From Ciceribacter sp. T2.26MG-112.2 (GTDB lineage: Bacteria > Pseudomonadota > Alphaproteobacteria > Rhizobiales > Rhizobiaceae), in contig NZ_UEYQ01000002.1 in NCBI RefSeq assembly GCF_900492205.1, forward strand, positions 310,001 to 374,000: DNA of 64,000 bases. Reading direction: 5' to 3'. Below, one piece after another: positions 1 to 64,000 of this stretch. Within the stretch, counting starts at the first letter, position 1. Each line of letters opens with the position of its first letter. The notes under the pieces were generated by a model. That model had not been told where the DNA came from, searched no databases, and saw only the letters and a program-made list of their open reading frames with translations. Position numbers and translations under genes: made by a program.

Positions 1-791
1 ACGAAGGCCATGAGGAAGAGTACGGTCTGTAGCACGACGATGACGCCGCCGGTCGCTCCGTCGAGGAAATAGCTCGCATAGGCGCCGACGAAACTCGTTC
101 CGGCGCCGATGAGGAAGGCGAGCACGATCAGCCGCTGGAAGCGGTCGGTGAGCAGGTAGGCGGTCGCGCCTGGGGTTACCACCATGGCAACGACGAGGAA
201 GGCGCCGACCGTCTGGAGGGCGGCGACCGTCGAGCCGGCGAGCAGGGTGAAGAAGACGATCTTCAGCAGGTCGGGCCGCAGGCCGATCGAACGGGCATGG
301 TTCTCGTCGAAGAAGGCGACCATGAAGTCCTTCCACTTGACGGTCAGCACGACGAGGCTGACGCCGCCGATCAGCACGAGCTGCAGGGTGTCCGCCGGGG
401 TGATGGCGAGAATATTGCCGAGCACGATGGTCTGGATGTTCACCGAGACCGGCGACAGCGACACCATGAACAGGCCAAGGCCGAAGAAGGAGGTGAAGAT
501 CAGGCCGATGATCGCATCTTCCTTGAGGCGCGTGCGCTGGTTGAGGAAAAGCATGGCGGCGGCGGCGAGCCCCCCCGACAGGAAGGCGCCGAAGGCAAAG
601 GGCAGGCCGAGCATGTAGGCGCCGGCGACGCCCGGGACGATAGCGTGCGAGAGCGCATCGCCGATCAGCGACCAGCCCTTGAGCATCAGATAGGCGGAGA
701 GGAAGCCGCAGACTCCGCCGACGAGCGCACTCACCAGGATGGCGTTGCGCATATAGTCATAGGTGAAGGGTTCAAGCAGCAGGTTTGTCAT
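1..791 (-). CDS. sitC: Manganese/iron ABC transporter permease (SitC-like), partial
   Basis: Membrane permease of a metal (Mn2+/Fe2+, family also Zn2+) ABC importer of the ZnuB/MntB/SitC family. The reading frame starts at ATG 791 ([17 protein letters not shown]) and stays open to the window edge, so the C-terminus is missing. It is strongly hydrophobic with several membrane segments and has the family stretch [18 protein letters not shown] near the N-terminus. It overlaps the end of the ATPase gene by 20 bp, which indicates one operon and translational coupling. Rhizobial sit operons often carry two permeases (SitC, SitD); the second would lie beyond the left edge. The metal is inferred from SitA. 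Confidence 0.85.
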
Positions 792-1671
792 CGGCATCTT
801 CCGGGGCTTTTTCCGTCTGCGGCTTGCCGTAAATGACGAAGGGACGTTCGTCGTCGGTGATGACCTTGAGCTGGCGCGCATCGGCGTCGTCATGCAGGTC
901 GGCGCCGCCGAGAACGAAGTGGCGGAGCGCCCCGCCGAAGGCGACCTTCAGGTTCTCCTCGGTGAAGGTTTCCGCGGTCGGACCGGACGCGATCACCGTG
1001 CCCTTGACGAAGATGGTGCGATCGCAGAATTCCGGCACGCTGCCGAGATTGTGGGTCGAGACCAGCATGACGCGGCCTTCGGCGCGCAGGTCCCGCATCA
1101 ATGCGACGATCTGTTCCTCGGTGTTGACGTCGACGCCAGTGAAGGGTTCGTCGAGCAGGATCACCTGTCCTTCCTGGGCCAGAGCGCGGGCGAGGAAGAC
1201 GCGCTTGCGCTGGCCGCCGGAAAGCTCGCCGATCTGTCGCTTGCGGAAATCGCTCATTCCGACCCGCGCCAGCGCATCGGCGACCATCTTGTGGTCGTTG
1301 CGCGAGGGAATGCGGAAGAAGTTCATGTGGCCGTAGCGGCCCATCATCACCACGTCCTCGACGAGGACCGGGAAATCCCAGTCGACCTCCTCGGCCTGGG
1401 GCACGTAGGCGATGAGGTTCTGGCGCAGTGCCTGATGCACGCTCATGCCGAGCACGCTGATCTCGCCCGCGGCGAGCGGCACGAAGCCCATGATCGCCTT
1501 GAACAGCGTCGACTTGCCGGCGCCATTGACGCCCACCAGGGCGGTGATCGTGCCCTTCGGGATCGAGAAGCTTGCGGCTTTAAGCGCGGTCAGGCCGTTG
1601 CGGTAGGTGACCGTCACGTTCTTGGCCGTCAGGCCCTCGGGCCGTGTTCTGGTGCTTGGCCCCATGATCAC
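772..1671 (-). CDS. sitB: Manganese/iron ABC transporter ATP-binding protein (SitB-like)
   Basis: Cytoplasmic ATPase that powers the SitABC importer, 299 aa. Walker A is GVNGAGKST (residues 47-55), followed by a Q-loop region ([13 protein letters not shown]), the signature LSGGQRKR and Walker B ILLDEPF. The motif [17 protein letters not shown] is typical of the metal-type (MntB/ZnuC) subfamily rather than of sugar or amino-acid ATPases. The C-terminal ~35 residues are acidic and unrelated to catalysis. It overlaps sitA by 4 bp and sitC by 20 bp, so all three are probably translated from one mRNA reading leftward. Confidence 0.9.
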
Positions 1672-2555
1672 GATGCCAGCCCCTCTGCAATCGTCGAGAC
1701 GGTGACCTTCAGCAGGTCGAGATAGGTCGGGACCGGGCCGCCGTCTTCGCTCAGCGAGTCGACATAGAGCACGCCGCCATAGGCCGCCCCGGTTTCCTCG
1801 GCGACCTGGCGGGCGGGCTTGTCGGAGATCGTGCTCTCGGAAAAGATCACATGGACCTGATACTCCCGCATCGCGTCGATGACCGCGCGCACCTGCTGCG
1901 GCGTGCCCTGCGCGTCGGCATTGACCGGCCAGAGGAAGAGTTCCTTCAGGCCGAGGTCGCGGGCGAGATAGGAGAAAGCGCCCTCGCTGGTGACCAGCCA
2001 GCGCTTTTCGGAGGGCAGGGCGGCGATCTGCGCCTTCAGCGGTCCGATCTCGGCGCGGATCTTGTCGGAATAGGCCTTGGCATTGGCGGCGTAGGCCTCG
2101 GCATTGTCGGGATCGACTTGCGTCAGCGCCTTGCGGATGTTCTCGACATAGATCAGCGCATTGTCCGGTGACATCCAGGCATGCGGGTTGGGCTTGCCTT
2201 CATAGCCGCCGCCGGAAATGTCGATCGGCTCGACGCCATCGCTGATGACGGCGGCCGGCACGGGGCCGAGATTGGCGAGGAACTTTTCGAACCAGCGTTC
2301 CAGGTTGAGACCGTTCCACAGCACGAGATCGGCGTCGCGTGCCTTCAGGATGTCGCGGGGCGTCGGCTGGTAGTTGTGGATCTCGGCGCCTGGCTTGGTG
2401 ATGCTGTCGACCTCGGCCCGGTCGCCGGCGACATTGCGGGCAATGTCGGCGATGACGGTGAAGGTCGTGATGACCTTCGGCTTCTCGGCAGCCGTCGCGC
2501 CAAGCGGCAGAAGCATGACGGCGGCAGCGATAAGGCCTGCAAGGCGGGACGGCAT
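1668..2555 (-). CDS. sitA: Periplasmic manganese/iron-binding protein (SitA-like)
   Basis: Cluster A-I substrate-binding protein that captures metal in the periplasm and delivers it to SitBC, 295 aa. It has an N-terminal signal peptide with likely cleavage after the Ala-rich run near residue 22. Metal ligands expected in the family are visible as His in [11 protein letters not shown] and in [12 protein letters not shown], then later Glu/Asp. The segment [16 protein letters not shown] matches the Mn/Fe (SitA/YfeA) branch better than ZnuA, and the long His-rich loop of ZnuA is absent. AGGAG lies 5 nt before the ATG. It is the first gene of the operon. Confidence 0.88.
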
Positions 2556-2573
2556 GGGAACTCCTAGGCTTGT

Positions 2574-2620
2574 TGCGAATAGTTCTCATTAAAAGTTAAG
2601 GCCGAAAATCCGATTGTCAA
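2574..2620 (-). promoter_or_regulatory. Probable sitA promoter with candidate Fur/Mur-type site
   Basis: On the minus strand a TTGACA hexamer (2620-2615) is followed after about 16 bp by TAACTT. An imperfect AT-rich dyad (minus-strand reading AATGAGAACTATT, near 2575-2592) lies between this and sitA. Rhizobial sit operons are known to be repressed by the Fur-family regulator Mur, so a binding site here is expected, but the match is weak and the exact site is uncertain. Confidence 0.4.
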
Positions 2621-2796
2621 TGCTTTTTGCGAACGGCTCGCAAAAAGACTCGCCTTCCGGCGTCCCGCCGGTGAAGGCGGGGGTATGTTCCGCGGATTGT
2701 CTCGACCGGATTAAACCTTCCTCAAGACCGATGTGGCAAGTATCGAGCGAAGTATTGCGTGAACAGTGGAGCGAGTTCGATGGCGGAGTTCATGGC

Positions 2797-4107
2797 GTGA
2801 AGGGTCTTCTGGGCAAGATCCGGATCTCTCGCAAGATCGTTCTCGCCTTCGGTGGGGTGTTGGTTCTGTGCGGCGCCACGGGCGCTGCCGCGGTCTTCAT
2901 CGGCGCCGACAAGATCCTCGGTCCGTCCTATTCGGACCGGAACGGCCTCGAATGCACCGAAGTCCAGACCGTCACGATCAAGAAGAAGGACCGCTTCTGG
3001 GTCCGCAAGTACATTACCACCGACAAGCCCGGCGACGGCATGACGCGGGTCAGGACCGCGCTTCGGGTCGCCGGCGCGGTCTACGCTTCGCAGAAGCCGG
3101 ATCTCGTGCAGGTGGTCGTGCTCGACAAGAGCGGACCGACCGACCGTTCGGCGATGCGCGGGCGGGCCGTCGGCGCCGACGTCATCTACATTGCCGACCC
3201 CAGTCGGGTGCCGGAAGAGGCGAACGGACAGGTGTTTACCGCGCGTTATGTCGACAAGCTCGCGAATGCCGACGGATTGTTTTATGGCGAGAAGATCGCC
3301 CTGCCTGAGGCGGAGATCGAAAGGCTGGTCGCCCGGCTGGATGACAAGACCGATTGCATCAAGCCTGAAGTGGTCGTTCCCGAGGGTCAGGGCGCGCCAG
3401 CCGAACATGGGGCGCCTGCCAAGCAAGGCGCGCCGGCAGGCCATGGAGAGGCCGCACCCGCCGAGGGGCATGGCGAGGCGGCACCCGCCGAGGGCCACGG
3501 AGCGGAGGCGCCAGCCGCGGAGCCCGCGGATGGCCATGGCGCAGCAACCGTCGAAGCCGATGCGCATGGCGCGGATGCCGGCCATGCCGCCGAAGCGGCT
3601 CCCGCCCACGAAATTCCGGCTGGCGAAGGCGCGCAGGACGAGGCTGTGGCCCCGCCGGCTGCGGAGGCCGACGCCCATGCCAAGGCGACCGAACCGGCCG
3701 CAGCACCGGCCGAGAGCGGCGGCTGGTTCTCGTCGCTGAAGGGCATGGTGCTCGGTAGCGATCAGGAAGCGCCCGCGCCTGCGGCGACGGAAGACGCCGC
3801 TGCCGGCCACGATGCCGAGCCGGCCGAAACGGTCGCGCCGGAAGAGGCGGCTGCACCTGCGGAGCATGACGCCGCACCGGCCGAAGATGCCGCGGCCGCG
3901 GGCCACGAAGCCCAGCCCGAGCCGGCTGCGGAAGGCAAGGCGAAATCTGCCGGCGCCGCATGGCTCGAGAAACTGAGGTCGCAGCCGCTCGAGGGCACGA
4001 GCGCCGCGCCTGCCGAGAGCGGGATACCGGCCGAGGATTCCGACATCCTGCCGCCGAAGGCAAGCGCCAAGGCCGACGCCGAAAAGCACGCCGAGGCAAG
4101 CGACTGA
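2797..4107 (+). CDS. Membrane-anchored Ala/Pro/Glu/His-rich protein of unknown function
   Basis: About 436 aa if translation starts at GTG 2797, chosen because GGCGGAG sits 8 nt upstream and the reading then opens directly into a basic N-terminus (KGLLGKIRISRK) and one membrane segment (about residues 14-36). A longer version from 2614 would run through the divergent sitA promoter and is unlikely. A folded domain of roughly 180 residues follows, then a ~220-residue low-complexity tail rich in Ala, Pro, Glu and His, with GHGEAAPAE-type repeats. The protein is anchored with most of its mass probably in the periplasm. I do not recognise a family. Its divergence from sitABC and the His content hint at metal handling, which is only a guess. 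Confidence 0.7.
   Translation: MKGLLGKIRISRKIVLAFGGVLVLCGATGAAAVFIGADKILGPSYSDRNGLECTEVQTVTIKKKDRFWVRKYITTDKPGDGMTRVRTALRVAGAVYASQKPDLVQVVVLDKSGPTDRSAMRGRAVGADVIYIADPSRVPEEANGQVFTARYVDKLANADGLFYGEKIALPEAEIERLVARLDDKTDCIKPEVVVPEGQGAPAEHGAPAKQGAPAGHGEAAPAEGHGEAAPAEGHGAEAPAAEPADGHGAATVEADAHGADAGHAAEAAPAHEIPAGEGAQDEAVAPPAAEADAHAKATEPAAAPAESGGWFSSLKGMVLGSDQEAPAPAATEDAAAGHDAEPAETVAPEEAAAPAEHDAAPAEDAAAAGHEAQPEPAAEGKAKSAGAAWLEKLRSQPLEGTSAAPAESGIPAEDSDILPPKASAKADAEKHAEASD
3443..3496 (+). repeat. 27-bp tandem repeat inside the Ala/His-rich coding region
   Basis: Two nearly identical 27-bp units lie head to tail and encode GHGEAAPAE twice; degenerate copies follow to about 3600. Such in-frame repeats can change copy number without a frameshift. 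Confidence 0.7.
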
Positions 4108-4127
4108 GGCAGGACTGAGTTACAACG

Positions 4128-4163
4128 AAAAATCCCGGCGCAGGAGGCTGCGCCGGGATTTTT
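4128..4163. terminator. Bidirectional intrinsic terminator between convergent genes
   Basis: A 15-bp perfect stem (AAAAATCCCGGCGCA paired with TGCGCCGGGATTTTT) around a 6-nt loop, with A-run and T-run on its two flanks, lies between the 2797 gene and lysS. Confidence 0.9.
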
Positions 4164-4189
4164 CCGTTTATGCGAATGTCCTGACCGGT

Positions 4190-5689
4190 TCAGTCGCCCT
4201 TGTGGCGGCGGGCCGGGAAGAGGATGACGTCGCGGATCGACGGCGCGTTGGTCAGCACCATGATCAGGCGGTCGACGCCGATGCCCAGCCCACCGGCCGG
4301 CGGCATGCCCTGGTCCATGGCGTCGAGAAAGTCCTCGTCGAGGGCCTTTTCCTTTTCGCCGCGGGCATGGGCCTGCGTCAGCTGTTCGACCATGCGGGCG
4401 CGCTGTTCTTCCGGATCGTTGAGCTCGGAGAAGGCGTTGCCGAGCTCCCAGCCGTTGACATAGGTCTCGAAACGCTCGACCAGGCGCGGCTCGCCCGGCA
4501 CTTCCTTGGCGAAGGGCGAGATGTCCTTCGGGAAGTGGATGACGTGGACCGGCTGGATGAGGTCGCCCTCGACGGTTTCCTCGAAGACGAAGGCGAGGCA
4601 TTCGCCCCAGGTTGCGTCCTTCTCGACCTCGAAGCCGGCATGGCGGGCGGCGGCGCGCGCCTCCTCGTCGGTCTTGATGGCGAGGAAGTCGATGCCGGTC
4701 TTTTCCTTGACGGCGCCTGGCATGGAGATGCGGCGGAACGGGCCCTTGAAGGACAGGACCTTGTCGCCATAGGGCACTTCCGTGGTGCCATGGATGGTCA
4801 TCGCCAGCTCCGAGAACATGCGCTCGACGAGGTCCATGATGTCCTCGTAATCCGCATAGGCCCAGTAGCACTCCATCATGGTGAATTCCGGATTGTGCCG
4901 GGTGGAGACGCCTTCGTTGCGGAAGTTGCGGTTGATCTCGAAGACCTTGTCCGAGAGGCCCGAAACCAGCGTGCGCTTGAGATAGAGTTCCGGCGCGATG
5001 CGCAGGTACATGTCCATCTTCAGCGTGTTGTGATGGGTCTTGAACGGCTCGGCGGTCGCACCGCCGTAGATCGTCTGCAGCATGGGCGTCTCGACTTCCA
5101 TGAAGCCGTCGTTTTCCATGAAGCGGCGCACGCCCGAGATGATCTTCGAACGCTGCTGGAAGCGCAGCTTCGATTCCTCGTTGGTCAACAGGTCGAGATG
5201 GCGCTTGCGGTAGCGCGTCTCGATGTCGGCGAGGCCGTGATACTTTTCCGGCATCGGCAGCAGCGACTTGGTGAGCATGGTGATCTCATGCGCATTGATC
5301 GTCAGCTCGCCGCGCTTGGTGCGGCGCACAGCGCCGGTCACGCCGATGATGTCGCCGAGGTCGATCATCGGCAGAAGCGCACGGGCTTCCTCCGGGGTCG
5401 TGTCCTTGTGGGAGAAGATCTGGATCTTGCCCGAGGCGTCATGGATGTCCATGAACATGCCGGAATTGCGCGACGAGTAGACACGGCCGGCGACGGTGAC
5501 GATGTCGCCGGATTCGGTGTCGAGCTCCAGGTCGGCATATTTCTCGGCAAGCTCCGCATTGGTGATCGTGCGGTGGAAATGGGCCGGATAGACGTCGCCG
5601 ACCTGCTGGCGCAGGAGGGCGAGCTTCTGGGCGCGGACTTCGGTCACGTCGGAGGAGAGGGCGGGTGCTGCGGTCTTCTGTTCGGTCAT
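4190..5689 (-). CDS. lysS: Lysyl-tRNA synthetase, class II
   Basis: Charges tRNA-Lys with lysine in the cytoplasm, 499 aa, the usual length. The N-terminal anticodon-binding OB fold covers about residues 60-150 (VAGRVYSSRNSGMFMDIHD). Class II motif 2 is FRNEGVSTRHNPEFTMMECY (about 265-285) and motif 3 is GGLGIGVDRLIMVL (466-479). It is distinct from the class I LysK of some alphaproteobacteria. It lies downstream of gltX on the same strand, separated by 244 bp holding an inverted repeat, so it may be co-transcribed or have its own promoter. Confidence 0.97.
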   Translation of the reverse strand: MTEQKTAAPALSSDVTEVRAQKLALLRQQVGDVYPAHFHRTITNAELAEKYADLELDTESGDIVTVAGRVYSSRNSGMFMDIHDASGKIQIFSHKDTTPEEARALLPMIDLGDIIGVTGAVRRTKRGELTINAHEITMLTKSLLPMPEKYHGLADIETRYRKRHLDLLTNEESKLRFQQRSKIISGVRRFMENDGFMEVETPMLQTIYGGATAEPFKTHHNTLKMDMYLRIAPELYLKRTLVSGLSDKVFEINRNFRNEGVSTRHNPEFTMMECYWAYADYEDIMDLVERMFSELAMTIHGTTEVPYGDKVLSFKGPFRRISMPGAVKEKTGIDFLAIKTDEEARAAARHAGFEVEKDATWGECLAFVFEETVEGDLIQPVHVIHFPKDISPFAKEVPGEPRLVERFETYVNGWELGNAFSELNDPEEQRARMVEQLTQAHARGEKEKALDEDFLDAMDQGMPPAGGLGIGVDRLIMVLTNAPSIRDVILFPARRHKGD

Positions 5690-5724
5690 CGTGTATCGCC
5701 TTCAGCGGCTGTTTCGTTTCGGTC

Positions 5725-5897
5725 ACCCCCTCTGCCCTGCCGGGCATCTCCCCCACAAGGGGGGAGATCGGTTGGGGGACGCTTGTCGTTCCACCTCTGA
5801 GGTCAAAACCGGCGGTCAACGAGGGCTTGGGGCAACAGGCCGGCCACTCGCTGATCTCCCCCCTTGTGGGGGAGATGCCCGGCAGGGCAGAGGGGGT
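5725..5897. repeat. Pair of 45-bp perfect inverted repeats (rhizobial intergenic mosaic type)
   Basis: Arms at 5725-5769 and 5853-5897 are exact reverse complements, separated by 83 bp. Each arm contains a smaller self-complementary core (CTCCCCCACAAGGGGGGAG). A related copy occurs at 24776-24818. They resemble the short GC-rich intergenic mosaic/REP-like elements common in Rhizobiales. In RNA the pair would form a very stable hairpin between gltX and lysS. Confidence 0.9.
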
Positions 5898-5933
5898 AGC
5901 TTAATGCGCCGCCGGTCGAGCGACGCTGCATCG

Positions 5934-7391
5934 TCAGTTCGCAGCACCCACCATGGACGTCAGTACCTGGCTCGCCACCTTCAGCCGCTGGCGCACGACC
6001 GAGCGGCCGAGCAGCGCCATCGAGTCGAACAGCGGTAGCGAGCGGGACGAGCCGGCCATGGCGACGAAGAGCGGGGGCGTGACCACGCGCAGCTTCTTGC
6101 CGAGGCGGTCGGCGATGTCGCGCAGTTCCTGCTCGATCGTCTCGACATTCCATTCGAGGATCTTCTCGAGGTCGAAGGCCACCGTGTTGACGATTTCCAG
6201 CGTCTCGGCCGGCGAGGTCTTGAGGCCGGCAAACGAGGCAGGCGTCAGGCTCACGTCGTTGGCAAGCAGGAAGCCGGCAAGCTGCGGCAGTTCGCCGAGC
6301 TTGGAAATGCGGCTCTGGGCGAGCTTCAGGCCTTCGGTCAGGCGCTGGTTTTCCGAGGCCCAGTCGAAGACGCGGGCGAGGAACTCGTCCGGCATCAGCT
6401 TCTCGCGCATCCAGCGGCCGTTCAGCCAGTCGAGCTTCTGCACGTCGAAGATAGCCCCGGCCTTGGACAGGTTGTCGGGATCGAACTTCTCCGCCAGTTC
6501 TTCCATCGTCAGAAGTTCCTCGCCTTCGGCGATCTGGATGAAGAACAGGCCGAGGAAGTTCATCAGCGCTTCCGGCAGGTAACCGAGCGCAGAGTAGTAG
6601 GAGATCGAGGTCGGGTTCTTGCGCTTCGACAGTTTCGACTTGTCGGCATTGCGCATCAGCGACAGGTGCATGAACTTCGGCGGTTCGAGGCCGAGATACT
6701 TGTAGATCAGGATGTGCTTCGGCACCGAGGCCAGCCATTCCTCGCCGCGCGCCACATGGGTGATCCGCATCAGGTGGTCATCGACGACGTTCGCCATGTG
6801 ATAGGTCGGCATGCCGTCGGCCTTCAAGAGCACCTGCATGTCGACGGCGTCCCACGGAATAGAGACGTCACCATAGACGCCGTCATGGAAATCGCAGGAG
6901 CCCTCGGTCGGGATCTTCATGCGCACGACGGAGGGTTCGCCCTCTTCCATGCGCTCGGTGACTTCCTCGGCCGTGAGGTTGAGGCAGTGGCCGTCATATT
7001 TCGGCGGCAGGCCCTTGGCGCGCTGCGCGTCGCGCATCATTTCCAGGCGCTCCGGGGTGCAGAAGCAGCGGAAGGCATGGCCGTCGCGCACCATCTGCTC
7101 GACGAAGGGACGGTAGATGTCCTTGCGCTCGGACTGGCGGTAGGGACCATAGGGGCCGCCGATATCGGGGCCTTCCGACCAGGTGAGGCCAGTCCATTTC
7201 AGCGCGTCGAGCACTTTCTGTTCGAATTCCGGGGTCGAGCGGGTGGCGTCGGTGTCCTCGATACGCAGGATGAACTCGCCGCCCATCTTCTTGGCGAAGA
7301 GATAATTGAACAGCGCGATGTAGACGGTGCCGACATGGGGCTCGCCGGTCGGGGAGGGTGCGATGCGGACGCGGACGCCGGAAGTGCTCAT
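5934..7391 (-). CDS. gltX: Glutamyl-tRNA synthetase, class I
   Basis: Charges tRNA with glutamate, 485 aa from ATG 7391 (MSTSGVRVRIAPSPTG); a longer frame upstream lacks family sequence. The HIGH-type motif is APSPTGEPHVGT (residues 11-22) and the KMSKS-type motif is KLSKR (253-257). A CFC...YDGHC cluster (109-136) fits the zinc-binding insertion of GluRS. The form is the rhizobial one with VGTVYIALFNYLFAKK. Rhizobiales often lack GlnRS, so a GluRS may also misacylate tRNA-Gln for GatCAB; that is family knowledge and is not visible here. Confidence 0.96.
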   Translation of the reverse strand: MSTSGVRVRIAPSPTGEPHVGTVYIALFNYLFAKKMGGEFILRIEDTDATRSTPEFEQKVLDALKWTGLTWSEGPDIGGPYGPYRQSERKDIYRPFVEQMVRDGHAFRCFCTPERLEMMRDAQRAKGLPPKYDGHCLNLTAEEVTERMEEGEPSVVRMKIPTEGSCDFHDGVYGDVSIPWDAVDMQVLLKADGMPTYHMANVVDDHLMRITHVARGEEWLASVPKHILIYKYLGLEPPKFMHLSLMRNADKSKLSKRKNPTSISYYSALGYLPEALMNFLGLFFIQIAEGEELLTMEELAEKFDPDNLSKAGAIFDVQKLDWLNGRWMREKLMPDEFLARVFDWASENQRLTEGLKLAQSRISKLGELPQLAGFLLANDVSLTPASFAGLKTSPAETLEIVNTVAFDLEKILEWNVETIEQELRDIADRLGKKLRVVTPPLFVAMAGSSRSLPLFDSMALLGRSVVRQRLKVASQVLTSMVGAAN

Positions 7392-7658
7392 GGACTCTTG
7401 CTCGTGGTAGCGTGCGGGGTGATCGCGCGGATGCCGCGGGATCAGCGAAAACGGGAAAACGATCGGGTGGAAAGACGGGAAAAGGCCTGATATGCGCGCT
7501 GATCCTGTCAATTCCGCCGGCTGGCCTTAGGCCATATTCAGCCGCAGGCGTCAAGGAAAACTGCGGGCGGGGGCGGCATGGCAGCCCTGCTCGAACGCCG
7601 GTTCGGAGAAAATCTGCGACCTTGGGAACCAATCGCTGCAGGCGACGTTTCATAGACA
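7392..7658. other. Gene-free stretch upstream of gltX
   Basis: No convincing coding sequence. Open frames here on either strand lack a ribosome-binding site or known domain. The gltX promoter should lie here but I could not assign clear hexamers. Confidence 0.5.
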
Positions 7659-7838
7659 GAACGCGGGTCGTGCCAACCGGACGCGACGGGAATTGGGGAA
7701 TACGGAGCTTTTTCCGGTTTCTCTCCGTAGCCAACGAAACGGCAGACGAGCCCCTTACCCGTCCGACCCGCGTTCATTCCTAGTCCCCCGCCCCAAGGAA
7801 AGCCTGCATCCCGCCGATGCAGGCTTTTCCTTTTTGCC
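7659..7838 (+). ncRNA. Candidate structured small RNA with intrinsic terminator
   Basis: Nested perfect stems span this gene-free region. GAACGCGGGTCG (7659-7670) pairs with 7764-7775, GACGGG (7685-7690) with 7758-7763, GGGG (7695-7698) with 7751-7754, and TACGGAG (7701-7707) with 7723-7729. A 14-nt bulge occurs at 7671-7684. Twenty nucleotides later a 16-bp terminator stem (7795-7832) ends in TTTTCCTTTTT on the plus strand. Neighbouring genes both read leftward, so nothing else needs a plus-strand terminator here. The strand is inferred from the T-run. I do not recognise the RNA; it does not show the tmRNA, SRP or RNase P signatures. Confidence 0.55.
7795..7838 (+). terminator. Intrinsic terminator of the candidate RNA
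   Basis: Stem AAGGAAAGCCTGCATC / GATGCAGGCTTTTCCTT with a 5-nt loop and one bulge, followed by a T-run on the plus strand. Confidence 0.75.
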
Positions 7839-7874
7839 TCGCAGGCGATGACAATCTGTCCGCTGAAACGAAAG

Positions 7875-7897
7875 CGGCCCGGTTTGAGACCGGGCCG
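7875..7897 (-). terminator. Intrinsic terminator of the SLC13-type transporter gene
   Basis: Perfect 9-bp stem CGGCCCGGT / ACCGGGCCG with a 5-nt loop; in the minus-strand direction it is followed by CTTTCGTTTC, 28 bp past the stop codon. Confidence 0.75.
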
Positions 7898-7924
7898 GGC
7901 ACATCGTTGGCGCAGCGAGGGCTG

Positions 7925-9700
7925 TTACTGGACTGGCCAGACCATAAGCAGCATGGGGATGGACACCAGGACGATGATGATCGACAGCGGCAGGCCGAGG
8001 CGTGGATAGTCACTGAAGCGATAGCCGCCGGGACCCATGACCAGCGTGTTGCACTGGTGGCCGATCGGGGTGAGGAAGTCGGAGCCGGCGCCGATCGCCA
8101 CCGCCATGAGGAAGGCGTCCGGCTTGTAGCCGAGACCGGCGGCAAAGCTCGCGGCGATCGGTGCCATGACCAGCACGGTTGCGGCATTGTTGAGGAAGGG
8201 CGTGACCGCCATGGCGGTGACCAGAATGAGGGCGAGCGCGCCATAGGCGGGCAGCCCGTCCGCGGCGGCCCCCAGCCAGCCGGCGATCAGTTCGCTGGCA
8301 CCGGTGCTGCGCAGCGTGTCGCTGACCGGGATGAGGGCGGCGAGCATGACGAGGATCGGCCCGTCCACCGCACGGTAGATCTCGCTGAGCGGGATGACCT
8401 TGAGGATGACCATGGCCAGCGCCGCCGCAAAGAACGCGACCGCGACCGGGGCCAGGCCAAGAGCGGTGGCGCCCATGGCGGCGACGAGGATTGCCAGGGG
8501 CACGATGGCGCTGCGGCTGGTGCCGAGCAGGATTTCCCGTTCGGCCAGCGGAAGGCAGCCGAGCTCCAGAAGCAGGCCGGGCAAGGCCTGCCGCTGTCCC
8601 TGCAGAACGACCACATCGCCAGGCCGCAGCGTCAGTTCGCCGAGACGTTCGCGGATGCGCTTGCCCTTGCGGCTGACGGCCAAGAGGTTGACACCATAGG
8701 TATTGTAGAGCGACAACTCGCGTGCGGAGAGGCCGATCAACGCGGAATCGCGGCTGACCACCGCCTCGATCGCGGCGATCTCGCCGCTCGGCTTGGTCTC
8801 GCCTTCTCCGATCGGCTTGCCCGAAAGGGAAAGCTTGGCCTGGGAGACGATCCGGTCCAGCGGTTCGGATGCGCCTTCGAGCAGCAGCGCGTCGTTTTCC
8901 TTGAGCACGATGTCGGGGAAGGGGGAAATGCGGGTGTGGCCGCGCAGGATCGCAGTGGCGATCACTTCGCCGGGCGCGATCGACAGAAGCTCATTGAGCG
9001 ACTTGCCGAGGAAGGGCGACTGCTTGCCGACGGTCGCCTCGGTGGCGAAGGTCGAGTTCTCCAGCGCTTCCTGGACGGAGGGGGTCTGGTTCTCGCGCTT
9101 CGGCACCAGCCAGTAGAAGAACATCAGGAAGATTGTGCCGGCGAGCGCGAGCGTGGCGCCGACCGGGGTGAAGTCGAACATGGTGAAGGCTTCGCCGGTG
9201 ATTTCGGCGCGCAGGCGCGAGACGACGATGTTCGGCGAGGTGCCGATCTGCGTCATCAGGCCGCCGAGCAGCGCGCCGAACGCCATGGGCATGAGGAAGG
9301 CCGAGGCCGGCGTGCCGGAGCGGCGGGCGAACTGGAAGGCGACCGGCATCATGATCGCCAGCGCGCCGATGTTCTTGATGAAGGCCGACAGCAAGGTGAC
9401 GCTCACCACCAGCAACAGCATCTGGCCGCGGATCGAGGTGAGCGAGGGGAAGAATTTCTTGATGGCGAGATCGACGATGCCGGAGCGCGCGACCCCGGCA
9501 CTGACCACCAGGGCGCTGCCGACGATGATGACGATATCGTCGCTGAAACCGTCGAAGGCCTTTTCGGCGGGAACGAGGCCGAGGGCTACGGCGACGATCA
9601 GCGTGACGCAGGCAACCACGTCATAGCGCAGGCGGTCCCAGAGAAAGGCGGCCATCATCGCGCCTATGACAGCGAAGGCAAGGATTTGCTCGGTGGTCAT
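7925..9700 (-). CDS. SLC13/DASS-family permease with two RCK_C (TrkA-C) domains
   Basis: Integral membrane transporter, 591 aa. Hydrophobic halves (about 1-190 and 395-591) flank a cytosolic block (about 205-380) with two TrkA-C-like domains; the motif PGDVVVLQG near the end of the second copy is typical. The family signatures LMTQIGTSPN (first half) and FLTPIGHQCNTLVMGPGGY (second half) are the SNT-like substrate/Na+ binding loops. Relatives take up anions such as sulfate, phosphate or dicarboxylates, and the RCK_C class is often annotated as sulfur-compound transport. Substrate cannot be read here. It stands alone with its own terminator. Confidence 0.88.
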   Translation of the reverse strand: MTTEQILAFAVIGAMMAAFLWDRLRYDVVACVTLIVAVALGLVPAEKAFDGFSDDIVIIVGSALVVSAGVARSGIVDLAIKKFFPSLTSIRGQMLLLVVSVTLLSAFIKNIGALAIMMPVAFQFARRSGTPASAFLMPMAFGALLGGLMTQIGTSPNIVVSRLRAEITGEAFTMFDFTPVGATLALAGTIFLMFFYWLVPKRENQTPSVQEALENSTFATEATVGKQSPFLGKSLNELLSIAPGEVIATAILRGHTRISPFPDIVLKENDALLLEGASEPLDRIVSQAKLSLSGKPIGEGETKPSGEIAAIEAVVSRDSALIGLSARELSLYNTYGVNLLAVSRKGKRIRERLGELTLRPGDVVVLQGQRQALPGLLLELGCLPLAEREILLGTSRSAIVPLAILVAAMGATALGLAPVAVAFFAAALAMVILKVIPLSEIYRAVDGPILVMLAALIPVSDTLRSTGASELIAGWLGAAADGLPAYGALALILVTAMAVTPFLNNAATVLVMAPIAASFAAGLGYKPDAFLMAVAIGAGSDFLTPIGHQCNTLVMGPGGYRFSDYPRLGLPLSIIIVLVSIPMLLMVWPVQ

Positions 9701-9807
9701 GGGACTCCGGATATGTTGTGTCGAGAGAATATACAGGGCAGGCAGTCGCTATCAATGCCGCCGGATCGGCTTTGTTCCGCGCGGCGGAGCAAGCCGTTAA
9801 AATAGCA

Positions 9808-9830
9808 GGCCCGCGACGAGGTCGCGGGCC
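9808..9830 (-). terminator. Hairpin downstream of the TerC-family gene
   Basis: Perfect stem GGCCCGCGAC / GTCGCGGGCC with loop GAG; on the minus strand it is followed by TGCTATTTTAAC, a weak T-run. Confidence 0.6.
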
Positions 9831-9864
9831 CTGGGCAGATGGGCGGTAGGCGCTGATCGCCTGA

Positions 9865-10623
9865 TCAGTGCAGCTTGGCTTTGGCTGCCCTCTCGGCCTG
9901 GCGCTTGCGCCGCGCGAACATGTTGAGCACCTCGACGAGGCCGGAAAAGGCCATTGCCGCATAGACGTAACCCTTGGGCACGTGGAAGCCCATGCCCTCG
10001 GCGATCAGCGTCGTGCCGATCATCAGCAGGAAGCCGAGAGCCAGCATGACGATGGTCGGGTTCTTTTCGATGAAGTTGGCAAGCGGCGTGGCCGCGACCA
10101 GCATGACCGCGACGGCGATGATCACGGCGACGACCATGATCGGCAGATGCGGGGTCATGCCGACGGCGGTGATGATGCTGTCCACCGAGAAGACCAGGTC
10201 GAGCAGGAGGATCTGGCCGATGGCGGCCGCGAAAGTCTGTGTGGCGGACGAGGCGATGAAATCCTCCTCATGGTCCACCGGATCGACATTGTGGTGGATT
10301 TCCTTGGTCGCTTTCCACACCAGGAACAGGCCGCCGGCAATCAGGATCAGGTCCTTCCACGAGAAGCCGTGGCCGAAGGCCTCGAAGATCGGCGTGGTCA
10401 GCTTGACGATCCAGGCGACGGTGCCCAGCAGCGCCAGGCGCAGGACAAGGGCCAGGCCGATGCCGATCCGGCGTGCCCTTTCGCGCTGGTCGGCCGGAAG
10501 CTTGTTGGTCAGGATGGAGATGAAGACGAGGTTGTCGATGCCGAGGACGACTTCCATGACCACGAGCGTGATCAGAGCGATCCAGGCGGCGGGATCCTGA
10601 AGGAGAACGAGGATTTCCTGCAT
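9865..10623 (-). CDS. TerC/Alx-family integral membrane protein
   Basis: 252 aa from ATG 10623 ([14 protein letters not shown]); the frame upstream has no family sequence. It has seven or so membrane segments with the two conserved acidic motifs of the family, [13 protein letters not shown] near residue 25 and [11 protein letters not shown] near residue 125, and [10 protein letters not shown] near the end. Relatives (TerC, Alx, YceF/MeeF types) are linked to tellurite resistance and to Mn2+ export, including partial loading of exported metalloproteins. A manganese role would fit the sit operon nearby, but they are 7 kb apart. The C-terminus is basic. Confidence 0.88.
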
Positions 10624-10733
10624 ATTTTTCTTCCGGTTTGCGAGGGCGGGTCGATGCAACAAATGGAGCAAGGCCTGCACGAGGGCAAGAGCCGGGATTA
10701 ACGCGCGAGAAAAAAGACCGTTCCCGGAATTTA

Positions 10734-11435
10734 TCAGCGAGGCTTGGAACAGGATCCGGTGCCATAGGCGCAAAGGAAAACGCTGACCGCGCTGTCGATG
10801 ACGCGGTCGCGGTCTTCGCGCGTCGGTGTTTCGATCATCTCGCCGAACAGGCGCTGCTTGAAAAACGTTCCGGTCGCCAGATCGATGAACTGTCGGGCGG
10901 CAAGGTCCGGATCCTCGGTCTTCAGTACGCCCTTGTCGACCTGTTGGCGGATGAAGGCCTCCAGCACGCTGCGGGCGTTGGACGGGGCATTCGACAGGAA
11001 ACGTCGACACAGGCCGGGCATGCGGTCGACGACGCCGAGCAAGGTGCGCATGGCGGGGATCATGTCGGTCTCGATGATCTGGCGGACGAAGGCATGGGCG
11101 AAGCGGCGCAGCCCCTCCTCAATGTCGTGGCTGTCGGCGAGGATGTCGCGCAGGGCTTCGGTGAAGAGACCCTTTTCCCGCTCGATGAGGGCGGCGAACA
11201 GGTCTTCCTTGCTCTGGAAATAGACGTAGATCGTGCCCTTGGACACGCCGGCTTCGCGCGTCACGTCATTCATGCTGGCTGCGTCGAAGCCCATCTTCAT
11301 GAAGACCTGCTTGGCGCCGTCGAGGATCTGGCCGCGCTTGACGGGGTCTTCGCCGGCGGGGAAACGGCTTGGGACGACCGGGTAGGCGAACTCGGTCGTC
11401 ACGGTCTCCTGACTATTTCTGGGCGGGCGGTTCAT
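10734..11435 (-). CDS. TetR/AcrR-family regulator of the adjacent efflux pair
   Basis: DNA-binding repressor, 233 aa from ATG 11435, which has GGAAGA just upstream; ATG 11459 has no such site. The helix-turn-helix lies near residues 36-80 ([20 protein letters not shown], then [18 protein letters not shown]). The C-terminal ligand domain resembles the AcrR/RutR-like TetR_C type. It is divergent from the EmrAB-type genes and a good palindrome covers their start region, so it most likely represses both itself and the pump until a toxic ligand binds. Confidence 0.92.
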
Positions 11436-11494
11436 GGGTCTTCCAATTGTTAACTGCATTCGAGCCAGAAAGGAAAGTGCTGGCTTTCTACGTC

Positions 11495-11548
11495 TTGATA
11501 TGTGGTAGAAAAGCCTCTATGTCAATCGAACCGAACGGTTCAGTTCGA
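11495..11548 (+). promoter_or_regulatory. Efflux promoter with overlapping TetR operator
   Basis: TTGATA (11495-11500), a 17-bp spacer and TATGTC (11518-11523) form a plausible sigma-70 promoter. The palindrome GAACCG-AA-CGGTTC (11528-11541), itself within a wider CGAAC...GTTCG dyad (11527-11547), falls on the expected transcription start. Operator placement over +1 suits repression by the divergent TetR protein. Confidence 0.7.
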
Positions 11549-11579
11549 TCAGCTTACATCGCCAGCGAATGGTTTGAAC

Positions 11580-12791
11580 ATGTCACTATCCCAAAGGACG
11601 GGTGCCGTCCGCTCCGCCCATGCTGCCGATGCGCGGCCGGCCGACAATGAGATCGCGGTTCTCGAGGCGCATCCCGGCGCCGCAACCGATCACACGCAGG
11701 GCCCGGCCGCCTTGGCGGAACCGGCCACCGCCAAGAAGCGCCGCAGCCTGGTTCTGCCGGTCATCCTTGCCGCGCTCTTCGCCGGCGCGGCCTGGTATGG
11801 TTATGGCTGGTGGACCGAGGGCCGGTTCATGGTCTCGACCGAGGACGCCTATATCGAAGGCGACATCGCGATCATCTCGCCCAAGGTCTCCGGCTATGTG
11901 AAGTCGGTGGAGGTTGCCGGCAACCAGCGCGTCAAGGCCGGCGATCCGCTGGTGACGCTCGACGACGGCGACTATCGCATCGCCGCCGAGCAGGCCGAGG
12001 CGCAGATCGTCGTGCAGCGTTTGACGCTCGAGCGGATCGATGCGCAGATCAGGGGCGGGGACGCCGCGCTGGCCCAGGCCGTGGCCCAGAAGCAGTCGGC
12101 GCAGGCGACTCTCGGCCTCGCCGAACTCTCTCTCACGCGCGTCAGCGGCCTGCAGGAGCAGAAGGTGGTGTCCACCGCCGATCTCGACAGCGCCAAGACG
12201 CAGCTTGAGCAGGCCAGGGCGAGCCTTGCCGCCGCAGACGCCAATATTGCCGCCGCCGAAGCCAGTATCGCCGTTCTCAAGGCGCAGCGCGCCGAGGCCG
12301 ATGCCGGCATGCGATCGGCCGAACTGGCGCTCGAAAAGGCCGAGCGTGACCTCGCCTTCACGGTGCTGAGAGCGCCCTATGACGGGATCGTCGGCAATCT
12401 TTCCGTCCAGACCGGCGACCTCGTCTCGGTCGGCAAGCGTCTGGCCGCGCTGGTTCCGGTCGAACAGCTCTACATCGAGGCCAATTTCAAGGAGACGCAG
12501 ATCGCCGACCTGGTCCCCGGCTCGAAGGTTGCCATCCATGTCGACGCCTATGGCGACGAGACGATCGAGGGGACCGTGACGTCGATCGCACCGGCCTCCG
12601 GCTCGGTCTTTTCCATGCTGCCGGCGGAAAATGCCACGGGCAATTTCACCAAGGTCGTGCAACGCGTTCCCGTCCGCATCGAGATTCCGAAGAATGTGCT
12701 CGAGGCCGGGCACTTGCGCGCCGGCCTGAGCGTCGTCGTCGACGTCGATACCCGCACCGCGCCGCAGGGTGCGGCGCTCGCGGCCAACTGA
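11580..12791 (+). CDS. HlyD/EmrA-family membrane fusion protein
   Basis: Periplasmic adaptor of a tripartite or two-part drug efflux pump, 403 aa from ATG 11580. It has a cytoplasmic Ala-rich N-terminus, a single anchor (about residues 56-77), the biotinyl-lipoyl half motif EDAYIEGDIAIISPKVSGYV (about 91-110), a long coiled-coil hairpin (about 135-250), and the second lipoyl half APYDGIVGNL. The start upstream of 11580 would overlap the operator and is unlikely. It is followed after 25 bp by the DHA2 transporter gene, the classic emrA-emrB order. Confidence 0.93.
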   Translation: MSLSQRTGAVRSAHAADARPADNEIAVLEAHPGAATDHTQGPAALAEPATAKKRRSLVLPVILAALFAGAAWYGYGWWTEGRFMVSTEDAYIEGDIAIISPKVSGYVKSVEVAGNQRVKAGDPLVTLDDGDYRIAAEQAEAQIVVQRLTLERIDAQIRGGDAALAQAVAQKQSAQATLGLAELSLTRVSGLQEQKVVSTADLDSAKTQLEQARASLAAADANIAAAEASIAVLKAQRAEADAGMRSAELALEKAERDLAFTVLRAPYDGIVGNLSVQTGDLVSVGKRLAALVPVEQLYIEANFKETQIADLVPGSKVAIHVDAYGDETIEGTVTSIAPASGSVFSMLPAENATGNFTKVVQRVPVRIEIPKNVLEAGHLRAGLSVVVDVDTRTAPQGAALAAN

Positions 12792-12816
12792 GGCGGTCCT
12801 GCCAGGGAAAAGCACG

Positions 12817-14406
12817 ATGGCCGAATCCGCAAACACAGCGGCAGGCGCGGTCCCGCTGCCGGGCGCCGAGGAGCGCATGGACCCGAAGCGGCTCATCGCC
12901 TTCTTCGCGATGGTGTTCGGCATGTTCATGTCGATCCTCGACATCCAGATCGTGTCGGCTTCGCTTGCCGAGATCCAGGCCGGCCTTGGCGCCGGGTCCG
13001 ACGAGATCGCCTGGGTGCAGACCTCCTATCTGATCGCCGAAGTGATCATGATCCCGCTGTCGGGGGCACTGGCGCGCATCGTGTCGACGCGCATCCTCTT
13101 TTCCTTCTCCGCCGCGGGCTTCACCATCGCCAGCGCGCTGGCCGCGACGGCGACCAATATCGACCAGATGATCGTCTACCGGGCGATCCAGGGCTTTATC
13201 GGTGGCGGCATGATCCCCTCGGTATTCGCCGCAGCCTTCACCATCTTCCCGCCGTCCAAGCGCAACATCGTCTCGCCGATCGTCGGTCTGGTGGCGACGC
13301 TTGCGCCGACCATCGGCCCGACCATCGGCGGCTATATCAGCCATGCCATGTCCTGGCACTGGCTGTTCCTGATCAACGTCATCCCCGGCATCATCGTCAC
13401 CGCGGTGACCTTCAGCCTGATCGATTTCGACAAGCCCGACTTCAAGCTCTTCAAGAAGTTCGACTGGTGGGGCCTGTTCTGGATGGCGCTGTTCCTCGGC
13501 ATGATGGAATTCGTGCTGGAAGAGGGCAACAACAAGGACTGGTTCAACGACGAGCACATCGTCATGGGCACGGTCGTCATGGTAATCGGCGGCTTCTTCT
13601 TCTTCCACCGGGTGTTCCGGGTGGATTTTCCGGTCGTCGACCTGCGCGCCTTTGGCAATCGCAACTTCGCCTTCGGCTCGCTGTTTTCCTTCGTCATGGG
13701 GGTCGGGCTTTACGGGCTGACCTATCTCTATCCGGTCTATCTGGGGCGTATCCGCGGCTATGACTCGATGATGATCGGCGAAACCATGTTCGTCTCGGGG
13801 GCCGCAATGTTCCTCACCGCGCCGGTTGCCGGCGCGCTGTCGAGCAAGCTCGATCCGCGGGTGATGATGATGATCGGCTTTGCCGGCTTCGCCGCCGGTA
13901 CCTACAGCATGACCTTCATGACCGCTGACTGGGATTTCTACGAATTGCTCGTGCCGCAGATCCTGCGCGGCTGCTCTTTGATGCTGTGCATGGTGCCGAT
14001 CAACAATATTGCGCTGGGTACGCTTGCGCCGGACCGGATGAAGAATGCCTCCGGCCTGTTCAACCTGACCCGCAATCTCGGCGGTGCTGTCGGGCTCGCG
14101 GTGATCAACACCATGCTGACGCAGCGCTCGGACGAGCATTATGGCCGGCTTGCCGAACAGGCTCATTGGGGCAATGCCGCTGCCCTCGACTGGCTGGCGA
14201 GCGTCGGCGCCAATTATGATGCCTATGGCCTCGACGGCACGGCGGTGGCGCTCAGGAAACTCTCGGGCGTCATCACCCAGCAGTCCTGGATGCTGTCTTT
14301 CATCGACGTGTTCATGGGGCTGACCGTGCTGTTTTTCGGGCTGGTCTTCCTCGCGCTTCTGATCAAGAAGCCAAGTGCGGCTCCGCTGCCCGGAGCCGGA
14401 CACTGA
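12817..14406 (+). CDS. DHA2-family MFS drug transporter (EmrB/QacA type)
   Basis: Inner-membrane proton/drug antiporter, 529 aa, from ATG 12817. It has 14 predicted membrane segments. Early motifs FMSILDIQIVSASLAEIQ (motif D1-like) and WVQTSYLIAEVIMIPLSG match the DHA2 family, as does motif C-like GLVATLAPTIGPTIGGYI. It should work with the EmrA-like adaptor just upstream and an outer-membrane channel elsewhere. Regulation by the divergent TetR protein is likely. Substrates cannot be predicted. Confidence 0.94.
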   Translation: MAESANTAAGAVPLPGAEERMDPKRLIAFFAMVFGMFMSILDIQIVSASLAEIQAGLGAGSDEIAWVQTSYLIAEVIMIPLSGALARIVSTRILFSFSAAGFTIASALAATATNIDQMIVYRAIQGFIGGGMIPSVFAAAFTIFPPSKRNIVSPIVGLVATLAPTIGPTIGGYISHAMSWHWLFLINVIPGIIVTAVTFSLIDFDKPDFKLFKKFDWWGLFWMALFLGMMEFVLEEGNNKDWFNDEHIVMGTVVMVIGGFFFFHRVFRVDFPVVDLRAFGNRNFAFGSLFSFVMGVGLYGLTYLYPVYLGRIRGYDSMMIGETMFVSGAAMFLTAPVAGALSSKLDPRVMMMIGFAGFAAGTYSMTFMTADWDFYELLVPQILRGCSLMLCMVPINNIALGTLAPDRMKNASGLFNLTRNLGGAVGLAVINTMLTQRSDEHYGRLAEQAHWGNAAALDWLASVGANYDAYGLDGTAVALRKLSGVITQQSWMLSFIDVFMGLTVLFFGLVFLALLIKKPSAAPLPGAGH

Positions 14407-14454
14407 GCCTCGGCTCGGGGCTCAATCCCATTTCGCAAATCCACCGCAGCGCGT

Positions 14455-14494
14455 AGGACCGTTTCCCCACCGGGGAGACGGTCCTTCTCTTTGA
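14455..14494 (+). terminator. Intrinsic terminator after the efflux operon
   Basis: A 14-bp stem (AGGACCGTTTCCCC with GGGGAGACGGTCCT, one G-T pair) with a 3-nt loop is followed by TCTCTTT. Confidence 0.85.
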
Positions 14495-14507
14495 GCAGGC
14501 TATGATG

Positions 14508-14539
14508 TACGTACCTCAAAAAGTGATTTACGTACCTCA
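14508..14539 (+). promoter_or_regulatory. Two direct repeats TACGTACCTCA, 21 bp apart: candidate operator
   Basis: Identical 11-bp copies start at 14508 and 14529, so they lie on the same DNA face two turns apart, ending 32 bp before the xylose-type LacI gene. Each contains the palindrome TACGTA. They are a good candidate for autoregulation of the LacI-xylB-xylA operon. Confidence 0.6.
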
Positions 14540-14571
14540 GAACGTGCGCTAAGACTTCGGTCGGAGGAAAC

Positions 14572-15597
14572 ATGAAGCCGACAGTTCACGATATTGCCGC
14601 AGCCGCAGGCGTCAGCCTCGCCACCGTGGACCGGGTGCTCAACCGCCGGGCCGGTGTCAGCGCACGCACCCGCGACAAGGTGGAGGGCGCTGTGGCCGCG
14701 CTCGGTTTCGTGCGCGACGTGGCGGCGGCCAATCTGGCCAAGGGCCGCGTCTATCCTCTGACCTTCGTCCTGCCGGCCAACGACAATTCCTTCATGCGCG
14801 AACTGGAAGCGGCGGTGCGCGATGCCGCGACACGTTCGCCCTCGGAGCGCACCGACATCCGCATCCTCAAGGTGCCGCCCTTCGATGCGGCGGCGCTTGT
14901 CGAGGCGCTTGACGCGCTCTTGGCCGATCGGCCAGCCGGCGTGGCGCTGGTCGCGGTCGATGCGCCGGAGGTGGCCGGTGCCGTCGACCGACTGGTCGAT
15001 GCGGGCATCCCGGTCGTGACCCTGGTCTCCGATCTGCCGGCGTCGCTAAGGGTCCACTATGCCGGCATCGACAACCTGGCGGCCGGCCGCACCGCCGCGA
15101 GCCTGCTCGGCCGCTTCGTCGGTGATCGGCGCGGCACGATCGCCGTCCTGGCCGGCTCCATGCTGGTGCGCGACCACCGCGAGCGTCTGGAGGGCTTTTG
15201 CTCGATCATGGCGAATGGTTATCCGCATCTGGCCCTGCTCGACGTGATCGAGGGGCGGGACGATCCGGCGCTGGTCGAGCGCTTGCTTTCGGATCTGTTT
15301 CGCCAACGCGACGACATTCTCGGCATCTACAGCCTGGGCGCCGGCAATCGTGGTCTGGTCGCAGCGCTTCGCAAGGCCGAGCTCCGCCGCCGGCCGGCAG
15401 TGATCGCCCATGAACTGACCGGCACGACGCGCGATGCGCTCAAGGACGGGCTGGTCGACGCGGTGCTCAACCAGGATGCCGGACACGAGGTCAGGAGCGC
15501 CATCCGAGTGCTGAAGGCTAAGGCCGACGGCCTGCCGGTGCTGGCCGCGCAAGAGCGCATCCGCATCGACATTTTCTTGAAGGACAACCTGCCGTGA
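14572..15597 (+). CDS. LacI-family transcriptional regulator of the xylose genes
   Basis: 341 aa. The N-terminal HTH is VHDIAAAAGVSLATVDRVLN (residues 4-23) with hinge helix VAAANLAKG; the rest is a periplasmic-binding-protein-like sugar domain (Peripla_BP_4 type). The subgroup (TVDRVLNRRAGVSA) is common among rhizobial regulators of xylose, inositol and related sugars. It is followed by xylB after a 23-bp gap and then xylA on the same strand, so it probably senses xylose or xylulose and controls its own operon. GGAGG lies 6-10 nt before ATG. Confidence 0.92.
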   Translation: MKPTVHDIAAAAGVSLATVDRVLNRRAGVSARTRDKVEGAVAALGFVRDVAAANLAKGRVYPLTFVLPANDNSFMRELEAAVRDAATRSPSERTDIRILKVPPFDAAALVEALDALLADRPAGVALVAVDAPEVAGAVDRLVDAGIPVVTLVSDLPASLRVHYAGIDNLAAGRTAASLLGRFVGDRRGTIAVLAGSMLVRDHRERLEGFCSIMANGYPHLALLDVIEGRDDPALVERLLSDLFRQRDDILGIYSLGAGNRGLVAALRKAELRRRPAVIAHELTGTTRDALKDGLVDAVLNQDAGHEVRSAIRVLKAKADGLPVLAAQERIRIDIFLKDNLP

Positions 15598-15620
15598 AGG
15601 GCAGGGGATAGGGAGAAAAC

Positions 15621-17075
15621 ATGTATCTCGGGCTTGATCTGGGCACTTCCGGTGTGAAGGCTATGCTGATCGACGGCGATCAGGCGGTGATTGGCGTGGG
15701 CCATGCGGCCCTCGATGTGTCGCGGCCGCATCCCGGCTGGTCGGAGCAGGATCCGCTCGACTGGATCCGCGCGACCCGCGAGGCGGTGGGGGCTCTGAAG
15801 GCCACGCATGGCGCGGCGCTTTCGGCGGTGAAGGGCATCGGCCTGTCAGGTCACATGCATGGCGCGACGCTGATCGACGCCGCCGACCAGGTGCTGCGGC
15901 CCTGCATCCTCTGGAACGATACACGCAGCCATGTGGAGGCGGCGGCCATTGATGCCGATCCGCGCTTTCGTGCGATCACCGGCAATATCGTCTTTCCCGG
16001 CTTTACCGCACCGAAGCTCGCCTGGGTGGCGAAGAATGAGCCGGAGATCTTCTCCAGGGTGGCCAAGGTGCTGCTGCCGAAGGATTTCATCAGGCTCTGG
16101 CTGAGCGGCGAATATCTGTCCGACATGTCGGATTCGGCCGGAACCGCCTGGCTCGATACGGGCGCGCGCCGCTGGTCTGCGGAACTGCTGGAAGCGACCG
16201 GGCTTTCGGAGCGGCAGATGCCGGGGCTCGTCGAGGGTACCGATCCGGCCGGCACGCTGCGCGATCAGCTGGCCGCCGAATGGGGCATGGCGAGCGGCGT
16301 GACCATCGCCGGCGGGGCAGGGGACAATGCGGCTTCCGCCTGCGGCATGGGCACGGTCGCCGAGGGCCAGGCCTTCGTCTCGCTCGGAACCTCGGGCGTT
16401 CTCTTTGCCGCCAACGGCTCCTATCTGCCGAAGCCGGAGAGTGCCGTCCATGCCTTCTGCCATGCGTTGCCGAACACCTGGCACCAGATGGGCGTCATTC
16501 TCTCGGCGACCGATGCGCTGAACTGGCTGAGCGGCATCACCGGCAAGGCGGCCGGCGAACTGACCGGTGAGCTCGGCAGCGATCTGAAGGCGCCGGGCAG
16601 CGTCACCTTCCTGCCCTATCTCTCCGGCGAGCGCACCCCGCACAACGACGCAAAGATCCGCGGCTCCTTCATCGGTCTTGGCCATGAAAGTTCGCGCGCG
16701 GTGCTGACGCAGGCCGTGCTCGAGGGCGTCAGCTTCGCCATCCGCGACAATCTCGAAGCGCTGAAATCGGCGGGCACCCATATCTCCCGGGTGACGGCGA
16801 TCGGCGGCGGTTCGCGCTCGCGCTACTGGCTGGCCTCGATCGCAACGGCGCTCGGGCTTCCGGTCGACATTCCGGCCGACGGGGATTTCGGCGCGGCCTT
16901 TGGCGCGGCACGGCTCGGGCTGATCGCAGCGACGGGTGCGGACCCGCTTTCCGTCTGCACGGCGCCGAAGACTGCCGAGACGATCGAACCCGTCACGGCG
17001 CTCACCGGTGCCTACGAGGAGGCCTACGGGCGCTATCGGGCGCTTTATCCGGCGATCAAATTGCTTGCTCATTGA
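15621..17075 (+). CDS. xylB: Xylulokinase
   Basis: FGGY-family kinase that phosphorylates D-xylulose to xylulose 5-phosphate, 484 aa, standard length. The N-terminal phosphate-binding loop is [11 protein letters not shown] (residues 4-14). Substrate-binding SGHMHGATL and ILWNDTRS are as in XylB, and the catalytic Asp is in [14 protein letters not shown]. The second-domain signature [18 protein letters not shown] is present. It follows the LacI regulator and precedes xylA across a repeat element. Confidence 0.97.
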
Positions 17076-17079
17076 CACA

Positions 17080-17192
17080 GGCCCCCCCTCATCCGCCTGC
17101 CGGCACCTTCTCCCCGATGGGGAGAAGAGATCTGCGGCAGCGCTTAGGCCCTCCTCTCCCCACCGGGGAGAGGGCAGGGTGAGGGGGGAGCC
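17080..17192. repeat. GC-rich intergenic mosaic element with two hairpins
   Basis: CTTCTCCCCGATGGGGAGAAG (17108-17128) and CTCTCCCCACCGGGGAGAG (17154-17172) are self-complementary, and the outer flanks GGCCCCCCCTC and GAGGGGGGAGCC also pair. It lies between xylB and xylA and could form a cruciform or a stabilising RNA stem. It is of the type repeated many times in rhizobial genomes but is a different family from the 5725 element. Confidence 0.8.
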
Positions 17193-17241
17193 AGAAATGC
17201 GACTTTCACAGCATTCGAACATGAACCAGGAGGAACGACCC

Positions 17242-18552
17242 ATGACGACAGGCTTCTTCGGCGATATCGCCAAAGTGAAATATGAAGGCCCGGACAGCAG
17301 CAATCCGCTCGCCTTCCGCCATTACAATCCCGACGAAGTGGTGCTCGGCAAGCGTCTGGAAGACCATCTGCGGTTCGCCGTGGCCTATTGGCACAGCTTC
17401 ACCTGGCCGGGTGGCGATCCGTTCGGCGGGCAGACCTTCGAGCGGCCGTGGTTCTCCGACACGATGGAGGCGGCGAAGATGAAGGCCGATGTCGCCTTCG
17501 AATTCTACCAGCTGCTTGGCGTGCCCTATTACTGCTTCCATGATGCCGACGTGCGGCCGGAGGGGAACAACTTCGCCGAGAACACGAAGAACCTCAACGC
17601 GATCGTCGACTATTTCGGGAAGAAGCAGGCCGAGACGGGCGTCAAGCTCTTGTGGGGTACGGCGAACCTGTTCTCCAACCGTCGCTTCATGTCGGGGGCT
17701 GCCACCAATCCCGACCCGGAGGTCTTTGCCTTCTCGGCGGCAACCGTGAAGACCTGCATGGATGCGACGCAACGGCTCGGCGGCGAGAACTACGTGCTGT
17801 GGGGCGGACGCGAGGGCTATGAAACCCTGCTCAACACCGACCTGAAGCGCGAGTTGAACCAGCTCGGCCGCTTCCTCAACCTCGTCGTCGAGTACAAGTA
17901 CAAGACCGGTTTCAAGGGCACGATCCTGATCGAGCCGAAGCCGCAGGAGCCGACCAAGCATCAGTACGACTACGACGTCGCCACGGTCTACGCCTTCCTG
18001 CAGAAGAACGGGCTGGAAAACGAGGTGAAGGTCAATATCGAGCAGGGCCACGCGATCCTGGCCGGTCATTCCTTCGAGCACGAGATCGCCATGGCCAATG
18101 CCTTCGGCATCTTCGGCTCGATCGACATGAACCGCAACGACTACCAGTCCGGCTGGGACACCGACCAGTTCCCCAACAACGTGCCGGAAATGGCGCTGGC
18201 CTTCTACCACATCCTGTCCGGCGGCGGCTTCACCACGGGCGGCACGAACTTCGACGCCAAACTGCGCCGCCAGTCGCTCGACCCGGTCGATCTCCTCCAT
18301 GGCCATATCGGCGGCATGGATTGCTGCGCCCGCGGGCTCAAGGCAGCGGCCAAGATGATCGAGGACGGGGCGCTGTCGAAGCCGCTGGAGGAGCGTTACG
18401 CCAAGTGGGACAGCCCCGAGGCACAACGCATGCTGCGCGGCGAACTGTCGCTGGAAGCAATCACCAGTATGGTCGAAGACGGCGACATCAACCCCGAGCC
18501 GAAGTCGGGCCGGCAGGAGTATCTGGAGAACGTGGTCAACCGGTACGTCTGA
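17242..18552 (+). CDS. xylA: Xylose isomerase
   Basis: Converts D-xylose to D-xylulose, 436 aa, the class II length. The start at ATG 17242 has AGGAGGAACGACCC upstream. The active-site His is in CFHDADV (about residue 100); metal and substrate ligands are in [33 protein letters not shown] and [17 protein letters not shown]. It catalyses the first step before XylB. The distance from xylB (166 bp with a mosaic repeat) suggests the repeat was inserted into an older operon. Confidence 0.97.
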
Positions 18553-18621
18553 TCGCTGATTGACGAGGCCGGAACGGTCCGGGGCGTGCAAACGCCGCGG
18601 CCTCCAATCGGCGAAAGGCCT

Positions 18622-19641
18622 TCAGCGTTTGGCTGGTCCGGTCACCGAACCGCGCACGATCAAATCCGGCATCAGCAGGATTTCCCGGCGCTCGGTCGGG
18701 CGCTCGGCGAGCTGGGCGAGAAGCAGTGCCATGGCCTGTTTGCCGATTGCGGTGCGGGGCTGGCGGATGGTGGTGAGCGCCGGGTTGAGATAGGTTGCCT
18801 GCGGCACGTCGTCGAAGCCGATGACGGAGAAATCGTGGGGCAGGTCGTAGCCGCGCGCATTGAGCCCGTTAATCACGCCGATGGCGGTGGCGTCGTTGAC
18901 GCACATGAAGGCGGTCGGCAGCGTGTCGCGCATGAAGAGCTGTTCGACCGCGAGACGGCCGCTCTCGATCGTGCCTTCGCCCTCGAGCACGATGCGGTTT
19001 TCCGGGGCAATGCGGGCCGCGTCGAGGGCCAGATCGTAACCCTGGCGGCGGCGCTGGTGGCCGAGACGGGTCCGGCTGTCGCCGATGAAGGCGATGCGGC
19101 GATGGCCGGCGGAGAGCAGGTGTTCAGCGGCCTTCCGGGCGCCGGCGACGTCATCGACGCCGACATAGGAGATCTTCGAGCCGAAAACAGGCTCGAACAC
19201 CGCGACCGTGGGCGGCAGCCGAGTGCCGGCCACCTGGTGGCCGAAGGGTTCATGGCCGGTAAACAGCACGAGGCCGGTCGCCTGGCCGGAGCTCAGGAAC
19301 TTCAGGTACTCCAGGCCGCGCTCGGGGTCGTTCTGGGTGTGGCCGATGAGAACGCCGTAGCCGTGGGCGCGCGCCTCGTTCTCCAGCCCGATCAGGGTCG
19401 AGGAGAAGTTCGGGTCGCCAATGTCCGGCGCCAGGATGAGGATCATGTTCGACCGGCCCATGCGCAGCGAGCGTGCCATGGCATTGGTCGTATAGCCGGT
19501 GATCGCGATCGCCTGGTTCACCCGCTGGCGCGTCGACTTGGCGACCTTGTCGGGCGTGTGGATTGCACGGCTCACCGTCGCGATCGACACCTCCGCCAGG
19601 CGCGCAACATCCTCGATCGTCGCTGGTGCTGAATTCTGCAC
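18622..19641 (-). CDS. LacI-family repressor divergent from the sugar ABC operon
   Basis: 339 aa. HTH TIEDVARLAEVSIATVSRAI (about residues 8-27), hinge NAMARSLRMGRS, then a sugar-binding core (Peripla_BP_3 type) ending FDDVPQATYLNPALTTIRQP, typical of CytR/GntR-like LacI members. It is divergently transcribed from the ABC transporter operon and two perfect palindromes lie between them, so it very probably represses that operon and is induced by the imported sugar. Confidence 0.94.
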   Translation of the reverse strand: MQNSAPATIEDVARLAEVSIATVSRAIHTPDKVAKSTRQRVNQAIAITGYTTNAMARSLRMGRSNMILILAPDIGDPNFSSTLIGLENEARAHGYGVLIGHTQNDPERGLEYLKFLSSGQATGLVLFTGHEPFGHQVAGTRLPPTVAVFEPVFGSKISYVGVDDVAGARKAAEHLLSAGHRRIAFIGDSRTRLGHQRRRQGYDLALDAARIAPENRIVLEGEGTIESGRLAVEQLFMRDTLPTAFMCVNDATAIGVINGLNARGYDLPHDFSVIGFDDVPQATYLNPALTTIRQPRTAIGKQAMALLLAQLAERPTERREILLMPDLIVRGSVTGPAKR

Positions 19642-19744
19642 GCGGACACCATCCCCCTATCCGTCTGGAATCGCTGGAGAGACTATCTTTTGTGTTGCGA
19701 CTGCGAAAGCTGAGGACGTCGCATTTGTCCCCATGATGCGAGGA

Positions 19745-19779
19745 TGTAAACCTTTACATCGGCGATGTAAAGGTTTACA
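19745..19779. promoter_or_regulatory. Twin LacI-type operators, centres 21 bp apart
   Basis: TGTAAACCTTTACA (19745-19758) and TGTAAAGGTTTACA (19766-19779) are each perfect palindromes, and together they form one larger palindrome with a 7-bp centre. They lie 42 bp before the ABC ATPase start and about 104 bp before the LacI start. Two dimers, or one tetramer, would bind the same face of the helix. Confidence 0.85.
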
Positions 19780-19820
19780 CAAATCCACAGGAGCGGTTGA
19801 GGAGCCGCGGGGAGGCTTGC

Positions 19821-21347
19821 ATGACATCAGTCGGGGACTCAGCGCGCGCACCCGTGCTCGCCGCGGAGCGGATCTCGAAATCTTTCGGCGACGTCCAGGT
19901 GCTGTTCAGCGTGGATCTCGACGTGCTTCCGGGCGAGGTCCATGCGCTGATGGGCGAGAATGGCGCGGGCAAGTCGACCCTGGTCAAGATCCTGTCGGGC
20001 TTCGAACAGGCAAGCTCGGGGACCATCCTGCTCGACGGCGAGCCCGTTATCCTGCCGCCGAACGGCGCGGCCGAGGCGCTCGGCATTGTGCTCATCCACC
20101 AGGAATTCAACCTTGCCGACCACCTGACCGTCACCGAAAGCCTGTTCCTTGGGCGCGAGGTCACCCGTTTTGGCATGCTCGACCGCAAGCACATGCGGGC
20201 CGAGGCGCGCCGTGTGCTCGACCAACTCGGCTCGCGGATCGACGAGAACGCGCTGATCAGCTCGCTCGCCGTGGCCGACAAGCAGATGGTCGAGATCGCC
20301 AAGGCGATCAGCCGCCGGGCGCGGATCGTGTTCATGGACGAGCCGACGGCCGTGCTGTCGCGCGAGGAGACCGAGGTGCTGTTCGACCAGGTGCGCAAGC
20401 TTCGGGCTGGTGGCACCAGCTTCGTCTTCGTCTCCCACAAGCTCGATGAAGTCATGGAGCTGACCGACCGGGTGACCGTGTTGCGCGACGGACAGTGGGT
20501 GAAGACCGCGCCGACCTCTGCGCTGGACGGCGAGGCGATCGCCCAACTGATGGTCGGGCGCGAGCTGTCGAGCCTCTATCCCAACAAGCACGAGCCGGAT
20601 GTCGACGAAGAGGTCGTGCTGTCGGTGAAGGGTCTCTCCACCGGCTTCGTTAAGAATGCGAGCTTCGAATTGAGGCGCGGCGAGGTGCTGGGCTTTTCCG
20701 GCCTGATCGGATCGGGCCGCACGGAATTGATGGAGGCGGTCGCCGGCCTGCGTCCGCGCCTGTCTGGGGAGGTGTGGTTGAAGGGTGCCGTGCTCGAGCC
20801 GCAGGATTTCCGCGAGGCGAACCGCCGCGGGCTCGCCTACATGACCAAGGACCGCAAGGGCAAGGGGCTGCTGCTCGGCGAGGGGATGACCGCCAACCTG
20901 ACGCTGCAATCCATGGAGCGGCACCTGCGCTATGTCTATCTCGATCCGGCGAGCGAGGCCAAGGCCATGGCCAGGGCCAAGCGCCGCTTCGACATCCGGG
21001 TGCGCGATGACAGGATCAAGGTCGGACGGATGTCGGGGGGCAACCAGCAGAAGCTGCTGCTCGCCAAGATCATGGAGATCGAGCCGCAGGTGATCGTCAT
21101 CGACGAGCCCACGCGCGGCATCGATGTCGGCACCAAGCAGCAGATCTACCATTTCATCGCAGCACTTGCCCGCGAGGGCCGTTCGATCATCGTCATCTCC
21201 TCGGAGATGCCGGAGGTGATCGGGCTGTGCACCCGAGTGGCCGTCATGCGCGAAGGTCGCATGGTCGGCATGCTGGAAGGCGAGGAAATCAACGAGCAGA
21301 CCATCATGCGCTACGCCGCGGGCCTGAAACGCCAGATGGCGAGCTGA
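19821..21347 (+). CDS. Sugar ABC transporter ATP-binding protein (RbsA/MglA type, two ATPase domains)
   Basis: 508 aa from ATG 19821 with GGGGAGG upstream. Domain 1 has Walker A GENGAGKST (residues 45-53) and Walker B IVFMDEPTAVLS. Domain 2 has the degenerate Walker A GLIGSGRTELM usual in this family, signature MSGGNQQKLLLAKIM and IVIDEPTRGIDVG. It energises import of a monosaccharide or small glycoside with the permease and binding protein downstream. It is the first gene of the LacI-controlled operon. Confidence 0.95.
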   Translation: MTSVGDSARAPVLAAERISKSFGDVQVLFSVDLDVLPGEVHALMGENGAGKSTLVKILSGFEQASSGTILLDGEPVILPPNGAAEALGIVLIHQEFNLADHLTVTESLFLGREVTRFGMLDRKHMRAEARRVLDQLGSRIDENALISSLAVADKQMVEIAKAISRRARIVFMDEPTAVLSREETEVLFDQVRKLRAGGTSFVFVSHKLDEVMELTDRVTVLRDGQWVKTAPTSALDGEAIAQLMVGRELSSLYPNKHEPDVDEEVVLSVKGLSTGFVKNASFELRRGEVLGFSGLIGSGRTELMEAVAGLRPRLSGEVWLKGAVLEPQDFREANRRGLAYMTKDRKGKGLLLGEGMTANLTLQSMERHLRYVYLDPASEAKAMARAKRRFDIRVRDDRIKVGRMSGGNQQKLLLAKIMEIEPQVIVIDEPTRGIDVGTKQQIYHFIAALAREGRSIIVISSEMPEVIGLCTRVAVMREGRMVGMLEGEEINEQTIMRYAAGLKRQMAS

Positions 21348-21453
21348 CAGAAGGTTTCCGCGACCAAGGCCCGGCGGCAAGACCGGGTTTTGACAAGAGA
21401 CATGGGAGGCGCAGCCGCCGACTTGGGATGGCTGCCGGAGGAGACGAGAGACA

Positions 21454-22464
21454 ATGACGACCGAGACCGAGAGCGCAACCGACATCCGTGGCCGCCGCAC
21501 CTGGCGGGACGTGGACTTGAGAGCGGTCGCGCCCTTTGCCGCCCTGCTCCTGCTTTTGATCATCGGGGCGATGGTCAATCCGAATTTCATCGGTCTCACC
21601 AATCTCGCCAATGTCGCCACCCGCTCGGCCTTCATCGCCATCATCGCGGTCGGCGCGACCTTCGTCATCTCGTCCGGCGACCTCGATCTGTCCGTCGGCT
21701 CGATGGTGGCCTTTGTCGCCAGCCTGATGATCCTCTTCATGAATTCCGGCGTGATCGCCGATCCCGGCATGATGATCGCCGTCGCCATGCTTCTCACCGT
21801 CGTCATCGGATCGCTCTGCGGGCTGGTGAACGGCCTGATCACCACGGTCGGCAAGATCGAGCCCTTCATCGCCACCCTTGGCACCATGGGGATCTATCGC
21901 GGCCTGACGACCTGGCTCAGCCAAGGCGGAGCGATCACGCTGCGCGATCCGGCCCAGCAGGAAATGTATCGGCCGGTTTATTTCGGCTCGATCCTCGGCC
22001 TGCCGGTGCCGATCTTCATCATCCTCGTCGTGACGGCGATCGCCGCCTTCGTGCTCTACCGCATGCGGTTTGGCCGGCATGTCGTCGCCGTCGGCTCCAA
22101 TCGCGACGTCGCGCGTTATTCCGGCATCGCGGTCGACCGGGTGCGCACCATCGCCTTCATCATCCAGGGGTTTTGCGTGGCGATCGCCGTGCTGCTCTAC
22201 GTGCCGCGGCTCGGCTCGACCTCGGCGACCACCGGCATCCTGTGGGAATTGCAGGCGATCACCGCGGTCGTCGTCGGCGGCACGGCGCTGAAGGGCGGCG
22301 CCGGCCGGGTGTGGGGCACGATCTGCGGCGCCTTCATCCTGGAGCTGGTCGGCAACATCATGCTGCTCTCCAACTTCATCTCCGAATATCTGATCGGCGC
22401 CATTCAGGGCACGATCATCATCATCGCGATGCTCGTCCAGCGGTCGCTGGCGCGCAAGGCGTGA
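21454..22464 (+). CDS. Sugar ABC transporter permease (RbsC type)
   Basis: 336 aa, eight to ten membrane segments (BPD_transp_2). The conserved cytoplasmic loop with TGILWELQAITAVVVGGTAL binds the ATPase, and the early motif AFIAIIAVGATFVISSGDLDLSVG is characteristic of ribose/xylose-type permeases. A single permease type is expected to act as a homodimer. It follows the ATPase by 106 bp and is followed by the binding protein, as in many rhizobial CUT2 operons. Confidence 0.95.
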   Translation: MTTETESATDIRGRRTWRDVDLRAVAPFAALLLLLIIGAMVNPNFIGLTNLANVATRSAFIAIIAVGATFVISSGDLDLSVGSMVAFVASLMILFMNSGVIADPGMMIAVAMLLTVVIGSLCGLVNGLITTVGKIEPFIATLGTMGIYRGLTTWLSQGGAITLRDPAQQEMYRPVYFGSILGLPVPIFIILVVTAIAAFVLYRMRFGRHVVAVGSNRDVARYSGIAVDRVRTIAFIIQGFCVAIAVLLYVPRLGSTSATTGILWELQAITAVVVGGTALKGGAGRVWGTICGAFILELVGNIMLLSNFISEYLIGAIQGTIIIIAMLVQRSLARKA

Positions 22465-22533
22465 ACCGCGGCCGGGCAGGAGGGTCGCCCGGTCCGTGCA
22501 TCATTGAGACCCTGGCATCTTGGGAGGAAACCA

Positions 22534-23487
22534 ATGCACAAGAAACTGCTCGGGCTTGCCGTCGCCATGACGGCACTGGCGTCGATCTTCACCGCGGCTG
22601 AGGCGCAGGAGACGAAGACGATCGGCGTCTCCATTCCGGCCGCCGACCACGGCTGGACCGCCGGCGTTGTCTACCATGCCAACCGCGTCGCCGAACTGCT
22701 GATGAAGGAGCATCCCGGCCTCAACGTCATCGTCAAGACCTCGGCCGATCCTGCGACCCAGGCGAATGCCGTGCAGGACCTCGAGATCCAGGGCATCGAC
22801 GCACTCGTCATCCTGCCGACCGATCCGGACCCGCTGGTCAACGCGATCAAGGAAGTGAAGAACAAGGGCACGTTCGTCTCGATCGTCGACCGCGCGCCGT
22901 CGGTCAACGACAACACCGTGCGTGACCTCTATGTCGCCGGCAACAATCCGGCGCTCGGGGAAGTCGCAGGCCAGTATATCGCCAAGAATACGCCGGATGC
23001 CGAAGTGGTCGTCATCCGTGGCATGCCGATCCCGATCGACCAGCAGCGCCAGGACGGCTTCGACAAGGGCATTGCCGGCTCGAACGTCAAGATCCTCGAC
23101 CGCCAATTCGGTAACTGGAATCGCGACGACGCCTTCAAGGTCATGCAGGATTACCTCACCAAGTACCCGAAGATCGACGTGGTCTGGTGCCAGGACGACG
23201 ACATGGCGGTCGGCGTGTTGCAGGCCATCGAACAGGCCAAGCGCACCGACATCCAGTACATCATCGGCGGCGCGGGTTCGAAGGACATGATCAAGAAGGT
23301 CATGGACGGCGACAAGATGGTGCCGGTCAACGTGCTCTATCCGCCGTCGATGGTCGGCACCGCGATGGAGCTGACCGCCGCTGCGATCTACGACCAGGTT
23401 CCGGTCCACGGCACCTATACGCTCGACGCGACGCTGATCACCGCCGACAATGCCAAGAACTACTACTTCCCGGACTCGCCGTTCTGA
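22534..23487 (+). CDS. Sugar ABC transporter periplasmic binding protein (CUT2)
   Basis: 317 aa from ATG 22534 with GGGAGGAAA upstream. The signal peptide MHKKLLGLAVAMTALASIFT ends with cleavage after AEA near residue 24. The mature part is a Peripla_BP_4 ribose-binding-like fold with IPAADHGWTAGVVYHANR near its N-terminus, LVILPTDPDPLVNAI and WCQDDDMAVGVLQAIEQA. The sugar cannot be read from sequence; nearby genes point to a glycoside or keto-sugar precursor rather than ribose. Confidence 0.94.
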   Translation: MHKKLLGLAVAMTALASIFTAAEAQETKTIGVSIPAADHGWTAGVVYHANRVAELLMKEHPGLNVIVKTSADPATQANAVQDLEIQGIDALVILPTDPDPLVNAIKEVKNKGTFVSIVDRAPSVNDNTVRDLYVAGNNPALGEVAGQYIAKNTPDAEVVVIRGMPIPIDQQRQDGFDKGIAGSNVKILDRQFGNWNRDDAFKVMQDYLTKYPKIDVVWCQDDDMAVGVLQAIEQAKRTDIQYIIGGAGSKDMIKKVMDGDKMVPVNVLYPPSMVGTAMELTAAAIYDQVPVHGTYTLDATLITADNAKNYYFPDSPF

Positions 23488-23513
23488 TCGGCGGCATCCA
23501 CCAGAAGCAGGCC

Positions 23514-23537
23514 TCTGCCCGGGGTTTCCCGGGCAGA
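23514..23537 (+). terminator. Stable hairpin after the binding-protein gene
   Basis: Perfect 10-bp stem TCTGCCCGGG / CCCGGGCAGA with loop GTTT, 26 bp past the stop. There is only a weak T-run after it, so it may act as a partial terminator or 3' mRNA stabiliser that raises binding-protein expression over downstream genes. Confidence 0.6.
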
Positions 23538-23629
23538 TCTTCGCCGCCGCCATTATCGCCGTTGTATCGATTTTGCATCTCCTGTATTCGTGACTGAAAC
23601 GTTGCAGGAAGACTTTGGGAGGAGAATCC

Positions 23630-24682
23630 ATGAAAACGATCAAGGGGCCGGCGATCTTTCTCGGCCAGTTTGCCGGCGATGCCGCACCGTTCAATTCCTG
23701 GGATGCGATCACCAAATGGGCGGCTGACAAGGGCTATCTGGGCGTGCAGGTGCCGACCTGGGCCGGCCAGCTGATCGACCTGAGACAAGCCGCCGAATCC
23801 AAGGATTATTGCGACGAGCTGGCCGGTGTGGCGCAGGCGAACGGCGTCGAGATCACCGAACTTTCGACCCATCTGCAGGGCCAGCTGGTCGCCGTGCATC
23901 CCGCCTATGACGAAGCCTTCGACGGCTTTGCCGCTCCCGAAGTGCGCGGCAATCCGAAGGCGCGGCAGGAATGGGCCGTACAACAGGTGAAATATGCGCT
24001 GAAGGCGTCCAAGCATCTCGGCATCAAGGCGCATGCGACCTTTTCCGGTGCGCTCGCCTGGCCTTACATCTATCCTTGGCCGCAGCGCCCGGCCGGTCTG
24101 GTCGAAGCCGCCTTTGACGAGCTGGCCCGTCGCTGGACGCCGATCCTGGATTATGCCGACGAGCAGGGTGTGGACGTTTGTTACGAGATCCATCCGGGCG
24201 AGGACCTGCATGACGGCGTCACGTTCGAGATGTTCCTCGAGCGGGTGAAGAACCATCCTCGCGCCAACATGCTCTATGACCCGTCGCACTATGTGCTGCA
24301 ATGCCTCGACTATCTCGACAACATCGACATCTACAAGGACCGGATCAAGATGTTCCACGTCAAGGACGCGGAGTTCAATCCGACCGGACGGCAGGGCGTT
24401 TATGGCGGCTACCAGGGCTGGGTGAACCGGGCCGGACGTTTCCGTTCGCTTGGCGACGGACAGGTCAACTTCGGCGCGATCTTCTCCAAAATGGCGGCCA
24501 ATGATTTCGACGGCTGGGCCGTGGTCGAATGGGAATGCGCGCTGAAGCATCCGGAAGACGGGGCCAGGGAGGGCGCCGCCTTCGTTCGGTCGCATATCAT
24601 CCGGGTGACCGAACACGCATTCGACGATTTTGCCTCGGGCGGGACGGACGATACGGCGAACCGGCGGATGCTGGGACTTTAA
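23630..24682 (+). CDS. Sugar phosphate isomerase/epimerase-like TIM-barrel enzyme
   Basis: AP-endonuclease-2/xylose-isomerase-like TIM barrel (PF01261 type), 350 aa from ATG 23630 (GGGAGGAGAA upstream). Probable metal ligands are E186 (CYEIHPGED), D217 and H220 (LYDPSHYV), H243 (MFHVKDAEF) and E300 (VVEWECAL), the usual divalent-metal set. Relatives include inosose dehydratases, hexulose epimerases, and the enzymes that eliminate or hydrate 3-keto-glycosides and levoglucosan. It lies between the ABC genes and a Gfo/Idh/MocA dehydrogenase, which fits action on an oxidised sugar. The exact reaction is not known. Confidence 0.88.
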   Translation: MKTIKGPAIFLGQFAGDAAPFNSWDAITKWAADKGYLGVQVPTWAGQLIDLRQAAESKDYCDELAGVAQANGVEITELSTHLQGQLVAVHPAYDEAFDGFAAPEVRGNPKARQEWAVQQVKYALKASKHLGIKAHATFSGALAWPYIYPWPQRPAGLVEAAFDELARRWTPILDYADEQGVDVCYEIHPGEDLHDGVTFEMFLERVKNHPRANMLYDPSHYVLQCLDYLDNIDIYKDRIKMFHVKDAEFNPTGRQGVYGGYQGWVNRAGRFRSLGDGQVNFGAIFSKMAANDFDGWAVVEWECALKHPEDGAREGAAFVRSHIIRVTEHAFDDFASGGTDDTANRRMLGL

Positions 24683-24690
24683 GACGAATT

Positions 24691-24818
24691 CCCCTCCCCA
24701 ACCCGTCCCCACAAGGGGGAGGGGCTTTGCCGCCGACCCGGTGCCTGCTCCAAGCGGGGAAGTGGGCGAGGAACGCTCTCCCCCCTTGTGGGGGAGATGG
24801 CGGCAGTCAGAGGGGGCC
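24691..24818. repeat. GC-rich inverted/mosaic repeat, related to the 5725 element
   Basis: CCCCTCCCC...AAGGGGGAGGGG (24691-24724) and the self-complementary CTCCCCCCTTGTGGGGGAG within 24776-24818 share their core with the 45-bp arms at 5725-5897. It separates the isomerase and dehydrogenase genes. Confidence 0.75.
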
Positions 24819-24846
24819 GCCAGAGACAACAAGGGAGACGATTTTC

Positions 24847-26016
24847 ATGACGATCGAAGGAAAGACCGAAGCGCGGAAGCAGAAGATTCGTCTCGGCATG
24901 GTGGGCGGCGGATCGGGCGCCTTTATCGGCGCGGTGCACCGCATGGCGGCGCGGATCGACGATCATTTCGATCTCGTGGCCGGGGCGCTGTCGTCGACGG
25001 CGGAGAAGTCGCTCGCCTCGGGCCGGGAGCTCGGGCTCGATCCGGAGCGCTGCTACGGCTCGTTCGAGGAGATGGCCAAGAAGGAGGCCGGGCGGCCGGA
25101 CGGCATCGAGGCGGTGTCGATCGTCACGCCGAACCATGTGCACTATCCGGCGGCCAAGGCCTTTCTCGAGCGCGGCATTCATGTCATTTGCGACAAGCCG
25201 CTGACTTCCAACCTCGAAGACGCGAAGAGGCTGAAGGCGGTCGCCGACAGCTCGAACGCGCTGTTCATCCTGACGCACAATTACACCGGTTATCCGATGG
25301 TGCGCCAGGCGCGCGAAATGGTCGCCGAGGGTCTGCTCGGCACGCTGCGCGTGGTGCAGGTCGAATATGCGCAGGACTGGCTGACCGAGGCAGTGGAGCA
25401 GACCGGCGCCAAGCAGGCGGTGTGGCGAACGGACCCGAAGCAGTCGGGCGTCGGCGGCGCGACCGGCGATATCGGGACCCATGCCTTCAATCTCGCCTCC
25501 TTCGTCACCGGCCTGACGCTCGACAGTCTTGCAGCCGACCTCGACAGCTTTGTCGACGGGCGGCGGGTCGACGACAACGGCCATGTGCTGCTGCGCTTCG
25601 AGGGCGGGGCCAAGGGCATGCTGTGGTGCAGCCAGGTGGCGCCGGGCAATGAGAATGCCCTGAAGGTCAGGGTCTATGGCACCAGAGGCGGGCTCGAATG
25701 GGAGCAGGAGAACCCCAACTACCTGTGGTTCACGCCGTTTGGCGAACAGAAGCGGTTGGTCACCCGCAACGGTGCCGGCGCCGGCGCCTCTGCCGCCCGC
25801 GTCAGCCGCATTCCCGGCGGCCATCCGGAGGGTTATCTCGAAGCCTTTGCGACGATCTACACGGAGGCGGCGGCGGCGATCAACGCGGCCAAGGCCGGCA
25901 CGGCCGTCGATCCGGCGGTGACCTATCCGACGATCGACGACGGCGTGCGCGGTGTTGCCTTCGTCGAGGCTTGCGTGGCGTCGTCGAGGAAGGACGGGGC
26001 CTGGGTGAAGGTGTGA
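24847..26016 (+). CDS. Gfo/Idh/MocA-family NAD(P)-dependent oxidoreductase
   Basis: 389 aa from ATG 24847 (GGGAGACGATTTTC upstream). The N-terminal Rossmann fold has MVGGGSGAFIGAVHR (residues 18-32); the catalytic Lys is K117 in CDKPL, and the C-terminal domain has D208 and H212 in GDIGTHAFN. Members oxidise hydroxyls on sugars, inositols and glycosides, often at C3. With the TIM-barrel enzyme upstream and GH1 glycosidase downstream it is likely part of a sugar or glycoside catabolic route. The longer open frame upstream runs through the repeat and is not coding. Confidence 0.92.
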   Translation: MTIEGKTEARKQKIRLGMVGGGSGAFIGAVHRMAARIDDHFDLVAGALSSTAEKSLASGRELGLDPERCYGSFEEMAKKEAGRPDGIEAVSIVTPNHVHYPAAKAFLERGIHVICDKPLTSNLEDAKRLKAVADSSNALFILTHNYTGYPMVRQAREMVAEGLLGTLRVVQVEYAQDWLTEAVEQTGAKQAVWRTDPKQSGVGGATGDIGTHAFNLASFVTGLTLDSLAADLDSFVDGRRVDDNGHVLLRFEGGAKGMLWCSQVAPGNENALKVRVYGTRGGLEWEQENPNYLWFTPFGEQKRLVTRNGAGAGASAARVSRIPGGHPEGYLEAFATIYTEAAAAINAAKAGTAVDPAVTYPTIDDGVRGVAFVEACVASSRKDGAWVKV

Positions 26017-26184
26017 GGTTGGATCAAGGGGTGCCGGTCTTCAGGCCCGGCTGGAGGCAACGAGAGCCGGTTCGACCCTGTATCGTTGCAGATTCTCATC
26101 GTCCGGTCCTGTACAAGCCCTGCTGGCTTGGATAAATCGCGATTTCCCGGCGGCCAAGGGCCGCTCAACCTTTTCGGCTATACC

Positions 26185-27558
26185 ATGATCGATCCCAAGC
26201 TACTCGCATCCCGCTTTCCCGACGATTTCACCTTCGGTGTGGCCACCGCCTCCTACCAGATCGAAGGGGCGTCCAAGGCCGATGGGCGCAAGCCGTCGAT
26301 CTGGGATGCGTTTTCCAACATGCCGGGCCGGGTCTATGGCCGGCACAATGGCGATGTCGCCTGCGACCACTACAATCGCTGGGAGGACGATCTCGACCTG
26401 ATCAAGGACATGGGCGTGTCGGCCTATCGCTTCTCGATCGCCTGGCCGCGCATCATTCCCGACGGCACGGGTCCGATCAACGAGAAGGGTCTCGACTTTT
26501 ACGACAGGCTGATCGATGGCTTGAAGGCGCGCGGCATCAAGGCCTTCGCCACGCTCTACCATTGGGACCTGCCGCTGACGCTGATGGGCGACGGCGGCTG
26601 GACGGCGCGTTCGACGGCCTATGCCTTCCAGCGCTATGCCAAGGTGGTGATGGCGCGACTGGGTGACCGGATGGATGCGGTCGCGACCTTCAATGAGCCG
26701 TGGTGCTCGGTCTGGCTGTCGCATCTTTACGGCGTGCATGCGCCGGGAGAGCGGAACATGGATGCGGCGCTGCATGCGCTGCACTATACCAATCTGGCCC
26801 ATGGCCTCGGCATCGACGCGATCCGCCAGGTGGCGCCGCAGGTGCCGGCCGGTCTGGTGCTGAACGCGCATGAAGTCATCCCCGGATCCGACGGCCAAGC
26901 CGACCGGGCGGCGGCGGAACGGGCCTTCCAGTTCCACAACGGCGTGTTCTTCGATCCGGTATTCAAGGGCGAATATCCGGCCGATTTCCTCTCGGCGCTC
27001 GGAACCCGCATGCCGAAGATCGAAGCGGGCGACCTGGAGGTCATCAGCCAGAAGACTGATTGGTGGGGGCTCAACTACTACACGCCGATGCGGGTGGCAG
27101 ACGATCCGACACCGGGCGCGGAGTTTCCGGCGACGGTCGCCGCGCCGCCGGTTTCCACGGTCAGGACCGATATCGGCTGGGAGGTCTACGCGCCGGCGCT
27201 GAAGTCGCTGGTGGAGGGGCTCTATCAGCGCTACGAACTGCCGGTCTGCTACATCACCGAGAATGGTGCCTGCTACAACATCGAGGTCGAAAACGGCGCG
27301 GTCGACGACCAGCCGCGCCTCGACTACTACGCCGAGCACCTGAACGTCGTCGCCGACCTGATCAAGGACGGCTATCCGATGCGCGGCTATTTCGCCTGGA
27401 GCCTGATGGACAATTTCGAATGGGCGGAAGGCTATCGCATGCGCTTCGGACTGGTCCATGTCGATTACGACACCCAGGTGCGCACGGTGAAGAAGAGCGG
27501 AAAATGGTTTGGCGAACTGGCCGCCCAGTTTCCGAAGGGCAATCACAAGGTCGGGTGA
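26185..27558 (+). CDS. Beta-glucosidase, glycoside hydrolase family 1
   Basis: 457 aa from ATG 26185; no signal peptide, so cytoplasmic. The family N-terminal motif FTFGVATASYQIEGA (residues 15-29) is present. The acid/base Glu is E171 in TFNEPW and the nucleophile is E359 in YITENGA; the aglycone-side FAWSLMDNFEWAEGY is conserved. It hydrolyses beta-glucosides or related beta-glycosides. No clear Shine-Dalgarno precedes the ATG. It lies 168 bp after the dehydrogenase and may be the last gene of the sugar cluster. Confidence 0.95.
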   Translation: MIDPKLLASRFPDDFTFGVATASYQIEGASKADGRKPSIWDAFSNMPGRVYGRHNGDVACDHYNRWEDDLDLIKDMGVSAYRFSIAWPRIIPDGTGPINEKGLDFYDRLIDGLKARGIKAFATLYHWDLPLTLMGDGGWTARSTAYAFQRYAKVVMARLGDRMDAVATFNEPWCSVWLSHLYGVHAPGERNMDAALHALHYTNLAHGLGIDAIRQVAPQVPAGLVLNAHEVIPGSDGQADRAAAERAFQFHNGVFFDPVFKGEYPADFLSALGTRMPKIEAGDLEVISQKTDWWGLNYYTPMRVADDPTPGAEFPATVAAPPVSTVRTDIGWEVYAPALKSLVEGLYQRYELPVCYITENGACYNIEVENGAVDDQPRLDYYAEHLNVVADLIKDGYPMRGYFAWSLMDNFEWAEGYRMRFGLVHVDYDTQVRTVKKSGKWFGELAAQFPKGNHKVG

Positions 27559-27603
27559 GACCCTGGACGCTCCTTCGATGTGAAGGCTATCGATCCCGGG
27601 TCT

Positions 27604-28002
27604 TCAGCCCAGCTTGACGATGTTCTGATCGGTGCGCTCGGCGTCGTTCCGCCTGTCGAACTCGGCGCGGGCCGCGTGAATCTTGTCGTGATTGGCAAAG
27701 ACCCAGCCGCCCATGGCCTGGATCGGCTCGCGCAATGACTGGCCAAGCGCGGTCAGTTCGTATTCGACGCGCGGCGGCACCGTCGGATAAACGGTCCGCT
27801 TGACCAGTCCATCGCGCTCCAGGGCCCGAAGCGTCAGCGTCAGCATGCGCTGCGAGACGCCGACGACGGCGCGCTTGAGATCGCTGAAGCGGGCCGGGCC
27901 GTCGCCCAGCATCATGATGACCAGCACGCTCCACTTGTCACCGATGCGCGACAGCATTTCGCTCACCGTCTGGCATTTCGCCGGGTCATAGTGTTTCGGC
28001 AT
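27604..28002 (-). CDS. HxlR-family (DUF24) winged-helix regulator
   Basis: 132 aa from ATG 28002 ([20 protein letters not shown]). The single winged-helix domain has [20 protein letters not shown] and [19 protein letters not shown]. Cys10 near the N-terminus is placed like the redox- or quinone-sensing Cys of HxlR members such as YodB, HypR and QorR. It is divergent from the nitroreductase gene, a standard pairing in which the regulator responds to electrophiles, quinones or disulfide stress. Confidence 0.9.
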
Positions 28003-28026
28003 CCTGCTTCTCCCTGTTGGTAACAA

Positions 28027-28164
28027 AAATGTGCCTTCTTGTCGGAGATTTCAAGTTCTCTATTTAGGCTTGGTTACTAATAAATACCGAGTGCTTCGCC
28101 GTGCAACGACCAGTCCCAAGGGGCGTGAGCGGCGCGCGCGGTCAACCAGGAAAGCAGTGTTTCC
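28027..28164. promoter_or_regulatory. Divergent promoter region of the HxlR and nitroreductase genes
   Basis: AT-rich 138-bp region. TTGGTAACAAAAATG (28017-28031) and TTGGTTACTAATAAATACC (28070-28088) resemble each other and the TTAC-type half sites of HxlR/YodB operators. No single promoter could be fixed. Confidence 0.4.
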
Positions 28165-28797
28165 ATGCTCATCGAAAAGCTCAACTGGCGCTATGCCACC
28201 AAGAAGATGGACCCCGCCAAGCCGGTGTCCGAAGACAAGATCGACCGCATCCTTGAAGCGGCGCGGCTGGCCCCGACCTCCAGCGGTCTGCAGCCCTTCG
28301 AGATCATCGTGGTCAAGGACAAGCAGACGCGGGAAAAGATCCAGGCGATCGCCTGGAACCAGGCCCAGGTCACCGAAGCTTCGCATCTGCTCGTCTTCGC
28401 CGCCTGGGACAATTACACGCCGGAGCGGATCAACGGCATGTTCGACCTGGTCAATGCCGAGCGCGGCTTCACCAACGAGGGCTGGGAAAACTATCGCCAG
28501 ATGCTGCTCGACACCTATCCGCCGCGCGATCCGCAGGTGAATTTCGAGCATGCGGCGCGCCAGGCCTATATCGGCTTTGGCCTTGCGCTGACGGCGGCGG
28601 CCTTCGAAGGCGTCGATTCCACCCCGATGGAGGGTTTCGATGCGGCGAAGCTCGACGAGATCCTGAAGCTTCGCGAGCGCGGCTTGCGTTCGGTGACGAT
28701 CCTGCCGATCGGCTACCGCGCCGCGGACGGCGACTGGCTGGTCAACCTCAAGAAGGTTCGCCGCGCCAGGGAAGACTTCGTCACCGTCGTGGAGTGA
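28165..28797 (+). CDS. NAD(P)H-dependent nitroreductase-like flavoprotein
   Basis: FMN oxidoreductase of the nitroreductase superfamily (NfsB/YdgI-like), 210 aa. The FMN-phosphate contact region is RYATKKMDPAKPVSED (residues 9-24) and RLAPTSSGLQPFEIIVV; LPIGYRAADGDWL is the usual C-terminal block. Such enzymes reduce quinones, nitro compounds or other electrophiles in the cytoplasm. The divergent HxlR gene is its likely regulator. Confidence 0.92.
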   Translation: MLIEKLNWRYATKKMDPAKPVSEDKIDRILEAARLAPTSSGLQPFEIIVVKDKQTREKIQAIAWNQAQVTEASHLLVFAAWDNYTPERINGMFDLVNAERGFTNEGWENYRQMLLDTYPPRDPQVNFEHAARQAYIGFGLALTAAAFEGVDSTPMEGFDAAKLDEILKLRERGLRSVTILPIGYRAADGDWLVNLKKVRRAREDFVTVVE

Positions 28798-29227
28798 GTG
28801 ATGGGGCGTGTCGGGCTTTGCTGCTCGGCACGCTTACCGCCTTCGAGCGCGTCGTTTCTCCGCGGCCCCCGTCCGGGGTCGTCGTTTTCTTCGAGCCAGT
28901 CGCCCCTTCTCGGCTCTTTCCATGCAATCCGATGTTTGGACGAATTTTCCGCCTTTTGCCGGATAGGGCGGAAAATCGTCTCTGGTCGGTTGCGAGTTGA
29001 GGGTGGCATAAGGAGTGCAGATTACCGCCGCGCAAGACAGACATGCGTTCGGCGAGTTTGAAAAGGTGAATGCAAAGATGCTAGAGCGGCGCCTTACCGT
29101 CCGAATGTGTATGTCGAGATAGACCATCCGGCAGACCATCATCTTTGCCGCTTCAAGCGGTGTTCACCGAAGAGACTTGCATGACCCATCGATCCATCCC
29201 GCGCGACGCCTCCCATGGGGGCTTGCG
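28798..29227. other. 430-bp gene-free region before metNIQ
   Basis: No supported gene. A 10-bp stem ATTTTCCGCC / GGCGGAAAAT (28944-28976) could end the nitroreductase transcript. The region should hold the metN promoter; I looked for a SAM-II or other SAM riboswitch and could not make one fit. Confidence 0.5.
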
Positions 29228-30304
29228 ATGAGCGTTCCCGCAAATCAGCAGAGTTCGCGCCCCATGGTCGCCTTCGAAGGCGTGACCAAGCGTTTCGGCG
29301 GCACCAGGGGCCAACCGGCCTTCACCGCACTGGCGGGCGTCGACTACAGCGTACCCAAGGGTTCGATCACCGGCATCATCGGCCGTTCCGGCGCGGGAAA
29401 GTCGACCATGATCCGACTGGTCAACGGGCTTGAACTGCCGTCTTCCGGCAAGGTGCTGGTCGACGGCGTCGATGTCGGCGCGCTGGATGACGCAGCGCTT
29501 CGCACGCTGCGCCGAGAGATCGGCATGATCTTCCAGCACTTCAATCTCCTGTCGTCGCGCACGGTGTTCGACAATATCGCGCTGCCGCTGGAGATCGCCG
29601 GTACCGACAGTCAAACCATCGAGGCGCGGGTGCGACCGCTGATGGAACTGGTGGGGCTTTCCGACAAGGCCGGCCGATATCCGGCGGAACTGTCCGGCGG
29701 CCAGAAGCAGCGCGTCGGCATTGCCCGGGCGCTCGCCACCGAGCCCAAGCTGCTGCTCTCGGACGAGGCGACCTCCGCGCTCGATCCGGAAACGACGCAG
29801 TCGATCCTCGAACTGCTGAAGACCATCAACCGCGATCTGGGCCTGACCGTTCTCCTGATCACCCACGAAATGGAAGTGGTGAAGACCATCGCCTCGCAGG
29901 TGGCGGTGATCGATCGGGGCCTGATCGTCGAGCATGGTCGGACCTTCGACGTATTCACGGCGCCCCAACACGAGACGACCCGGGCGCTTTTGTCGGCCTC
30001 GATCGGCGCGAAGCTGCCCGACTGGATCCGCTCCGACCTGAAGACCGAGCCGTCGCCCGGTGATCGCGCGCTCGTGCGGCTGATCTTCTTCGGCGACACG
30101 GCGTTCCAGCCGCTGACAGCGCGGCTCGTCGCGGAACTTGGCGCGGACGTCAACATCCTGGCAGGGGCCATCGACGAGATCGCCGGCGAGCCCTTCGGGT
30201 CGCTCGTCGTTTCCTATCCGGCCGATCCGGCTACGCTGGACAAGGCGCAACGCTTCTACCTTGAAACAGGTCTTGCCACGGAGGTGATCGGCTATGGCGT
30301 ATGA
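29228..30304 (+). CDS. metN: Methionine ABC transporter ATP-binding protein
   Basis: About 358 aa if started at ATG 29228; ATG 29264 ([11 protein letters not shown]) is an alternative and ATG 29177 is unlikely. Walker A is GRSGAGKST (about residues 52-60), signature [15 protein letters not shown], and [15 protein letters not shown] is the MetN-type Walker B. The C-terminal ~90 residues form the NIL/ACT-like domain that binds methionine and inhibits transport when the cytosolic pool is high. It heads the metNIQ operon and overlaps metI by 11 bp. Confidence 0.95.
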
Positions 30305-30962
30305 CATGCTCATCGGACTCCTGGCCAAGGCGCTCTGGCAGACGATGCAGATGGTGGTCGCTGCCGGCGTGATCGGCACGATCATCGGGCTGCCGATCGG
30401 GGTTTTCCTGGCAACCAGCGGCAAGGGCGAGCTTTTTCCCGCCCCGACCGTCAACCGCATCGTCGGGCTGGTCGTCAACGCGGCGCGGTCCACGCCGTTC
30501 ATCATTCTCGTCGTGGCGATCATCCCGTTCACCCGGCTGGTCACCGGAACGTCGATCGGCACGGCGGCGGCCATCGTGCCGTTGACCGTCGCCACGATCC
30601 CGTTCATCGCCCGGCTGATCGAATCGGCGATCCGCGAGGTCGACAAGGGCCTGATCGAGGCGGCGCGCGCCATGGGTGCCACCCCGTTGCAGATCGTCAC
30701 CAAGGTCCTGCTCGCGGAAGCCAAGCCCGGCATTGCCATGGCGCTGACGCTGACGGCGGTCAGCCTGATCGGCTATTCCGCCATGGTCGGTGCTGTCGGC
30801 GGCGGCGGTCTCGGCGATCTCGGCATTCGCTACGGCTACCAGCGCTTCATGCCGGACGTCATGCTGGCGGTGGTGGTGGTGCTGATCGTTCTGGTGCAGG
30901 CGGTGCAGAGCGCCGGCGACCACGTGGCGCGGCGCTTCGACAAGCGCAGCCGCAGCAACTGA
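30294..30962 (+). CDS. metI: Methionine ABC transporter permease
   Basis: 222 aa, five membrane segments. The coupling-loop motif [26 protein letters not shown] is the conserved EAA motif of the MetI type, and the ending [17 protein letters not shown] is characteristic. It imports D- and L-methionine with MetN and MetQ. Its start lies inside the end of metN, indicating translational coupling. Confidence 0.96.
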
Positions 30963-31005
30963 ATTCCCTTCGTCGGGAAAAATTGGAAAACCAAGGAGCA
31001 TACCC

Positions 31006-31782
31006 ATGAAGAAACTGATCGTCGCCGCCGCTGTCGCGGCACTCCTCTCCACCGCGGCTGTCGCGGAAGACATCAAGGTCGGGGTGACCGCCGGCGAGCA
31101 CGCCCAGATCATGGAAAAGGTTGCGGAAATCGCCGCGAAAAAGGGCCTGAACATCGAGATCCTCGAGTTCTCCGACTATGTCGTGCCGAACCAGGCGCTG
31201 GCCGATGGTGACCTCAACGCCAATTCCTTCCAGCACCAGCCGTATCTCGACAACCAGATCGCCGATCGCGGCTTCGACATCGTCAGTGTCGGCACCACCA
31301 TCACCACGCCGATGGGCGTCTACTCCAAGAAGGTCAAGAGCCTCGACGAGCTGACGGACGGCGCGACCGTCGCCATTCCGAACGACCCGACCAATGGCGG
31401 TCGCGCGCTTCTGGTCCTGGCTTCCAAGGGCCTGATCAAGGTCGATGGCGCCAAGGGCCTGAAGGTTGGTCCGGCCGACGTGACGGAGAACCCGAAGAAC
31501 ATTCAGTTCGCCGAGCTCGACGCCGCCCAGCTGCCGCGCTCGCTCGACGACGTCGATGCCGCCGTCATCAACACCAATTATGCGCTGGAAGCCGGCCTGC
31601 ATCCGAAGACGGACGCGATCGCCATCGAAGGCGAAAAGTCGCCCTATGCCAACGTGATTGCCGTGCGTTCCGCCGACAAGGATGCAGCCTGGGTCAAGAC
31701 GCTGGTTGAATCCTACCACGACGACAGCATCAAGGCCTTCATCAACGAAGAGTTCAAGGGCGCGCTTATCCCCTCGTTCTGA
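31006..31782 (+). CDS. metQ: Methionine-binding periplasmic protein
   Basis: 258 aa, NlpA/MetQ family. The signal peptide MKKLIVAAAVAALLSTAAVA ends near residue 20, with no lipobox Cys, so the protein is soluble in the periplasm rather than a lipoprotein. The fold motifs ITTPMGVYSKKVKSL and FQHQPYLDNQ are typical of the family. AAGGAG lies 8 nt before the ATG. It is the last gene of the metNIQ operon and is followed by a strong terminator. Confidence 0.95.
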   Translation: MKKLIVAAAVAALLSTAAVAEDIKVGVTAGEHAQIMEKVAEIAAKKGLNIEILEFSDYVVPNQALADGDLNANSFQHQPYLDNQIADRGFDIVSVGTTITTPMGVYSKKVKSLDELTDGATVAIPNDPTNGGRALLVLASKGLIKVDGAKGLKVGPADVTENPKNIQFAELDAAQLPRSLDDVDAAVINTNYALEAGLHPKTDAIAIEGEKSPYANVIAVRSADKDAAWVKTLVESYHDDSIKAFINEEFKGALIPSF

Positions 31783-31851
31783 TCGGGCTTGCTTCTGCTC
31801 ACCTCCGGGCTCGTTCCGGGGGTGAGGCGGAAACGGAAGCCGATCGTGCCG

Positions 31852-31895
31852 CTGAAATGACAAGGCCCGCCGGAAGGCGGGCCTTGTCATTTCAG
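31852..31895. terminator. 20-bp perfect terminator stem after metQ
   Basis: Arms 31852-31871 and 31876-31895 are exactly complementary around a GGAA tetraloop. AT-rich outer ends make it work for both metQ and the convergent small-protein genes. Confidence 0.9.
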
Positions 31896-31901
31896 GCGAA
31901 C

Positions 31902-32021
31902 TTACTCGCCGGGATGCAATTTCGTTCGATCGTCGTGACGTTCTTCCAAGCGGACGGCAATGTAGCCCAGCGCAACGACGACGAGGGGAGTGATGACGAA
32001 AGCCAGTGTCCAGGTGCTCAT
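31902..32021 (-). CDS. Small single-pass membrane protein (39 aa)
   Basis: Starts at ATG 32021 (MSTWTLAFVITPLVVVALGY). One hydrophobic helix (about residues 5-23) is followed by a charged tail (RLEERHDDRTKLHPGE). Its ATG overlaps the stop of the upstream 78-aa gene as ATGA, which is good evidence that it is translated. No family recognised; the two probably act together in the membrane. Confidence 0.6.
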   Translation of the reverse strand: MSTWTLAFVITPLVVVALGYIAVRLEERHDDRTKLHPGE

Positions 32022-32254
32022 GGAACCAACCCTTTCAGAACACGTCTTGCCAATAAATGTAGTGCAATTGCGGAAAAAAGCCAGAGCCCTATGCCGACCA
32101 TGAGGCGTCCGCCCGTGATCACCATTCCGAAATTGCCGATATTGTAAAGATAGCCGGCGACAGGCGTGGCGATCCCGACCGTGAAACATGCGGTGGACGC
32201 CCGGTCGAGCGCATTGGCGAGCAGCTTCTTCTGTTCGTTGCGCACCTGTGTCAT
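32018..32254 (-). CDS. Small two-helix membrane protein (78 aa)
   Basis: MTQVRNEQKKLLANALDRAS forms a basic amphipathic N-terminus; two hydrophobic segments follow (about residues 22-40 and 45-67), with a basic C-terminus. Coupled by a 4-bp overlap to the 39-aa gene downstream. Function unknown. It sits 11 bp downstream of the trhO stop codon, so it may be in the trhO transcript. Confidence 0.65.
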   Translation of the reverse strand: MTQVRNEQKKLLANALDRASTACFTVGIATPVAGYLYNIGNFGMVITGGRLMVGIGLWLFSAIALHLLARRVLKGLVP

Positions 32255-32265
32255 CCGCTCACCGC

Positions 32266-33210
32266 TCAGCTGCCGATGTGCTTCTCGCCACGCTTCTTTG
32301 CCAGCGCGATCTGCATCTGGCGCTGACGATAGCGGTCGCGGTCGGCCTCGGTGCGGCTGTCGTAGCAGTGCGGGCAGGACACGCCTTCCTCGAATTTCGG
32401 CGACGTGACCTCTTCCGCGGTCAGCGGATAGCGGCAGGCGTGGCAGAGCGTGTGCTCGCCCTGCTTTAGCCCGTGGGTGATCGAGACGCGCTCGTCGAAG
32501 ACGAAGCAGGCGCCGTCCCAGAGGCTTTCTTCCGCCGGCACTTCCTCGAGATATTTGAGGATGCCGCCCTTGAGGTGGTAGACCTCGTCGAAGCCCATTT
32601 CCTTGGCAAAGGCCGTCGACTTTTCGCAGCGGATGCCGCCCGTGCAGTACATGGCGAGCTTCGGCTTGTTGTGCAGGCCGGGATTGTTGCGCATCCAGTC
32701 GGGGAATTCGCGGAAGGTCTTGATGTTCGGATCGATCGCGCCCTTGAATATGCCGATCGCCGTCTCATAGTCGTTGCGGGTGTCGATGACGATCGTCTCC
32801 GGGTCGGAGATCAACGCGTTCCAGTCCTTCGGCTCGACATAGGTGCCGACGATCTTGTTGGGGTCGATGTTCTCGACACCCATGGTGACGATCTCTTTCT
32901 TCAGCCGCACCTTCATGCGCAGGAAGGGCATTTTCGCCGCGCGGCTCTCCTTGTGCACCAGGCCTGAAAATTCCGGCTGGGAGCGGATGAAGGCGAGGAT
33001 TGTGGCGATGCCCTCGTCGGTCCCGGCGATGGTGCCGTTGATGCCCTCGGCGGCGAGCAGGAGCGTACCCTTGATGCCGTTTTCACGGGCCACGGCATCG
33101 AGTTCGGCGCGAAAGCTCTCGAAGCGCGGAAAGCGGGCGAAATGATAGAGCGCGGCGACGCAAAAGGCGCCGCCCTCTTCATGGCGAGGGGTCTGGAGAT
33201 CGTCGGTCAT
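32266..33210 (-). CDS. trhO: Rhodanese-related tRNA uridine 5-hydroxylase TrhO
   Basis: Oxygen-dependent formation of 5-hydroxyuridine at tRNA position 34 (YceA/TrhO family), 314 aa from ATG 33210. It has an N-terminal acylphosphatase-like domain ([12 protein letters not shown]), a central rhodanese domain with active Cys C189 in [11 protein letters not shown], and a C-terminal zinc-type cluster (CHACRYPL ... CPHCYDSR). The layout matches the family. The open frame continues upstream but lacks family sequence. Confidence 0.93.
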
Positions 33211-33367
33211 GGCTCGGGGAATACTGCCTCGGCCCCTGCCGCGCAACGATTTTCGCGCGGCGGAATGTGATTTGAAGTTTGTCAAGCGCATCCGGGATGG
33301 TCGATCGGACGGATGGTGAGGTCGGGAGCGAGGCCGCAACGCGGTTGGGTCAGAAGTTGGCCGGAGC

Positions 33368-34063
33368 CTAGAGCATGCGCTCGGGAATGCCGTTCTGCTC
33401 TGCCCAGGCCCGGAGCAATTGCAGCCTTCTCTTCGGGTAGCGGCCGATCGGCCCCTCGAGCAGATCCATCCGGTCGGTTCGGAAGCTGCGGAAGTCGTTG
33501 CGCAGCGTGCACCAGGCGAGGACCACGCGGGCGCCGAGGAAGAAGGTGAGGGCAAAGGGCCAGATCAACCGCTCGGACGCCTCGCCCTTTTCGTCGCGGT
33601 AGGCGATCCTCAAGCTCTGCTCGGAGCGGATGAACTGGCGCATGCGGGCGAGATCCACACGGTCCTCAGGCAGCGGCAGTCCCGGGCCTGCAAACAGCGT
33701 GCTTGCCGTCAGTTCGTCGCGCAGGTCGCCCGGCAGGACGTCGGTGATCTTGGACAGCGCATCGCGGGCGGAGAGCGCCAGTTCCGGGTCGGCGCGCTGA
33801 CCCACCAGTCGGGCGCCGAGCACCAGCGCTTCGATCTCCTCGCGGGAGAACATCAACGGCGGCAGCATGTAGCCGGGGCGCAGCACGTAGCCGACGCCCG
33901 CTTCGCCCTCGATATTGGCGCCCTGCGCCTGCAACGTGGCGATGTCACGGTAGAGCGTGCGCAGCGAAACGCCCAGTTCACACGCCAACGAAGCCCCGCT
34001 CACCGGCTGACGATGGCGGCGCAGGACCTGCAGCAGGGACAACAAGCGTTCAGAACGACTCAT
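33368..34063 (-). CDS. HTH/WYL-domain transcriptional regulator (YafY type)
   Basis: 231 aa. N-terminal DeoR-like HTH_11 ([34 protein letters not shown]), then a WYL domain from about residue 140 with [23 protein letters not shown] proteins bind nucleic acids or nucleotides and regulate varied genes, including DNA-repair and defence loci. The gene stands alone between trhO and the CHAD gene with no visible partner, so the target is unknown. Confidence 0.88.
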
Positions 34064-34110
34064 CGCTCAACTATACAGGACTTGCTGCCAAAAAGTGTCA
34101 GCAGCGTCGG

Positions 34111-35022
34111 CTATTCGGTGGCAGCCGTGATCCACAGCGCCTCGACGATCGTGCCCTCGCGCGCCGGCGGGTCGCCGAAGACATGCTCGGCGATCGCAAG
34201 CGCGTCCCTGCGCAATTCCTGCTGCTGGCGGATGATGGCGCCGAGCAGGTGGGAGAATTCCTCGCCGCCGCCGATCAGCCCGGTTTCTCGGTCGAGAAGG
34301 TCGGCGAGCAGCGCAAGGTCGTGTTCATGGCCCAGCGTGTCCACCAATGCCTTGGCTTCGGCGCGCTTGGCACGCATGGCCGACGGCCAGATGTCGCGCA
34401 GCAACGACAGGTTCATCCAGTATGCCTGGCCGGCCTTGCGCAGTTCGTGAAAGACTTCCTCGTGAACGCTGCGATGGCAATCGTCCAGCGACGTGCGGGC
34501 CCGGGCCAGGCCCTTGCGCCAGCCCCTGGCGAGCAGCTTGGCGGCCTTGCGCGGGCTGGAGGGAAAGCTTGCCGTTTCCAGCGCGGTGATTGCCTCGCGA
34601 CAGGCCGAGATGGCATTGGAGACCTTTTCCGGCAGGTCTGTCTCGGCGAGCGCCCGTGCGTCACGACGTTCGGTGAGCGCCGCCCGTGCATGGGCAAGGG
34701 CGTTTCTCTCCTCATCGTTCAGCGCGTGGTTCTCAAGATAGGCGACGGTCTCGACGAGCGCCGTGGCATCGCGCACGACGGACAGTGTCCGGGCCGTATC
34801 GCGCAGCCGGGCATTCTCCACCGCACGGAACTGCTTCTGATCCAGGGCGACGAGGCGGTAGAGCGAACGTACCCGCTTGAACTTCTTGCGCGCCTCATGA
34901 ATGGCTTCGTGCAGGCCCTCGGGCTGCTCTTCCAGGGCGCTGACGGCGCGCCGGAGCTGTTCGCTCGCAACCGCAACGACCTCTTCGCCAAAGGGGCGGT
35001 CCGGCCTAATTCGATACGGCAT
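34111..35022 (-). CDS. CHAD-domain protein
   Basis: 303 aa from ATG 35022 (MPYRIRPDRPFGEE), with GAGG upstream; a TTG two codons earlier is possible. All-alpha CHAD domain with conserved His residues (LHEAIHEARKKFKRVRSLYR near the start, HEEVFHELRKAGQAYW in the middle, LGHEHDLALL later) that bind polyphosphate. It overlaps the CYTH gene by 17 bp. CYTH-CHAD pairs or fusions (E. coli YgiF) act on triphosphates and polyphosphate. Confidence 0.9.
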   Translation of the reverse strand: MPYRIRPDRPFGEEVVAVASEQLRRAVSALEEQPEGLHEAIHEARKKFKRVRSLYRLVALDQKQFRAVENARLRDTARTLSVVRDATALVETVAYLENHALNDEERNALAHARAALTERRDARALAETDLPEKVSNAISACREAITALETASFPSSPRKAAKLLARGWRKGLARARTSLDDCHRSVHEEVFHELRKAGQAYWMNLSLLRDIWPSAMRAKRAEAKALVDTLGHEHDLALLADLLDRETGLIGGGEEFSHLLGAIIRQQQELRRDALAIAEHVFGDPPAREGTIVEALWITAATE

Positions 35023-35494
35023 GCACAACCTCGGGCTTCAACCGTTCGGTGGCCAGCGCCTGGTTGGAATAGCGACGGTCGCCGGTGACCTCGCGTCCGA
35101 GCCAGTGCGGCAGCATCGGCCGGTCATCCTCCGACCGCATTTCCACCTCGGCGATGACCAGTCCCTGGAACGCCCCCTCGAAGACGTCGATTTCCCAGGT
35201 GAAGCCACCGATCTCCACCGTATAGCGCACCTTTTCGATGACGCTGCCGACGGCAAAGGAAATCATCTCGACGGCGTCTTCGAACGGGATGTCGTATTCG
35301 AACTCGTCCCGCACCAAGGCGGTCTTGCCGAACTTGACGGTCAGCTTGGCGGTCTCGTCATTGCTGGTCCGGACGCGGATCGAGCGGTCGTGATTGACGG
35401 AGAGATAGGCCTGGCGCATTGCCGTCGCGGATGTGGCCTGGTCCCGCCAGCTGTCGTTTATCACCAGGAACTTGCGCTCTATTTCTTTCGCCAT
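35006..35494 (-). CDS. CYTH-domain triphosphatase
   Basis: 162 aa from ATG 35494 (MAKEIERKFLVINDSW). EIERKFLV is the ExExK tunnel motif of CYTH/ThTPase enzymes; further basic and acidic strand residues (RQAYLSVN, IRVRTSN, KLTVKFG, EIDVFEG, AEVEM) match the triphosphate tunnel. It likely hydrolyses inorganic triphosphate in a metal-dependent way. It overlaps the polyphosphate-binding CHAD gene, supporting joint action. Confidence 0.93.
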   Translation of the reverse strand: MAKEIERKFLVINDSWRDQATSATAMRQAYLSVNHDRSIRVRTSNDETAKLTVKFGKTALVRDEFEYDIPFEDAVEMISFAVGSVIEKVRYTVEIGGFTWEIDVFEGAFQGLVIAEVEMRSEDDRPMLPHWLGREVTGDRRYSNQALATERLKPEVVHAVSN

Positions 35495-35647
35495 CTCACC
35501 ATCCATCGTGAAAATCCAGTTCAGCTTAGCCCAATTGGCCCATCGTGCAAACCAGCCCGTTCCTAGCGCGCGCATTTGTCTCGACAATGACACAGGTTCG
35601 CGATAATCCTTGGGCTGAATTCAATCGTTTGAAATGGATGGCAGACC

Positions 35648-36286
35648 GTGAGTGAGAAAACCGAAAAGCTCCTTTCCACCCTGAAGCTCCAGCCCGTCGT
35701 GCCGGTGCTGATCATCGAGGATGTGGCAACCGCCGTGCCATTGGCGAGGGCGCTGGTGGCTGGCGGACTGAAGGCGATCGAGATCACCATGCGCACCGAT
35801 GCGGCGCTGGAAGCTGTCCGTCGGGTTGCTGGGGAGGTCGAGGGCGCGGTGGTCGGTGCCGGCACCATCCTCAATCCGGCGCATTTCGAGGCCGCGGTCG
35901 AGGCCGGCTCGCAGTTCATCGTCAGCCCCGGCACGACGCGCGAACTCATCCATGCCGCCCGCGCTTCGGACATTCCGCTTTTGCCCGGTGCGGCTACGGC
36001 CAGCGAAGTGATGCAGCTTCGTGACGAAGGCTATCAGGTGCTGAAGTTCTTCCCCGCCGAGCAGGCCGGTGGTGCGGCCTATCTCAAGGCACTGTCCTCG
36101 CCGCTCGCCGGCACGCTGTTCTGCCCGACCGGCGGTATCTCGCTGAAGAATGCCAGGGACTACCTGTCGCTGCCCAACGTGGTCTGCGTCGGCGGCTCCT
36201 GGGTCGCGCCGAAGGAACTCGTTTCGGCCGGCGACTGGGCCGGCATCACAAAGCTCGCCACGGAAGCCTGCGCGCTGGCCGGCTGA
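35648..36286 (+). CDS. eda: 2-dehydro-3-deoxy-phosphogluconate aldolase
   Basis: Class I aldolase of the Entner-Doudoroff pathway cleaving KDPG to pyruvate and glyceraldehyde 3-phosphate, 212 aa. It starts with GTG 35648. E45-region EITMRT, T-loop GAGTIL, Schiff-base Lys in LKFFPAEQAGG and GGISLKNARDYL are conserved. The enzyme may also act on related 2-keto-3-deoxy sugars (KHG). It stands alone, oriented away from the CYTH gene; rhizobia rely on this pathway for glucose. Confidence 0.93.
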   Translation: MSEKTEKLLSTLKLQPVVPVLIIEDVATAVPLARALVAGGLKAIEITMRTDAALEAVRRVAGEVEGAVVGAGTILNPAHFEAAVEAGSQFIVSPGTTRELIHAARASDIPLLPGAATASEVMQLRDEGYQVLKFFPAEQAGGAAYLKALSSPLAGTLFCPTGGISLKNARDYLSLPNVVCVGGSWVAPKELVSAGDWAGITKLATEACALAG

Positions 36287-36378
36287 CCGGTCTCTGCAAT
36301 GAAAGCGCGGAAACGTCTTTGTATTTTCATGATCGGCTCCTTATCTAGCAGTCGATAATGAAACCGACGGAGATCCCG

Positions 36379-37074
36379 ATGTTCGACGCGAAGAAGCTGC
36401 TTGACCAATTTCTCGGCGCCCAGGTGCCGGGTTCGACCGGCACCGTGAAGCAGAAGGCCGGCGATGCCGTCCAGCTTGCCAAGGACAATCCGCTGGCGAC
36501 CGGCGCGATCGCCGCCGTTCTGCTGGGCACGAAGACCGGCCGCAATTTGGCCGGCAATGCGCTGACGCTCGGCGGTCTCGCCGCTATCGCCGGGATCGGC
36601 TACCAAGCCTACAAGAACTATCAGGCCGGCAAGGCGCCGCAGGACGTCGCCGAGGCCGAGCAGAAGCTGCTGCCGCCGCCGGCCGATTCGCCGTTTAGCC
36701 TGGAGGCGCCCGCAGCCTCCAACGATTTTGCCCTGACGCTGGTGCGGGCGATGATCGCGGCCGCCAAGTCCGACGGCCATATCGATGCGGCCGAGCGTGC
36801 CCGCGTGATGGACAAGATCCACCTTTCCGGTCTCGGGGCGGAAGCCGAAGCCTTCCTCGAAAAGGAACTGGCCACGCCGACCGATGTGGACGCACTGGTC
36901 AAGGCGGCGGTCAGCGAAGAGCAGAAGGTCGAACTCTACACCGCGTCGCGGCTGGCGATCGATCCTGACAGCCGGGCCGAGCGCGGCTATCTCGACCTGC
37001 TGGCCGGACGCCTCGGCCTTGCCGACGGGCTGGTCGACCATATCGAAGCGACGGTTGCGGCGGCGCAGGTCTGA
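36379..37074 (+). CDS. DUF533-family protein
   Basis: 231 aa from ATG 36379 (MFDAKKLLDQFLGAQ). It has a glycine-rich hydrophobic stretch (about residues 35-75), a Pro-rich linker, then a TerB-like helical domain (about 115-228) with VRAMIAAAKSDGHIDAAERARVM, an EF-hand-like acidic pattern typical of DUF533/YebE. The function of the family is unknown; E. coli YebE is an envelope-stress gene. Confidence 0.88.
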   Translation: MFDAKKLLDQFLGAQVPGSTGTVKQKAGDAVQLAKDNPLATGAIAAVLLGTKTGRNLAGNALTLGGLAAIAGIGYQAYKNYQAGKAPQDVAEAEQKLLPPPADSPFSLEAPAASNDFALTLVRAMIAAAKSDGHIDAAERARVMDKIHLSGLGAEAEAFLEKELATPTDVDALVKAAVSEEQKVELYTASRLAIDPDSRAERGYLDLLAGRLGLADGLVDHIEATVAAAQV

Positions 37075-37157
37075 TCCGCTTTCCAAGGCGATCCCGAGGC
37101 CAGTTGCCTTTGCCGGGCGGCTGGCCTAATCGTTTGCCGACACATCAAGAGGCAAGC

Positions 37158-37853
37158 ATGCGCGATCTTTCCACATTCAAGGGCTGCCCGGCACCGAAGC
37201 CGGTCCGGCTCGAAGGCCGTTTCGTCACTGTCGAGCCCTACGACAAGGCGACGCATTTGCAGGCCCTGTGGGACGGTCTCGGCGGCATGGGCATCAATCC
37301 GCTGCTGACCTATTTCACCCAGCCCGACTTCGCCGGGATCGATGATTTCGATGCTTGGCTCGACGGCGTTCAGACCAAAGGCGGCTGGGTTACGGAAGTC
37401 TTCTGTGACAAGCAGACGGGCAAGGTCGTCGGCATGGCCAATTACATGCGGGCGGATCCGGCCAATGGCGTGGTCGAAGTGGGCGGCGTCGCTCACGGCC
37501 CGGCGATGAGCCGCACGCCGCTCTCCACCGAGGCGCACTATCTGATGGCGCGCCACGTGTTCGACGATCTGGGCTATCGTCGCTACGAGTGGAAATGCCA
37601 TAATGAGAACTTGCCGAGCCGCACCACCGCGGAGCGCTACGGCTTCACCTTCGAGGGCGTGTTCCGCCAGCACATGCTGTCAAAGGGCAAGAACCGTGAC
37701 ACGGCATGGTTCTCGATGATCGACGGCGAGTGGCCGTTGATCAAGGCAGCGTTCGAGGCCTGGCTTTCACCCGACAATTTCACCGAAGACGGCAAGCAGG
37801 TGCGAAAGCTCGAAGAGATTCGGGCGGAGCTCACCAAGGGAGCGACGGCATGA
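37158..37853 (+). CDS. GNAT-family N-acetyltransferase (RimJ/RimL-like)
   Basis: 231 aa from ATG 37158 (MRDLSTFKGCPAPKPVRLEG; GAGGCAAGC upstream). The GNAT_3 fold is visible in VVGMANYMRADPANGVVEVGGV, the strand-4 region, and YRRYEWKCHNENLPSRTTAERYGF, typical of acyltransferases that modify protein N-termini or small molecules. Its stop overlaps the start of a 75-aa membrane protein gene (ATGA). Substrate unknown. Confidence 0.9.
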   Translation: MRDLSTFKGCPAPKPVRLEGRFVTVEPYDKATHLQALWDGLGGMGINPLLTYFTQPDFAGIDDFDAWLDGVQTKGGWVTEVFCDKQTGKVVGMANYMRADPANGVVEVGGVAHGPAMSRTPLSTEAHYLMARHVFDDLGYRRYEWKCHNENLPSRTTAERYGFTFEGVFRQHMLSKGKNRDTAWFSMIDGEWPLIKAAFEAWLSPDNFTEDGKQVRKLEEIRAELTKGATA

Positions 37854-38077
37854 ACGAGAACCAGAGCGAGAAGAAAAGCGACCGTTCGTCGGCCTATGCG
37901 GCGCTTGCCATCGTGCTCGGCTTCGGCCTCGTGCTGCTCGGCCTGCCGAAGCTGGTGCTGTGGATCGGCGATTTCTCGCCGGTCCTGGCGGCTGTCGTCG
38001 GCACCCTCGGCATCATGTCCTTCTTCATCGTGCTGTGGCTGCGCGCGCGCCACCAGAAGCGGCGCGACCGGTCCTGA
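37850..38077 (+). CDS. Small two-helix membrane protein (75 aa)
   Basis: Two hydrophobic segments (about residues 16-38 and 43-63) flanked by a hydrophilic N-terminus (NENQSEKKSDRSS) and basic C-terminus (RARHQKRRDRS). It is coupled by a 4-bp overlap to the GNAT gene, which supports real translation. No family recognised. It ends 5 bp from the convergent NicO-type gene. Confidence 0.7.
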   Translation: MNENQSEKKSDRSSAYAALAIVLGFGLVLLGLPKLVLWIGDFSPVLAAVVGTLGIMSFFIVLWLRARHQKRRDRS

Positions 38078-38082
38078 CCCAT

Positions 38083-39198
38083 TCAGGGCTGGAGAGAGGC
38101 GGCGAGCAGTAGCGCGCCGAGCGCGATGACCGCAAGCGCTCCGAGGATCTCGATCGCGTCGGCCACCCGGCGGGCCGTCGGTGAACCCGGTCCGGAGAGC
38201 CGCACCGCCAGGCCCTTGGCCGAAACCGCGAGGGCGGCGAGGAGAGACACGGTGATCGCGGTGCCGAGCGCCATGGCGAAGACCGAAAATATCCCACCGA
38301 GATAAAGCCCGTTCAACAGGGCGAAGGTCATCACCAGCAATGCCCCCGAGCAGGGCCTGAGGCCCACGGCGATGATGGCCGACCACGCTTCGCGCAGGCT
38401 GAAATTCTTGGAGGACAGGAGCCGTGGGTCGGGCAGGTGGGTGATGCCGCAATCGGGGCAGACCGAACCCGGTGCAAGTGCGTCATGGCCGTGGTCGACG
38501 CCGGTTGCGCGGAAAGACGATCCTGTTCTGGTTCCGGCGGCGGAGACGCCGGCTCCGCTCGTCGCGGTGGCCGTCGCCGGCAATCCGGGCGAATCGAACA
38601 GGCTGGCTGTCGATGGCGTCTGAAACAGCACGGCGCTGACCGGTGTCCGGCGTGCGATGCGCAGGGCGTTCAGCTTGCGCAGCAGGAGCCAGGTGCCGAA
38701 GGCGACGACCAGGGCGAAGCTGGTGATCTCCAATACCTGCGTGGCGTCGGTCATGGAAATCGCCGTGCCGCGCAGGACGGCATAGCCGAGCCCGACCAGG
38801 GCGATCGCCACGACGCCCTGCAGGAAGGCGGAAACGAAGGAAATGGCAACGCCGCGTCGCAGTTCGGTTTCGTTGGCGATCATGTAGGAGGAGATGACCG
38901 CCTTCCCGTGACCGGGTCCGGCGGCATGGAATACACCATAGGCGAACGACAGTCCGATCAGGGTCCACAAATGGGAGGGATCTTCGCGCATCGCTTTCAG
39001 CGCCCCGGTCAGCGCCCGATAGAAGGCCTGCTGGTTTTCGTTGACCCAGGCAAGCAAGCCGCCGAACGGACCCGTCGTCTGGAATGCCGGCTCCGCCGTT
39101 CCGATGCCGAGCGGCGAGGCGGCGTGCGCCAGCGTGGCCGCGACGATCAGGATAAGGGCCGCACCGGCTGCCGGCCCGACAAGGCGGCGCATCAGCAT
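38083..39198 (-). CDS. NicO/RcnA-family nickel/cobalt transporter
   Basis: 371 aa, signal-like N-terminus then six membrane segments. Family motifs are GVFHAAGPGHGKAVISSYM (about residues 85-105) and AVGLRPCSGALLVM in the second half. Between them lies a ~70-residue soluble loop with HGHD and CPDCGITH metal-binding-like clusters. Members export or move Ni2+/Co2+. It overlaps the DUF1007 gene by 7 bp; DUF1007-NicO pairs are common in alphaproteobacteria. Confidence 0.9.
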   Translation of the reverse strand: MLMRRLVGPAAGAALILIVAATLAHAASPLGIGTAEPAFQTTGPFGGLLAWVNENQQAFYRALTGALKAMREDPSHLWTLIGLSFAYGVFHAAGPGHGKAVISSYMIANETELRRGVAISFVSAFLQGVVAIALVGLGYAVLRGTAISMTDATQVLEITSFALVVAFGTWLLLRKLNALRIARRTPVSAVLFQTPSTASLFDSPGLPATATATSGAGVSAAGTRTGSSFRATGVDHGHDALAPGSVCPDCGITHLPDPRLLSSKNFSLREAWSAIIAVGLRPCSGALLVMTFALLNGLYLGGIFSVFAMALGTAITVSLLAALAVSAKGLAVRLSGPGSPTARRVADAIEILGALAVIALGALLLAASLQP

Positions 39199-39830
39199 GT
39201 CAGCTCGAGCCTCGTGGCGAACAGCTTGGTCATGTCAGTGCCGGCCGGATCGTCGAAAAAGGCCGAGGTCAGATTGGCCTGGTTTTCGGCCAGGACCTGG
39301 TCCGGGTCGGGCCGAACCACGGCGCGCTTGCACAGCTTGAAGCCTTCGCCCTCGCTCACCATGTCCTCGTCCTTGGCAAAATCGATGGCGGTATACATGG
39401 TCGGGTCATAGACGCCGATGGTGAGTTTGCCCTTCAGCGGCAGCGTCTTTTCCGGCTTTGCGACGAAGAAGACGAGCAATTGATTGTCCTTGAAATCGAC
39501 ATTGAACACCTCCGGCCTGGCGACCGGGACCGCCGCGCCATTGGCGGTGATCGAGGTGAAGTAGCCGTAATCGGCAAGCGAGGTGCGGATCGTCTCGGCG
39601 ATCTCGTTGAGTTCGCTATGATCGAGTTTCAGGTCGCTGTTCTTGTCGAAATCCATCAGGACGCTCGACGAGAAGATGTCGTCGAAGCGCCAGACATTGC
39701 GCAGTTCGGCAAGGTTTCCATCCGCACCGGAGACGATTTCGAGGCGCGCCTCGGCAAAGACATGGGGATGGGCGATAGCAGGGAGGGGCGCGCCGAGGAG
39801 CGCCGCGATGAATGCCAAATGTGTTTTCAT
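39192..39830 (-). CDS. DUF1007-family periplasmic protein, partner of the NicO transporter
   Basis: 212 aa from ATG 39830. The signal peptide MKTHLAFIAALLGAPLPAIA is followed directly by HPHVFAEARLEI, the His-rich N-terminus typical of DUF1007, which would form a metal site after cleavage (amino group plus two His). A Ca-binding-like segment DFDKNSDLKLDHSELNEI sits in the middle. It is exported to the periplasm and likely feeds or senses metal for the downstream NicO protein. Confidence 0.88.
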   Translation of the reverse strand: MKTHLAFIAALLGAPLPAIAHPHVFAEARLEIVSGADGNLAELRNVWRFDDIFSSSVLMDFDKNSDLKLDHSELNEIAETIRTSLADYGYFTSITANGAAVPVARPEVFNVDFKDNQLLVFFVAKPEKTLPLKGKLTIGVYDPTMYTAIDFAKDEDMVSEGEGFKLCKRAVVRPDPDQVLAENQANLTSAFFDDPAGTDMTKLFATRLELTC

Positions 39831-39921
39831 GCCTGCCCGCCTTCGTTCCGCGAATCCCAGTCCGATCCCTGTCCGACAATTTCGACGGAATTGGGACTGC
39901 GACGCCCGCCGTTCAATGGTC

Positions 39922-40815
39922 TCAGCCTTTCTGGCGAAACCAGGCATGAAGGTAATCCACGAAGGCGCGGACCTTGGCCGGCAGGTAGCGCCGATGGGGA
40001 TAGACGGCATAGATGCCGCGATCCTTCGGCAGGTAGTCGTCGAACAGGGAAACGAGTTCACCCGTTTCGATATAGGGGCCGGCGATGAAGTCGGGGATCA
40101 TCGCGACACCCAGCCCGGCGCGCGCCGCACGCAGGGTGGCAAGCGGGCTGTTGACCTCGATCGGACCGCTGACCGCGACCGAGATCGCCCCGCCCTGCGG
40201 ATCGACGAATCGCACGGTGTTGTGCGCACGGGAGTTGGTGTCGACGAGGAAGGCTACGCGGGAGAGATCCTGCGGATGGTCAAGCGGTCCGTGCATCTCG
40301 ACGAAGGCGGGCGTCGCGCAGGCATAGACCCGGAAGTCCGAGAGCTTCTTGGCGATGAGGGCGGAATCATCCAGCTTGGTGATGCGGATCGCCAGGTCGA
40401 ACCCCTCCTCGACCAGGTCGACGAAGCGGTCCTCGGCGACGATCTCGAGCGACAGATCCGGATTTTCGGTGGCGAAATCGATCAGAGACTGGCCCACTTC
40501 GGCATCGATGAAGGTGCGCGGCACGGTGATCTTCAGCTTGCCCTTCAGGTCCGTGATGTTTTCCCGCACCAGATCGGCCAGGCTGTCGATCTCCTTGAGG
40601 ATCTCCGTTGCGCTGCGATAATAGGTATGGCCGGCCTCGGTCATCGAAAATTGCCGCGTCGTGCGGTTGAGGAGGAGCGCGCCGAGTTCGTCCTCCAGTT
40701 CGCGCACATATTTGGACAGCAGCGCCTTGGACCGCCCGGTCTTTCGCGCGGCGGCGGAAAACCCTTCGGCTTCGACCACGTCGATAAAGGCGCGGATGCG
40801 CGTCAGCGTGTCCAT
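39922..40815 (-). CDS. LysR-family transcriptional regulator
   Basis: 297 aa from ATG 40815 (MDTLTRIRAFIDVVEAEGFS); the 14-residue upstream extension is not family-like. The HTH is SAAARKTGRSKALLSKYVRELEDELG and the effector domain begins near residue 90 (GKLKITVPRTF). The subgroup resembles the AaeR/DmlR-like LysR proteins. The convergent or divergent targets are unclear: the DUF1007/NicO genes lie downstream on the same strand and the decarboxylase is divergent. Confidence 0.93.
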   Translation of the reverse strand: MDTLTRIRAFIDVVEAEGFSAAARKTGRSKALLSKYVRELEDELGALLLNRTTRQFSMTEAGHTYYRSATEILKEIDSLADLVRENITDLKGKLKITVPRTFIDAEVGQSLIDFATENPDLSLEIVAEDRFVDLVEEGFDLAIRITKLDDSALIAKKLSDFRVYACATPAFVEMHGPLDHPQDLSRVAFLVDTNSRAHNTVRFVDPQGGAISVAVSGPIEVNSPLATLRAARAGLGVAMIPDFIAGPYIETGELVSLFDDYLPKDRGIYAVYPHRRYLPAKVRAFVDYLHAWFRQKG

Positions 40816-41353
40816 TGATGGGCTCCTCCAGAGACTCTGGTTGAACTGTGAACACAACGGCTGGATCGTTCAATCATTTTTCTACCCCCAAGCTCAAAAA
40901 ACGCTTGATTATGACCGCGAACATTCTTATCTCCCGTTCAGCCCAAAGTCGCACGTGCCCATGGGTGTCCGCCGACCCTCGATGTGGTGAGGAAATCGGT
41001 AAGGTACCTGGAACTAACCCCTCCAGTCGCTATTCCGGCCATCCGGGAAATGCGAGGACATCTGAAGCAACGACGGTGCGGGCCTTTCTAGTCTCTTCCG
41101 GCTTTCCATCAGCCGGAGTTACTTCAGAGGCACACCATCATTGCCGGAAGTGCGGTCGGGTCATCCCACCAATCCATGGCAGACAAAGCCGAACTGACGC
41201 TCCTGGCAGGGTGTCTGTTCACTATACGCGCTTCGAGCGCTCGTACGGTATCAGCGTCTCCACCGGCTGGTTTCGATCGGGTTCTCGTCGTCCTTTGTCC
41301 TTCCGAACTCGGCAACGAGTCCGGGAACCTTGGCACTTGAGAGGGATTGACCC
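40816..41353 (+). promoter_or_regulatory. Long leader of the ornithine decarboxylase gene (candidate speF-type RNA)
   Basis: A clear promoter, TTGATT (40905-40910), 17-bp spacer, TATCTC (40928-40933), would give a 5' leader of about 410 nt before ATG 41354. Alphaproteobacterial ornithine decarboxylase genes are known to carry a conserved structured leader, the speF motif, and this is the expected position. I see local stems (for example CGCGCTTCGAGCGCT near 41225) but could not check the full consensus. An unusual ORF overlap is reported in the findings. Confidence 0.6.
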
Positions 41354-42487
41354 ATGACCACCGCTCGTATCCTCGACTTCATCAACACCCGACGTCCGGA
41401 AGGTCCCTGCCTCGTGGTCGACCTCGATGTCGTGCGCGATAATTACGGTGCTTTCCGCCACGCCCTGCCGGACAGCGCGATCTACTATGCCGTCAAGGCC
41501 AATCCGGCTCCGGAGATCCTCAAGCTGCTCGCCTCGTTGGGCTCGAGCTTCGATTGCGCCTCCGTTGCCGAAATCCAGATGGCGCTCGATGCCGGCGCAA
41601 CCGCTGGCCGGATCTCCTACGGCAACACGATCAAGAAGGAACGGGACATTGCCCGGGCGCACGCGCTCGGCATCAGCCTGTTTGCCGTCGACAGCCATGA
41701 GGAAGTCGAGAAGGTCGCCCGCGCGGCCCCCGGCGCCCGCGTGTTCTGCCGCGTCCTGACCGATGGCGAAGGCGCCGAATGGCCGCTGTCGCGCAAGTTC
41801 GGCTGCGTGCCGCAGATGGCCGTCGACGTGCTCGTCTACGCCCACCAACTGGGACTCGATTCGTTCGGCGTGTCCTTCCATGTCGGTTCGCAGATGACCA
41901 AGGTCGATGCCTGGGATTCGGCCCTTGCCGATGCCAAGCGCGTCTTCACCTCGCTCGCCAAGCAGGGCATCCACCTGCAGATGGTGAACATGGGCGGCGG
42001 CTTCCCGACCAAGTACCTGCGCGACATCCCTTCGGCGGAAGCCTATGGCCGTGCGATCAATGGTGCGCTGAAGAAGCATTTCGGCAATCACATTCCGCAG
42101 ACCATCATCGAGCCGGGTCGCGGCATGGTGGGCAATGCTGGCGTGATCAAGGCCGAAGTCGTGCTGGTTTCGAAGAAGTCGGACAACGACGCGCATCGCT
42201 GGGTGTTCCTCGACATCGGCAAGTTCGGCGGTCTGGCCGAAACCATGGACGAGGCGATCCGTTACCCGATCCGCACGGATCGCGACATGGACGAGATGGA
42301 GCCCTGCGTGCTCGCCGGCCCGACCTGCGATTCGGCCGACGTCATGTACGAGAAGAACATGTATCCGCTACCCGTCTCCCTGACGATCGGCGACGAGGTT
42401 CTGATCGAGGGCACGGGCGCCTATACGACGACCTACTCGGCGGTCGCCTTCAACGGCTTCGAGCCGCTCAAGGCCTACGTGATCTAG
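41354..42487 (+). CDS. odc: Ornithine decarboxylase (fold III, PLP-dependent)
   Basis: Makes putrescine from ornithine, 377 aa. The PLP Lys is K48 in YAVKANP; the glycine loop is GGGFP (214-218), EPGRG binds the phosphate (253-257), and the catalytic Cys is C325 in GPTCDSADVMYEK. It is the eukaryote-like/alanine-racemase-fold type found in alphaproteobacteria, not the large fold I enzyme. It may also accept lysine. GAGAGGG lies 9 nt before the ATG. Regulation is likely through the leader upstream. Confidence 0.95.
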   Translation: MTTARILDFINTRRPEGPCLVVDLDVVRDNYGAFRHALPDSAIYYAVKANPAPEILKLLASLGSSFDCASVAEIQMALDAGATAGRISYGNTIKKERDIARAHALGISLFAVDSHEEVEKVARAAPGARVFCRVLTDGEGAEWPLSRKFGCVPQMAVDVLVYAHQLGLDSFGVSFHVGSQMTKVDAWDSALADAKRVFTSLAKQGIHLQMVNMGGGFPTKYLRDIPSAEAYGRAINGALKKHFGNHIPQTIIEPGRGMVGNAGVIKAEVVLVSKKSDNDAHRWVFLDIGKFGGLAETMDEAIRYPIRTDRDMDEMEPCVLAGPTCDSADVMYEKNMYPLPVSLTIGDEVLIEGTGAYTTTYSAVAFNGFEPLKAYVI

Positions 42488-42506
42488 TATCACCGGGTCT
42501 TTCGAC

Positions 42507-42532
42507 GACCGCGCCGGTTAAACCGGCGCGGC
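42507..42532 (+). terminator. Hairpin after the decarboxylase gene
   Basis: CCGCGCCGGTT-A-AACCGGCGCGG stem with a very short loop, but no T-run follows, so it may only pause transcription; the GNAT gene 45 bp on could be in the same mRNA. Confidence 0.45.
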
Positions 42533-42577
42533 GCAACAAACCATCATCGGAAACACTTCTTGGTACGGGAGGCCACC

Positions 42578-43177
42578 ATGGCCGCTGTTCTGGACGTCGT
42601 GCGCGCGTTTTTCGCGCCGCAAACTGCACCTGCCTTTGTCATCGATGCCGAAACGCCGGCCGATGTCGTGGCCCGCGAGGCCTTGCTCGACCGTGCCATG
42701 GGGGCCGGCCGGCGCAAGAAGTCGTCGGAAAAGATCCGCAAGGACCGTCTGCCGGCCGAAGGCCTGGCGCTGGTCGCCCGCGACCGCCAAGGCCATGTCA
42801 TCGCCACGGTGCGGCTGTGGAATGTCGAGGCCGGCGTCAGCCGCGAAGGCCACCCCATCGACGCGCTGCTGCTCGGCCCGCTGGCGGTCGATCCCGCCCA
42901 CGAGGGCAAGGGCATCGGCTCGGCGCTGATGCGTGCAGCGATGTTGGAAGCGCGCAAGCGCAACCACGGCGCCATCCTGCTGGTCGGTGATGCGGGCTAT
43001 TACGAGCGCTTCGGTTTCTTCGCGCAAAAGGCACAGCATCTCGTGATGCCGGGGCCGTTCGCCCGCGAGCGCTTTCTGGCGATCGAGCTGAAAGCCGGCT
43101 GGCTCGAGGGGGCTGCCGGCATGGTGGTCGCCTCCGGCCGCAAGCTGTCGCATGCGCCGCGCCGCCACGTCGCCTGA
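42578..43177 (+). CDS. GNAT-family N-acetyltransferase
   Basis: 199 aa from ATG 42578 (GGGAGG 6 nt upstream). The acetyl-CoA loop is LAVDPAHEGKGIGSALMRAA (about residues 105-125), then GDAGYYERFGF, the YhbS-like pattern. It closely follows the decarboxylase, an arrangement I recall from other Rhizobiales, so polyamine acetylation is possible but unproven; YhbS-like proteins have varied substrates. Confidence 0.9.
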   Translation: MAAVLDVVRAFFAPQTAPAFVIDAETPADVVAREALLDRAMGAGRRKKSSEKIRKDRLPAEGLALVARDRQGHVIATVRLWNVEAGVSREGHPIDALLLGPLAVDPAHEGKGIGSALMRAAMLEARKRNHGAILLVGDAGYYERFGFFAQKAQHLVMPGPFARERFLAIELKAGWLEGAAGMVVASGRKLSHAPRRHVA

Positions 43178-43504
43178 GCACCAGACAGGTCCGCGCCCCC
43201 GGTAGAGTTCGACGCGTCTCGCGTCTGGAGCCGCCGGTGCGGGTGCGGGCCTTGCATCCCGCCGTGGGGACGCGGTGGGGCGAACGCCCCCTCTCCATCC
43301 ACGGCGAGGGGGCGTTTCTGCGTCTGCATCCGGTTGGATTTCGCCCCCGCTGCGGCGTGTCCTTCCGGTGTCACTCCGGAAAAAAACAGCGAAGGCGCGG
43401 AACAATTCGCGCCCTCATGCTTGTTAGTCTTCGTGTGGCGCGTTTCGTCACGGCAGAGCGTCTGTTCCCGCGATGCGGGGCAGCCTTGAGAGGGAGTAGC
43501 AGCA
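43178..43504. other. 327-bp non-coding region with terminator hairpin
   Basis: AACGCCCCCTC (43283-43293) pairs with GAGGGGGCGTT (43306-43316) and is followed by TCTGCGT, a likely end for the upstream transcript. A smaller dyad GGCGCG...CGCGCC lies near 43394-43413. The porin promoter should be in the last 100 bp. Confidence 0.6.
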
Positions 43505-44143
43505 ATGATGAAGAAACTCGGATGGGGCGCGCTGGCGCTCGTCATAACGTCCACGCCGGTTCTTTCCGCAGATGCCGTTATCGAGGCTCCGGCCGTGCCG
43601 CCGGAAGTCGTGGAGACCACGCCGGTGTTTAGCTGGGCCGGCGGTTACATCGGTCTGCATGGCGGCTATGGCTGGGGCGAGGGGGACTTCTATGATGGCG
43701 TCACCTCGGCCTCCGACGATTTCGACGGCGGCCGCTTCGGTGGTTTCGTCGGCTATAACTGGGGCTTCGGCTCCGCCGCGATCGTCGGCCTCGAGGCCGA
43801 TCTCAATTATGACTGGAACGAGAACAGCTACGGCGCCGTGGATGTCGGCACCGGCCTGAACGGCTCGGTCCGTGGACGCGTCGGCTATGCCATGGACCGC
43901 GTCCTGCTTTACGCGGCCGGTGGCTGGACGGCGACCGATTTCTCCGTCGAGGGCGGCGGGTTCGACGAAAGCGAAATGCTGAACGGCTGGACGCTTGGCG
44001 CCGGCTTCGACTATGCCGTCACCGACCGGATCTTCACGAGGCTCGAATATCGCTACAACGATTATTTCGAGAAGGACATCCTCGGCGTCGATACCGACTT
44101 CAACCAGCATGTGGTCAATGTCGGCCTGGGCGTGAAGTTCTAG
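43505..44143 (+). CDS. Omp25/RopB-like outer-membrane beta-barrel protein
   Basis: 212 aa. The signal peptide MMKKLGWGALALVITSTPVL is cleaved near residue 22. The mature protein opens with a Pro/Val/Glu-rich linker and then FSWAGGYIGLHGGYGWGEG, typical of the Brucella Omp25/Omp31 and rhizobial RopB 8-stranded barrel (OMP_b-brl). Repeating aromatic strands and a C-terminal Phe (VGLGVKF) are present. A structural outer-membrane protein is likely; no channel role can be inferred. Confidence 0.92.
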   Translation: MMKKLGWGALALVITSTPVLSADAVIEAPAVPPEVVETTPVFSWAGGYIGLHGGYGWGEGDFYDGVTSASDDFDGGRFGGFVGYNWGFGSAAIVGLEADLNYDWNENSYGAVDVGTGLNGSVRGRVGYAMDRVLLYAAGGWTATDFSVEGGGFDESEMLNGWTLGAGFDYAVTDRIFTRLEYRYNDYFEKDILGVDTDFNQHVVNVGLGVKF

Positions 44144-44163
44144 TCGTCGGGACAGGCGACTTC

Positions 44164-44191
44164 GCTCCGGCTTCCGCTGCGAAGCCGGAGC
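44164..44191 (+). terminator. Hairpin after the Omp25-like gene
   Basis: GCTCCGGCTTC / GAAGCCGGAGC, 11-bp perfect stem with a 6-nt loop, 20 bp past the stop; only a weak T-rich tail follows. Confidence 0.6.
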
Positions 44192-44389
44192 CCATCGTCT
44201 GCGCCGGACAGCGCCGATCGGAGATGAGAATCAGTAGTTACGGAACGGGTTTGCAGGTCCTGTTCGGCGTTACGGCGCCCTTTGCAAGCGGCGCGCGGCG
44301 CCAGGATTTTCAATCGTCAAATCTGGCCGTGGCGGAATTGTGACAGGTGCGGCGCAGCGGCTCCAACCGATTGTTTTCCAAAGCATGTA

Positions 44390-44432
44390 TTGATCTAGCT
44401 CAATCGTCCTTGCGTTGCGGGCGGCCTATTTT
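44390..44432 (+). promoter_or_regulatory. FNR/FixK-type box and -10 element upstream of ompW
   Basis: TTGATCTAGCTCAA (44390-44403) matches the TTGAT-N4-ATCAA consensus with one mismatch. TATTTT (44427-44432) lies 33 bp from its centre, the spacing of a class II activated promoter (site near -41.5). E. coli ompW is known to be FNR-regulated, which supports the reading. Confidence 0.7.
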
Positions 44433-44471
44433 GTGCACGGCACAAGCCACCGATTATTCAAGGAGAGATTT

Positions 44472-45152
44472 ATGAACACGATCAGCACGCGGCGGATCAG
44501 CGCCGTTGCCGCAGCCACGGCACTTCTGCTCACCGGCCAGGTCGCCTACGCGGCCGACATGACGCCGCTCGCGGATGCCCCCATTGCCGCGGCGCAGAGC
44601 CCTTGGCAGGTCCGCCTGCGCGCGCTCGGCGTGATCTCCAACAACGAGGGCGAAGTGGACGGCATTGCCGGTTCGGACCTGTCCTACAGCGATACCGTGA
44701 TCCCCGAGCTCGACATCACCTATTACTTCACCGACAACATCGCCGCAGAACTCATCCTCGGCACGACCTACGCCAATGTCTGGGGCGAAGGCTCGATCAC
44801 CGGCCTCGGCAAGATCGGTCGTACCTGGATCCTGCCGCCGACGCTCACGCTGCAGTATCACTTCACCGATTTCGGCGCGTTCAAGCCCTATGTCGGTGCC
44901 GGCCTCAACTACACGATCTTCTACAATGAAGAAGGCGCCAATGCCGACGATCTCGACATCGACAATGCCTTCGGTGTCGCCGTCCAGGCCGGTTTCGACT
45001 ACATGATCGACCAGCATTGGGGCGTGAACTTCGACGTCAAGAAGATCTTCCTCGAACCCGACTTCACCGCCACCGTCGGGGGCGCCGATGTCGACGGTAA
45101 GGCCAAGCTCGATCCGTGGCTGATCGGCGCCGGCGTCACCTACCGCTTCTGA
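44472..45152 (+). CDS. ompW: OmpW-family outer-membrane protein
   Basis: 226 aa from ATG 44472 (AAGGAGAG upstream). The signal peptide ends after AYA near residue 27. The mature protein has the OmpW features: SPWQVRLRALGVISNNEG at the N-terminus, ITYYFTDNIAAELILGTTY, and FKPYVGAGLNYTIFYNE; it ends in YRF. OmpW forms an 8-stranded barrel with a hydrophobic lateral channel for small hydrophobic molecules. The FNR-type box upstream suggests induction at low oxygen. Confidence 0.93.
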   Translation: MNTISTRRISAVAAATALLLTGQVAYAADMTPLADAPIAAAQSPWQVRLRALGVISNNEGEVDGIAGSDLSYSDTVIPELDITYYFTDNIAAELILGTTYANVWGEGSITGLGKIGRTWILPPTLTLQYHFTDFGAFKPYVGAGLNYTIFYNEEGANADDLDIDNAFGVAVQAGFDYMIDQHWGVNFDVKKIFLEPDFTATVGGADVDGKAKLDPWLIGAGVTYRF

Positions 45153-45172
45153 TCCGGCCGCAAGGCCCATGG

Positions 45173-45206
45173 ACGGCAGCCAGGGCTCCGGTCCCTCGGC
45201 TGCCGT
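45173..45206 (+). terminator. Hairpin after ompW
   Basis: ACGGCAGCC / GGCTGCCGT stem around a 16-nt loop, followed by TCGTCTTTG. Confidence 0.6.
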
Positions 45207-45363
45207 TCGTCTTTGCGATGCGCCTGCTGCCGCCAAAGGCGCGACGCCGCATTCATGCGCAGCCGGCCCTTTCGCCCGGGCGGAAGCCCCGGCCGACGGG
45301 GGTTGCAATCGCCCGTGCCGCGTACTATCCCCGCGCGGTGGCTCATCAAGGGGACCTGACGGC

Positions 45364-46188
45364 ATGAAAATCGCTGCTCTCAGCTGGAACGGCAACAATA
45401 TCGGCGACGATATCCAGAGCGTTGCCGTCATGCAGCATCTGCCGCCCGTCGACGTGTTCCTCAATCGCGATCATCTCAACAGCTATGACGGGCCCGAGGC
45501 GTTGCTCGTCACCAATGGCTGGTTCCTGTCGAAGCTCGACAACTGGCCGCCGAGCCCGTCGATCAAACCGATCTTCTTCGGTTTCCATGTGCAGAAGCAT
45601 GCCAAGCCGACGATCGCGCGCCATGCCGACTATCTGAAGAAGCACCAGCCGATCGGCTGCCGCGACCAGGGCACGGTGGATTTCATCCGCTCGCTCGGCG
45701 TCGAGGCCTATCTGTCGCTGTGCAACACGCTGACCTTCAACGCGCCGGCCGACCGCGATCCGGATTCGATCTATCTGGTCGAGGCCAATCGCGACCAGCT
45801 GTCGCCGAAGCTGTTCAAGAAGGGGCTGACGGTGAAGACGGTCAGCCATCGCTTCATCGACGTGTCGGCGGAGACGCGCCTGCAATATGCCAAGGAAATC
45901 GTCGAGACCTACGGCAAGAAGGCGGCGCTCGTCGTCACCACGCGCATCCATTGCGCCATGCCCTGCATCGCCATGGGCATTCCCGTCATCTTCGTCGGGC
46001 CGAAGAGCTATCGCACGCAGATCGTCGAGGAAGTCGGCCTGACGCGGCACAATACCTGGCATCCGTTGAAGCACCCCTTCACCCGCAGGATCGAGGCCTG
46101 GCCGCAGCCGCTCGACATTGCCGAGACCAAGAAGCGCGTGACCGCCGACATCAAGTCGCGCATCGCGGCGGCACTCGCCGAGGGTTGA
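45364..46188 (+). CDS. Polysaccharide pyruvyl transferase-family protein
   Basis: 274 aa from ATG 45364 (MKIAALSWNGNNIGDDIQSV), with AAGGGGACC upstream. The opening GNNIGDDIQS and the late motifs VTTRIHCAMPCIAMGIPVIFV match PF04230, which transfers pyruvate ketals to surface sugars or is a related glycan-modifying enzyme. It faces the GSCFA gene across 33 bp; both families occur in exopolysaccharide or capsule loci, but no glycosyltransferases or export genes lie in this window. Confidence 0.87.
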   Translation: MKIAALSWNGNNIGDDIQSVAVMQHLPPVDVFLNRDHLNSYDGPEALLVTNGWFLSKLDNWPPSPSIKPIFFGFHVQKHAKPTIARHADYLKKHQPIGCRDQGTVDFIRSLGVEAYLSLCNTLTFNAPADRDPDSIYLVEANRDQLSPKLFKKGLTVKTVSHRFIDVSAETRLQYAKEIVETYGKKAALVVTTRIHCAMPCIAMGIPVIFVGPKSYRTQIVEEVGLTRHNTWHPLKHPFTRRIEAWPQPLDIAETKKRVTADIKSRIAAALAEG

Positions 46189-46221
46189 TTCCATTTGCGG
46201 TTAACAGGCGCCGGGGCGCCG

Positions 46222-47229
46222 TTATCGCAGGAAGTTCCGCTTGAAGGTCTGCATGATGAACTCGACCGATTCCTCGGTCGGGTGGCGGAAATCGTCCTTC
46301 ATCGGGTTGGGCAGGAACGACGTCACCATCTCATAGGACGGGAAATAGTAGAGCTTGCTTTCGGCAGAGGGGCCGACCTCGCGCATCAGCTCGTCGATCG
46401 CCACCCGGAGCGAGGCCTTGGACACCGAACTTGCGGTGATGCAGGACACCGGCCGGAAGGTCGCGGCGAGCGGTACGGGCGAGAGCGTGATGATCACGGT
46501 CGCGTCGGGCCGGTGGGCGCGGATGAGCTGGTAGGTGCGGCGCAGGTTGTCGAGGTTTTCCACCGCGCCGAGAACGCGGAAACCGTGACGCTCAGCGTCG
46601 AAGTCGCGTTTCGGGATGGCGCGCCAGAAGATCTCGCCGGTCGGCTTGTCGTACCAGACCTCGGACAGGCCGAGTGTCAGGATGAAGACGTCGGATTTCT
46701 CGAAGATCGCCCGTGTCGCCTGGCGGACCTCGTCGGAATAGTCGCCTGGGACGCCTTCCTTGTCGTGCCACAGTTCGATCTTCGGCGCCTTGCCCTCGAA
46801 GGCCCATTCGAACTGCTGGCGGATCGCCGCGGAATTGACGATGCCTTCGCCGCTGCGCACCACATAGGAGTTCAGCTTCATGTCGCGGCCGAAGACCTGG
46901 TAGCCCTCGCGGTAGAGATATTTCGTCACCTCGCTGGCAAAGCAGCTGCCGAAGGCGGTGATGTAGTGCTCGCGGGTGATGAAGGGGGCGGCCGGAAACC
47001 AGCCCTTGCCGACATATTCATCGACCGCGTTGGGCTTCGCGATCGCCTTCTTGTCGGGGAAGAAGTTGGTGGTCTCGCCACGGTACCAGGTCGCATGCGC
47101 TTTGCGCCTGGTCCCGCCGGTTTCGTAGTAGATCTGGTCGGCGCGCTCGGGCTCGTCAACGAGCTTGAGGGCTCGCAGAAGCTTGTAGCGCAGGGTTTTC
47201 TTTGCGGGCTTGGAATGATCTTGGGCCAT
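46222..47229 (-). CDS. GSCFA-domain protein
   Basis: 335 aa from ATG 47229 (MAQDHSKPAKKTLRYKLL). The name-giving motif appears as AFGSCFASEVTKYLY, with later LTLGLSEVWYD and SPVPLAATF and DDFRHPTEESVEFIM, the SGNH/GDSL-hydrolase-like blocks of PF08885. Such proteins are thought to act as acyl- or acetyl-esterases/transferases on polysaccharides. It is convergent with the pyruvyl-transferase-like gene and shares no operon with it. Confidence 0.88.
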   Translation of the reverse strand: MAQDHSKPAKKTLRYKLLRALKLVDEPERADQIYYETGGTRRKAHATWYRGETTNFFPDKKAIAKPNAVDEYVGKGWFPAAPFITREHYITAFGSCFASEVTKYLYREGYQVFGRDMKLNSYVVRSGEGIVNSAAIRQQFEWAFEGKAPKIELWHDKEGVPGDYSDEVRQATRAIFEKSDVFILTLGLSEVWYDKPTGEIFWRAIPKRDFDAERHGFRVLGAVENLDNLRRTYQLIRAHRPDATVIITLSPVPLAATFRPVSCITASSVSKASLRVAIDELMREVGPSAESKLYYFPSYEMVTSFLPNPMKDDFRHPTEESVEFIMQTFKRNFLR

Positions 47230-47380
47230 GGTCGAGCGATAACCCAGCGGAGGCGGCAATTCAAGCAACGCGATGCGCTCGATGGTGAGCAATCCACCAA
47301 CGGTTCCGGCGTGAAGCCGGCATCGTCACCCGCCGCAACACTGCGGCAGGCGCTTTTGCTGTTTTCCCGGAGAAACGCCG

Positions 47381-48367
47381 TCAGGCGGATATGTCGATGA
47401 CCCCGCAGTCGCCGGCGTCCGAAGCGTAGGCGAGGAGTTTGCCGTTGGCGCTCCAGCCCATCGAGGTGATCGCACCCTTGCCGGGACGTCGCAGCAGGGC
47501 CTCCTTGCCGTCGGCGATACGTGCCGCCAGAACCATGCCGTCGATAAAGCCGATCGCCAGGACCTCTTCTGCCGGATGGAAGGCGACCTGGGTGACCATG
47601 ATGTTGGCGCGGGTGCCGAGTTCGAGCGGTGCCTTGCCCATCGGGCCTTCCTTGCCGGAAAACGGCCAGACGATCGCGGCAGGCGCACCCGACGAGGCGA
47701 GCCACTTGCCCTTGACCGACCAGGACAGCGACTTGACCTTGGCCGGATAGCCGGTCATGCGCATGTGGCGGGTTTCGGCCGATTTGCTGTCGAGCTTCCA
47801 GCCGTGCAGGGCGTTCTCCTGCATGGTGGTGACGACGAAGCGACCGTCGGGGGAGAAGGTCACGCCGGTATGGGCGCCCTTCCATTCGAGGTCGACCGGC
47901 GCGCCGGTCGTGCCGATCCAATGGAGCGTCACGCCATTGTAGCGGGCGGCAGCGACCCGCAGGCCCTTGGGCGCGAAGCCGAGGCCCTCGATGGTGCGCT
48001 CCTCGGTGAATTCCTTCACCTTGCCGTCGGCCAGGCGCACATAGCCAGCCTTGCCGACCGCATAGGCGACCGCGCCCTGCGGCCCGGCCGCGACGACGGA
48101 AACCCATTTGCGCGGCACGTGGGCAAGTTCGGTTAAGCTCCCGTCATGGCCGATGCGCAGAACCTTGCCGTCCTCTCCGCCGGTGATAAGGGTCTGGTCG
48201 GCGCAGTCCTTGACACAGGCGAGCAGGCCCTGATGGGCCTCCGTCACCTTCTCGCCGCCGTCTAGCCGATGCACGGTCCCGGAAGCCGCGGCAAAGACCG
48301 GAATATCGCCGAGAAAGGCAGCCGTGACGACGTGACCGTCGATGTCGAGGGGGGCAACCGTCGGCAT
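47381..48367 (-). CDS. WD40-repeat protein paired with the COG0523 GTPase
   Basis: 328 aa from ATG 48367 (MPTVAPLDIDGHVVTAAFLG). Seven or so degenerate beta-propeller blades are visible, for example TGVTFSPDGRFVVTTMQENALHGW and LSWSVKGKWLASSGAPAAIVWPF. No signal peptide, so cytoplasmic. It lies 58 bp downstream of the COG0523 GTPase on the same strand, a conserved pairing in Rhizobiales, and may serve as its scaffold or client. Function not established. Confidence 0.85.
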   Translation of the reverse strand: MPTVAPLDIDGHVVTAAFLGDIPVFAAASGTVHRLDGGEKVTEAHQGLLACVKDCADQTLITGGEDGKVLRIGHDGSLTELAHVPRKWVSVVAAGPQGAVAYAVGKAGYVRLADGKVKEFTEERTIEGLGFAPKGLRVAAARYNGVTLHWIGTTGAPVDLEWKGAHTGVTFSPDGRFVVTTMQENALHGWKLDSKSAETRHMRMTGYPAKVKSLSWSVKGKWLASSGAPAAIVWPFSGKEGPMGKAPLELGTRANIMVTQVAFHPAEEVLAIGFIDGMVLAARIADGKEALLRRPGKGAITSMGWSANGKLLAYASDAGDCGVIDISA

Positions 48368-48425
48368 CAGGCTTTCTTTCCGTTTGGCATGACTTGACCC
48401 GAAAACCGCTTCACACTTTTCGATG

Positions 48426-49541
48426 TCATGCTGCGGCCTCGCAGGCGTGGAAGCTCTTTTCCAGCTTCTCGCGGTCAAGGTCGCGTCCGATGAAAACGAG
48501 GCGGCTCTCGCGCTTCTCGCCGTCCTTCCATGGGCGCTGGTGGTCGCCCTCGATGATCATGTGGACGCCCTGCACGACATATCGCTCCTCGTCACCCTTG
48601 AAGGCGATGATGCCCTTCAGGCGCAGGATGTTGGGCCCGTCGGTCTGGGTGACCTTCTGGATCCAGGGGAAGAAGCGATCGGGGTTCATCTCGCCGCCGC
48701 GCAGCGAGATCGACATGACCGTCACATCATGGATCGGCGAGGGGGCATGGTCGTGGTGGTCGTGGCCGTGATGGTCGTGGTGATCATGATCATGATCATG
48801 ATCGTGGCCATGGTCATGATGGTGGTGATGATCGTGGCCGTGATCGTGATCGCAGCCGGGACCGCAGACATGGTCGGGATCGTCGTGGTCGAGGAAGTGC
48901 GGATCGTTTTCCAGCGCCCGTTCGAGATTGAAGGCGCCCTGGTTCAAGACCTTGGCCAGGTCGACGCCGGACCGCGTCGTCGCATAGATGCGGGCCGAGG
49001 GATTGATGGCGCGAACGATGTCTTCGATGCGGTGCAGTTCGTCATGGCTGACGAGATCGGTCTTGTTGATGACGACCACGTCGGCAAAGGCGATCTGGTC
49101 CTCGGCCTCGCGGCTGTCCTTGAGGCGCAGCGGCAGATGCTTGGCGTCGACCAGCGCGACGACCGCGTCGAGTTCGGTCTTGGCGCGCACGTCGTCGTCC
49201 ATGAAGAAGGTCTGGGCGACCGGGACCGGATCGGCAAGCCCGGTGGTCTCGACGATGATGCCGTCGAAACGGCCGGGTCGGCGCATCAGGCCTTCCACCA
49301 CGCGGATGAGGTCGCCGCGCACCGTGCAGCAGACGCAGCCGTTGTTCATTTCATAGATCTCTTCGTCCGACTCGACGATCAGGTCGTTGTCGATGCCGAT
49401 CTCGCCGAACTCGTTGACGATGACCGCATATTTCTTGCCGTGGCTTTCGGACAGGATGCGGTTCAGGAGCGTCGTCTTGCCGGCGCCGAGATAACCGGTG
49501 AGCACGGTGACGGGAATGGGTTTTGCGGCAGCTTCGGTCAT
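48426..49541 (-). CDS. COG0523 (CobW-family) GTPase metallochaperone with His-rich linker
   Basis: 371 aa. Walker [10 protein letters not shown] (residues 16-24), the metal motif [10 protein letters not shown] (C69, C71, C72), and the base-specificity motif VVINKTDLV are intact. A ~45-residue segment of almost only His and Asp (about 235-280) lies before the C-terminal CobW_C domain ([20 protein letters not shown]). These proteins deliver metal, usually Zn2+, to client enzymes when zinc is short. No clear Zur box could be found upstream. It heads the pair with the WD40 gene. Confidence 0.93.
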
Positions 49542-49750
49542 GATTGCCTTCCTTGTTTGCTGGGCAGAGATATAGGCTGCCGAGTCGGCGGCTTACAACA
49601 CTTGCCGGCAGATTTTTCCGGATTTCAAAGACCTTGGTGGCGGGTTGGCGGTTGTGACGCTGTGGCGGGCACAATAGAAAGTGGTTTGCGCAGCCACTCC
49701 GTTCGCCATCGGCTTGCCGTTGCTCCGCGGTCAATTCGGCTTGCCAAAGC

Positions 49751-50140
49751 TCAGGTCGGCAATGCCGGTCGGATATCGGTCCTGGAGAAATCGTCACCGA
49801 TGAACAGGAGCGGGCAATTGAGCTGTTCGGCGAGTGCATAGGCGAAGCAGTCACCGAAGTTCAATCCGGCCGGATGGTTCCCCTTTCCCCAGCGGGCATA
49901 GGCCAAGGCGGCGCGTTCCGCCGTTTCCTCGGTCGCGTCGATGACGGTGAAGCGGAGCCGGTCGACCAGGTCGCGAATCTCCTGCAGGTGTCCCCTGGCA
50001 GTGGCGACGATCAGCGCTTCGGCCAGGGTGCCGGCGGAGATGCAGACTTCGTTGTTGGCTTCCAGCACGGCCTGGCAGTCATCGGCGGTCGCCTCGTTGC
50101 GGACGATCGCCATCAGCGCCGACGTGTCGATCGCGATCAT
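49751..50140 (-). CDS. vapC: VapC-family PIN-domain toxin
   Basis: 129 aa PIN-domain ribonuclease. The acidic Mg2+ site is visible: D5 in MIAIDTSALM, E41 in GTLAEALIV, D97 in NFGDCFAYAL and D116/D117 in IGDDFSRTD. Its ATG overlaps the antitoxin stop (ATGA), the standard TA layout. It most likely cleaves tRNA or rRNA when released. All catalytic residues are present, so it should be active. Confidence 0.93.
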   Translation of the reverse strand: MIAIDTSALMAIVRNEATADDCQAVLEANNEVCISAGTLAEALIVATARGHLQEIRDLVDRLRFTVIDATEETAERAALAYARWGKGNHPAGLNFGDCFAYALAEQLNCPLLFIGDDFSRTDIRPALPT

Positions 50141-50394
50141 CTGGGCAGGCCGTTGTCGTCATAGAGGAAATCCTGGCTCCGCGCCGCCTTCCCTTCGGTT
50201 GCCTGGAACTTGGGCGTGCGGGCACGGATTTCCGCGATGATGGCGCGCCGTTCCTCGGGCGTCTGAACCGGCGTGACGGGGGACAGCCTGACAGTCTCCT
50301 TGCCGTGGCGGGTGAGGATGATCTCCTCGCCGTTCTCGGCGCGTCGCACCAAATCGGTCAGGTTGGTCTTCGCTTCGCTGACGGGCATGCGCAT
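50137..50394 (-). CDS. Phd/YefM-family antitoxin of the VapC pair
   Basis: 85 aa from ATG 50394 (MRMPVSEAKTNLTDLVRRAE); ATG 50388 is an alternative. The N-terminal Phd/YefM fold is complete (GEEIILTRHGKETVRLSPV). The C-terminal ~35 residues are the likely toxin-binding arm (KAARSQDFLYDDNGLPR). It should bind the palindrome 13 bp upstream and repress the pair. Confidence 0.88.
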   Translation of the reverse strand: MRMPVSEAKTNLTDLVRRAENGEEIILTRHGKETVRLSPVTPVQTPEERRAIIAEIRARTPKFQATEGKAARSQDFLYDDNGLPR

Positions 50395-50406
50395 GATCGA
50401 ACTCGC

Positions 50407-50432
50407 TTCTGGTCCAATATTGCGGACCAGAA
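50407..50432. promoter_or_regulatory. Perfect 9-bp-arm palindrome: toxin-antitoxin operator
   Basis: TTCTGGTCC (50407-50415) and GGACCAGAA (50424-50432) around an 8-bp AT-rich centre, just before the antitoxin start. This is the expected autoregulatory site. Confidence 0.8.
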
Positions 50433-50458
50433 TAGCGCATCTCGCGGGGGCGTTCAAT

Positions 50459-51250
50459 TCAAGCAAGGTCGCCGAGGTCGAACGCCTGCACATCCCGCAG
50501 CAATGCGATCAGGCCATCGACAGCATGGTCGATCAGCTTCTCGCCCTTCTCCGCCGTTGCGGCCTTGGCATTGCCGGTGACACCCTGACGGTTGAGATCG
50601 GCCATTTTCCAGCCGAAGGCATGCGGGCCATAGGCGCGCAGGTGGGAAAACCGCCTGGCATAGTCGGATTGGCGTGACGGGAAATCCTCGGCCTTTGCCA
50701 TGTCGACCCGCTCCAGACACAGCGCCAGCATGACCGAGGTCTCGATCTCGCCGCCATGGATGCCGATCGCCTTTTCCTCGGGCGTGATGACGCCTTCGGG
50801 CAGGCCGAAGCGGGTCCAGCTCGTCGCCACCGCAAGCATGCCGAAACGCACGCGCGCTTCGGTGGCGACAACGGTCATCAGCGGTGAATTGCCGCCATGG
50901 GCGTTGAGCATGACGAATTTTCGGACGCCCTTGCCCGACAGGTCCGCGGCAATCGCCAGCCAGCGCTCGACGGCGTCCTGATAGGCAAGGCTCCTGGTTC
51001 CGGCGACGTCCATGTGCTCGATAGAATAACCGACCGGCTCGGCGGGCAGGAATATGACCGGCAGGTCTTTGGGGAGCTTGCGCGCGAGGCGGGCAACGAT
51101 CCCCTCGACGATCAGAGTGTCGGTTTCGAACGGAAGATGAGGTCCGTGCTGTTCATGGGCGCCGAGCGGCAGAACGGCGATGCAGTCGGGCTGCATCTGT
51201 GACGGGGAGACGGGTCCGCTGTCGGGCATATCGGGCTTGGATTGCTGCAT
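50459..51250 (-). CDS. Creatininase-family amidohydrolase
   Basis: About 263 aa from ATG 51250 (MQQSKPDMPDSGPV). The metal-binding motifs VLPLGAHEQHGPHLPFETD (Glu/His/Asp), LNAHGGNSPLM and GIHGGEIETSVMLAL are all conserved, so it should be an active Zn/Mn amidohydrolase. The N-terminal strand before VLPLG is shorter than usual. Family members act on creatinine, formamides, or in PQQ/mycofactocin-type maturation. No substrate clue nearby. Confidence 0.87.
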   Translation of the reverse strand: MQQSKPDMPDSGPVSPSQMQPDCIAVLPLGAHEQHGPHLPFETDTLIVEGIVARLARKLPKDLPVIFLPAEPVGYSIEHMDVAGTRSLAYQDAVERWLAIAADLSGKGVRKFVMLNAHGGNSPLMTVVATEARVRFGMLAVATSWTRFGLPEGVITPEEKAIGIHGGEIETSVMLALCLERVDMAKAEDFPSRQSDYARRFSHLRAYGPHAFGWKMADLNRQGVTGNAKAATAEKGEKLIDHAVDGLIALLRDVQAFDLGDLA

Positions 51251-51346
51251 CTGGCGTTGATCTTCGTTGTTCGATATGGATTCCTGGCAGAATATTAGCC
51301 GGCACATCATGATGTTCATTTCGCCATCGGGCGGCAGGGAGGCACA

Positions 51347-51841
51347 ATGGCGAAAAAGGACAAGGGCGACAAGAAGAACAAGGCGGGCAAAAAGAAGGAG
51401 AACGGTGAGCGCCATCACTCCCTTGCCGCCGCAGTGACGCAGGCCGCCCGCGCCATGCGCACGCACCTGTCGCGCAGCCTTGCCGACAGCGGGCTCTATG
51501 CCGGACAGGATACGGTGGTGCAACTGCTCGCCGCGGAGGAGGGGCTGACGCCCGGCGCGCTGGCCCAGAGGCTCGGCGTCAAGGCACCGACCATGACCCG
51601 CACGATCGGCCGGATGGAGGCCCAGGGTTTCGTCGAGCGTCGCCATGTCGATGCGGACGGACGCCTGACCATGGTGCATCTGACGGCCGAGGGGCGTGCC
51701 CGGCTCGAGGCCATTGCCGTGGCTTCAGCGGAAATCGAGGAACTGGCGACCGCGGGATTGTCCGGCAAGGAGGTCAAGCAATTGCTCAAGCTTCTGGCCG
51801 CGGTGGAGGAAAACCTGCACGGGAATACGTCCAAGGACTGA
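51347..51841 (+). CDS. MarR-family transcriptional regulator with Lys-rich N-terminus
   Basis: 164 aa. The first 22 residues are strongly basic (KKDKGDKKNKAGKKKENG), an unusual added tail likely to bind DNA non-specifically. The winged helix follows (GLTPGALAQRLGVKAPTMTR, RRHVDADGRLTMVHLT). GGAGG lies 3-7 nt before the ATG. It is divergent from the creatininase gene, which it may control. Confidence 0.9.
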   Translation: MAKKDKGDKKNKAGKKKENGERHHSLAAAVTQAARAMRTHLSRSLADSGLYAGQDTVVQLLAAEEGLTPGALAQRLGVKAPTMTRTIGRMEAQGFVERRHVDADGRLTMVHLTAEGRARLEAIAVASAEIEELATAGLSGKEVKQLLKLLAAVEENLHGNTSKD

Positions 51842-51880
51842 TGAATCTCCCCCTATTTCCTGGGAAACGGGAATTGAAAT

Positions 51881-51918
51881 ACGCACTTAAATTATTTAAT
51901 TAAAAAGTTTAGGTGCGT
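51881..51918. promoter_or_regulatory. AT-rich dyad upstream of the LacI gene
   Basis: ACGCACTTAAA (51881-51891) pairs with TTTAGGTGCGT (51908-51918) with one mismatch across an AT-rich centre. It could be an operator for the LacI protein or overlap its promoter. Confidence 0.5.
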
Positions 51919-51963
51919 TGGAGGAGACCGCAGGGCATGCATCGATCCATCAAGGGAGGCAAA

Positions 51964-52983
51964 GTGGCGCAGAAGGTCAAACTGTCAACGATCGCCGAGT
52001 CACTGGGGCTGTCGACCGCAACCATTTCGCTCGCACTGCGCGACAGCCCGCTGGTGGCCGCCGATACCCGCGAGAAGATCAAGGAGCAGGCGCGGACCCT
52101 CGGCTACATCTACAATCGCCGGGCCGCCAGCCTTCGCACCTCCCGCTCCGGCATCATCGGCGTCGTCGTGCACGACATCATGAACCCTTTCTACGGCGAG
52201 ATCCTGAAAGCCATCGAGAGCGAACTGGACCGCAGCCGCCACACCTTCATCCTGTCCAACCACTATGACTCGGTCGACAAACAGCGGAACTTCATCGAGA
52301 CGCTGCTGCAGCTTGGCGGCGACGGCGTCATCATGTCGCCGGCCATCGGCACGCCGGTGGAGGATATCCGGCTTGCCGAGGACAATGGCATGCCGGCGAT
52401 CCTGATCGCGCGACAGATGGAGGGGCTCGATGTCCCGACCTATCGCGGCGACGACAGCTATGGCATTTCGCTCGCCACTAACCATTTGATCGGGCTCGGG
52501 CATCGGACGATCGCCATGATCGGCGGCACGGACCAGACCTCGACGGGGCGCGATCGATACCAGGGCTATGTCAACGCGCTGCGCAAGGCGGGGATCGAAG
52601 TGGACCCGGAACTGCGCATTCCCGGACCCCGCACAAAGCAGGGGGGCTTCGAGGCCGCAGTGCATTTCCTCTCCCTGCCGCAGAAGCCGACCGCCGCGGT
52701 CTGCTGGAACGATCTCGTCGCCATCGGCCTGATGAACGGTATTGCCCGCGCCGGACTGGTGCCGGGCCGCGACATTTCGGTGACGGGCTATGACGATCTC
52801 GAGGAGGCCTCGATCGCCACGCCGTCGCTGACCACGGTGTGGAACGGCCAGGCGGAAGTGGGACGGCTTGCTGCCCGCGCCTTGCTCGACAAGCTGGCCG
52901 GCAGCCACGAGCCGGACGGTATCCACCTGATCAAGCCGGAAATGCGCATTCGCCAGTCGACCGGCCCGATCCACATTCGCTGA
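51964..52983 (+). CDS. LacI-family transcriptional regulator
   Basis: About 339 aa from GTG 51964, chosen because AGGGAGGC lies 4-6 nt before it and the protein then begins MAQKVKLSTIAESLGLS; ATG 51937 would add nine residues. HTH KLSTIAESLGLSTATISLAL, hinge NRRAASLRTSRSG, and a sugar-binding core with FDRYQGYVNAL-like and VTGYDDLEEASIATPSLTTV. It is followed after 15 bp by the 2-hydroxyacid dehydrogenase gene, its likely target or metabolic partner. Confidence 0.92.
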   Translation: MAQKVKLSTIAESLGLSTATISLALRDSPLVAADTREKIKEQARTLGYIYNRRAASLRTSRSGIIGVVVHDIMNPFYGEILKAIESELDRSRHTFILSNHYDSVDKQRNFIETLLQLGGDGVIMSPAIGTPVEDIRLAEDNGMPAILIARQMEGLDVPTYRGDDSYGISLATNHLIGLGHRTIAMIGGTDQTSTGRDRYQGYVNALRKAGIEVDPELRIPGPRTKQGGFEAAVHFLSLPQKPTAAVCWNDLVAIGLMNGIARAGLVPGRDISVTGYDDLEEASIATPSLTTVWNGQAEVGRLAARALLDKLAGSHEPDGIHLIKPEMRIRQSTGPIHIR

Positions 52984-52998
52984 CCGACAGGAGGCCAA

Positions 52999-53961
52999 AT
53001 GCCGAATTCGCGCGCTACCATCCTCGTGCCGGGCCGCATCAACCCGCGCGTCACGGAGAGGCTTTCCGCCCGTTTCGATCTTGTTTGCGTGCCGCATGGC
53101 CCGGACCTGGAGGTTTCCGCAGAGGATGCCGAAAGGATACGTGCGATTGCCGTGTCGGGCGCTCTCACCGCGAGCTGGATCACCAGGCTGCCGAACCTCG
53201 AAATGATCGCCAGTTTCGGCGTGGGCTATGACGGCGTCGACGTTCGCGCCGCCGCCGCGCGCGGTGTCGTCGTGTCGAACACGCCGGACGTGTTGAACGA
53301 TGAGGTGGCCGACACCGCGATCGCCTTGTTGCTCAACACCGTTCGGCAACTGCCCCAGGCGGAGACCTGGCTGCGCGAGGGGCGCTGGGCGTCGGAGGGG
53401 CCTTTCCCGCTTTCGCCGCTGTCGCTGAAGGGGCGGCATGTCGGCATTCACGGCCTTGGCCGGATCGGTCTGGAGATCGCGCGGCGGCTGGAGCCTTTCA
53501 AGGTGAGGATCAGCTATTGCACGCGCCGGCCGCGCCCGGATGTCGGCTACAGCCATTTCCCGACGCTGCTCGGCCTGGCCGAGGCGGTCGATACCTTGAT
53601 CTCGATTGTGCCCAAGACGCCCGAGACGATCGGGGTGATCGATGCCGAAGTGCTGAGAGCGCTGGGGCCGCGCGGCGTGCTTATCAATGTCGGGCGCGGC
53701 ACGACCGTCGACGAGCCGGCGCTGATTGCGGCGCTAAAGGCGGGAACGATCGCGGCGGCCGGTCTCGATGTCTTCATGAACGAGCCGCAGGTGCCCAAGG
53801 AACTGATCGACCTGCCGAATGTTTCGCTGCTTCCGCATGTCGCCTCGGCGTCGGTTCCGACCCGAAATGCCATGGCGGATCTCGTGGTCGACAACCTGAT
53901 CGCCTGGTTCGACACGGGCCGGGCTTTGACCCCGGTGCCGGAAACGCCGCAGAAGACCTGA
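52999..53961 (+). CDS. D-2-hydroxyacid dehydrogenase (glyoxylate/hydroxypyruvate reductase type)
   Basis: 320 aa. The NAD(P) motif is GIHGLGRIGLEIARRL (GxGxxG, about residues 148-163) followed by CTRRPRP, where Arg residues suggest NADPH preference. The catalytic Arg is in LINVGRGTTVDE, the Glu in DVFMNEPQVP, and the His in LLPHVASAS. It reduces glyoxylate, hydroxypyruvate or a related 2-keto acid in the cytoplasm. It is in an operon with the LacI gene upstream (AGGAGG 6 nt before ATG). Confidence 0.94.
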   Translation: MPNSRATILVPGRINPRVTERLSARFDLVCVPHGPDLEVSAEDAERIRAIAVSGALTASWITRLPNLEMIASFGVGYDGVDVRAAAARGVVVSNTPDVLNDEVADTAIALLLNTVRQLPQAETWLREGRWASEGPFPLSPLSLKGRHVGIHGLGRIGLEIARRLEPFKVRISYCTRRPRPDVGYSHFPTLLGLAEAVDTLISIVPKTPETIGVIDAEVLRALGPRGVLINVGRGTTVDEPALIAALKAGTIAAAGLDVFMNEPQVPKELIDLPNVSLLPHVASASVPTRNAMADLVVDNLIAWFDTGRALTPVPETPQKT

Positions 53962-53995
53962 GGCGTACCTTGCCGGGAAGAGGTTCCGGTCCGGG

Positions 53996-54751
53996 TCAGG
54001 CCTTGCTCTTGGCGTAGGCGCGCACGGCGTCGCCGAAGGCCTCGAACAGGGCGCGCGACGGGTTGTCGGTTTCGGCCCAGTATTCCGGATGCCATTGCAC
54101 GCCGATGGCAAAGCCCTTGGCGTCGATCACCGAGACCGCCTCGATCGTGCCGTCCTCGGCCAGCGCCTCGACCTGGAGGCCCGGCGCGGTTTTCGAGATC
54201 GCCTGGCGATGCAGCGAGTTGACCTGGATCGAACCGGCGGTGCCGAGATAGCGGGCGATGCAGGAGCCTTCCGCCACGATCACGTCCTGGCGAATACTGT
54301 AGACGACGTCGCGATCATCATGCTGCGGCTTGCGATGATCCCACACGCCTTCCTGTTCCTGGATTTCGCTGGCCAGCGTGCCACCGAGCGCGACGTTCAA
54401 TTCCTGGATGCCGCGACAGATGGCAAACAGCGGAATGCCGCGTTCGATCGCGCGGCGGATGAGCGGCAGGGTGGTGGCGTCGCGCGCCGGGTCGAAAGGG
54501 CCGTCGCTGTCGCGCGCTTCCGCGCCGTAGAGCGCCGGGTGCACATTGGTCGCCGAGCCGGAGACGAGAAGCCCGTCGACCCGGTCCAGAAGCGCGTCGG
54601 TCTCGTTTCCATCCTCGAAGGCCGGGATGATGAAGGACATCACGCCGGCGACCTTGAGGGCGGCGCGGACATACTGGTTCTGGGCGGCATGCCAGTGCGT
54701 TCCGTCGAATTCGCGAATGTCGGCGGGAATGGCAATGATCGGCTTGGGCAT
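53996..54751 (-). CDS. Class I glutamine amidotransferase-like hydrolase (PuuD type)
   Basis: Peptidase C26 family, 251 aa. The nucleophile Cys is in FAICRGIQELNVALGGTL, and the His/Glu pair in GVQWHPEYWAETD. PuuD hydrolyses gamma-glutamyl-GABA in the putrescine pathway, which would fit the decarboxylase in this window, but the other puu genes are absent, so another gamma-glutamyl amide is possible. Convergent with the dehydrogenase gene. Confidence 0.9.
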   Translation of the reverse strand: MPKPIIAIPADIREFDGTHWHAAQNQYVRAALKVAGVMSFIIPAFEDGNETDALLDRVDGLLVSGSATNVHPALYGAEARDSDGPFDPARDATTLPLIRRAIERGIPLFAICRGIQELNVALGGTLASEIQEQEGVWDHRKPQHDDRDVVYSIRQDVIVAEGSCIARYLGTAGSIQVNSLHRQAISKTAPGLQVEALAEDGTIEAVSVIDAKGFAIGVQWHPEYWAETDNPSRALFEAFGDAVRAYAKSKA

Positions 54752-56375
<1,624 letters not shown>

Positions 56376-56400
56376 GCTTTTCCAGGCCGTAGACCCTATG

Positions 56401-56431
56401 AGGCTCCGGGTGTCTTGCCCGGAGCCTTTTT
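56401..56431 (+). terminator. Intrinsic terminator of the TRAP binding-protein gene
   Basis: 10-bp stem AGGCTCCGGG / CCCGGAGCCT with a 7-nt loop and TTTTT. Confidence 0.9.
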
Positions 56432-56459
56432 CGTGTGCGGTCGGCGGATGCGGGGGCGC

Positions 56460-56500
<41 letters not shown>

Positions 56501-56526
56501 CCGGCGCGGTCGCTGTCGCGGCAAAA

Positions 56527-56561
56527 CGAAACGCCCCGGACCTGAGATCCGGGGCGTTTCG
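56527..56561 (-). terminator. Intrinsic terminator of the TRAP QM genes
   Basis: 14-bp stem CGAAACGCCCCGGA / TCCGGGGCGTTTCG around a 7-nt loop; on the minus strand it is followed by TTTTGCC. Confidence 0.85.
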
Positions 56562-56608
56562 CATCATGTTCGTTGTTGGTCGGGATCCTGCAGGATCCCG
56601 GCTTGTGC

Positions 56609-58447
56609 TTACCTGATGACCGGCGGTTGGCTGAGGTCGGTTGCCGGGTTGGCAGCCGGCGCTGCCGGAGCAGGCGCGGGCTGTGGTCCGCCGAGGTTGA
56701 GCGGCGGCAGGCCCATGGCCGGAGCCTGGGCGCCATTGCCGTTTGCGCCACCCAGAGGCGGCAGGCCGAAGTTCGGCGCGCCGTTGCCGTCCGAACCGAG
56801 CGGCGGCAGCGTCATGCCTCCACCCTGGCCGAAGCCGGGAACCTCGATCTGCACGTCGGCCGGGTTGATGGTCGGCGCATCGCCCTTGTAACGCATGACC
56901 AGGCCGGGGAAGGCGATGACCACCATGATCGCCAGGAACTGGATGATGATGTAGGGGAACACGCCCTTGTAGATGTCGAGCGTCTTCATGCCGTCCATCG
57001 TCTTGCCCGTCACCTTGTCCTTCCACTTTCCTGCCGGCGCGATCGAGCGCAGGTAGAACAGCGAGAAGCCGAAGGGCGGGGTGAGGAACGAGGTCTGCAG
57101 GTTGATGCCGAGAATGACGCCGAACCAGACCAGGTCGATACCGAGCTTGTCGGCGACCGGAGCCAGCAGCGGCACCATGATGAAGGCGATCTCGAAGAAG
57201 TCGATGAAGCAGCCGAGGATGAAGACGATGATCGTCACGACGATCAGGAAGCCGTACTCGCCGCCCGGAAGCGCCGTCAGCAGTTCCTCGATCCAGACAT
57301 TGCCGTTGATGCCATAGAAGGTCAGGCCGAAGACGCGGGCGCCGATCAGGATCATCATGACGAAGGCCGAAAGCTTCGTCGTTGCGTCGAGCGCGTGCTT
57401 CATGGTCGCCATCGACATGCGGCCCTTCATCGCCGCCATGATGATTGCACCCGCAGCCCCCATTGCACCGCCTTCGGTCGGCGTGGCAATGCCGAGGAAG
57501 ATGGTGCCGAGCACGAGGAAGATCAGCGCCAGCGGCGGGATCAGGACGATGATGACCTGCTGGGCAAGTCGCGAGATGATGTTCAGGCCAAATTTCTGAT
57601 TGGCCAGGGCGATCAGGTAGATGCTGAAGACGCCAAAGGCGAGGGCCGAGACGAGGCGCCATTCGGGGCTGGCAATGCCGGTGAACAGCACTTCATGGCC
57701 GAGGAAGTAGAGTGCAACGCTGATGACCAGCATGACGAAAAGCGAGGTGACGCCACCGCCGAGGGTACGGGCCTCGAGCGGCAGGGCAGGCGCCCATTGC
57801 GGCTTGATCATCGTGATGACGAAAATGTAGAGGCAGTAGGCCGAGATGATCAGGAGCGCCGGATAGAGCGCGCCGACATACATGTCGCCGACCGAGCGGC
57901 CGAGCTGGTCGGCCATGACGATCAGCACGAGCGAGGGCGGGACGATCTGCGCGAGCGTGCCCGAGGCGGCAATCGTACCGGCAACCAGGGGCCGGTTGTA
58001 GTTGTAGCGCAGCATGATCGGCAGCGAGATCAGGCCCATGGCCATGACCGAGGCGGCAACGACGCCGGTCGTGGCGCCGAGCAGTGCACCGACCAGGATG
58101 ACCGCATAGGCAAGACCGCCGCGGATCGGGCCGAAGAGCTGACCGATGGTGTCGAGCAGATCTTCCGCCATGCGCGAGCGCTCCAGGATCAAGCCCATCA
58201 GCGTGAAGAACGGGATCGATAGCAGCGTGTCATTGTACATGATGCCGTAGATGCGGTCGGGGTGTGACTGCAGCAGAGGCCAGAAAAGTCTGATTTCCGG
58301 GGAGATGGCGGAAAGTTCGACACCGAAGGCGAAGTAGATCAGGCCGCCCGCGGCGAGCGTGAATGCCACCGGATAGCCGAGCAAGAGCATCAGCATCACC
58401 GTGGTGAACATGATCGGGGCGAGGTTGTGTGCGATGAAATCGATCAT
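56609..58447 (-). CDS. dctM: TRAP transporter large permease (DctM) with Pro/Gly-rich C-terminal tail
   Basis: 612 aa. About residues 1-520 are the DctM ion-coupled permease with many membrane segments (FTLMGLILERSRMAEDL near the start, MGLISLPIMLRYNYNRPLV, GVILGINLQTSFLTPPFGFSLFYLR). The last ~85 residues are a flexible tail of Pro, Gly, Ala and Asn (GGGMTLPPLGSDGNGAPNFG and similar) not seen in typical DctM. It overlaps no gene but follows dctQ by 1 bp. It would move a keto acid with Na+ using the DctP delivered solute. Confidence 0.92.
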   Translation of the reverse strand: MIDFIAHNLAPIMFTTVMLMLLLGYPVAFTLAAGGLIYFAFGVELSAISPEIRLFWPLLQSHPDRIYGIMYNDTLLSIPFFTLMGLILERSRMAEDLLDTIGQLFGPIRGGLAYAVILVGALLGATTGVVAASVMAMGLISLPIMLRYNYNRPLVAGTIAASGTLAQIVPPSLVLIVMADQLGRSVGDMYVGALYPALLIISAYCLYIFVITMIKPQWAPALPLEARTLGGGVTSLFVMLVISVALYFLGHEVLFTGIASPEWRLVSALAFGVFSIYLIALANQKFGLNIISRLAQQVIIVLIPPLALIFLVLGTIFLGIATPTEGGAMGAAGAIIMAAMKGRMSMATMKHALDATTKLSAFVMMILIGARVFGLTFYGINGNVWIEELLTALPGGEYGFLIVVTIIVFILGCFIDFFEIAFIMVPLLAPVADKLGIDLVWFGVILGINLQTSFLTPPFGFSLFYLRSIAPAGKWKDKVTGKTMDGMKTLDIYKGVFPYIIIQFLAIMVVIAFPGLVMRYKGDAPTINPADVQIEVPGFGQGGGMTLPPLGSDGNGAPNFGLPPLGGANGNGAQAPAMGLPPLNLGGPQPAPAPAAPAANPATDLSQPPVIR

Positions 58448-58448
58448 G

Positions 58449-59000
58449 TCAGTGTCCCGTCACTTCGGCGGTGTCTTTTACATCGGCCTTGTCTTCGAGA
58501 TGGCCGGAAAGGATGGCGGCACGCTTGATGATCTCTGAGATCGCCTGGGCGCTCAGCAGCAGGAAGCCGAAGAAGACGGCGGCCTTGGCAGGCCAGACGA
58601 TCAACCCGCCGGCGCTGGAGGAGATTTCGCCGATCTTGAAGGAGTTCAGGAACCACGGCCAGGCAAGCCAGGTCATCAGGAAGGTGAAGGGCACGAGGAA
58701 GATGATGTGCAGGATCAGGTCGATCCAGTCTCGCGTGCGCTTGCTCCACGAACTCGCGACGATGTCGATGCGGATATGTTCGTTGTTCAAGAGGGTATAG
58801 GCGGCGGCGAGCATGAAAACGGTGCCAAAGAGGTACCACTGCAGCTCGAGCCAGGCATTCGACGAGATGTCGAACATCTTGCGGATAACCGCATTGCCGG
58901 CGCTGATGATGACGGCGGCGAGGAGCAGCCAGGAAACCCAGCGCCCTATTGCCCCGTTGATCGCATCGATCACCCGGGTGATTGCCAATAACATTTTCAT
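58449..59000 (-). CDS. dctQ: TRAP transporter small permease (DctQ)
   Basis: 183 aa with four membrane segments, the DctQ fold (GRWVSWLLLAAVIISAGNAV and WLELQWYLFGTVFMLAAAYTLL, NNEHIRIDI). It is the first gene of the QM operon, with GGGGAGAC 6 nt before the ATG. The C-terminus is hydrophilic and acidic. It forms the scaffold for DctM. Confidence 0.92.
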   Translation of the reverse strand: MKMLLAITRVIDAINGAIGRWVSWLLLAAVIISAGNAVIRKMFDISSNAWLELQWYLFGTVFMLAAAYTLLNNEHIRIDIVASSWSKRTRDWIDLILHIIFLVPFTFLMTWLAWPWFLNSFKIGEISSSAGGLIVWPAKAAVFFGFLLLSAQAISEIIKRAAILSGHLEDKADVKDTAEVTGH

Positions 59001-59017
59001 GTTTGTCTCCCCAAATA

Positions 59018-59034
59018 CTAAGGGTCGTCCTTAG
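59018..59034. promoter_or_regulatory. Palindrome CTAAGG-N5-CCTTAG before dctQ
   Basis: Perfect 6-bp arms 18 bp upstream of the dctQ ATG, so in the leader or over the promoter. A candidate operator; no regulator gene is adjacent. Confidence 0.5.
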
Positions 59035-59436
59035 AGCATGAAAAGGTGACGTGCAACGGGTGAAGGCTCCGGTTTTCCGGCCTTTTCCGCAATCTGCGCC
59101 CTCTCTTCGTCTAGTCTTTCGTCTAATGCCTTCCGTCAATTTTTCACCGATGCGGCGGCGCCCGAAGGGAGGTCCAACGACACTCTGGGGAGCTGTTTCC
59201 GATGCCCCATTTCGGGACAGGGCACGACGCGTCGTTTGATCGACCTTAACTCGTTTGCAACGAGCGATTTGCCATCCTGGCGAAAATGCGCAATCTGCAG
59301 CAGTGGCCTGGGGACTGCTGTCGCGCGCGGCGCCGTGATCAAACGACGCGTGCGCTCGACTATGGATTTTCCTGTGTTTTTGGCAATCGATTTTTAAATC
59401 GTTTTGCATAGGTTGCAGGGACAAGGAGGCCAACGG
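59035..59436. other. 402-bp gene-free region with inverted repeat and hairpins
   Basis: 15-bp exact arms (59227-59241 and 59337-59351) enclose a smaller hairpin AGCAGT...ACTGCT near 59300-59320. An AT-rich hairpin CGATTT-TT-AAATCG with a T-run lies at about 59389-59405. See findings. Confidence 0.6.
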
Positions 59437-61740
59437 ATGAAGGCTCATGGCACGAAAGCTGTGCCGACGGACGTATACCTGTCCTTCGTCAGCTCGCTGT
59501 TCGGCAACCGGCAGACTCTGTTTACCGGCATGCTGGTCCACATCCTGACCTATCTCGTGGTCTATCATAAGACCAAGGATCTGGTCTTCGTCATGCTGGC
59601 CATCGCCTTCGTGGTCGTGTTCGCCAACCGCCTCCTCCTCTTCGCTCGCTTCAGCAAGGCCGAGAAGTCGACCTGGTCGCTCGAGGACATCCGGCAATGG
59701 GAGGCGCGCTATGTTCTGGGCGGCGCCTCGACCGCCGCCATTCTCGGAATCGGTTGTGGCTATTCCATTCTTGAATTCGAGGACACCTTCGTCGAGCTTG
59801 CCTGCGTTTCCGTCACCATGGCTTCGATGGTGTCCGTCGTCGGGCGCAATTATGGTTCTCGGCTGGCCGTCAACCTCCAGAGTCTGGCCTGTTGCGCTCC
59901 GATCATCGTCGGCGCCGCCTTTTCCCAGGACCCCTACAAGGTCCTCCTGTCGGTCATGCTCATTCCCTTCGTCCTGACAACCCAGGCGATGGCAAAGGGC
60001 GTGCGTGAGTTTCTCTATGAGAACGTCATCGCAGCACGGGAAATCAAGAAGGTCGTCGGCAGCTTCGACACTGCACTCAACAACATGACGCACGGCCTCA
60101 TCATGCTCGATCCGCACAATCGCATCGAGGTCATCAATCGCAAGGCCTGCGAACTGCTCAATCTCGGCGAGCGGGCGAGGCTGAAGAGTTGTGATCTCGA
60201 CGTCGTGTTGCGCTACGGCGTGCGCCATACCTTCATCGACGGTTCGATGCCGAGCCTGATCCAGCGTCAGCTCGCCCAATTGATGGACGGCACCATTTCG
60301 CGTGCCATCATGCAGTTCTCCGAGGATCTCGTGCTGGAGTTCTCCGCCAGCCGGCGTCCCGAGGGCGGCGTCGTTCTGATCTTCGAGGATGTCACCGCGC
60401 GCGTGCGTGCCGATCGCAAAATCCTGCACATGGTGCGGTTCGATTCCATGACCGGACTGCCGCAGCGCAGCTATTTCGCAGAACTCGTCAGGGACCAGAT
60501 CGCGGCGCGCACCCAGGGGGGCGAGATCGCCTTCATGGTCCTCGACGTCGACGAGTTCAAGCATGTCAACGACATGAAGGGACACGTGACCGGCGACCGG
60601 CTGCTTGCAGCGATCGCCAACCGGCTGCTGAAGCTCGCCGCAGGGGAGGCGATCGTCGGCCATCTCGTCGGTGACCAGTTCGTCCTGTTCTTCCCCAATG
60701 CCGAGCAGCGTCCCGACCTCGAGCAGCGGATGCGCGCCATCCATGCCGCCATCGCCGGTCAATACGACATCGACGGCACCAGTTTTGCCGTCACCTTCTG
60801 CGCCGGCGCGGTCCAGATGGATATTGCCGAACTGCGGATGGAGGAATGGCAGATCAAGGCCGACCTGGCGGTGTTCGAATCGAAGTCGCGCGGCAAGGGA
60901 AATTTCACCGCCTTCGCCCAGGAGATGGATGCCCGCTACATTGAGCGCCAGCGACTTAAGACCGACCTCAAGGAAGCGGTCGAGACGGGTGCGCTGCAGG
61001 CCGTCTACCAGCCGATGTTCGTGTCGGACGGATCGCGCATCGCCTGCTGCGAGGCGCTGTCGCGCTGGACGCATCCGGACAAGGGCGCAATCCCGCCCAA
61101 CATCTTCATCCAGATCGCCGAGGAAATGGGGATCGTCGCCGACATCACCCGTTTCATGATCCGCACGGCGTGCCGCGATTGTGCGACCTGGCCGGAGTCG
61201 ATCGGGGTCTCGGTCAATCTTTCGGTCCAGGACCTGCGTAATGACGACATCGTCAGGACGGTGCTCGATGCGCTCGACGAATCCGGCCTGGCGCCGACGC
61301 GTCTGCATCTCGAAGTCACCGAGTCGAGCCTGATCGAGGAACTGGGCGCTGTCCGACTCATCCTCGAGGAGTTGCGCCAGCACGGCATCACCATCGCGAT
61401 CGACGACTTCGGCACCGGCTTCTCCAGCCTCAGCTATCTCGATTCGCTGCCCGTCGACCAGGTCAAGATCGACCGTTCCTTCGTGCGCAATATCGGAGAG
61501 GATGCCAAACGGCTGAAGCTGCTGCGCGGCATCGTCACCCTGTCGCGCCAGCTCGATCTCGGCATCATCGTCGAAGGGGTCGAAACCCAGGAGCAACTCG
61601 CACTGTTGGCCAAATACGATCTGGCGGACCTCATCCAGGGCTATGTCTATTCGATGCCGATCGCTTCGGAAGCCGTTGCCGACCTTGCCGAACGGGCCGA
61701 AAAGAAGCTGGTTGCGGCCGGCGCCGTCAACGTCGCCTGA
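59437..61740 (+). CDS. Membrane-bound GGDEF-EAL protein with degenerate GGDEF
   Basis: Cyclic-di-GMP phosphodiesterase, 767 aa from ATG 59437 (AAGGAGG upstream). Order: four to six membrane helices (about 25-185), a PAS-like domain (about 205-325), a GGDEF domain (about 335-495) in which the motif is LVGDQF (410-415), and an EAL domain (about 500-755). EAL residues are intact: EAL 539-541, SVNLS near 592, DDFGTG 656-661, K677 and E713/E716. The GGDEF is likely inactive or a GTP-binding regulator. It should break down c-di-GMP. Confidence 0.93.
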   Translation: MKAHGTKAVPTDVYLSFVSSLFGNRQTLFTGMLVHILTYLVVYHKTKDLVFVMLAIAFVVVFANRLLLFARFSKAEKSTWSLEDIRQWEARYVLGGASTAAILGIGCGYSILEFEDTFVELACVSVTMASMVSVVGRNYGSRLAVNLQSLACCAPIIVGAAFSQDPYKVLLSVMLIPFVLTTQAMAKGVREFLYENVIAAREIKKVVGSFDTALNNMTHGLIMLDPHNRIEVINRKACELLNLGERARLKSCDLDVVLRYGVRHTFIDGSMPSLIQRQLAQLMDGTISRAIMQFSEDLVLEFSASRRPEGGVVLIFEDVTARVRADRKILHMVRFDSMTGLPQRSYFAELVRDQIAARTQGGEIAFMVLDVDEFKHVNDMKGHVTGDRLLAAIANRLLKLAAGEAIVGHLVGDQFVLFFPNAEQRPDLEQRMRAIHAAIAGQYDIDGTSFAVTFCAGAVQMDIAELRMEEWQIKADLAVFESKSRGKGNFTAFAQEMDARYIERQRLKTDLKEAVETGALQAVYQPMFVSDGSRIACCEALSRWTHPDKGAIPPNIFIQIAEEMGIVADITRFMIRTACRDCATWPESIGVSVNLSVQDLRNDDIVRTVLDALDESGLAPTRLHLEVTESSLIEELGAVRLILEELRQHGITIAIDDFGTGFSSLSYLDSLPVDQVKIDRSFVRNIGEDAKRLKLLRGIVTLSRQLDLGIIVEGVETQEQLALLAKYDLADLIQGYVYSMPIASEAVADLAERAEKKLVAAGAVNVA

Positions 61741-61939
61741 TATCATTCCAGATCTCGTTTGCGAAATCCCCTGTATTTCAAGGGTGCGCCAAAGGCCGCA
61801 ACTCCCGGTTAACCATGTTTTCTAAGCATTTGTTAACCTTAACAAACGGTAAATCGTCGCAGTACAAGATTTCGCAAGTGTGCAACCTCTCGTGGTTCGC
61901 TAAGGTTGGTTAACAAAACGTAAACCGCGAGGCCACCGA
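61741..61939 (+). promoter_or_regulatory. AT-rich promoter region with TTAAC motifs
   Basis: TTAACCAT (61809-61816), TTAACCTTAAC (61833-61843) and GTTAAC near 61909 resemble CtrA half sites (TTAACCAT; full TTAA-N7-TTAA). No full-spacing CtrA box is present. Confidence 0.4.
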
Positions 61940-62701
61940 ATGAATGCACGCGCCGAGGTGCCCGAAAGCTTTGCTGCGAGACTGATGTCGCTGCTCGACA
62001 ATATCGAGTATCGACGGATCGAAAGCAGCGAGGACTTTGGCGAGATCGAACGGCTCCGCTACCGTGCCTACAAGGCGGCGGACGTCCTGCCGGTCGGGGC
62101 CGCCAGTCTGATCGACGACATCGATTTCGACGATCATGCCTATGTCTTCGGCGTGTACTATTTCGAGGAACTGGTGAGCACGGTGCGGCTGCACTATGTG
62201 ACGCCGAGTCATCCGGTCGCACAGTCATCGGGTGTGTTCCCGGATGCGATTGACGATTTCCTCGAGGCGGGACTGACCCTCATCGATCCGGCGCGCTTCG
62301 CCGTCGAGCCTCAGGTCGCGGCGGAGCTTCCGGTCCTGCCCTATATCACACTCAGGCCGAGCATTGTCGCGGCTGCCTATTTCAAGGCGGACCGGGTTCT
62401 GCAGCACGTGCGGCCGCCACATGCGGCATTCTACAAGCGCGTCTTCTATGCCGACACGATCGTCGATCGCAGGATGACGGAGATCTATGGGCTGGAACTG
62501 ACGCTGCTCGCCACCAACACACACACGACAGGCAGGAAGTTGCTGGAGCGTTATCCGTTCTTCAATTCGGGCGAACACGAGCGGCGCCTGATGTTTGGTC
62601 GCGACAGAACGCAGGCGGCGCCGTCGCTTACCGTGCTGCCTTCGGCCCGGCTGGTGTTCGAGGGGCACATTCCGGGTGCCATTGCCGGGGTGCATTATTG
62701 A
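61940..62701 (+). CDS. N-acyl amino acid synthase FeeM/LuxI-like GNAT protein
   Basis: 253 aa; GAGG lies 9 nt before the ATG. RLRYRAYKAADVLP (about residues 39-52), DDFDDHAYVFGVYY-type strand, STVRLHYVTP, DPARFAVEP and LATNTHTTGRKLLERYPF match the FeeM/LuxI acyltransferase layout, which joins fatty acyl chains from acyl carrier protein to an amino acid or homoserine lactone. No LuxR partner is near. It follows the c-di-GMP phosphodiesterase. Confidence 0.75.
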   Translation: MNARAEVPESFAARLMSLLDNIEYRRIESSEDFGEIERLRYRAYKAADVLPVGAASLIDDIDFDDHAYVFGVYYFEELVSTVRLHYVTPSHPVAQSSGVFPDAIDDFLEAGLTLIDPARFAVEPQVAAELPVLPYITLRPSIVAAAYFKADRVLQHVRPPHAAFYKRVFYADTIVDRRMTEIYGLELTLLATNTHTTGRKLLERYPFFNSGEHERRLMFGRDRTQAAPSLTVLPSARLVFEGHIPGAIAGVHY

Positions 62702-62860
62702 ATTATCCAGCATAGGGCGCGGTGACTGATTGCACTCCTTTCAAGCTTTGTGTAAGGCGGAAAAGGGGAGAGGCGTGTTCGACGCAGCAGCCTGCACCTG
62801 GTGAAATTCAAGTCGGCGGCCCGCTACCAAGGTGAGGCGGCCGCCCAAGGGAGACAGATC

Positions 62861-63085
62861 ATGAGCGAACACCACGGCGGTCCCGTCGAAACCGGCGCTT
62901 CGATGAACTATAACGAGCATGAAAAGACCTACGATCTCTTCGTCGCCGCGACCAAGTACAGCACCGTCTTCCTCGTCGCGCTTTTGATCGCCATGGCCGC
63001 CGGCTTCTTCGGCGGCGCCGGCTTCCTCGGCGGCCTGATCGTTCTCGTCGTGCTCACCGCTGCCGGCGTGTTCCTGATGCGTTGA
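62861..63085 (+). CDS. aa3-type cytochrome c oxidase subunit IV
   Basis: 74 aa, PF07835 type. The His-rich N-terminus MSEHHGGPVETGASMNYNEH is followed by a single membrane helix region (about residues 36-72). In alphaproteobacteria this small subunit belongs to the aa3 oxidase and is usually found next to the pnt transhydrogenase genes, as it seems to be here. Start chosen at ATG 62861 with GGGAGAC upstream. Confidence 0.9.
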   Translation: MSEHHGGPVETGASMNYNEHEKTYDLFVAATKYSTVFLVALLIAMAAGFFGGAGFLGGLIVLVVLTAAGVFLMR

Positions 63086-63113
63086 TCGGCCGGCGGCAGG
63101 GGAAGGCGCAAGC

Positions 63114-63413
63114 ATGTTCACCGCCGCTTCCGATCCCTTTCTGTTTCGGCTCGCCGTTTTCGCGCTGGCGCTCTTCGTCGGCTGGGTTTCCGCATCCCGA
63201 ACATTGCGCGGCCATCGTCAGGCATTCGTGGTGGTGGCCGGCCTTATTGCCGCGGCGATCTCCAGCGGTGCCATCCTGATCGTCGGCGTGTCTCCGGCTG
63301 GCCCGGCTCGCAGCCTGTCATTCGCGGCTCTGCTTCTGGTCTCGGCCGGTGTCGTCGCTGGCCTTTTGATCGCTGCGCGGAGGATTTCGGCCGACAAGCG
63401 GCGCGCGGGCTAA
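63114..63413 (+). CDS. PntAB-like small membrane protein (divergent transhydrogenase subunit)
   Basis: 99 aa, three hydrophobic helices. SDPFLFRLAVFALALFVGW (about 6-24) closely matches, as I recall it, the start of transhydrogenase subunit PntAB (DPFVFRLTIFVLAIFVGY), and the later helices keep the spacing; sequence elsewhere has drifted. It lies between the oxidase subunit IV and a PntB-like gene, in pnt order but without pntAA. Confidence 0.6.
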   Translation: MFTAASDPFLFRLAVFALALFVGWVSASRTLRGHRQAFVVVAGLIAAAISSGAILIVGVSPAGPARSLSFAALLLVSAGVVAGLLIAARRISADKRRAG

Positions 63414-63422
63414 AGGGGCATC

Positions 63423-64000
63423 ATGCAGCAACTGGCCGTCATCTGCGATCTCGCTGCTGCCCTCTTCCTCGCCGTCTGCGCCATCAGGGGCGCTGGCGGG
63501 CGGCCCTTGCCCGCCCTGGTTCCGTTCTTGGCCCTTGGACTCGGTTCTGCCGCTCTTGCCGCCTTGCTGGCGGCTGAGCCGAGCTTCGGCGGTTCCCTGC
63601 TGATCCTGCTGGCGGTCGGGATCGGCTGCACACTGGGTGCGGCCGTGGCGCTTTCCGCCTCTCTTGCGCGTGTTCCGCTGTTCCTGACCGGCCTTTTGAT
63701 CCTTTACGCGATCGTTGCGATCCTTCTTGCCTTCGCCATCGTCGACCGCGGTTCCCCATTCTGGCAGGCAGGTACGGGAACGGGCGACATCGAGCGGCTG
63801 GGCGCGGCCACTGTGGCGATGATCGCCGGCTGCCTGGTGCTGGGCGGCGGGAGCGTGCTTCTTTTTAGACGCGTCCGGGCGGCGAGCGCAGGGGAGTGGT
63901 TTGGCGGTCTGCGGCGCCTTCAAGCCGTTTCCACTGCCATGACCCTGTTGCTCGCCGGCGTCTTTCTCGTCACGCACAGCCCGCTGACATTCTGGCTCTG
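63423..64000 (+). CDS. PntB-like membrane protein, partial at window edge
   Basis: Open from ATG 63423 to the right edge (192 codons, no stop). Multiple hydrophobic helices in the arrangement of the PntB N-terminal domain, including LAAALFLAVCAIRGAGGRP early on and a TGDIERLGAATVAMIAGCLV segment where PntB has SLIEMSLGVAIGAITFTGS. It ends TFWLW, where PntB has a similar FWL stretch. Much diverged from usual PntB. The C-terminal NADP(H) domain, if any, lies outside. Confidence 0.5.
   Translation, partial: MQQLAVICDLAAALFLAVCAIRGAGGRPLPALVPFLALGLGSAALAALLAAEPSFGGSLLILLAVGIGCTLGAAVALSASLARVPLFLTGLLILYAIVAILLAFAIVDRGSPFWQAGTGTGDIERLGAATVAMIAGCLVLGGGSVLLFRRVRAASAGEWFGGLRRLQAVSTAMTLLLAGVFLVTHSPLTFWL

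Follow-up and report, generated by a model that had tools for sequence, protein, structure and literature searches.

Among described small RNAs, GsrN of Caulobacter is expressed from an EcfG-type promoter, exposes a C-rich stretch and acts through a C-rich loop, according to the available passages of its description (PMC5869019). In the same passages, GsrN-like RNAs of the Rhizobiaceae were proposed that adjoin the phyR locus. The RNA considered here lies in a stretch of 64,000 nt from Ciceribacter sp. T2.26MG-112.2 (the window) and may resemble GsrN in its putative EcfG-type promoter and in a C-rich stretch predicted to be exposed. GsrN may be regarded as the closest working analogue and not as a shown relative. 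Unlike the GsrN-like RNAs proposed for the Rhizobiaceae, the window RNA shares a contig with nepR at a distance of 66 kb.

A second described system is the ncRNA pAT_55271R of Agrobacterium tumefaciens C58 (Lee et al., 2013; PMC3738593). In the parts of that report available (Table 4), it is placed at 55271-55154 (118 nt), gives a Northern signal of ~140 nt and is marked as RACE-validated; RPKM values (-TEX) climb from 45 (log phase) to 866 (late stationary phase) and reach 3597 in AB medium and 877 with acetosyringone. The rise in stationary phase and in minimal medium fits general-stress control, without proving it. The match of the Rfam family Atu_At1 on pAtC58 (55166-55267) coincides with this ncRNA, and from position and name pAT_55271R is presumably the founder of the family. 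Its listed 5' end is 14 nt past the -10 box and just inside the P1 arm, farther than expected, and is taken here as approximate. The pAtC58 copy and the window copy are alike in core structure and in a GGAAC box. They differ in setting: the former ends 46 nt before ligD, whereas the latter lies between gltX and a transporter gene and has its own terminator and a C-rich linker. A third comparison is with 5' leaders and riboswitches. Some Atu_At1 copies likewise lie between a promoter and a start codon; unlike such leaders, the family has no common downstream pathway, and in 80 of 148 copies the gene downstream is on the opposite strand.

The first-pass annotation had proposed a novel structured RNA at this locus. 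Novelty did not hold: window positions 7661-7769 (plus strand) match Rfam RF02496, 'Rhizobiales sRNA Atu_At1', over the full model (1-108 of 108) with 111.9 bits in Infernal, far beyond the 60-bit gathering score, and from this match the window RNA is assigned to the Atu_At1 family. Weak matches to other Rfam models (Thr_leader twice, CC0196, CC3664 and ncS011) reached 18-24 bits, below their cut-offs of 35-60, and were rejected. The genome carries one Atu_At1 copy. Several other genomes have two to five. With strict filters, so that genome counts are lower bounds, RF02496 matches were found in at least 54 of 100 relatives and at least 146 of 394 genomes of the family (own genome included in both), and a model built here, R1, matched at least 37 of 297 genomes of the order. 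A class-level scan with R1 found at least two of 385 genomes, this one (G000) and G093, both of the same order; Rfam searches of 14 control genomes gave no Atu_At1 match. One exact pattern was found in at least 118 stretches of named genomes. Among the 80 matches listed, most are from Rhizobium, Rhizobiales isolates, Devosia and Shinella, and a few from Phyllobacterium, Ensifer, Agrobacterium and others, as well as metagenome-assembled genomes labelled Bosea, Pseudolabrys and Rhodobacteraceae. Phage records searched with the RNA gave no match at E 1e-5. A literature search for the accession and name of RF02496 found no paper, the literature passages retrieved named no function for it, and a search covering mostly titles and the beginnings of abstracts showed no link between the Atu_At1 RNA and the stress response.

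The features of the locus are collected in Table 1. The four exact nested stems of the first-pass annotation were confirmed by reading the sequence, and the leftward direction of both flanking genes by gene and Pfam assignment; a short fifth stem (P5) and a helix between bulge and loop were absent from its list. The plus-strand terminator is also borne out, with a T-rich tail that fits this strand only. The predicted transcript (7656-7836) folds at -79.3 kcal/mol with z -5.25, a value that none of 200 dinucleotide shuffles equals. A minus-strand RNA has the lower absolute energy (-98.9 vs -90.7 kcal/mol for the plus strand) yet a less extreme z value (-3.62 vs -4.59); as its energy is less extreme against shuffles and the T-rich tail is on the plus strand only, the minus-strand reading was rejected.

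Table 1. Features of the Atu_At1 locus and its flanking genes (window positions)
Feature	Position	Strand	Basis
gltX, glutamyl-tRNA synthetase	5937-7391	leftward	Pfam tRNA-synt_1c, Anticodon_2
EcfG-type promoter (predicted)	7625-7649: GGAAC 7625-7629, 16-nt spacer, CGTT 7646-7649	+	sequence, copy comparison
Transcription start (inferred), at P1 foot	7655-7658	+	usual 6-8 nt after -10 box
Stem P1, 12 bp	7659-7670/7764-7775	+	sequence, covariation
Loop-bulge helix, 7 bp, half in the 14-nt bulge, AACCGGA	7675-7681	+	covariation, partner 7713-7719
Stem P3, 6 bp	7685-7690/7758-7763	+	sequence, covariation
Stem P3b, 4 bp	7695-7698/7751-7754	+	sequence, covariation
Stem P4, 7 bp	7701-7707/7723-7729	+	sequence, covariation
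Loop-bulge helix, half in the P4 loop, UCCGGUU	7713-7719	+	covariation, partner 7675-7681
Hairpin P5, conserved loop AACGAAAY	7730-7743, stem 7730-7732/7741-7743	+	alignment, covariation
C-rich linker, CCCCCGCCCC at 7785-7794	7776-7796	+	unpaired in predicted fold
Intrinsic terminator	7797-7836, hairpin 7797-7829 plus T-rich tail	+	terminator scan, folding
Transporter gene	7928-9700	leftward	CitMHS/TrkA_C/Na_sulph_symp

Other elements of the window may be mentioned. Upstream of the gltX 3' end is a perfect 45-nt inverted repeat (5725-5769 and 5853-5897, arms separated by 83 nt). The genome has 10 occurrences of a 27-nt piece of this inverted repeat and 0 of the reversed control, as in a repeat element. 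An Rfam match to sRNA ar45 (40941-41087, 163.7 bits) adjoins one to the speF leader (41096-41251, 105.1 bits).

Are the helices maintained by selection for pairing? Two alignments were compared. The first, A1, holds 108 of 122 loci (107 distinct rows, 105 distinct cores); the 14 that a motif search had missed or misplaced (L058, L059, L060, L063, L065, L068, L078, L081, L083, L084, L086, L088, L096 and L100) are all in the second. This one, A2, was made with a model built from A1 with the loop-bulge helix left out, and its 96 rows comprise 51 loci common to A1, 40 new places and five places already represented (the window, L124, L132, L146 and L151). Both alignments exclude the 118 stretches from named genomes and ten plasmid regions. 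Over all helices of A1, 96.4% of 3910 cells are paired vs 79.7% in shuffles, and 648 cells are changed on both sides vs 157. Such two-sided changes are found in 35 of 38 pairs, with at least two such pairs in each of the seven helices counted. Homologous loci thus retain the stems through many compensatory changes, and the proposal of a plus-strand structured non-coding RNA survived the comparison that could have undone it. That the pattern is due to chance, or to a feature of the DNA with no RNA function, is extremely improbable in view of these changes in all helices and of the detection of the founder copy by RNA-seq and Northern analysis, with its mark of RACE validation in the available part of the report (PMC3738593). 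No observation spoke for such an origin.

The first-pass annotation had described a rod with a single long arm. The rod stands, yet the description was incomplete, as the 14-nt bulge is complementary to the apical loop of P4 over 7 bp and the complementarity covaries. Column pair 37-82 of A1, which joins bulge and loop, is the second strongest covarying pair of all (CG 79, AU 9, GC 9, UA 5, UG 2, GG 1). Of 747 cells in the loop-bulge helix of A1, 98.8% pair; 51 are changed on both sides vs 6.9 in shuffles, with two-sided changes in five of the seven pairs, and a register shifted by one column lowers pairing to under 69%. Alignment A2 gives 97.9% of 634 cells paired and 55 double changes vs 9.9, all seven positions being paired in 85 of 96 rows and at least one pair missing in the other 11. 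Pairing is kept in 267 of 272 cells at the 40 new places and is complete, over all seven pairs, at 35 of them. Rough parsimony on an RNA tree made without the loop-bulge columns requires 15 steps at 37-82 and 11 at 41-78, some of which lead to unpaired states. Variant copies that keep the pairing include L005 (AATCG/CGATT), L008 (AAACG/CGTTT), L045 (AAGCG/CGCTT), L116 (AAGCCGA/TCGGCTT) and L090 (AACCGAA/TTCGGTT). The small hairpin that Rfam draws in place of this helix (model 11-14/20-23) has no pair changed on both sides, is paired in 88.3% of cells vs 89.4% in shuffles and has one mismatched pair in the window copy. Sequence comparison suggests that the Atu_At1 RNA folds into a knot that is absent from Rfam's drawn consensus, as judged against the Infernal consensus line only, which cannot show pseudoknots. 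The two halves might instead pair between two molecules and form a kissing dimer, since covariation is blind to whether pairing is intra- or intermolecular. This is very unlikely, however: both partners lie inside one compact molecule, and variants such as L008 and L045 no longer have the CCGG palindrome, which would promote dimers between loops.

How is the RNA transcribed? A scan of 7400-7960 for sigma-70 promoters found none. The window copy has, at promoter distance from the RNA, the arrangement GGAAC-N16/17-CGTT, which we take to be of the kind recognized by EcfG, the sigma factor of the general stress response. Transcription usually starts 6-8 nt after the -10 box. Promoters and contexts were counted at 148 places (147 distinct sequences); these copies are not independent, as orthologues at the gltX locus account for 31 of the 148. 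Lined up on the RNA, exact GGAAC lies at -36 to -24 in 120 of the 147 distinct copies, and seven equal control windows further upstream have 4, 2, 0, 2, 1, 1 and 1. With GGAAC as the anchor and a spacer of 16 nt, the four -10 positions of these 120 are C in 75, G in 78, T in 110 and T in 119. The other 27 copies include several variants and some with nothing recognizable. With slightly wider limits, GGAAC occurs in 28 of the 38 copies with a same-strand start nearby (leader-type copies, below) and in 93 of 109 others.

The genome also encodes PhyR, NepR and an ECF sigma factor on contig C44, with a GGAAC box 36 nt before nepR and another 46 nt before phyR, which supports the assumed EcfG consensus; a third box match near the phyR locus is inside a predicted open reading frame. 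C44 has two NepR matches a few kb apart (246881-246976 and 251493-251591), with PhyR between them and the ECF sigma gene directly after one of them, the nepR preceded by the box. Genome-wide, GGAAC-N16/17-CGTTT gives 26 matches vs 19 for the reversed control, so that the pattern alone is not specific and the case for the promoter rests on its fixed position across copies. Other ECF sigma factors, e.g. Escherichia coli RpoE (in the passages available of PMC8103513), likewise use GGAAC as their -35 element, so another ECF sigma could drive the RNA. From the sequence, EcfG is presumed to control the window copy.

The genomic settings are varied. Counts are approximate, since the gene caller misses genes (e.g. 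an annotated gene upstream of the RNA at L118, the pAtC58 copy). The downstream gene is on the opposite strand in 80 of 148 copies; a same-strand start is predicted within 120 nt in 38 (leader-type) and further away in 21; no downstream gene was found for nine. Terminator-like hairpins follow 30 of the 80 opposite-facing copies, three of the 38, one of the 21 and none of the nine, where base shuffles lead one to expect 1.4, 0.4, 0.4 and 0.3. These hairpins are strongly concentrated: they follow 28 of the 31 gltX-locus copies and two of the 49 opposite-facing copies elsewhere, where shuffles give as many (~2%), so that most other free copies lack a recognizable 3' end. An initial view that terminator-bearing free copies occur throughout the family did not survive, as 28 of the 30 such copies are from the gltX locus. 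By its sequence, the window copy is a putative free RNA with a terminator, like most of its gltX-locus relatives.

Genes were annotated in 12 of 15 plasmid regions examined. In two of these, the next gene on the same strand is ligD, and elsewhere it encodes a GXWXG protein, a PNPOx-family protein, an NAD(P)H-binding protein or exodeoxyribonuclease III (xth). The other six have no same-strand gene within about 300 nt; some of their neighbourhoods include Ku, a ferritin-like protein, topoisomerase IB, DNA polymerase Y or Mn-catalase. Genes such as ligD, Ku, topoisomerase IB, DUF892 and CsbD-like genes are typical of the general-stress regulon. At L118 (3997-4157), a hairpin, CCCGCC/GGCGGG, separates the pAtC58 RNA from the start of ligD; by eye its stem seems to change in step in L038, and it could be an attenuator before ligD. 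At L008, L014, L019 and L064 a short protein starts 20 nt after the RNA; that of L008 has 58 aa and no Pfam match.

Could the RNA be a cis-acting leader, i.e. a riboswitch or protein-sensing element that controls the next gene, with free copies as derived orphans or decoys? The leader-type copies, some of which by eye have a Shine-Dalgarno-like stretch soon after P1, speak for this, as do the annotated ligD, xth, GXWXG, PNPOx-family and NAD(P)H-binding examples. The near confinement of terminator-bearing free copies to the gltX locus also agrees with it, and the knot with its near-invariant loops resembles a riboswitch. Yet opposite-strand genes lie downstream of more than half of the copies, the gltX-locus type mostly carries its own terminator, and the annotated downstream genes are without a common pathway, so that a common ligand is hard to name. 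A leader function for the family is considered unlikely.

The linker that precedes the terminator points to another explanation. A C-rich linker follows the RNA at the gltX locus; a stretch of 12 nt with at least 9 C residues is found in 18 of 31 gltX-locus copies vs one of 38 leader-type copies, and in the window copy the linker is predicted by folding to be exposed. The RNA might be an ordinary trans-acting antisense sRNA whose active parts are C-rich linker and terminator, with the 5' domain as a mere scaffold; gltX-locus copies carry such a linker, left unpaired by the fold predicted for the window copy, and GsrN, from the passages available, works via its C-rich loop (PMC5869019). However, the covarying 5' domain is kept in copies that lack both C-rich linker and terminator, and this explanation is judged quite unlikely. 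As the linker belongs to gltX-locus copies, it cannot account for what the family as a whole does.

Promoter, knotted domain and a start adjoining P1 are constant, while the part after them varies, and this favours a stress-induced 5' module by which the remainder of the transcript, here a C-rich linker, would be protected and presented. The probability of this reading is put at about 0.45; the restriction of free terminators mostly to the gltX locus lowers confidence in it. The window copy would be transcribed rightward from the EcfG promoter as an Atu_At1 RNA of about 180 nt, ended by the intrinsic terminator. The first ~120 nt would form a closed rod (P1-P3-P3b-P4/P5) that begins at or beside the first transcribed nucleotide, with the 14-nt bulge paired to the P4 loop over 7 bp. 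The unit of promoter and domain would head free RNAs in some places and precede stress-type genes in others. The 5' domain may shield the transcript from decay at its 5' end, and its near-invariant loops UUU, UUC and AACGAA probably contact a protein. The unpaired C-rich linker of the window copy would be the likely region of pairing with G-rich, ribosome-binding-site-like sequences of mRNAs, a mode of action that recalls GsrN. Family, helices, loop-bulge complementarity, promoter position and terminator are supported by sequence comparison; EcfG control, 5' protection, protein binding and mRNA pairing are what we infer.

A broader proposal is tentative and on balance doubtful: that the promoter plus knotted 5' RNA, which would begin at or beside the first transcribed nucleotide, is a portable cassette of the general stress response of the Hyphomicrobiales, common to free sRNAs and stress mRNAs, and a post-transcriptional handle (on stability or translation) read by one factor. 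To the known RF02496 family, the sequence comparisons would add the loop-bulge helix and the fixed stress-type promoter box, and inclusion of the helix would improve the structure of the RF02496 covariance model. For rhizobia, agrobacteria and their relatives, a stress-sigma-type promoter together with a covarying helix would give a hitherto anonymous sRNA a testable place in the general stress response. If the proposal is true, the cassette would give the regulon a common post-transcriptional handle under stress.
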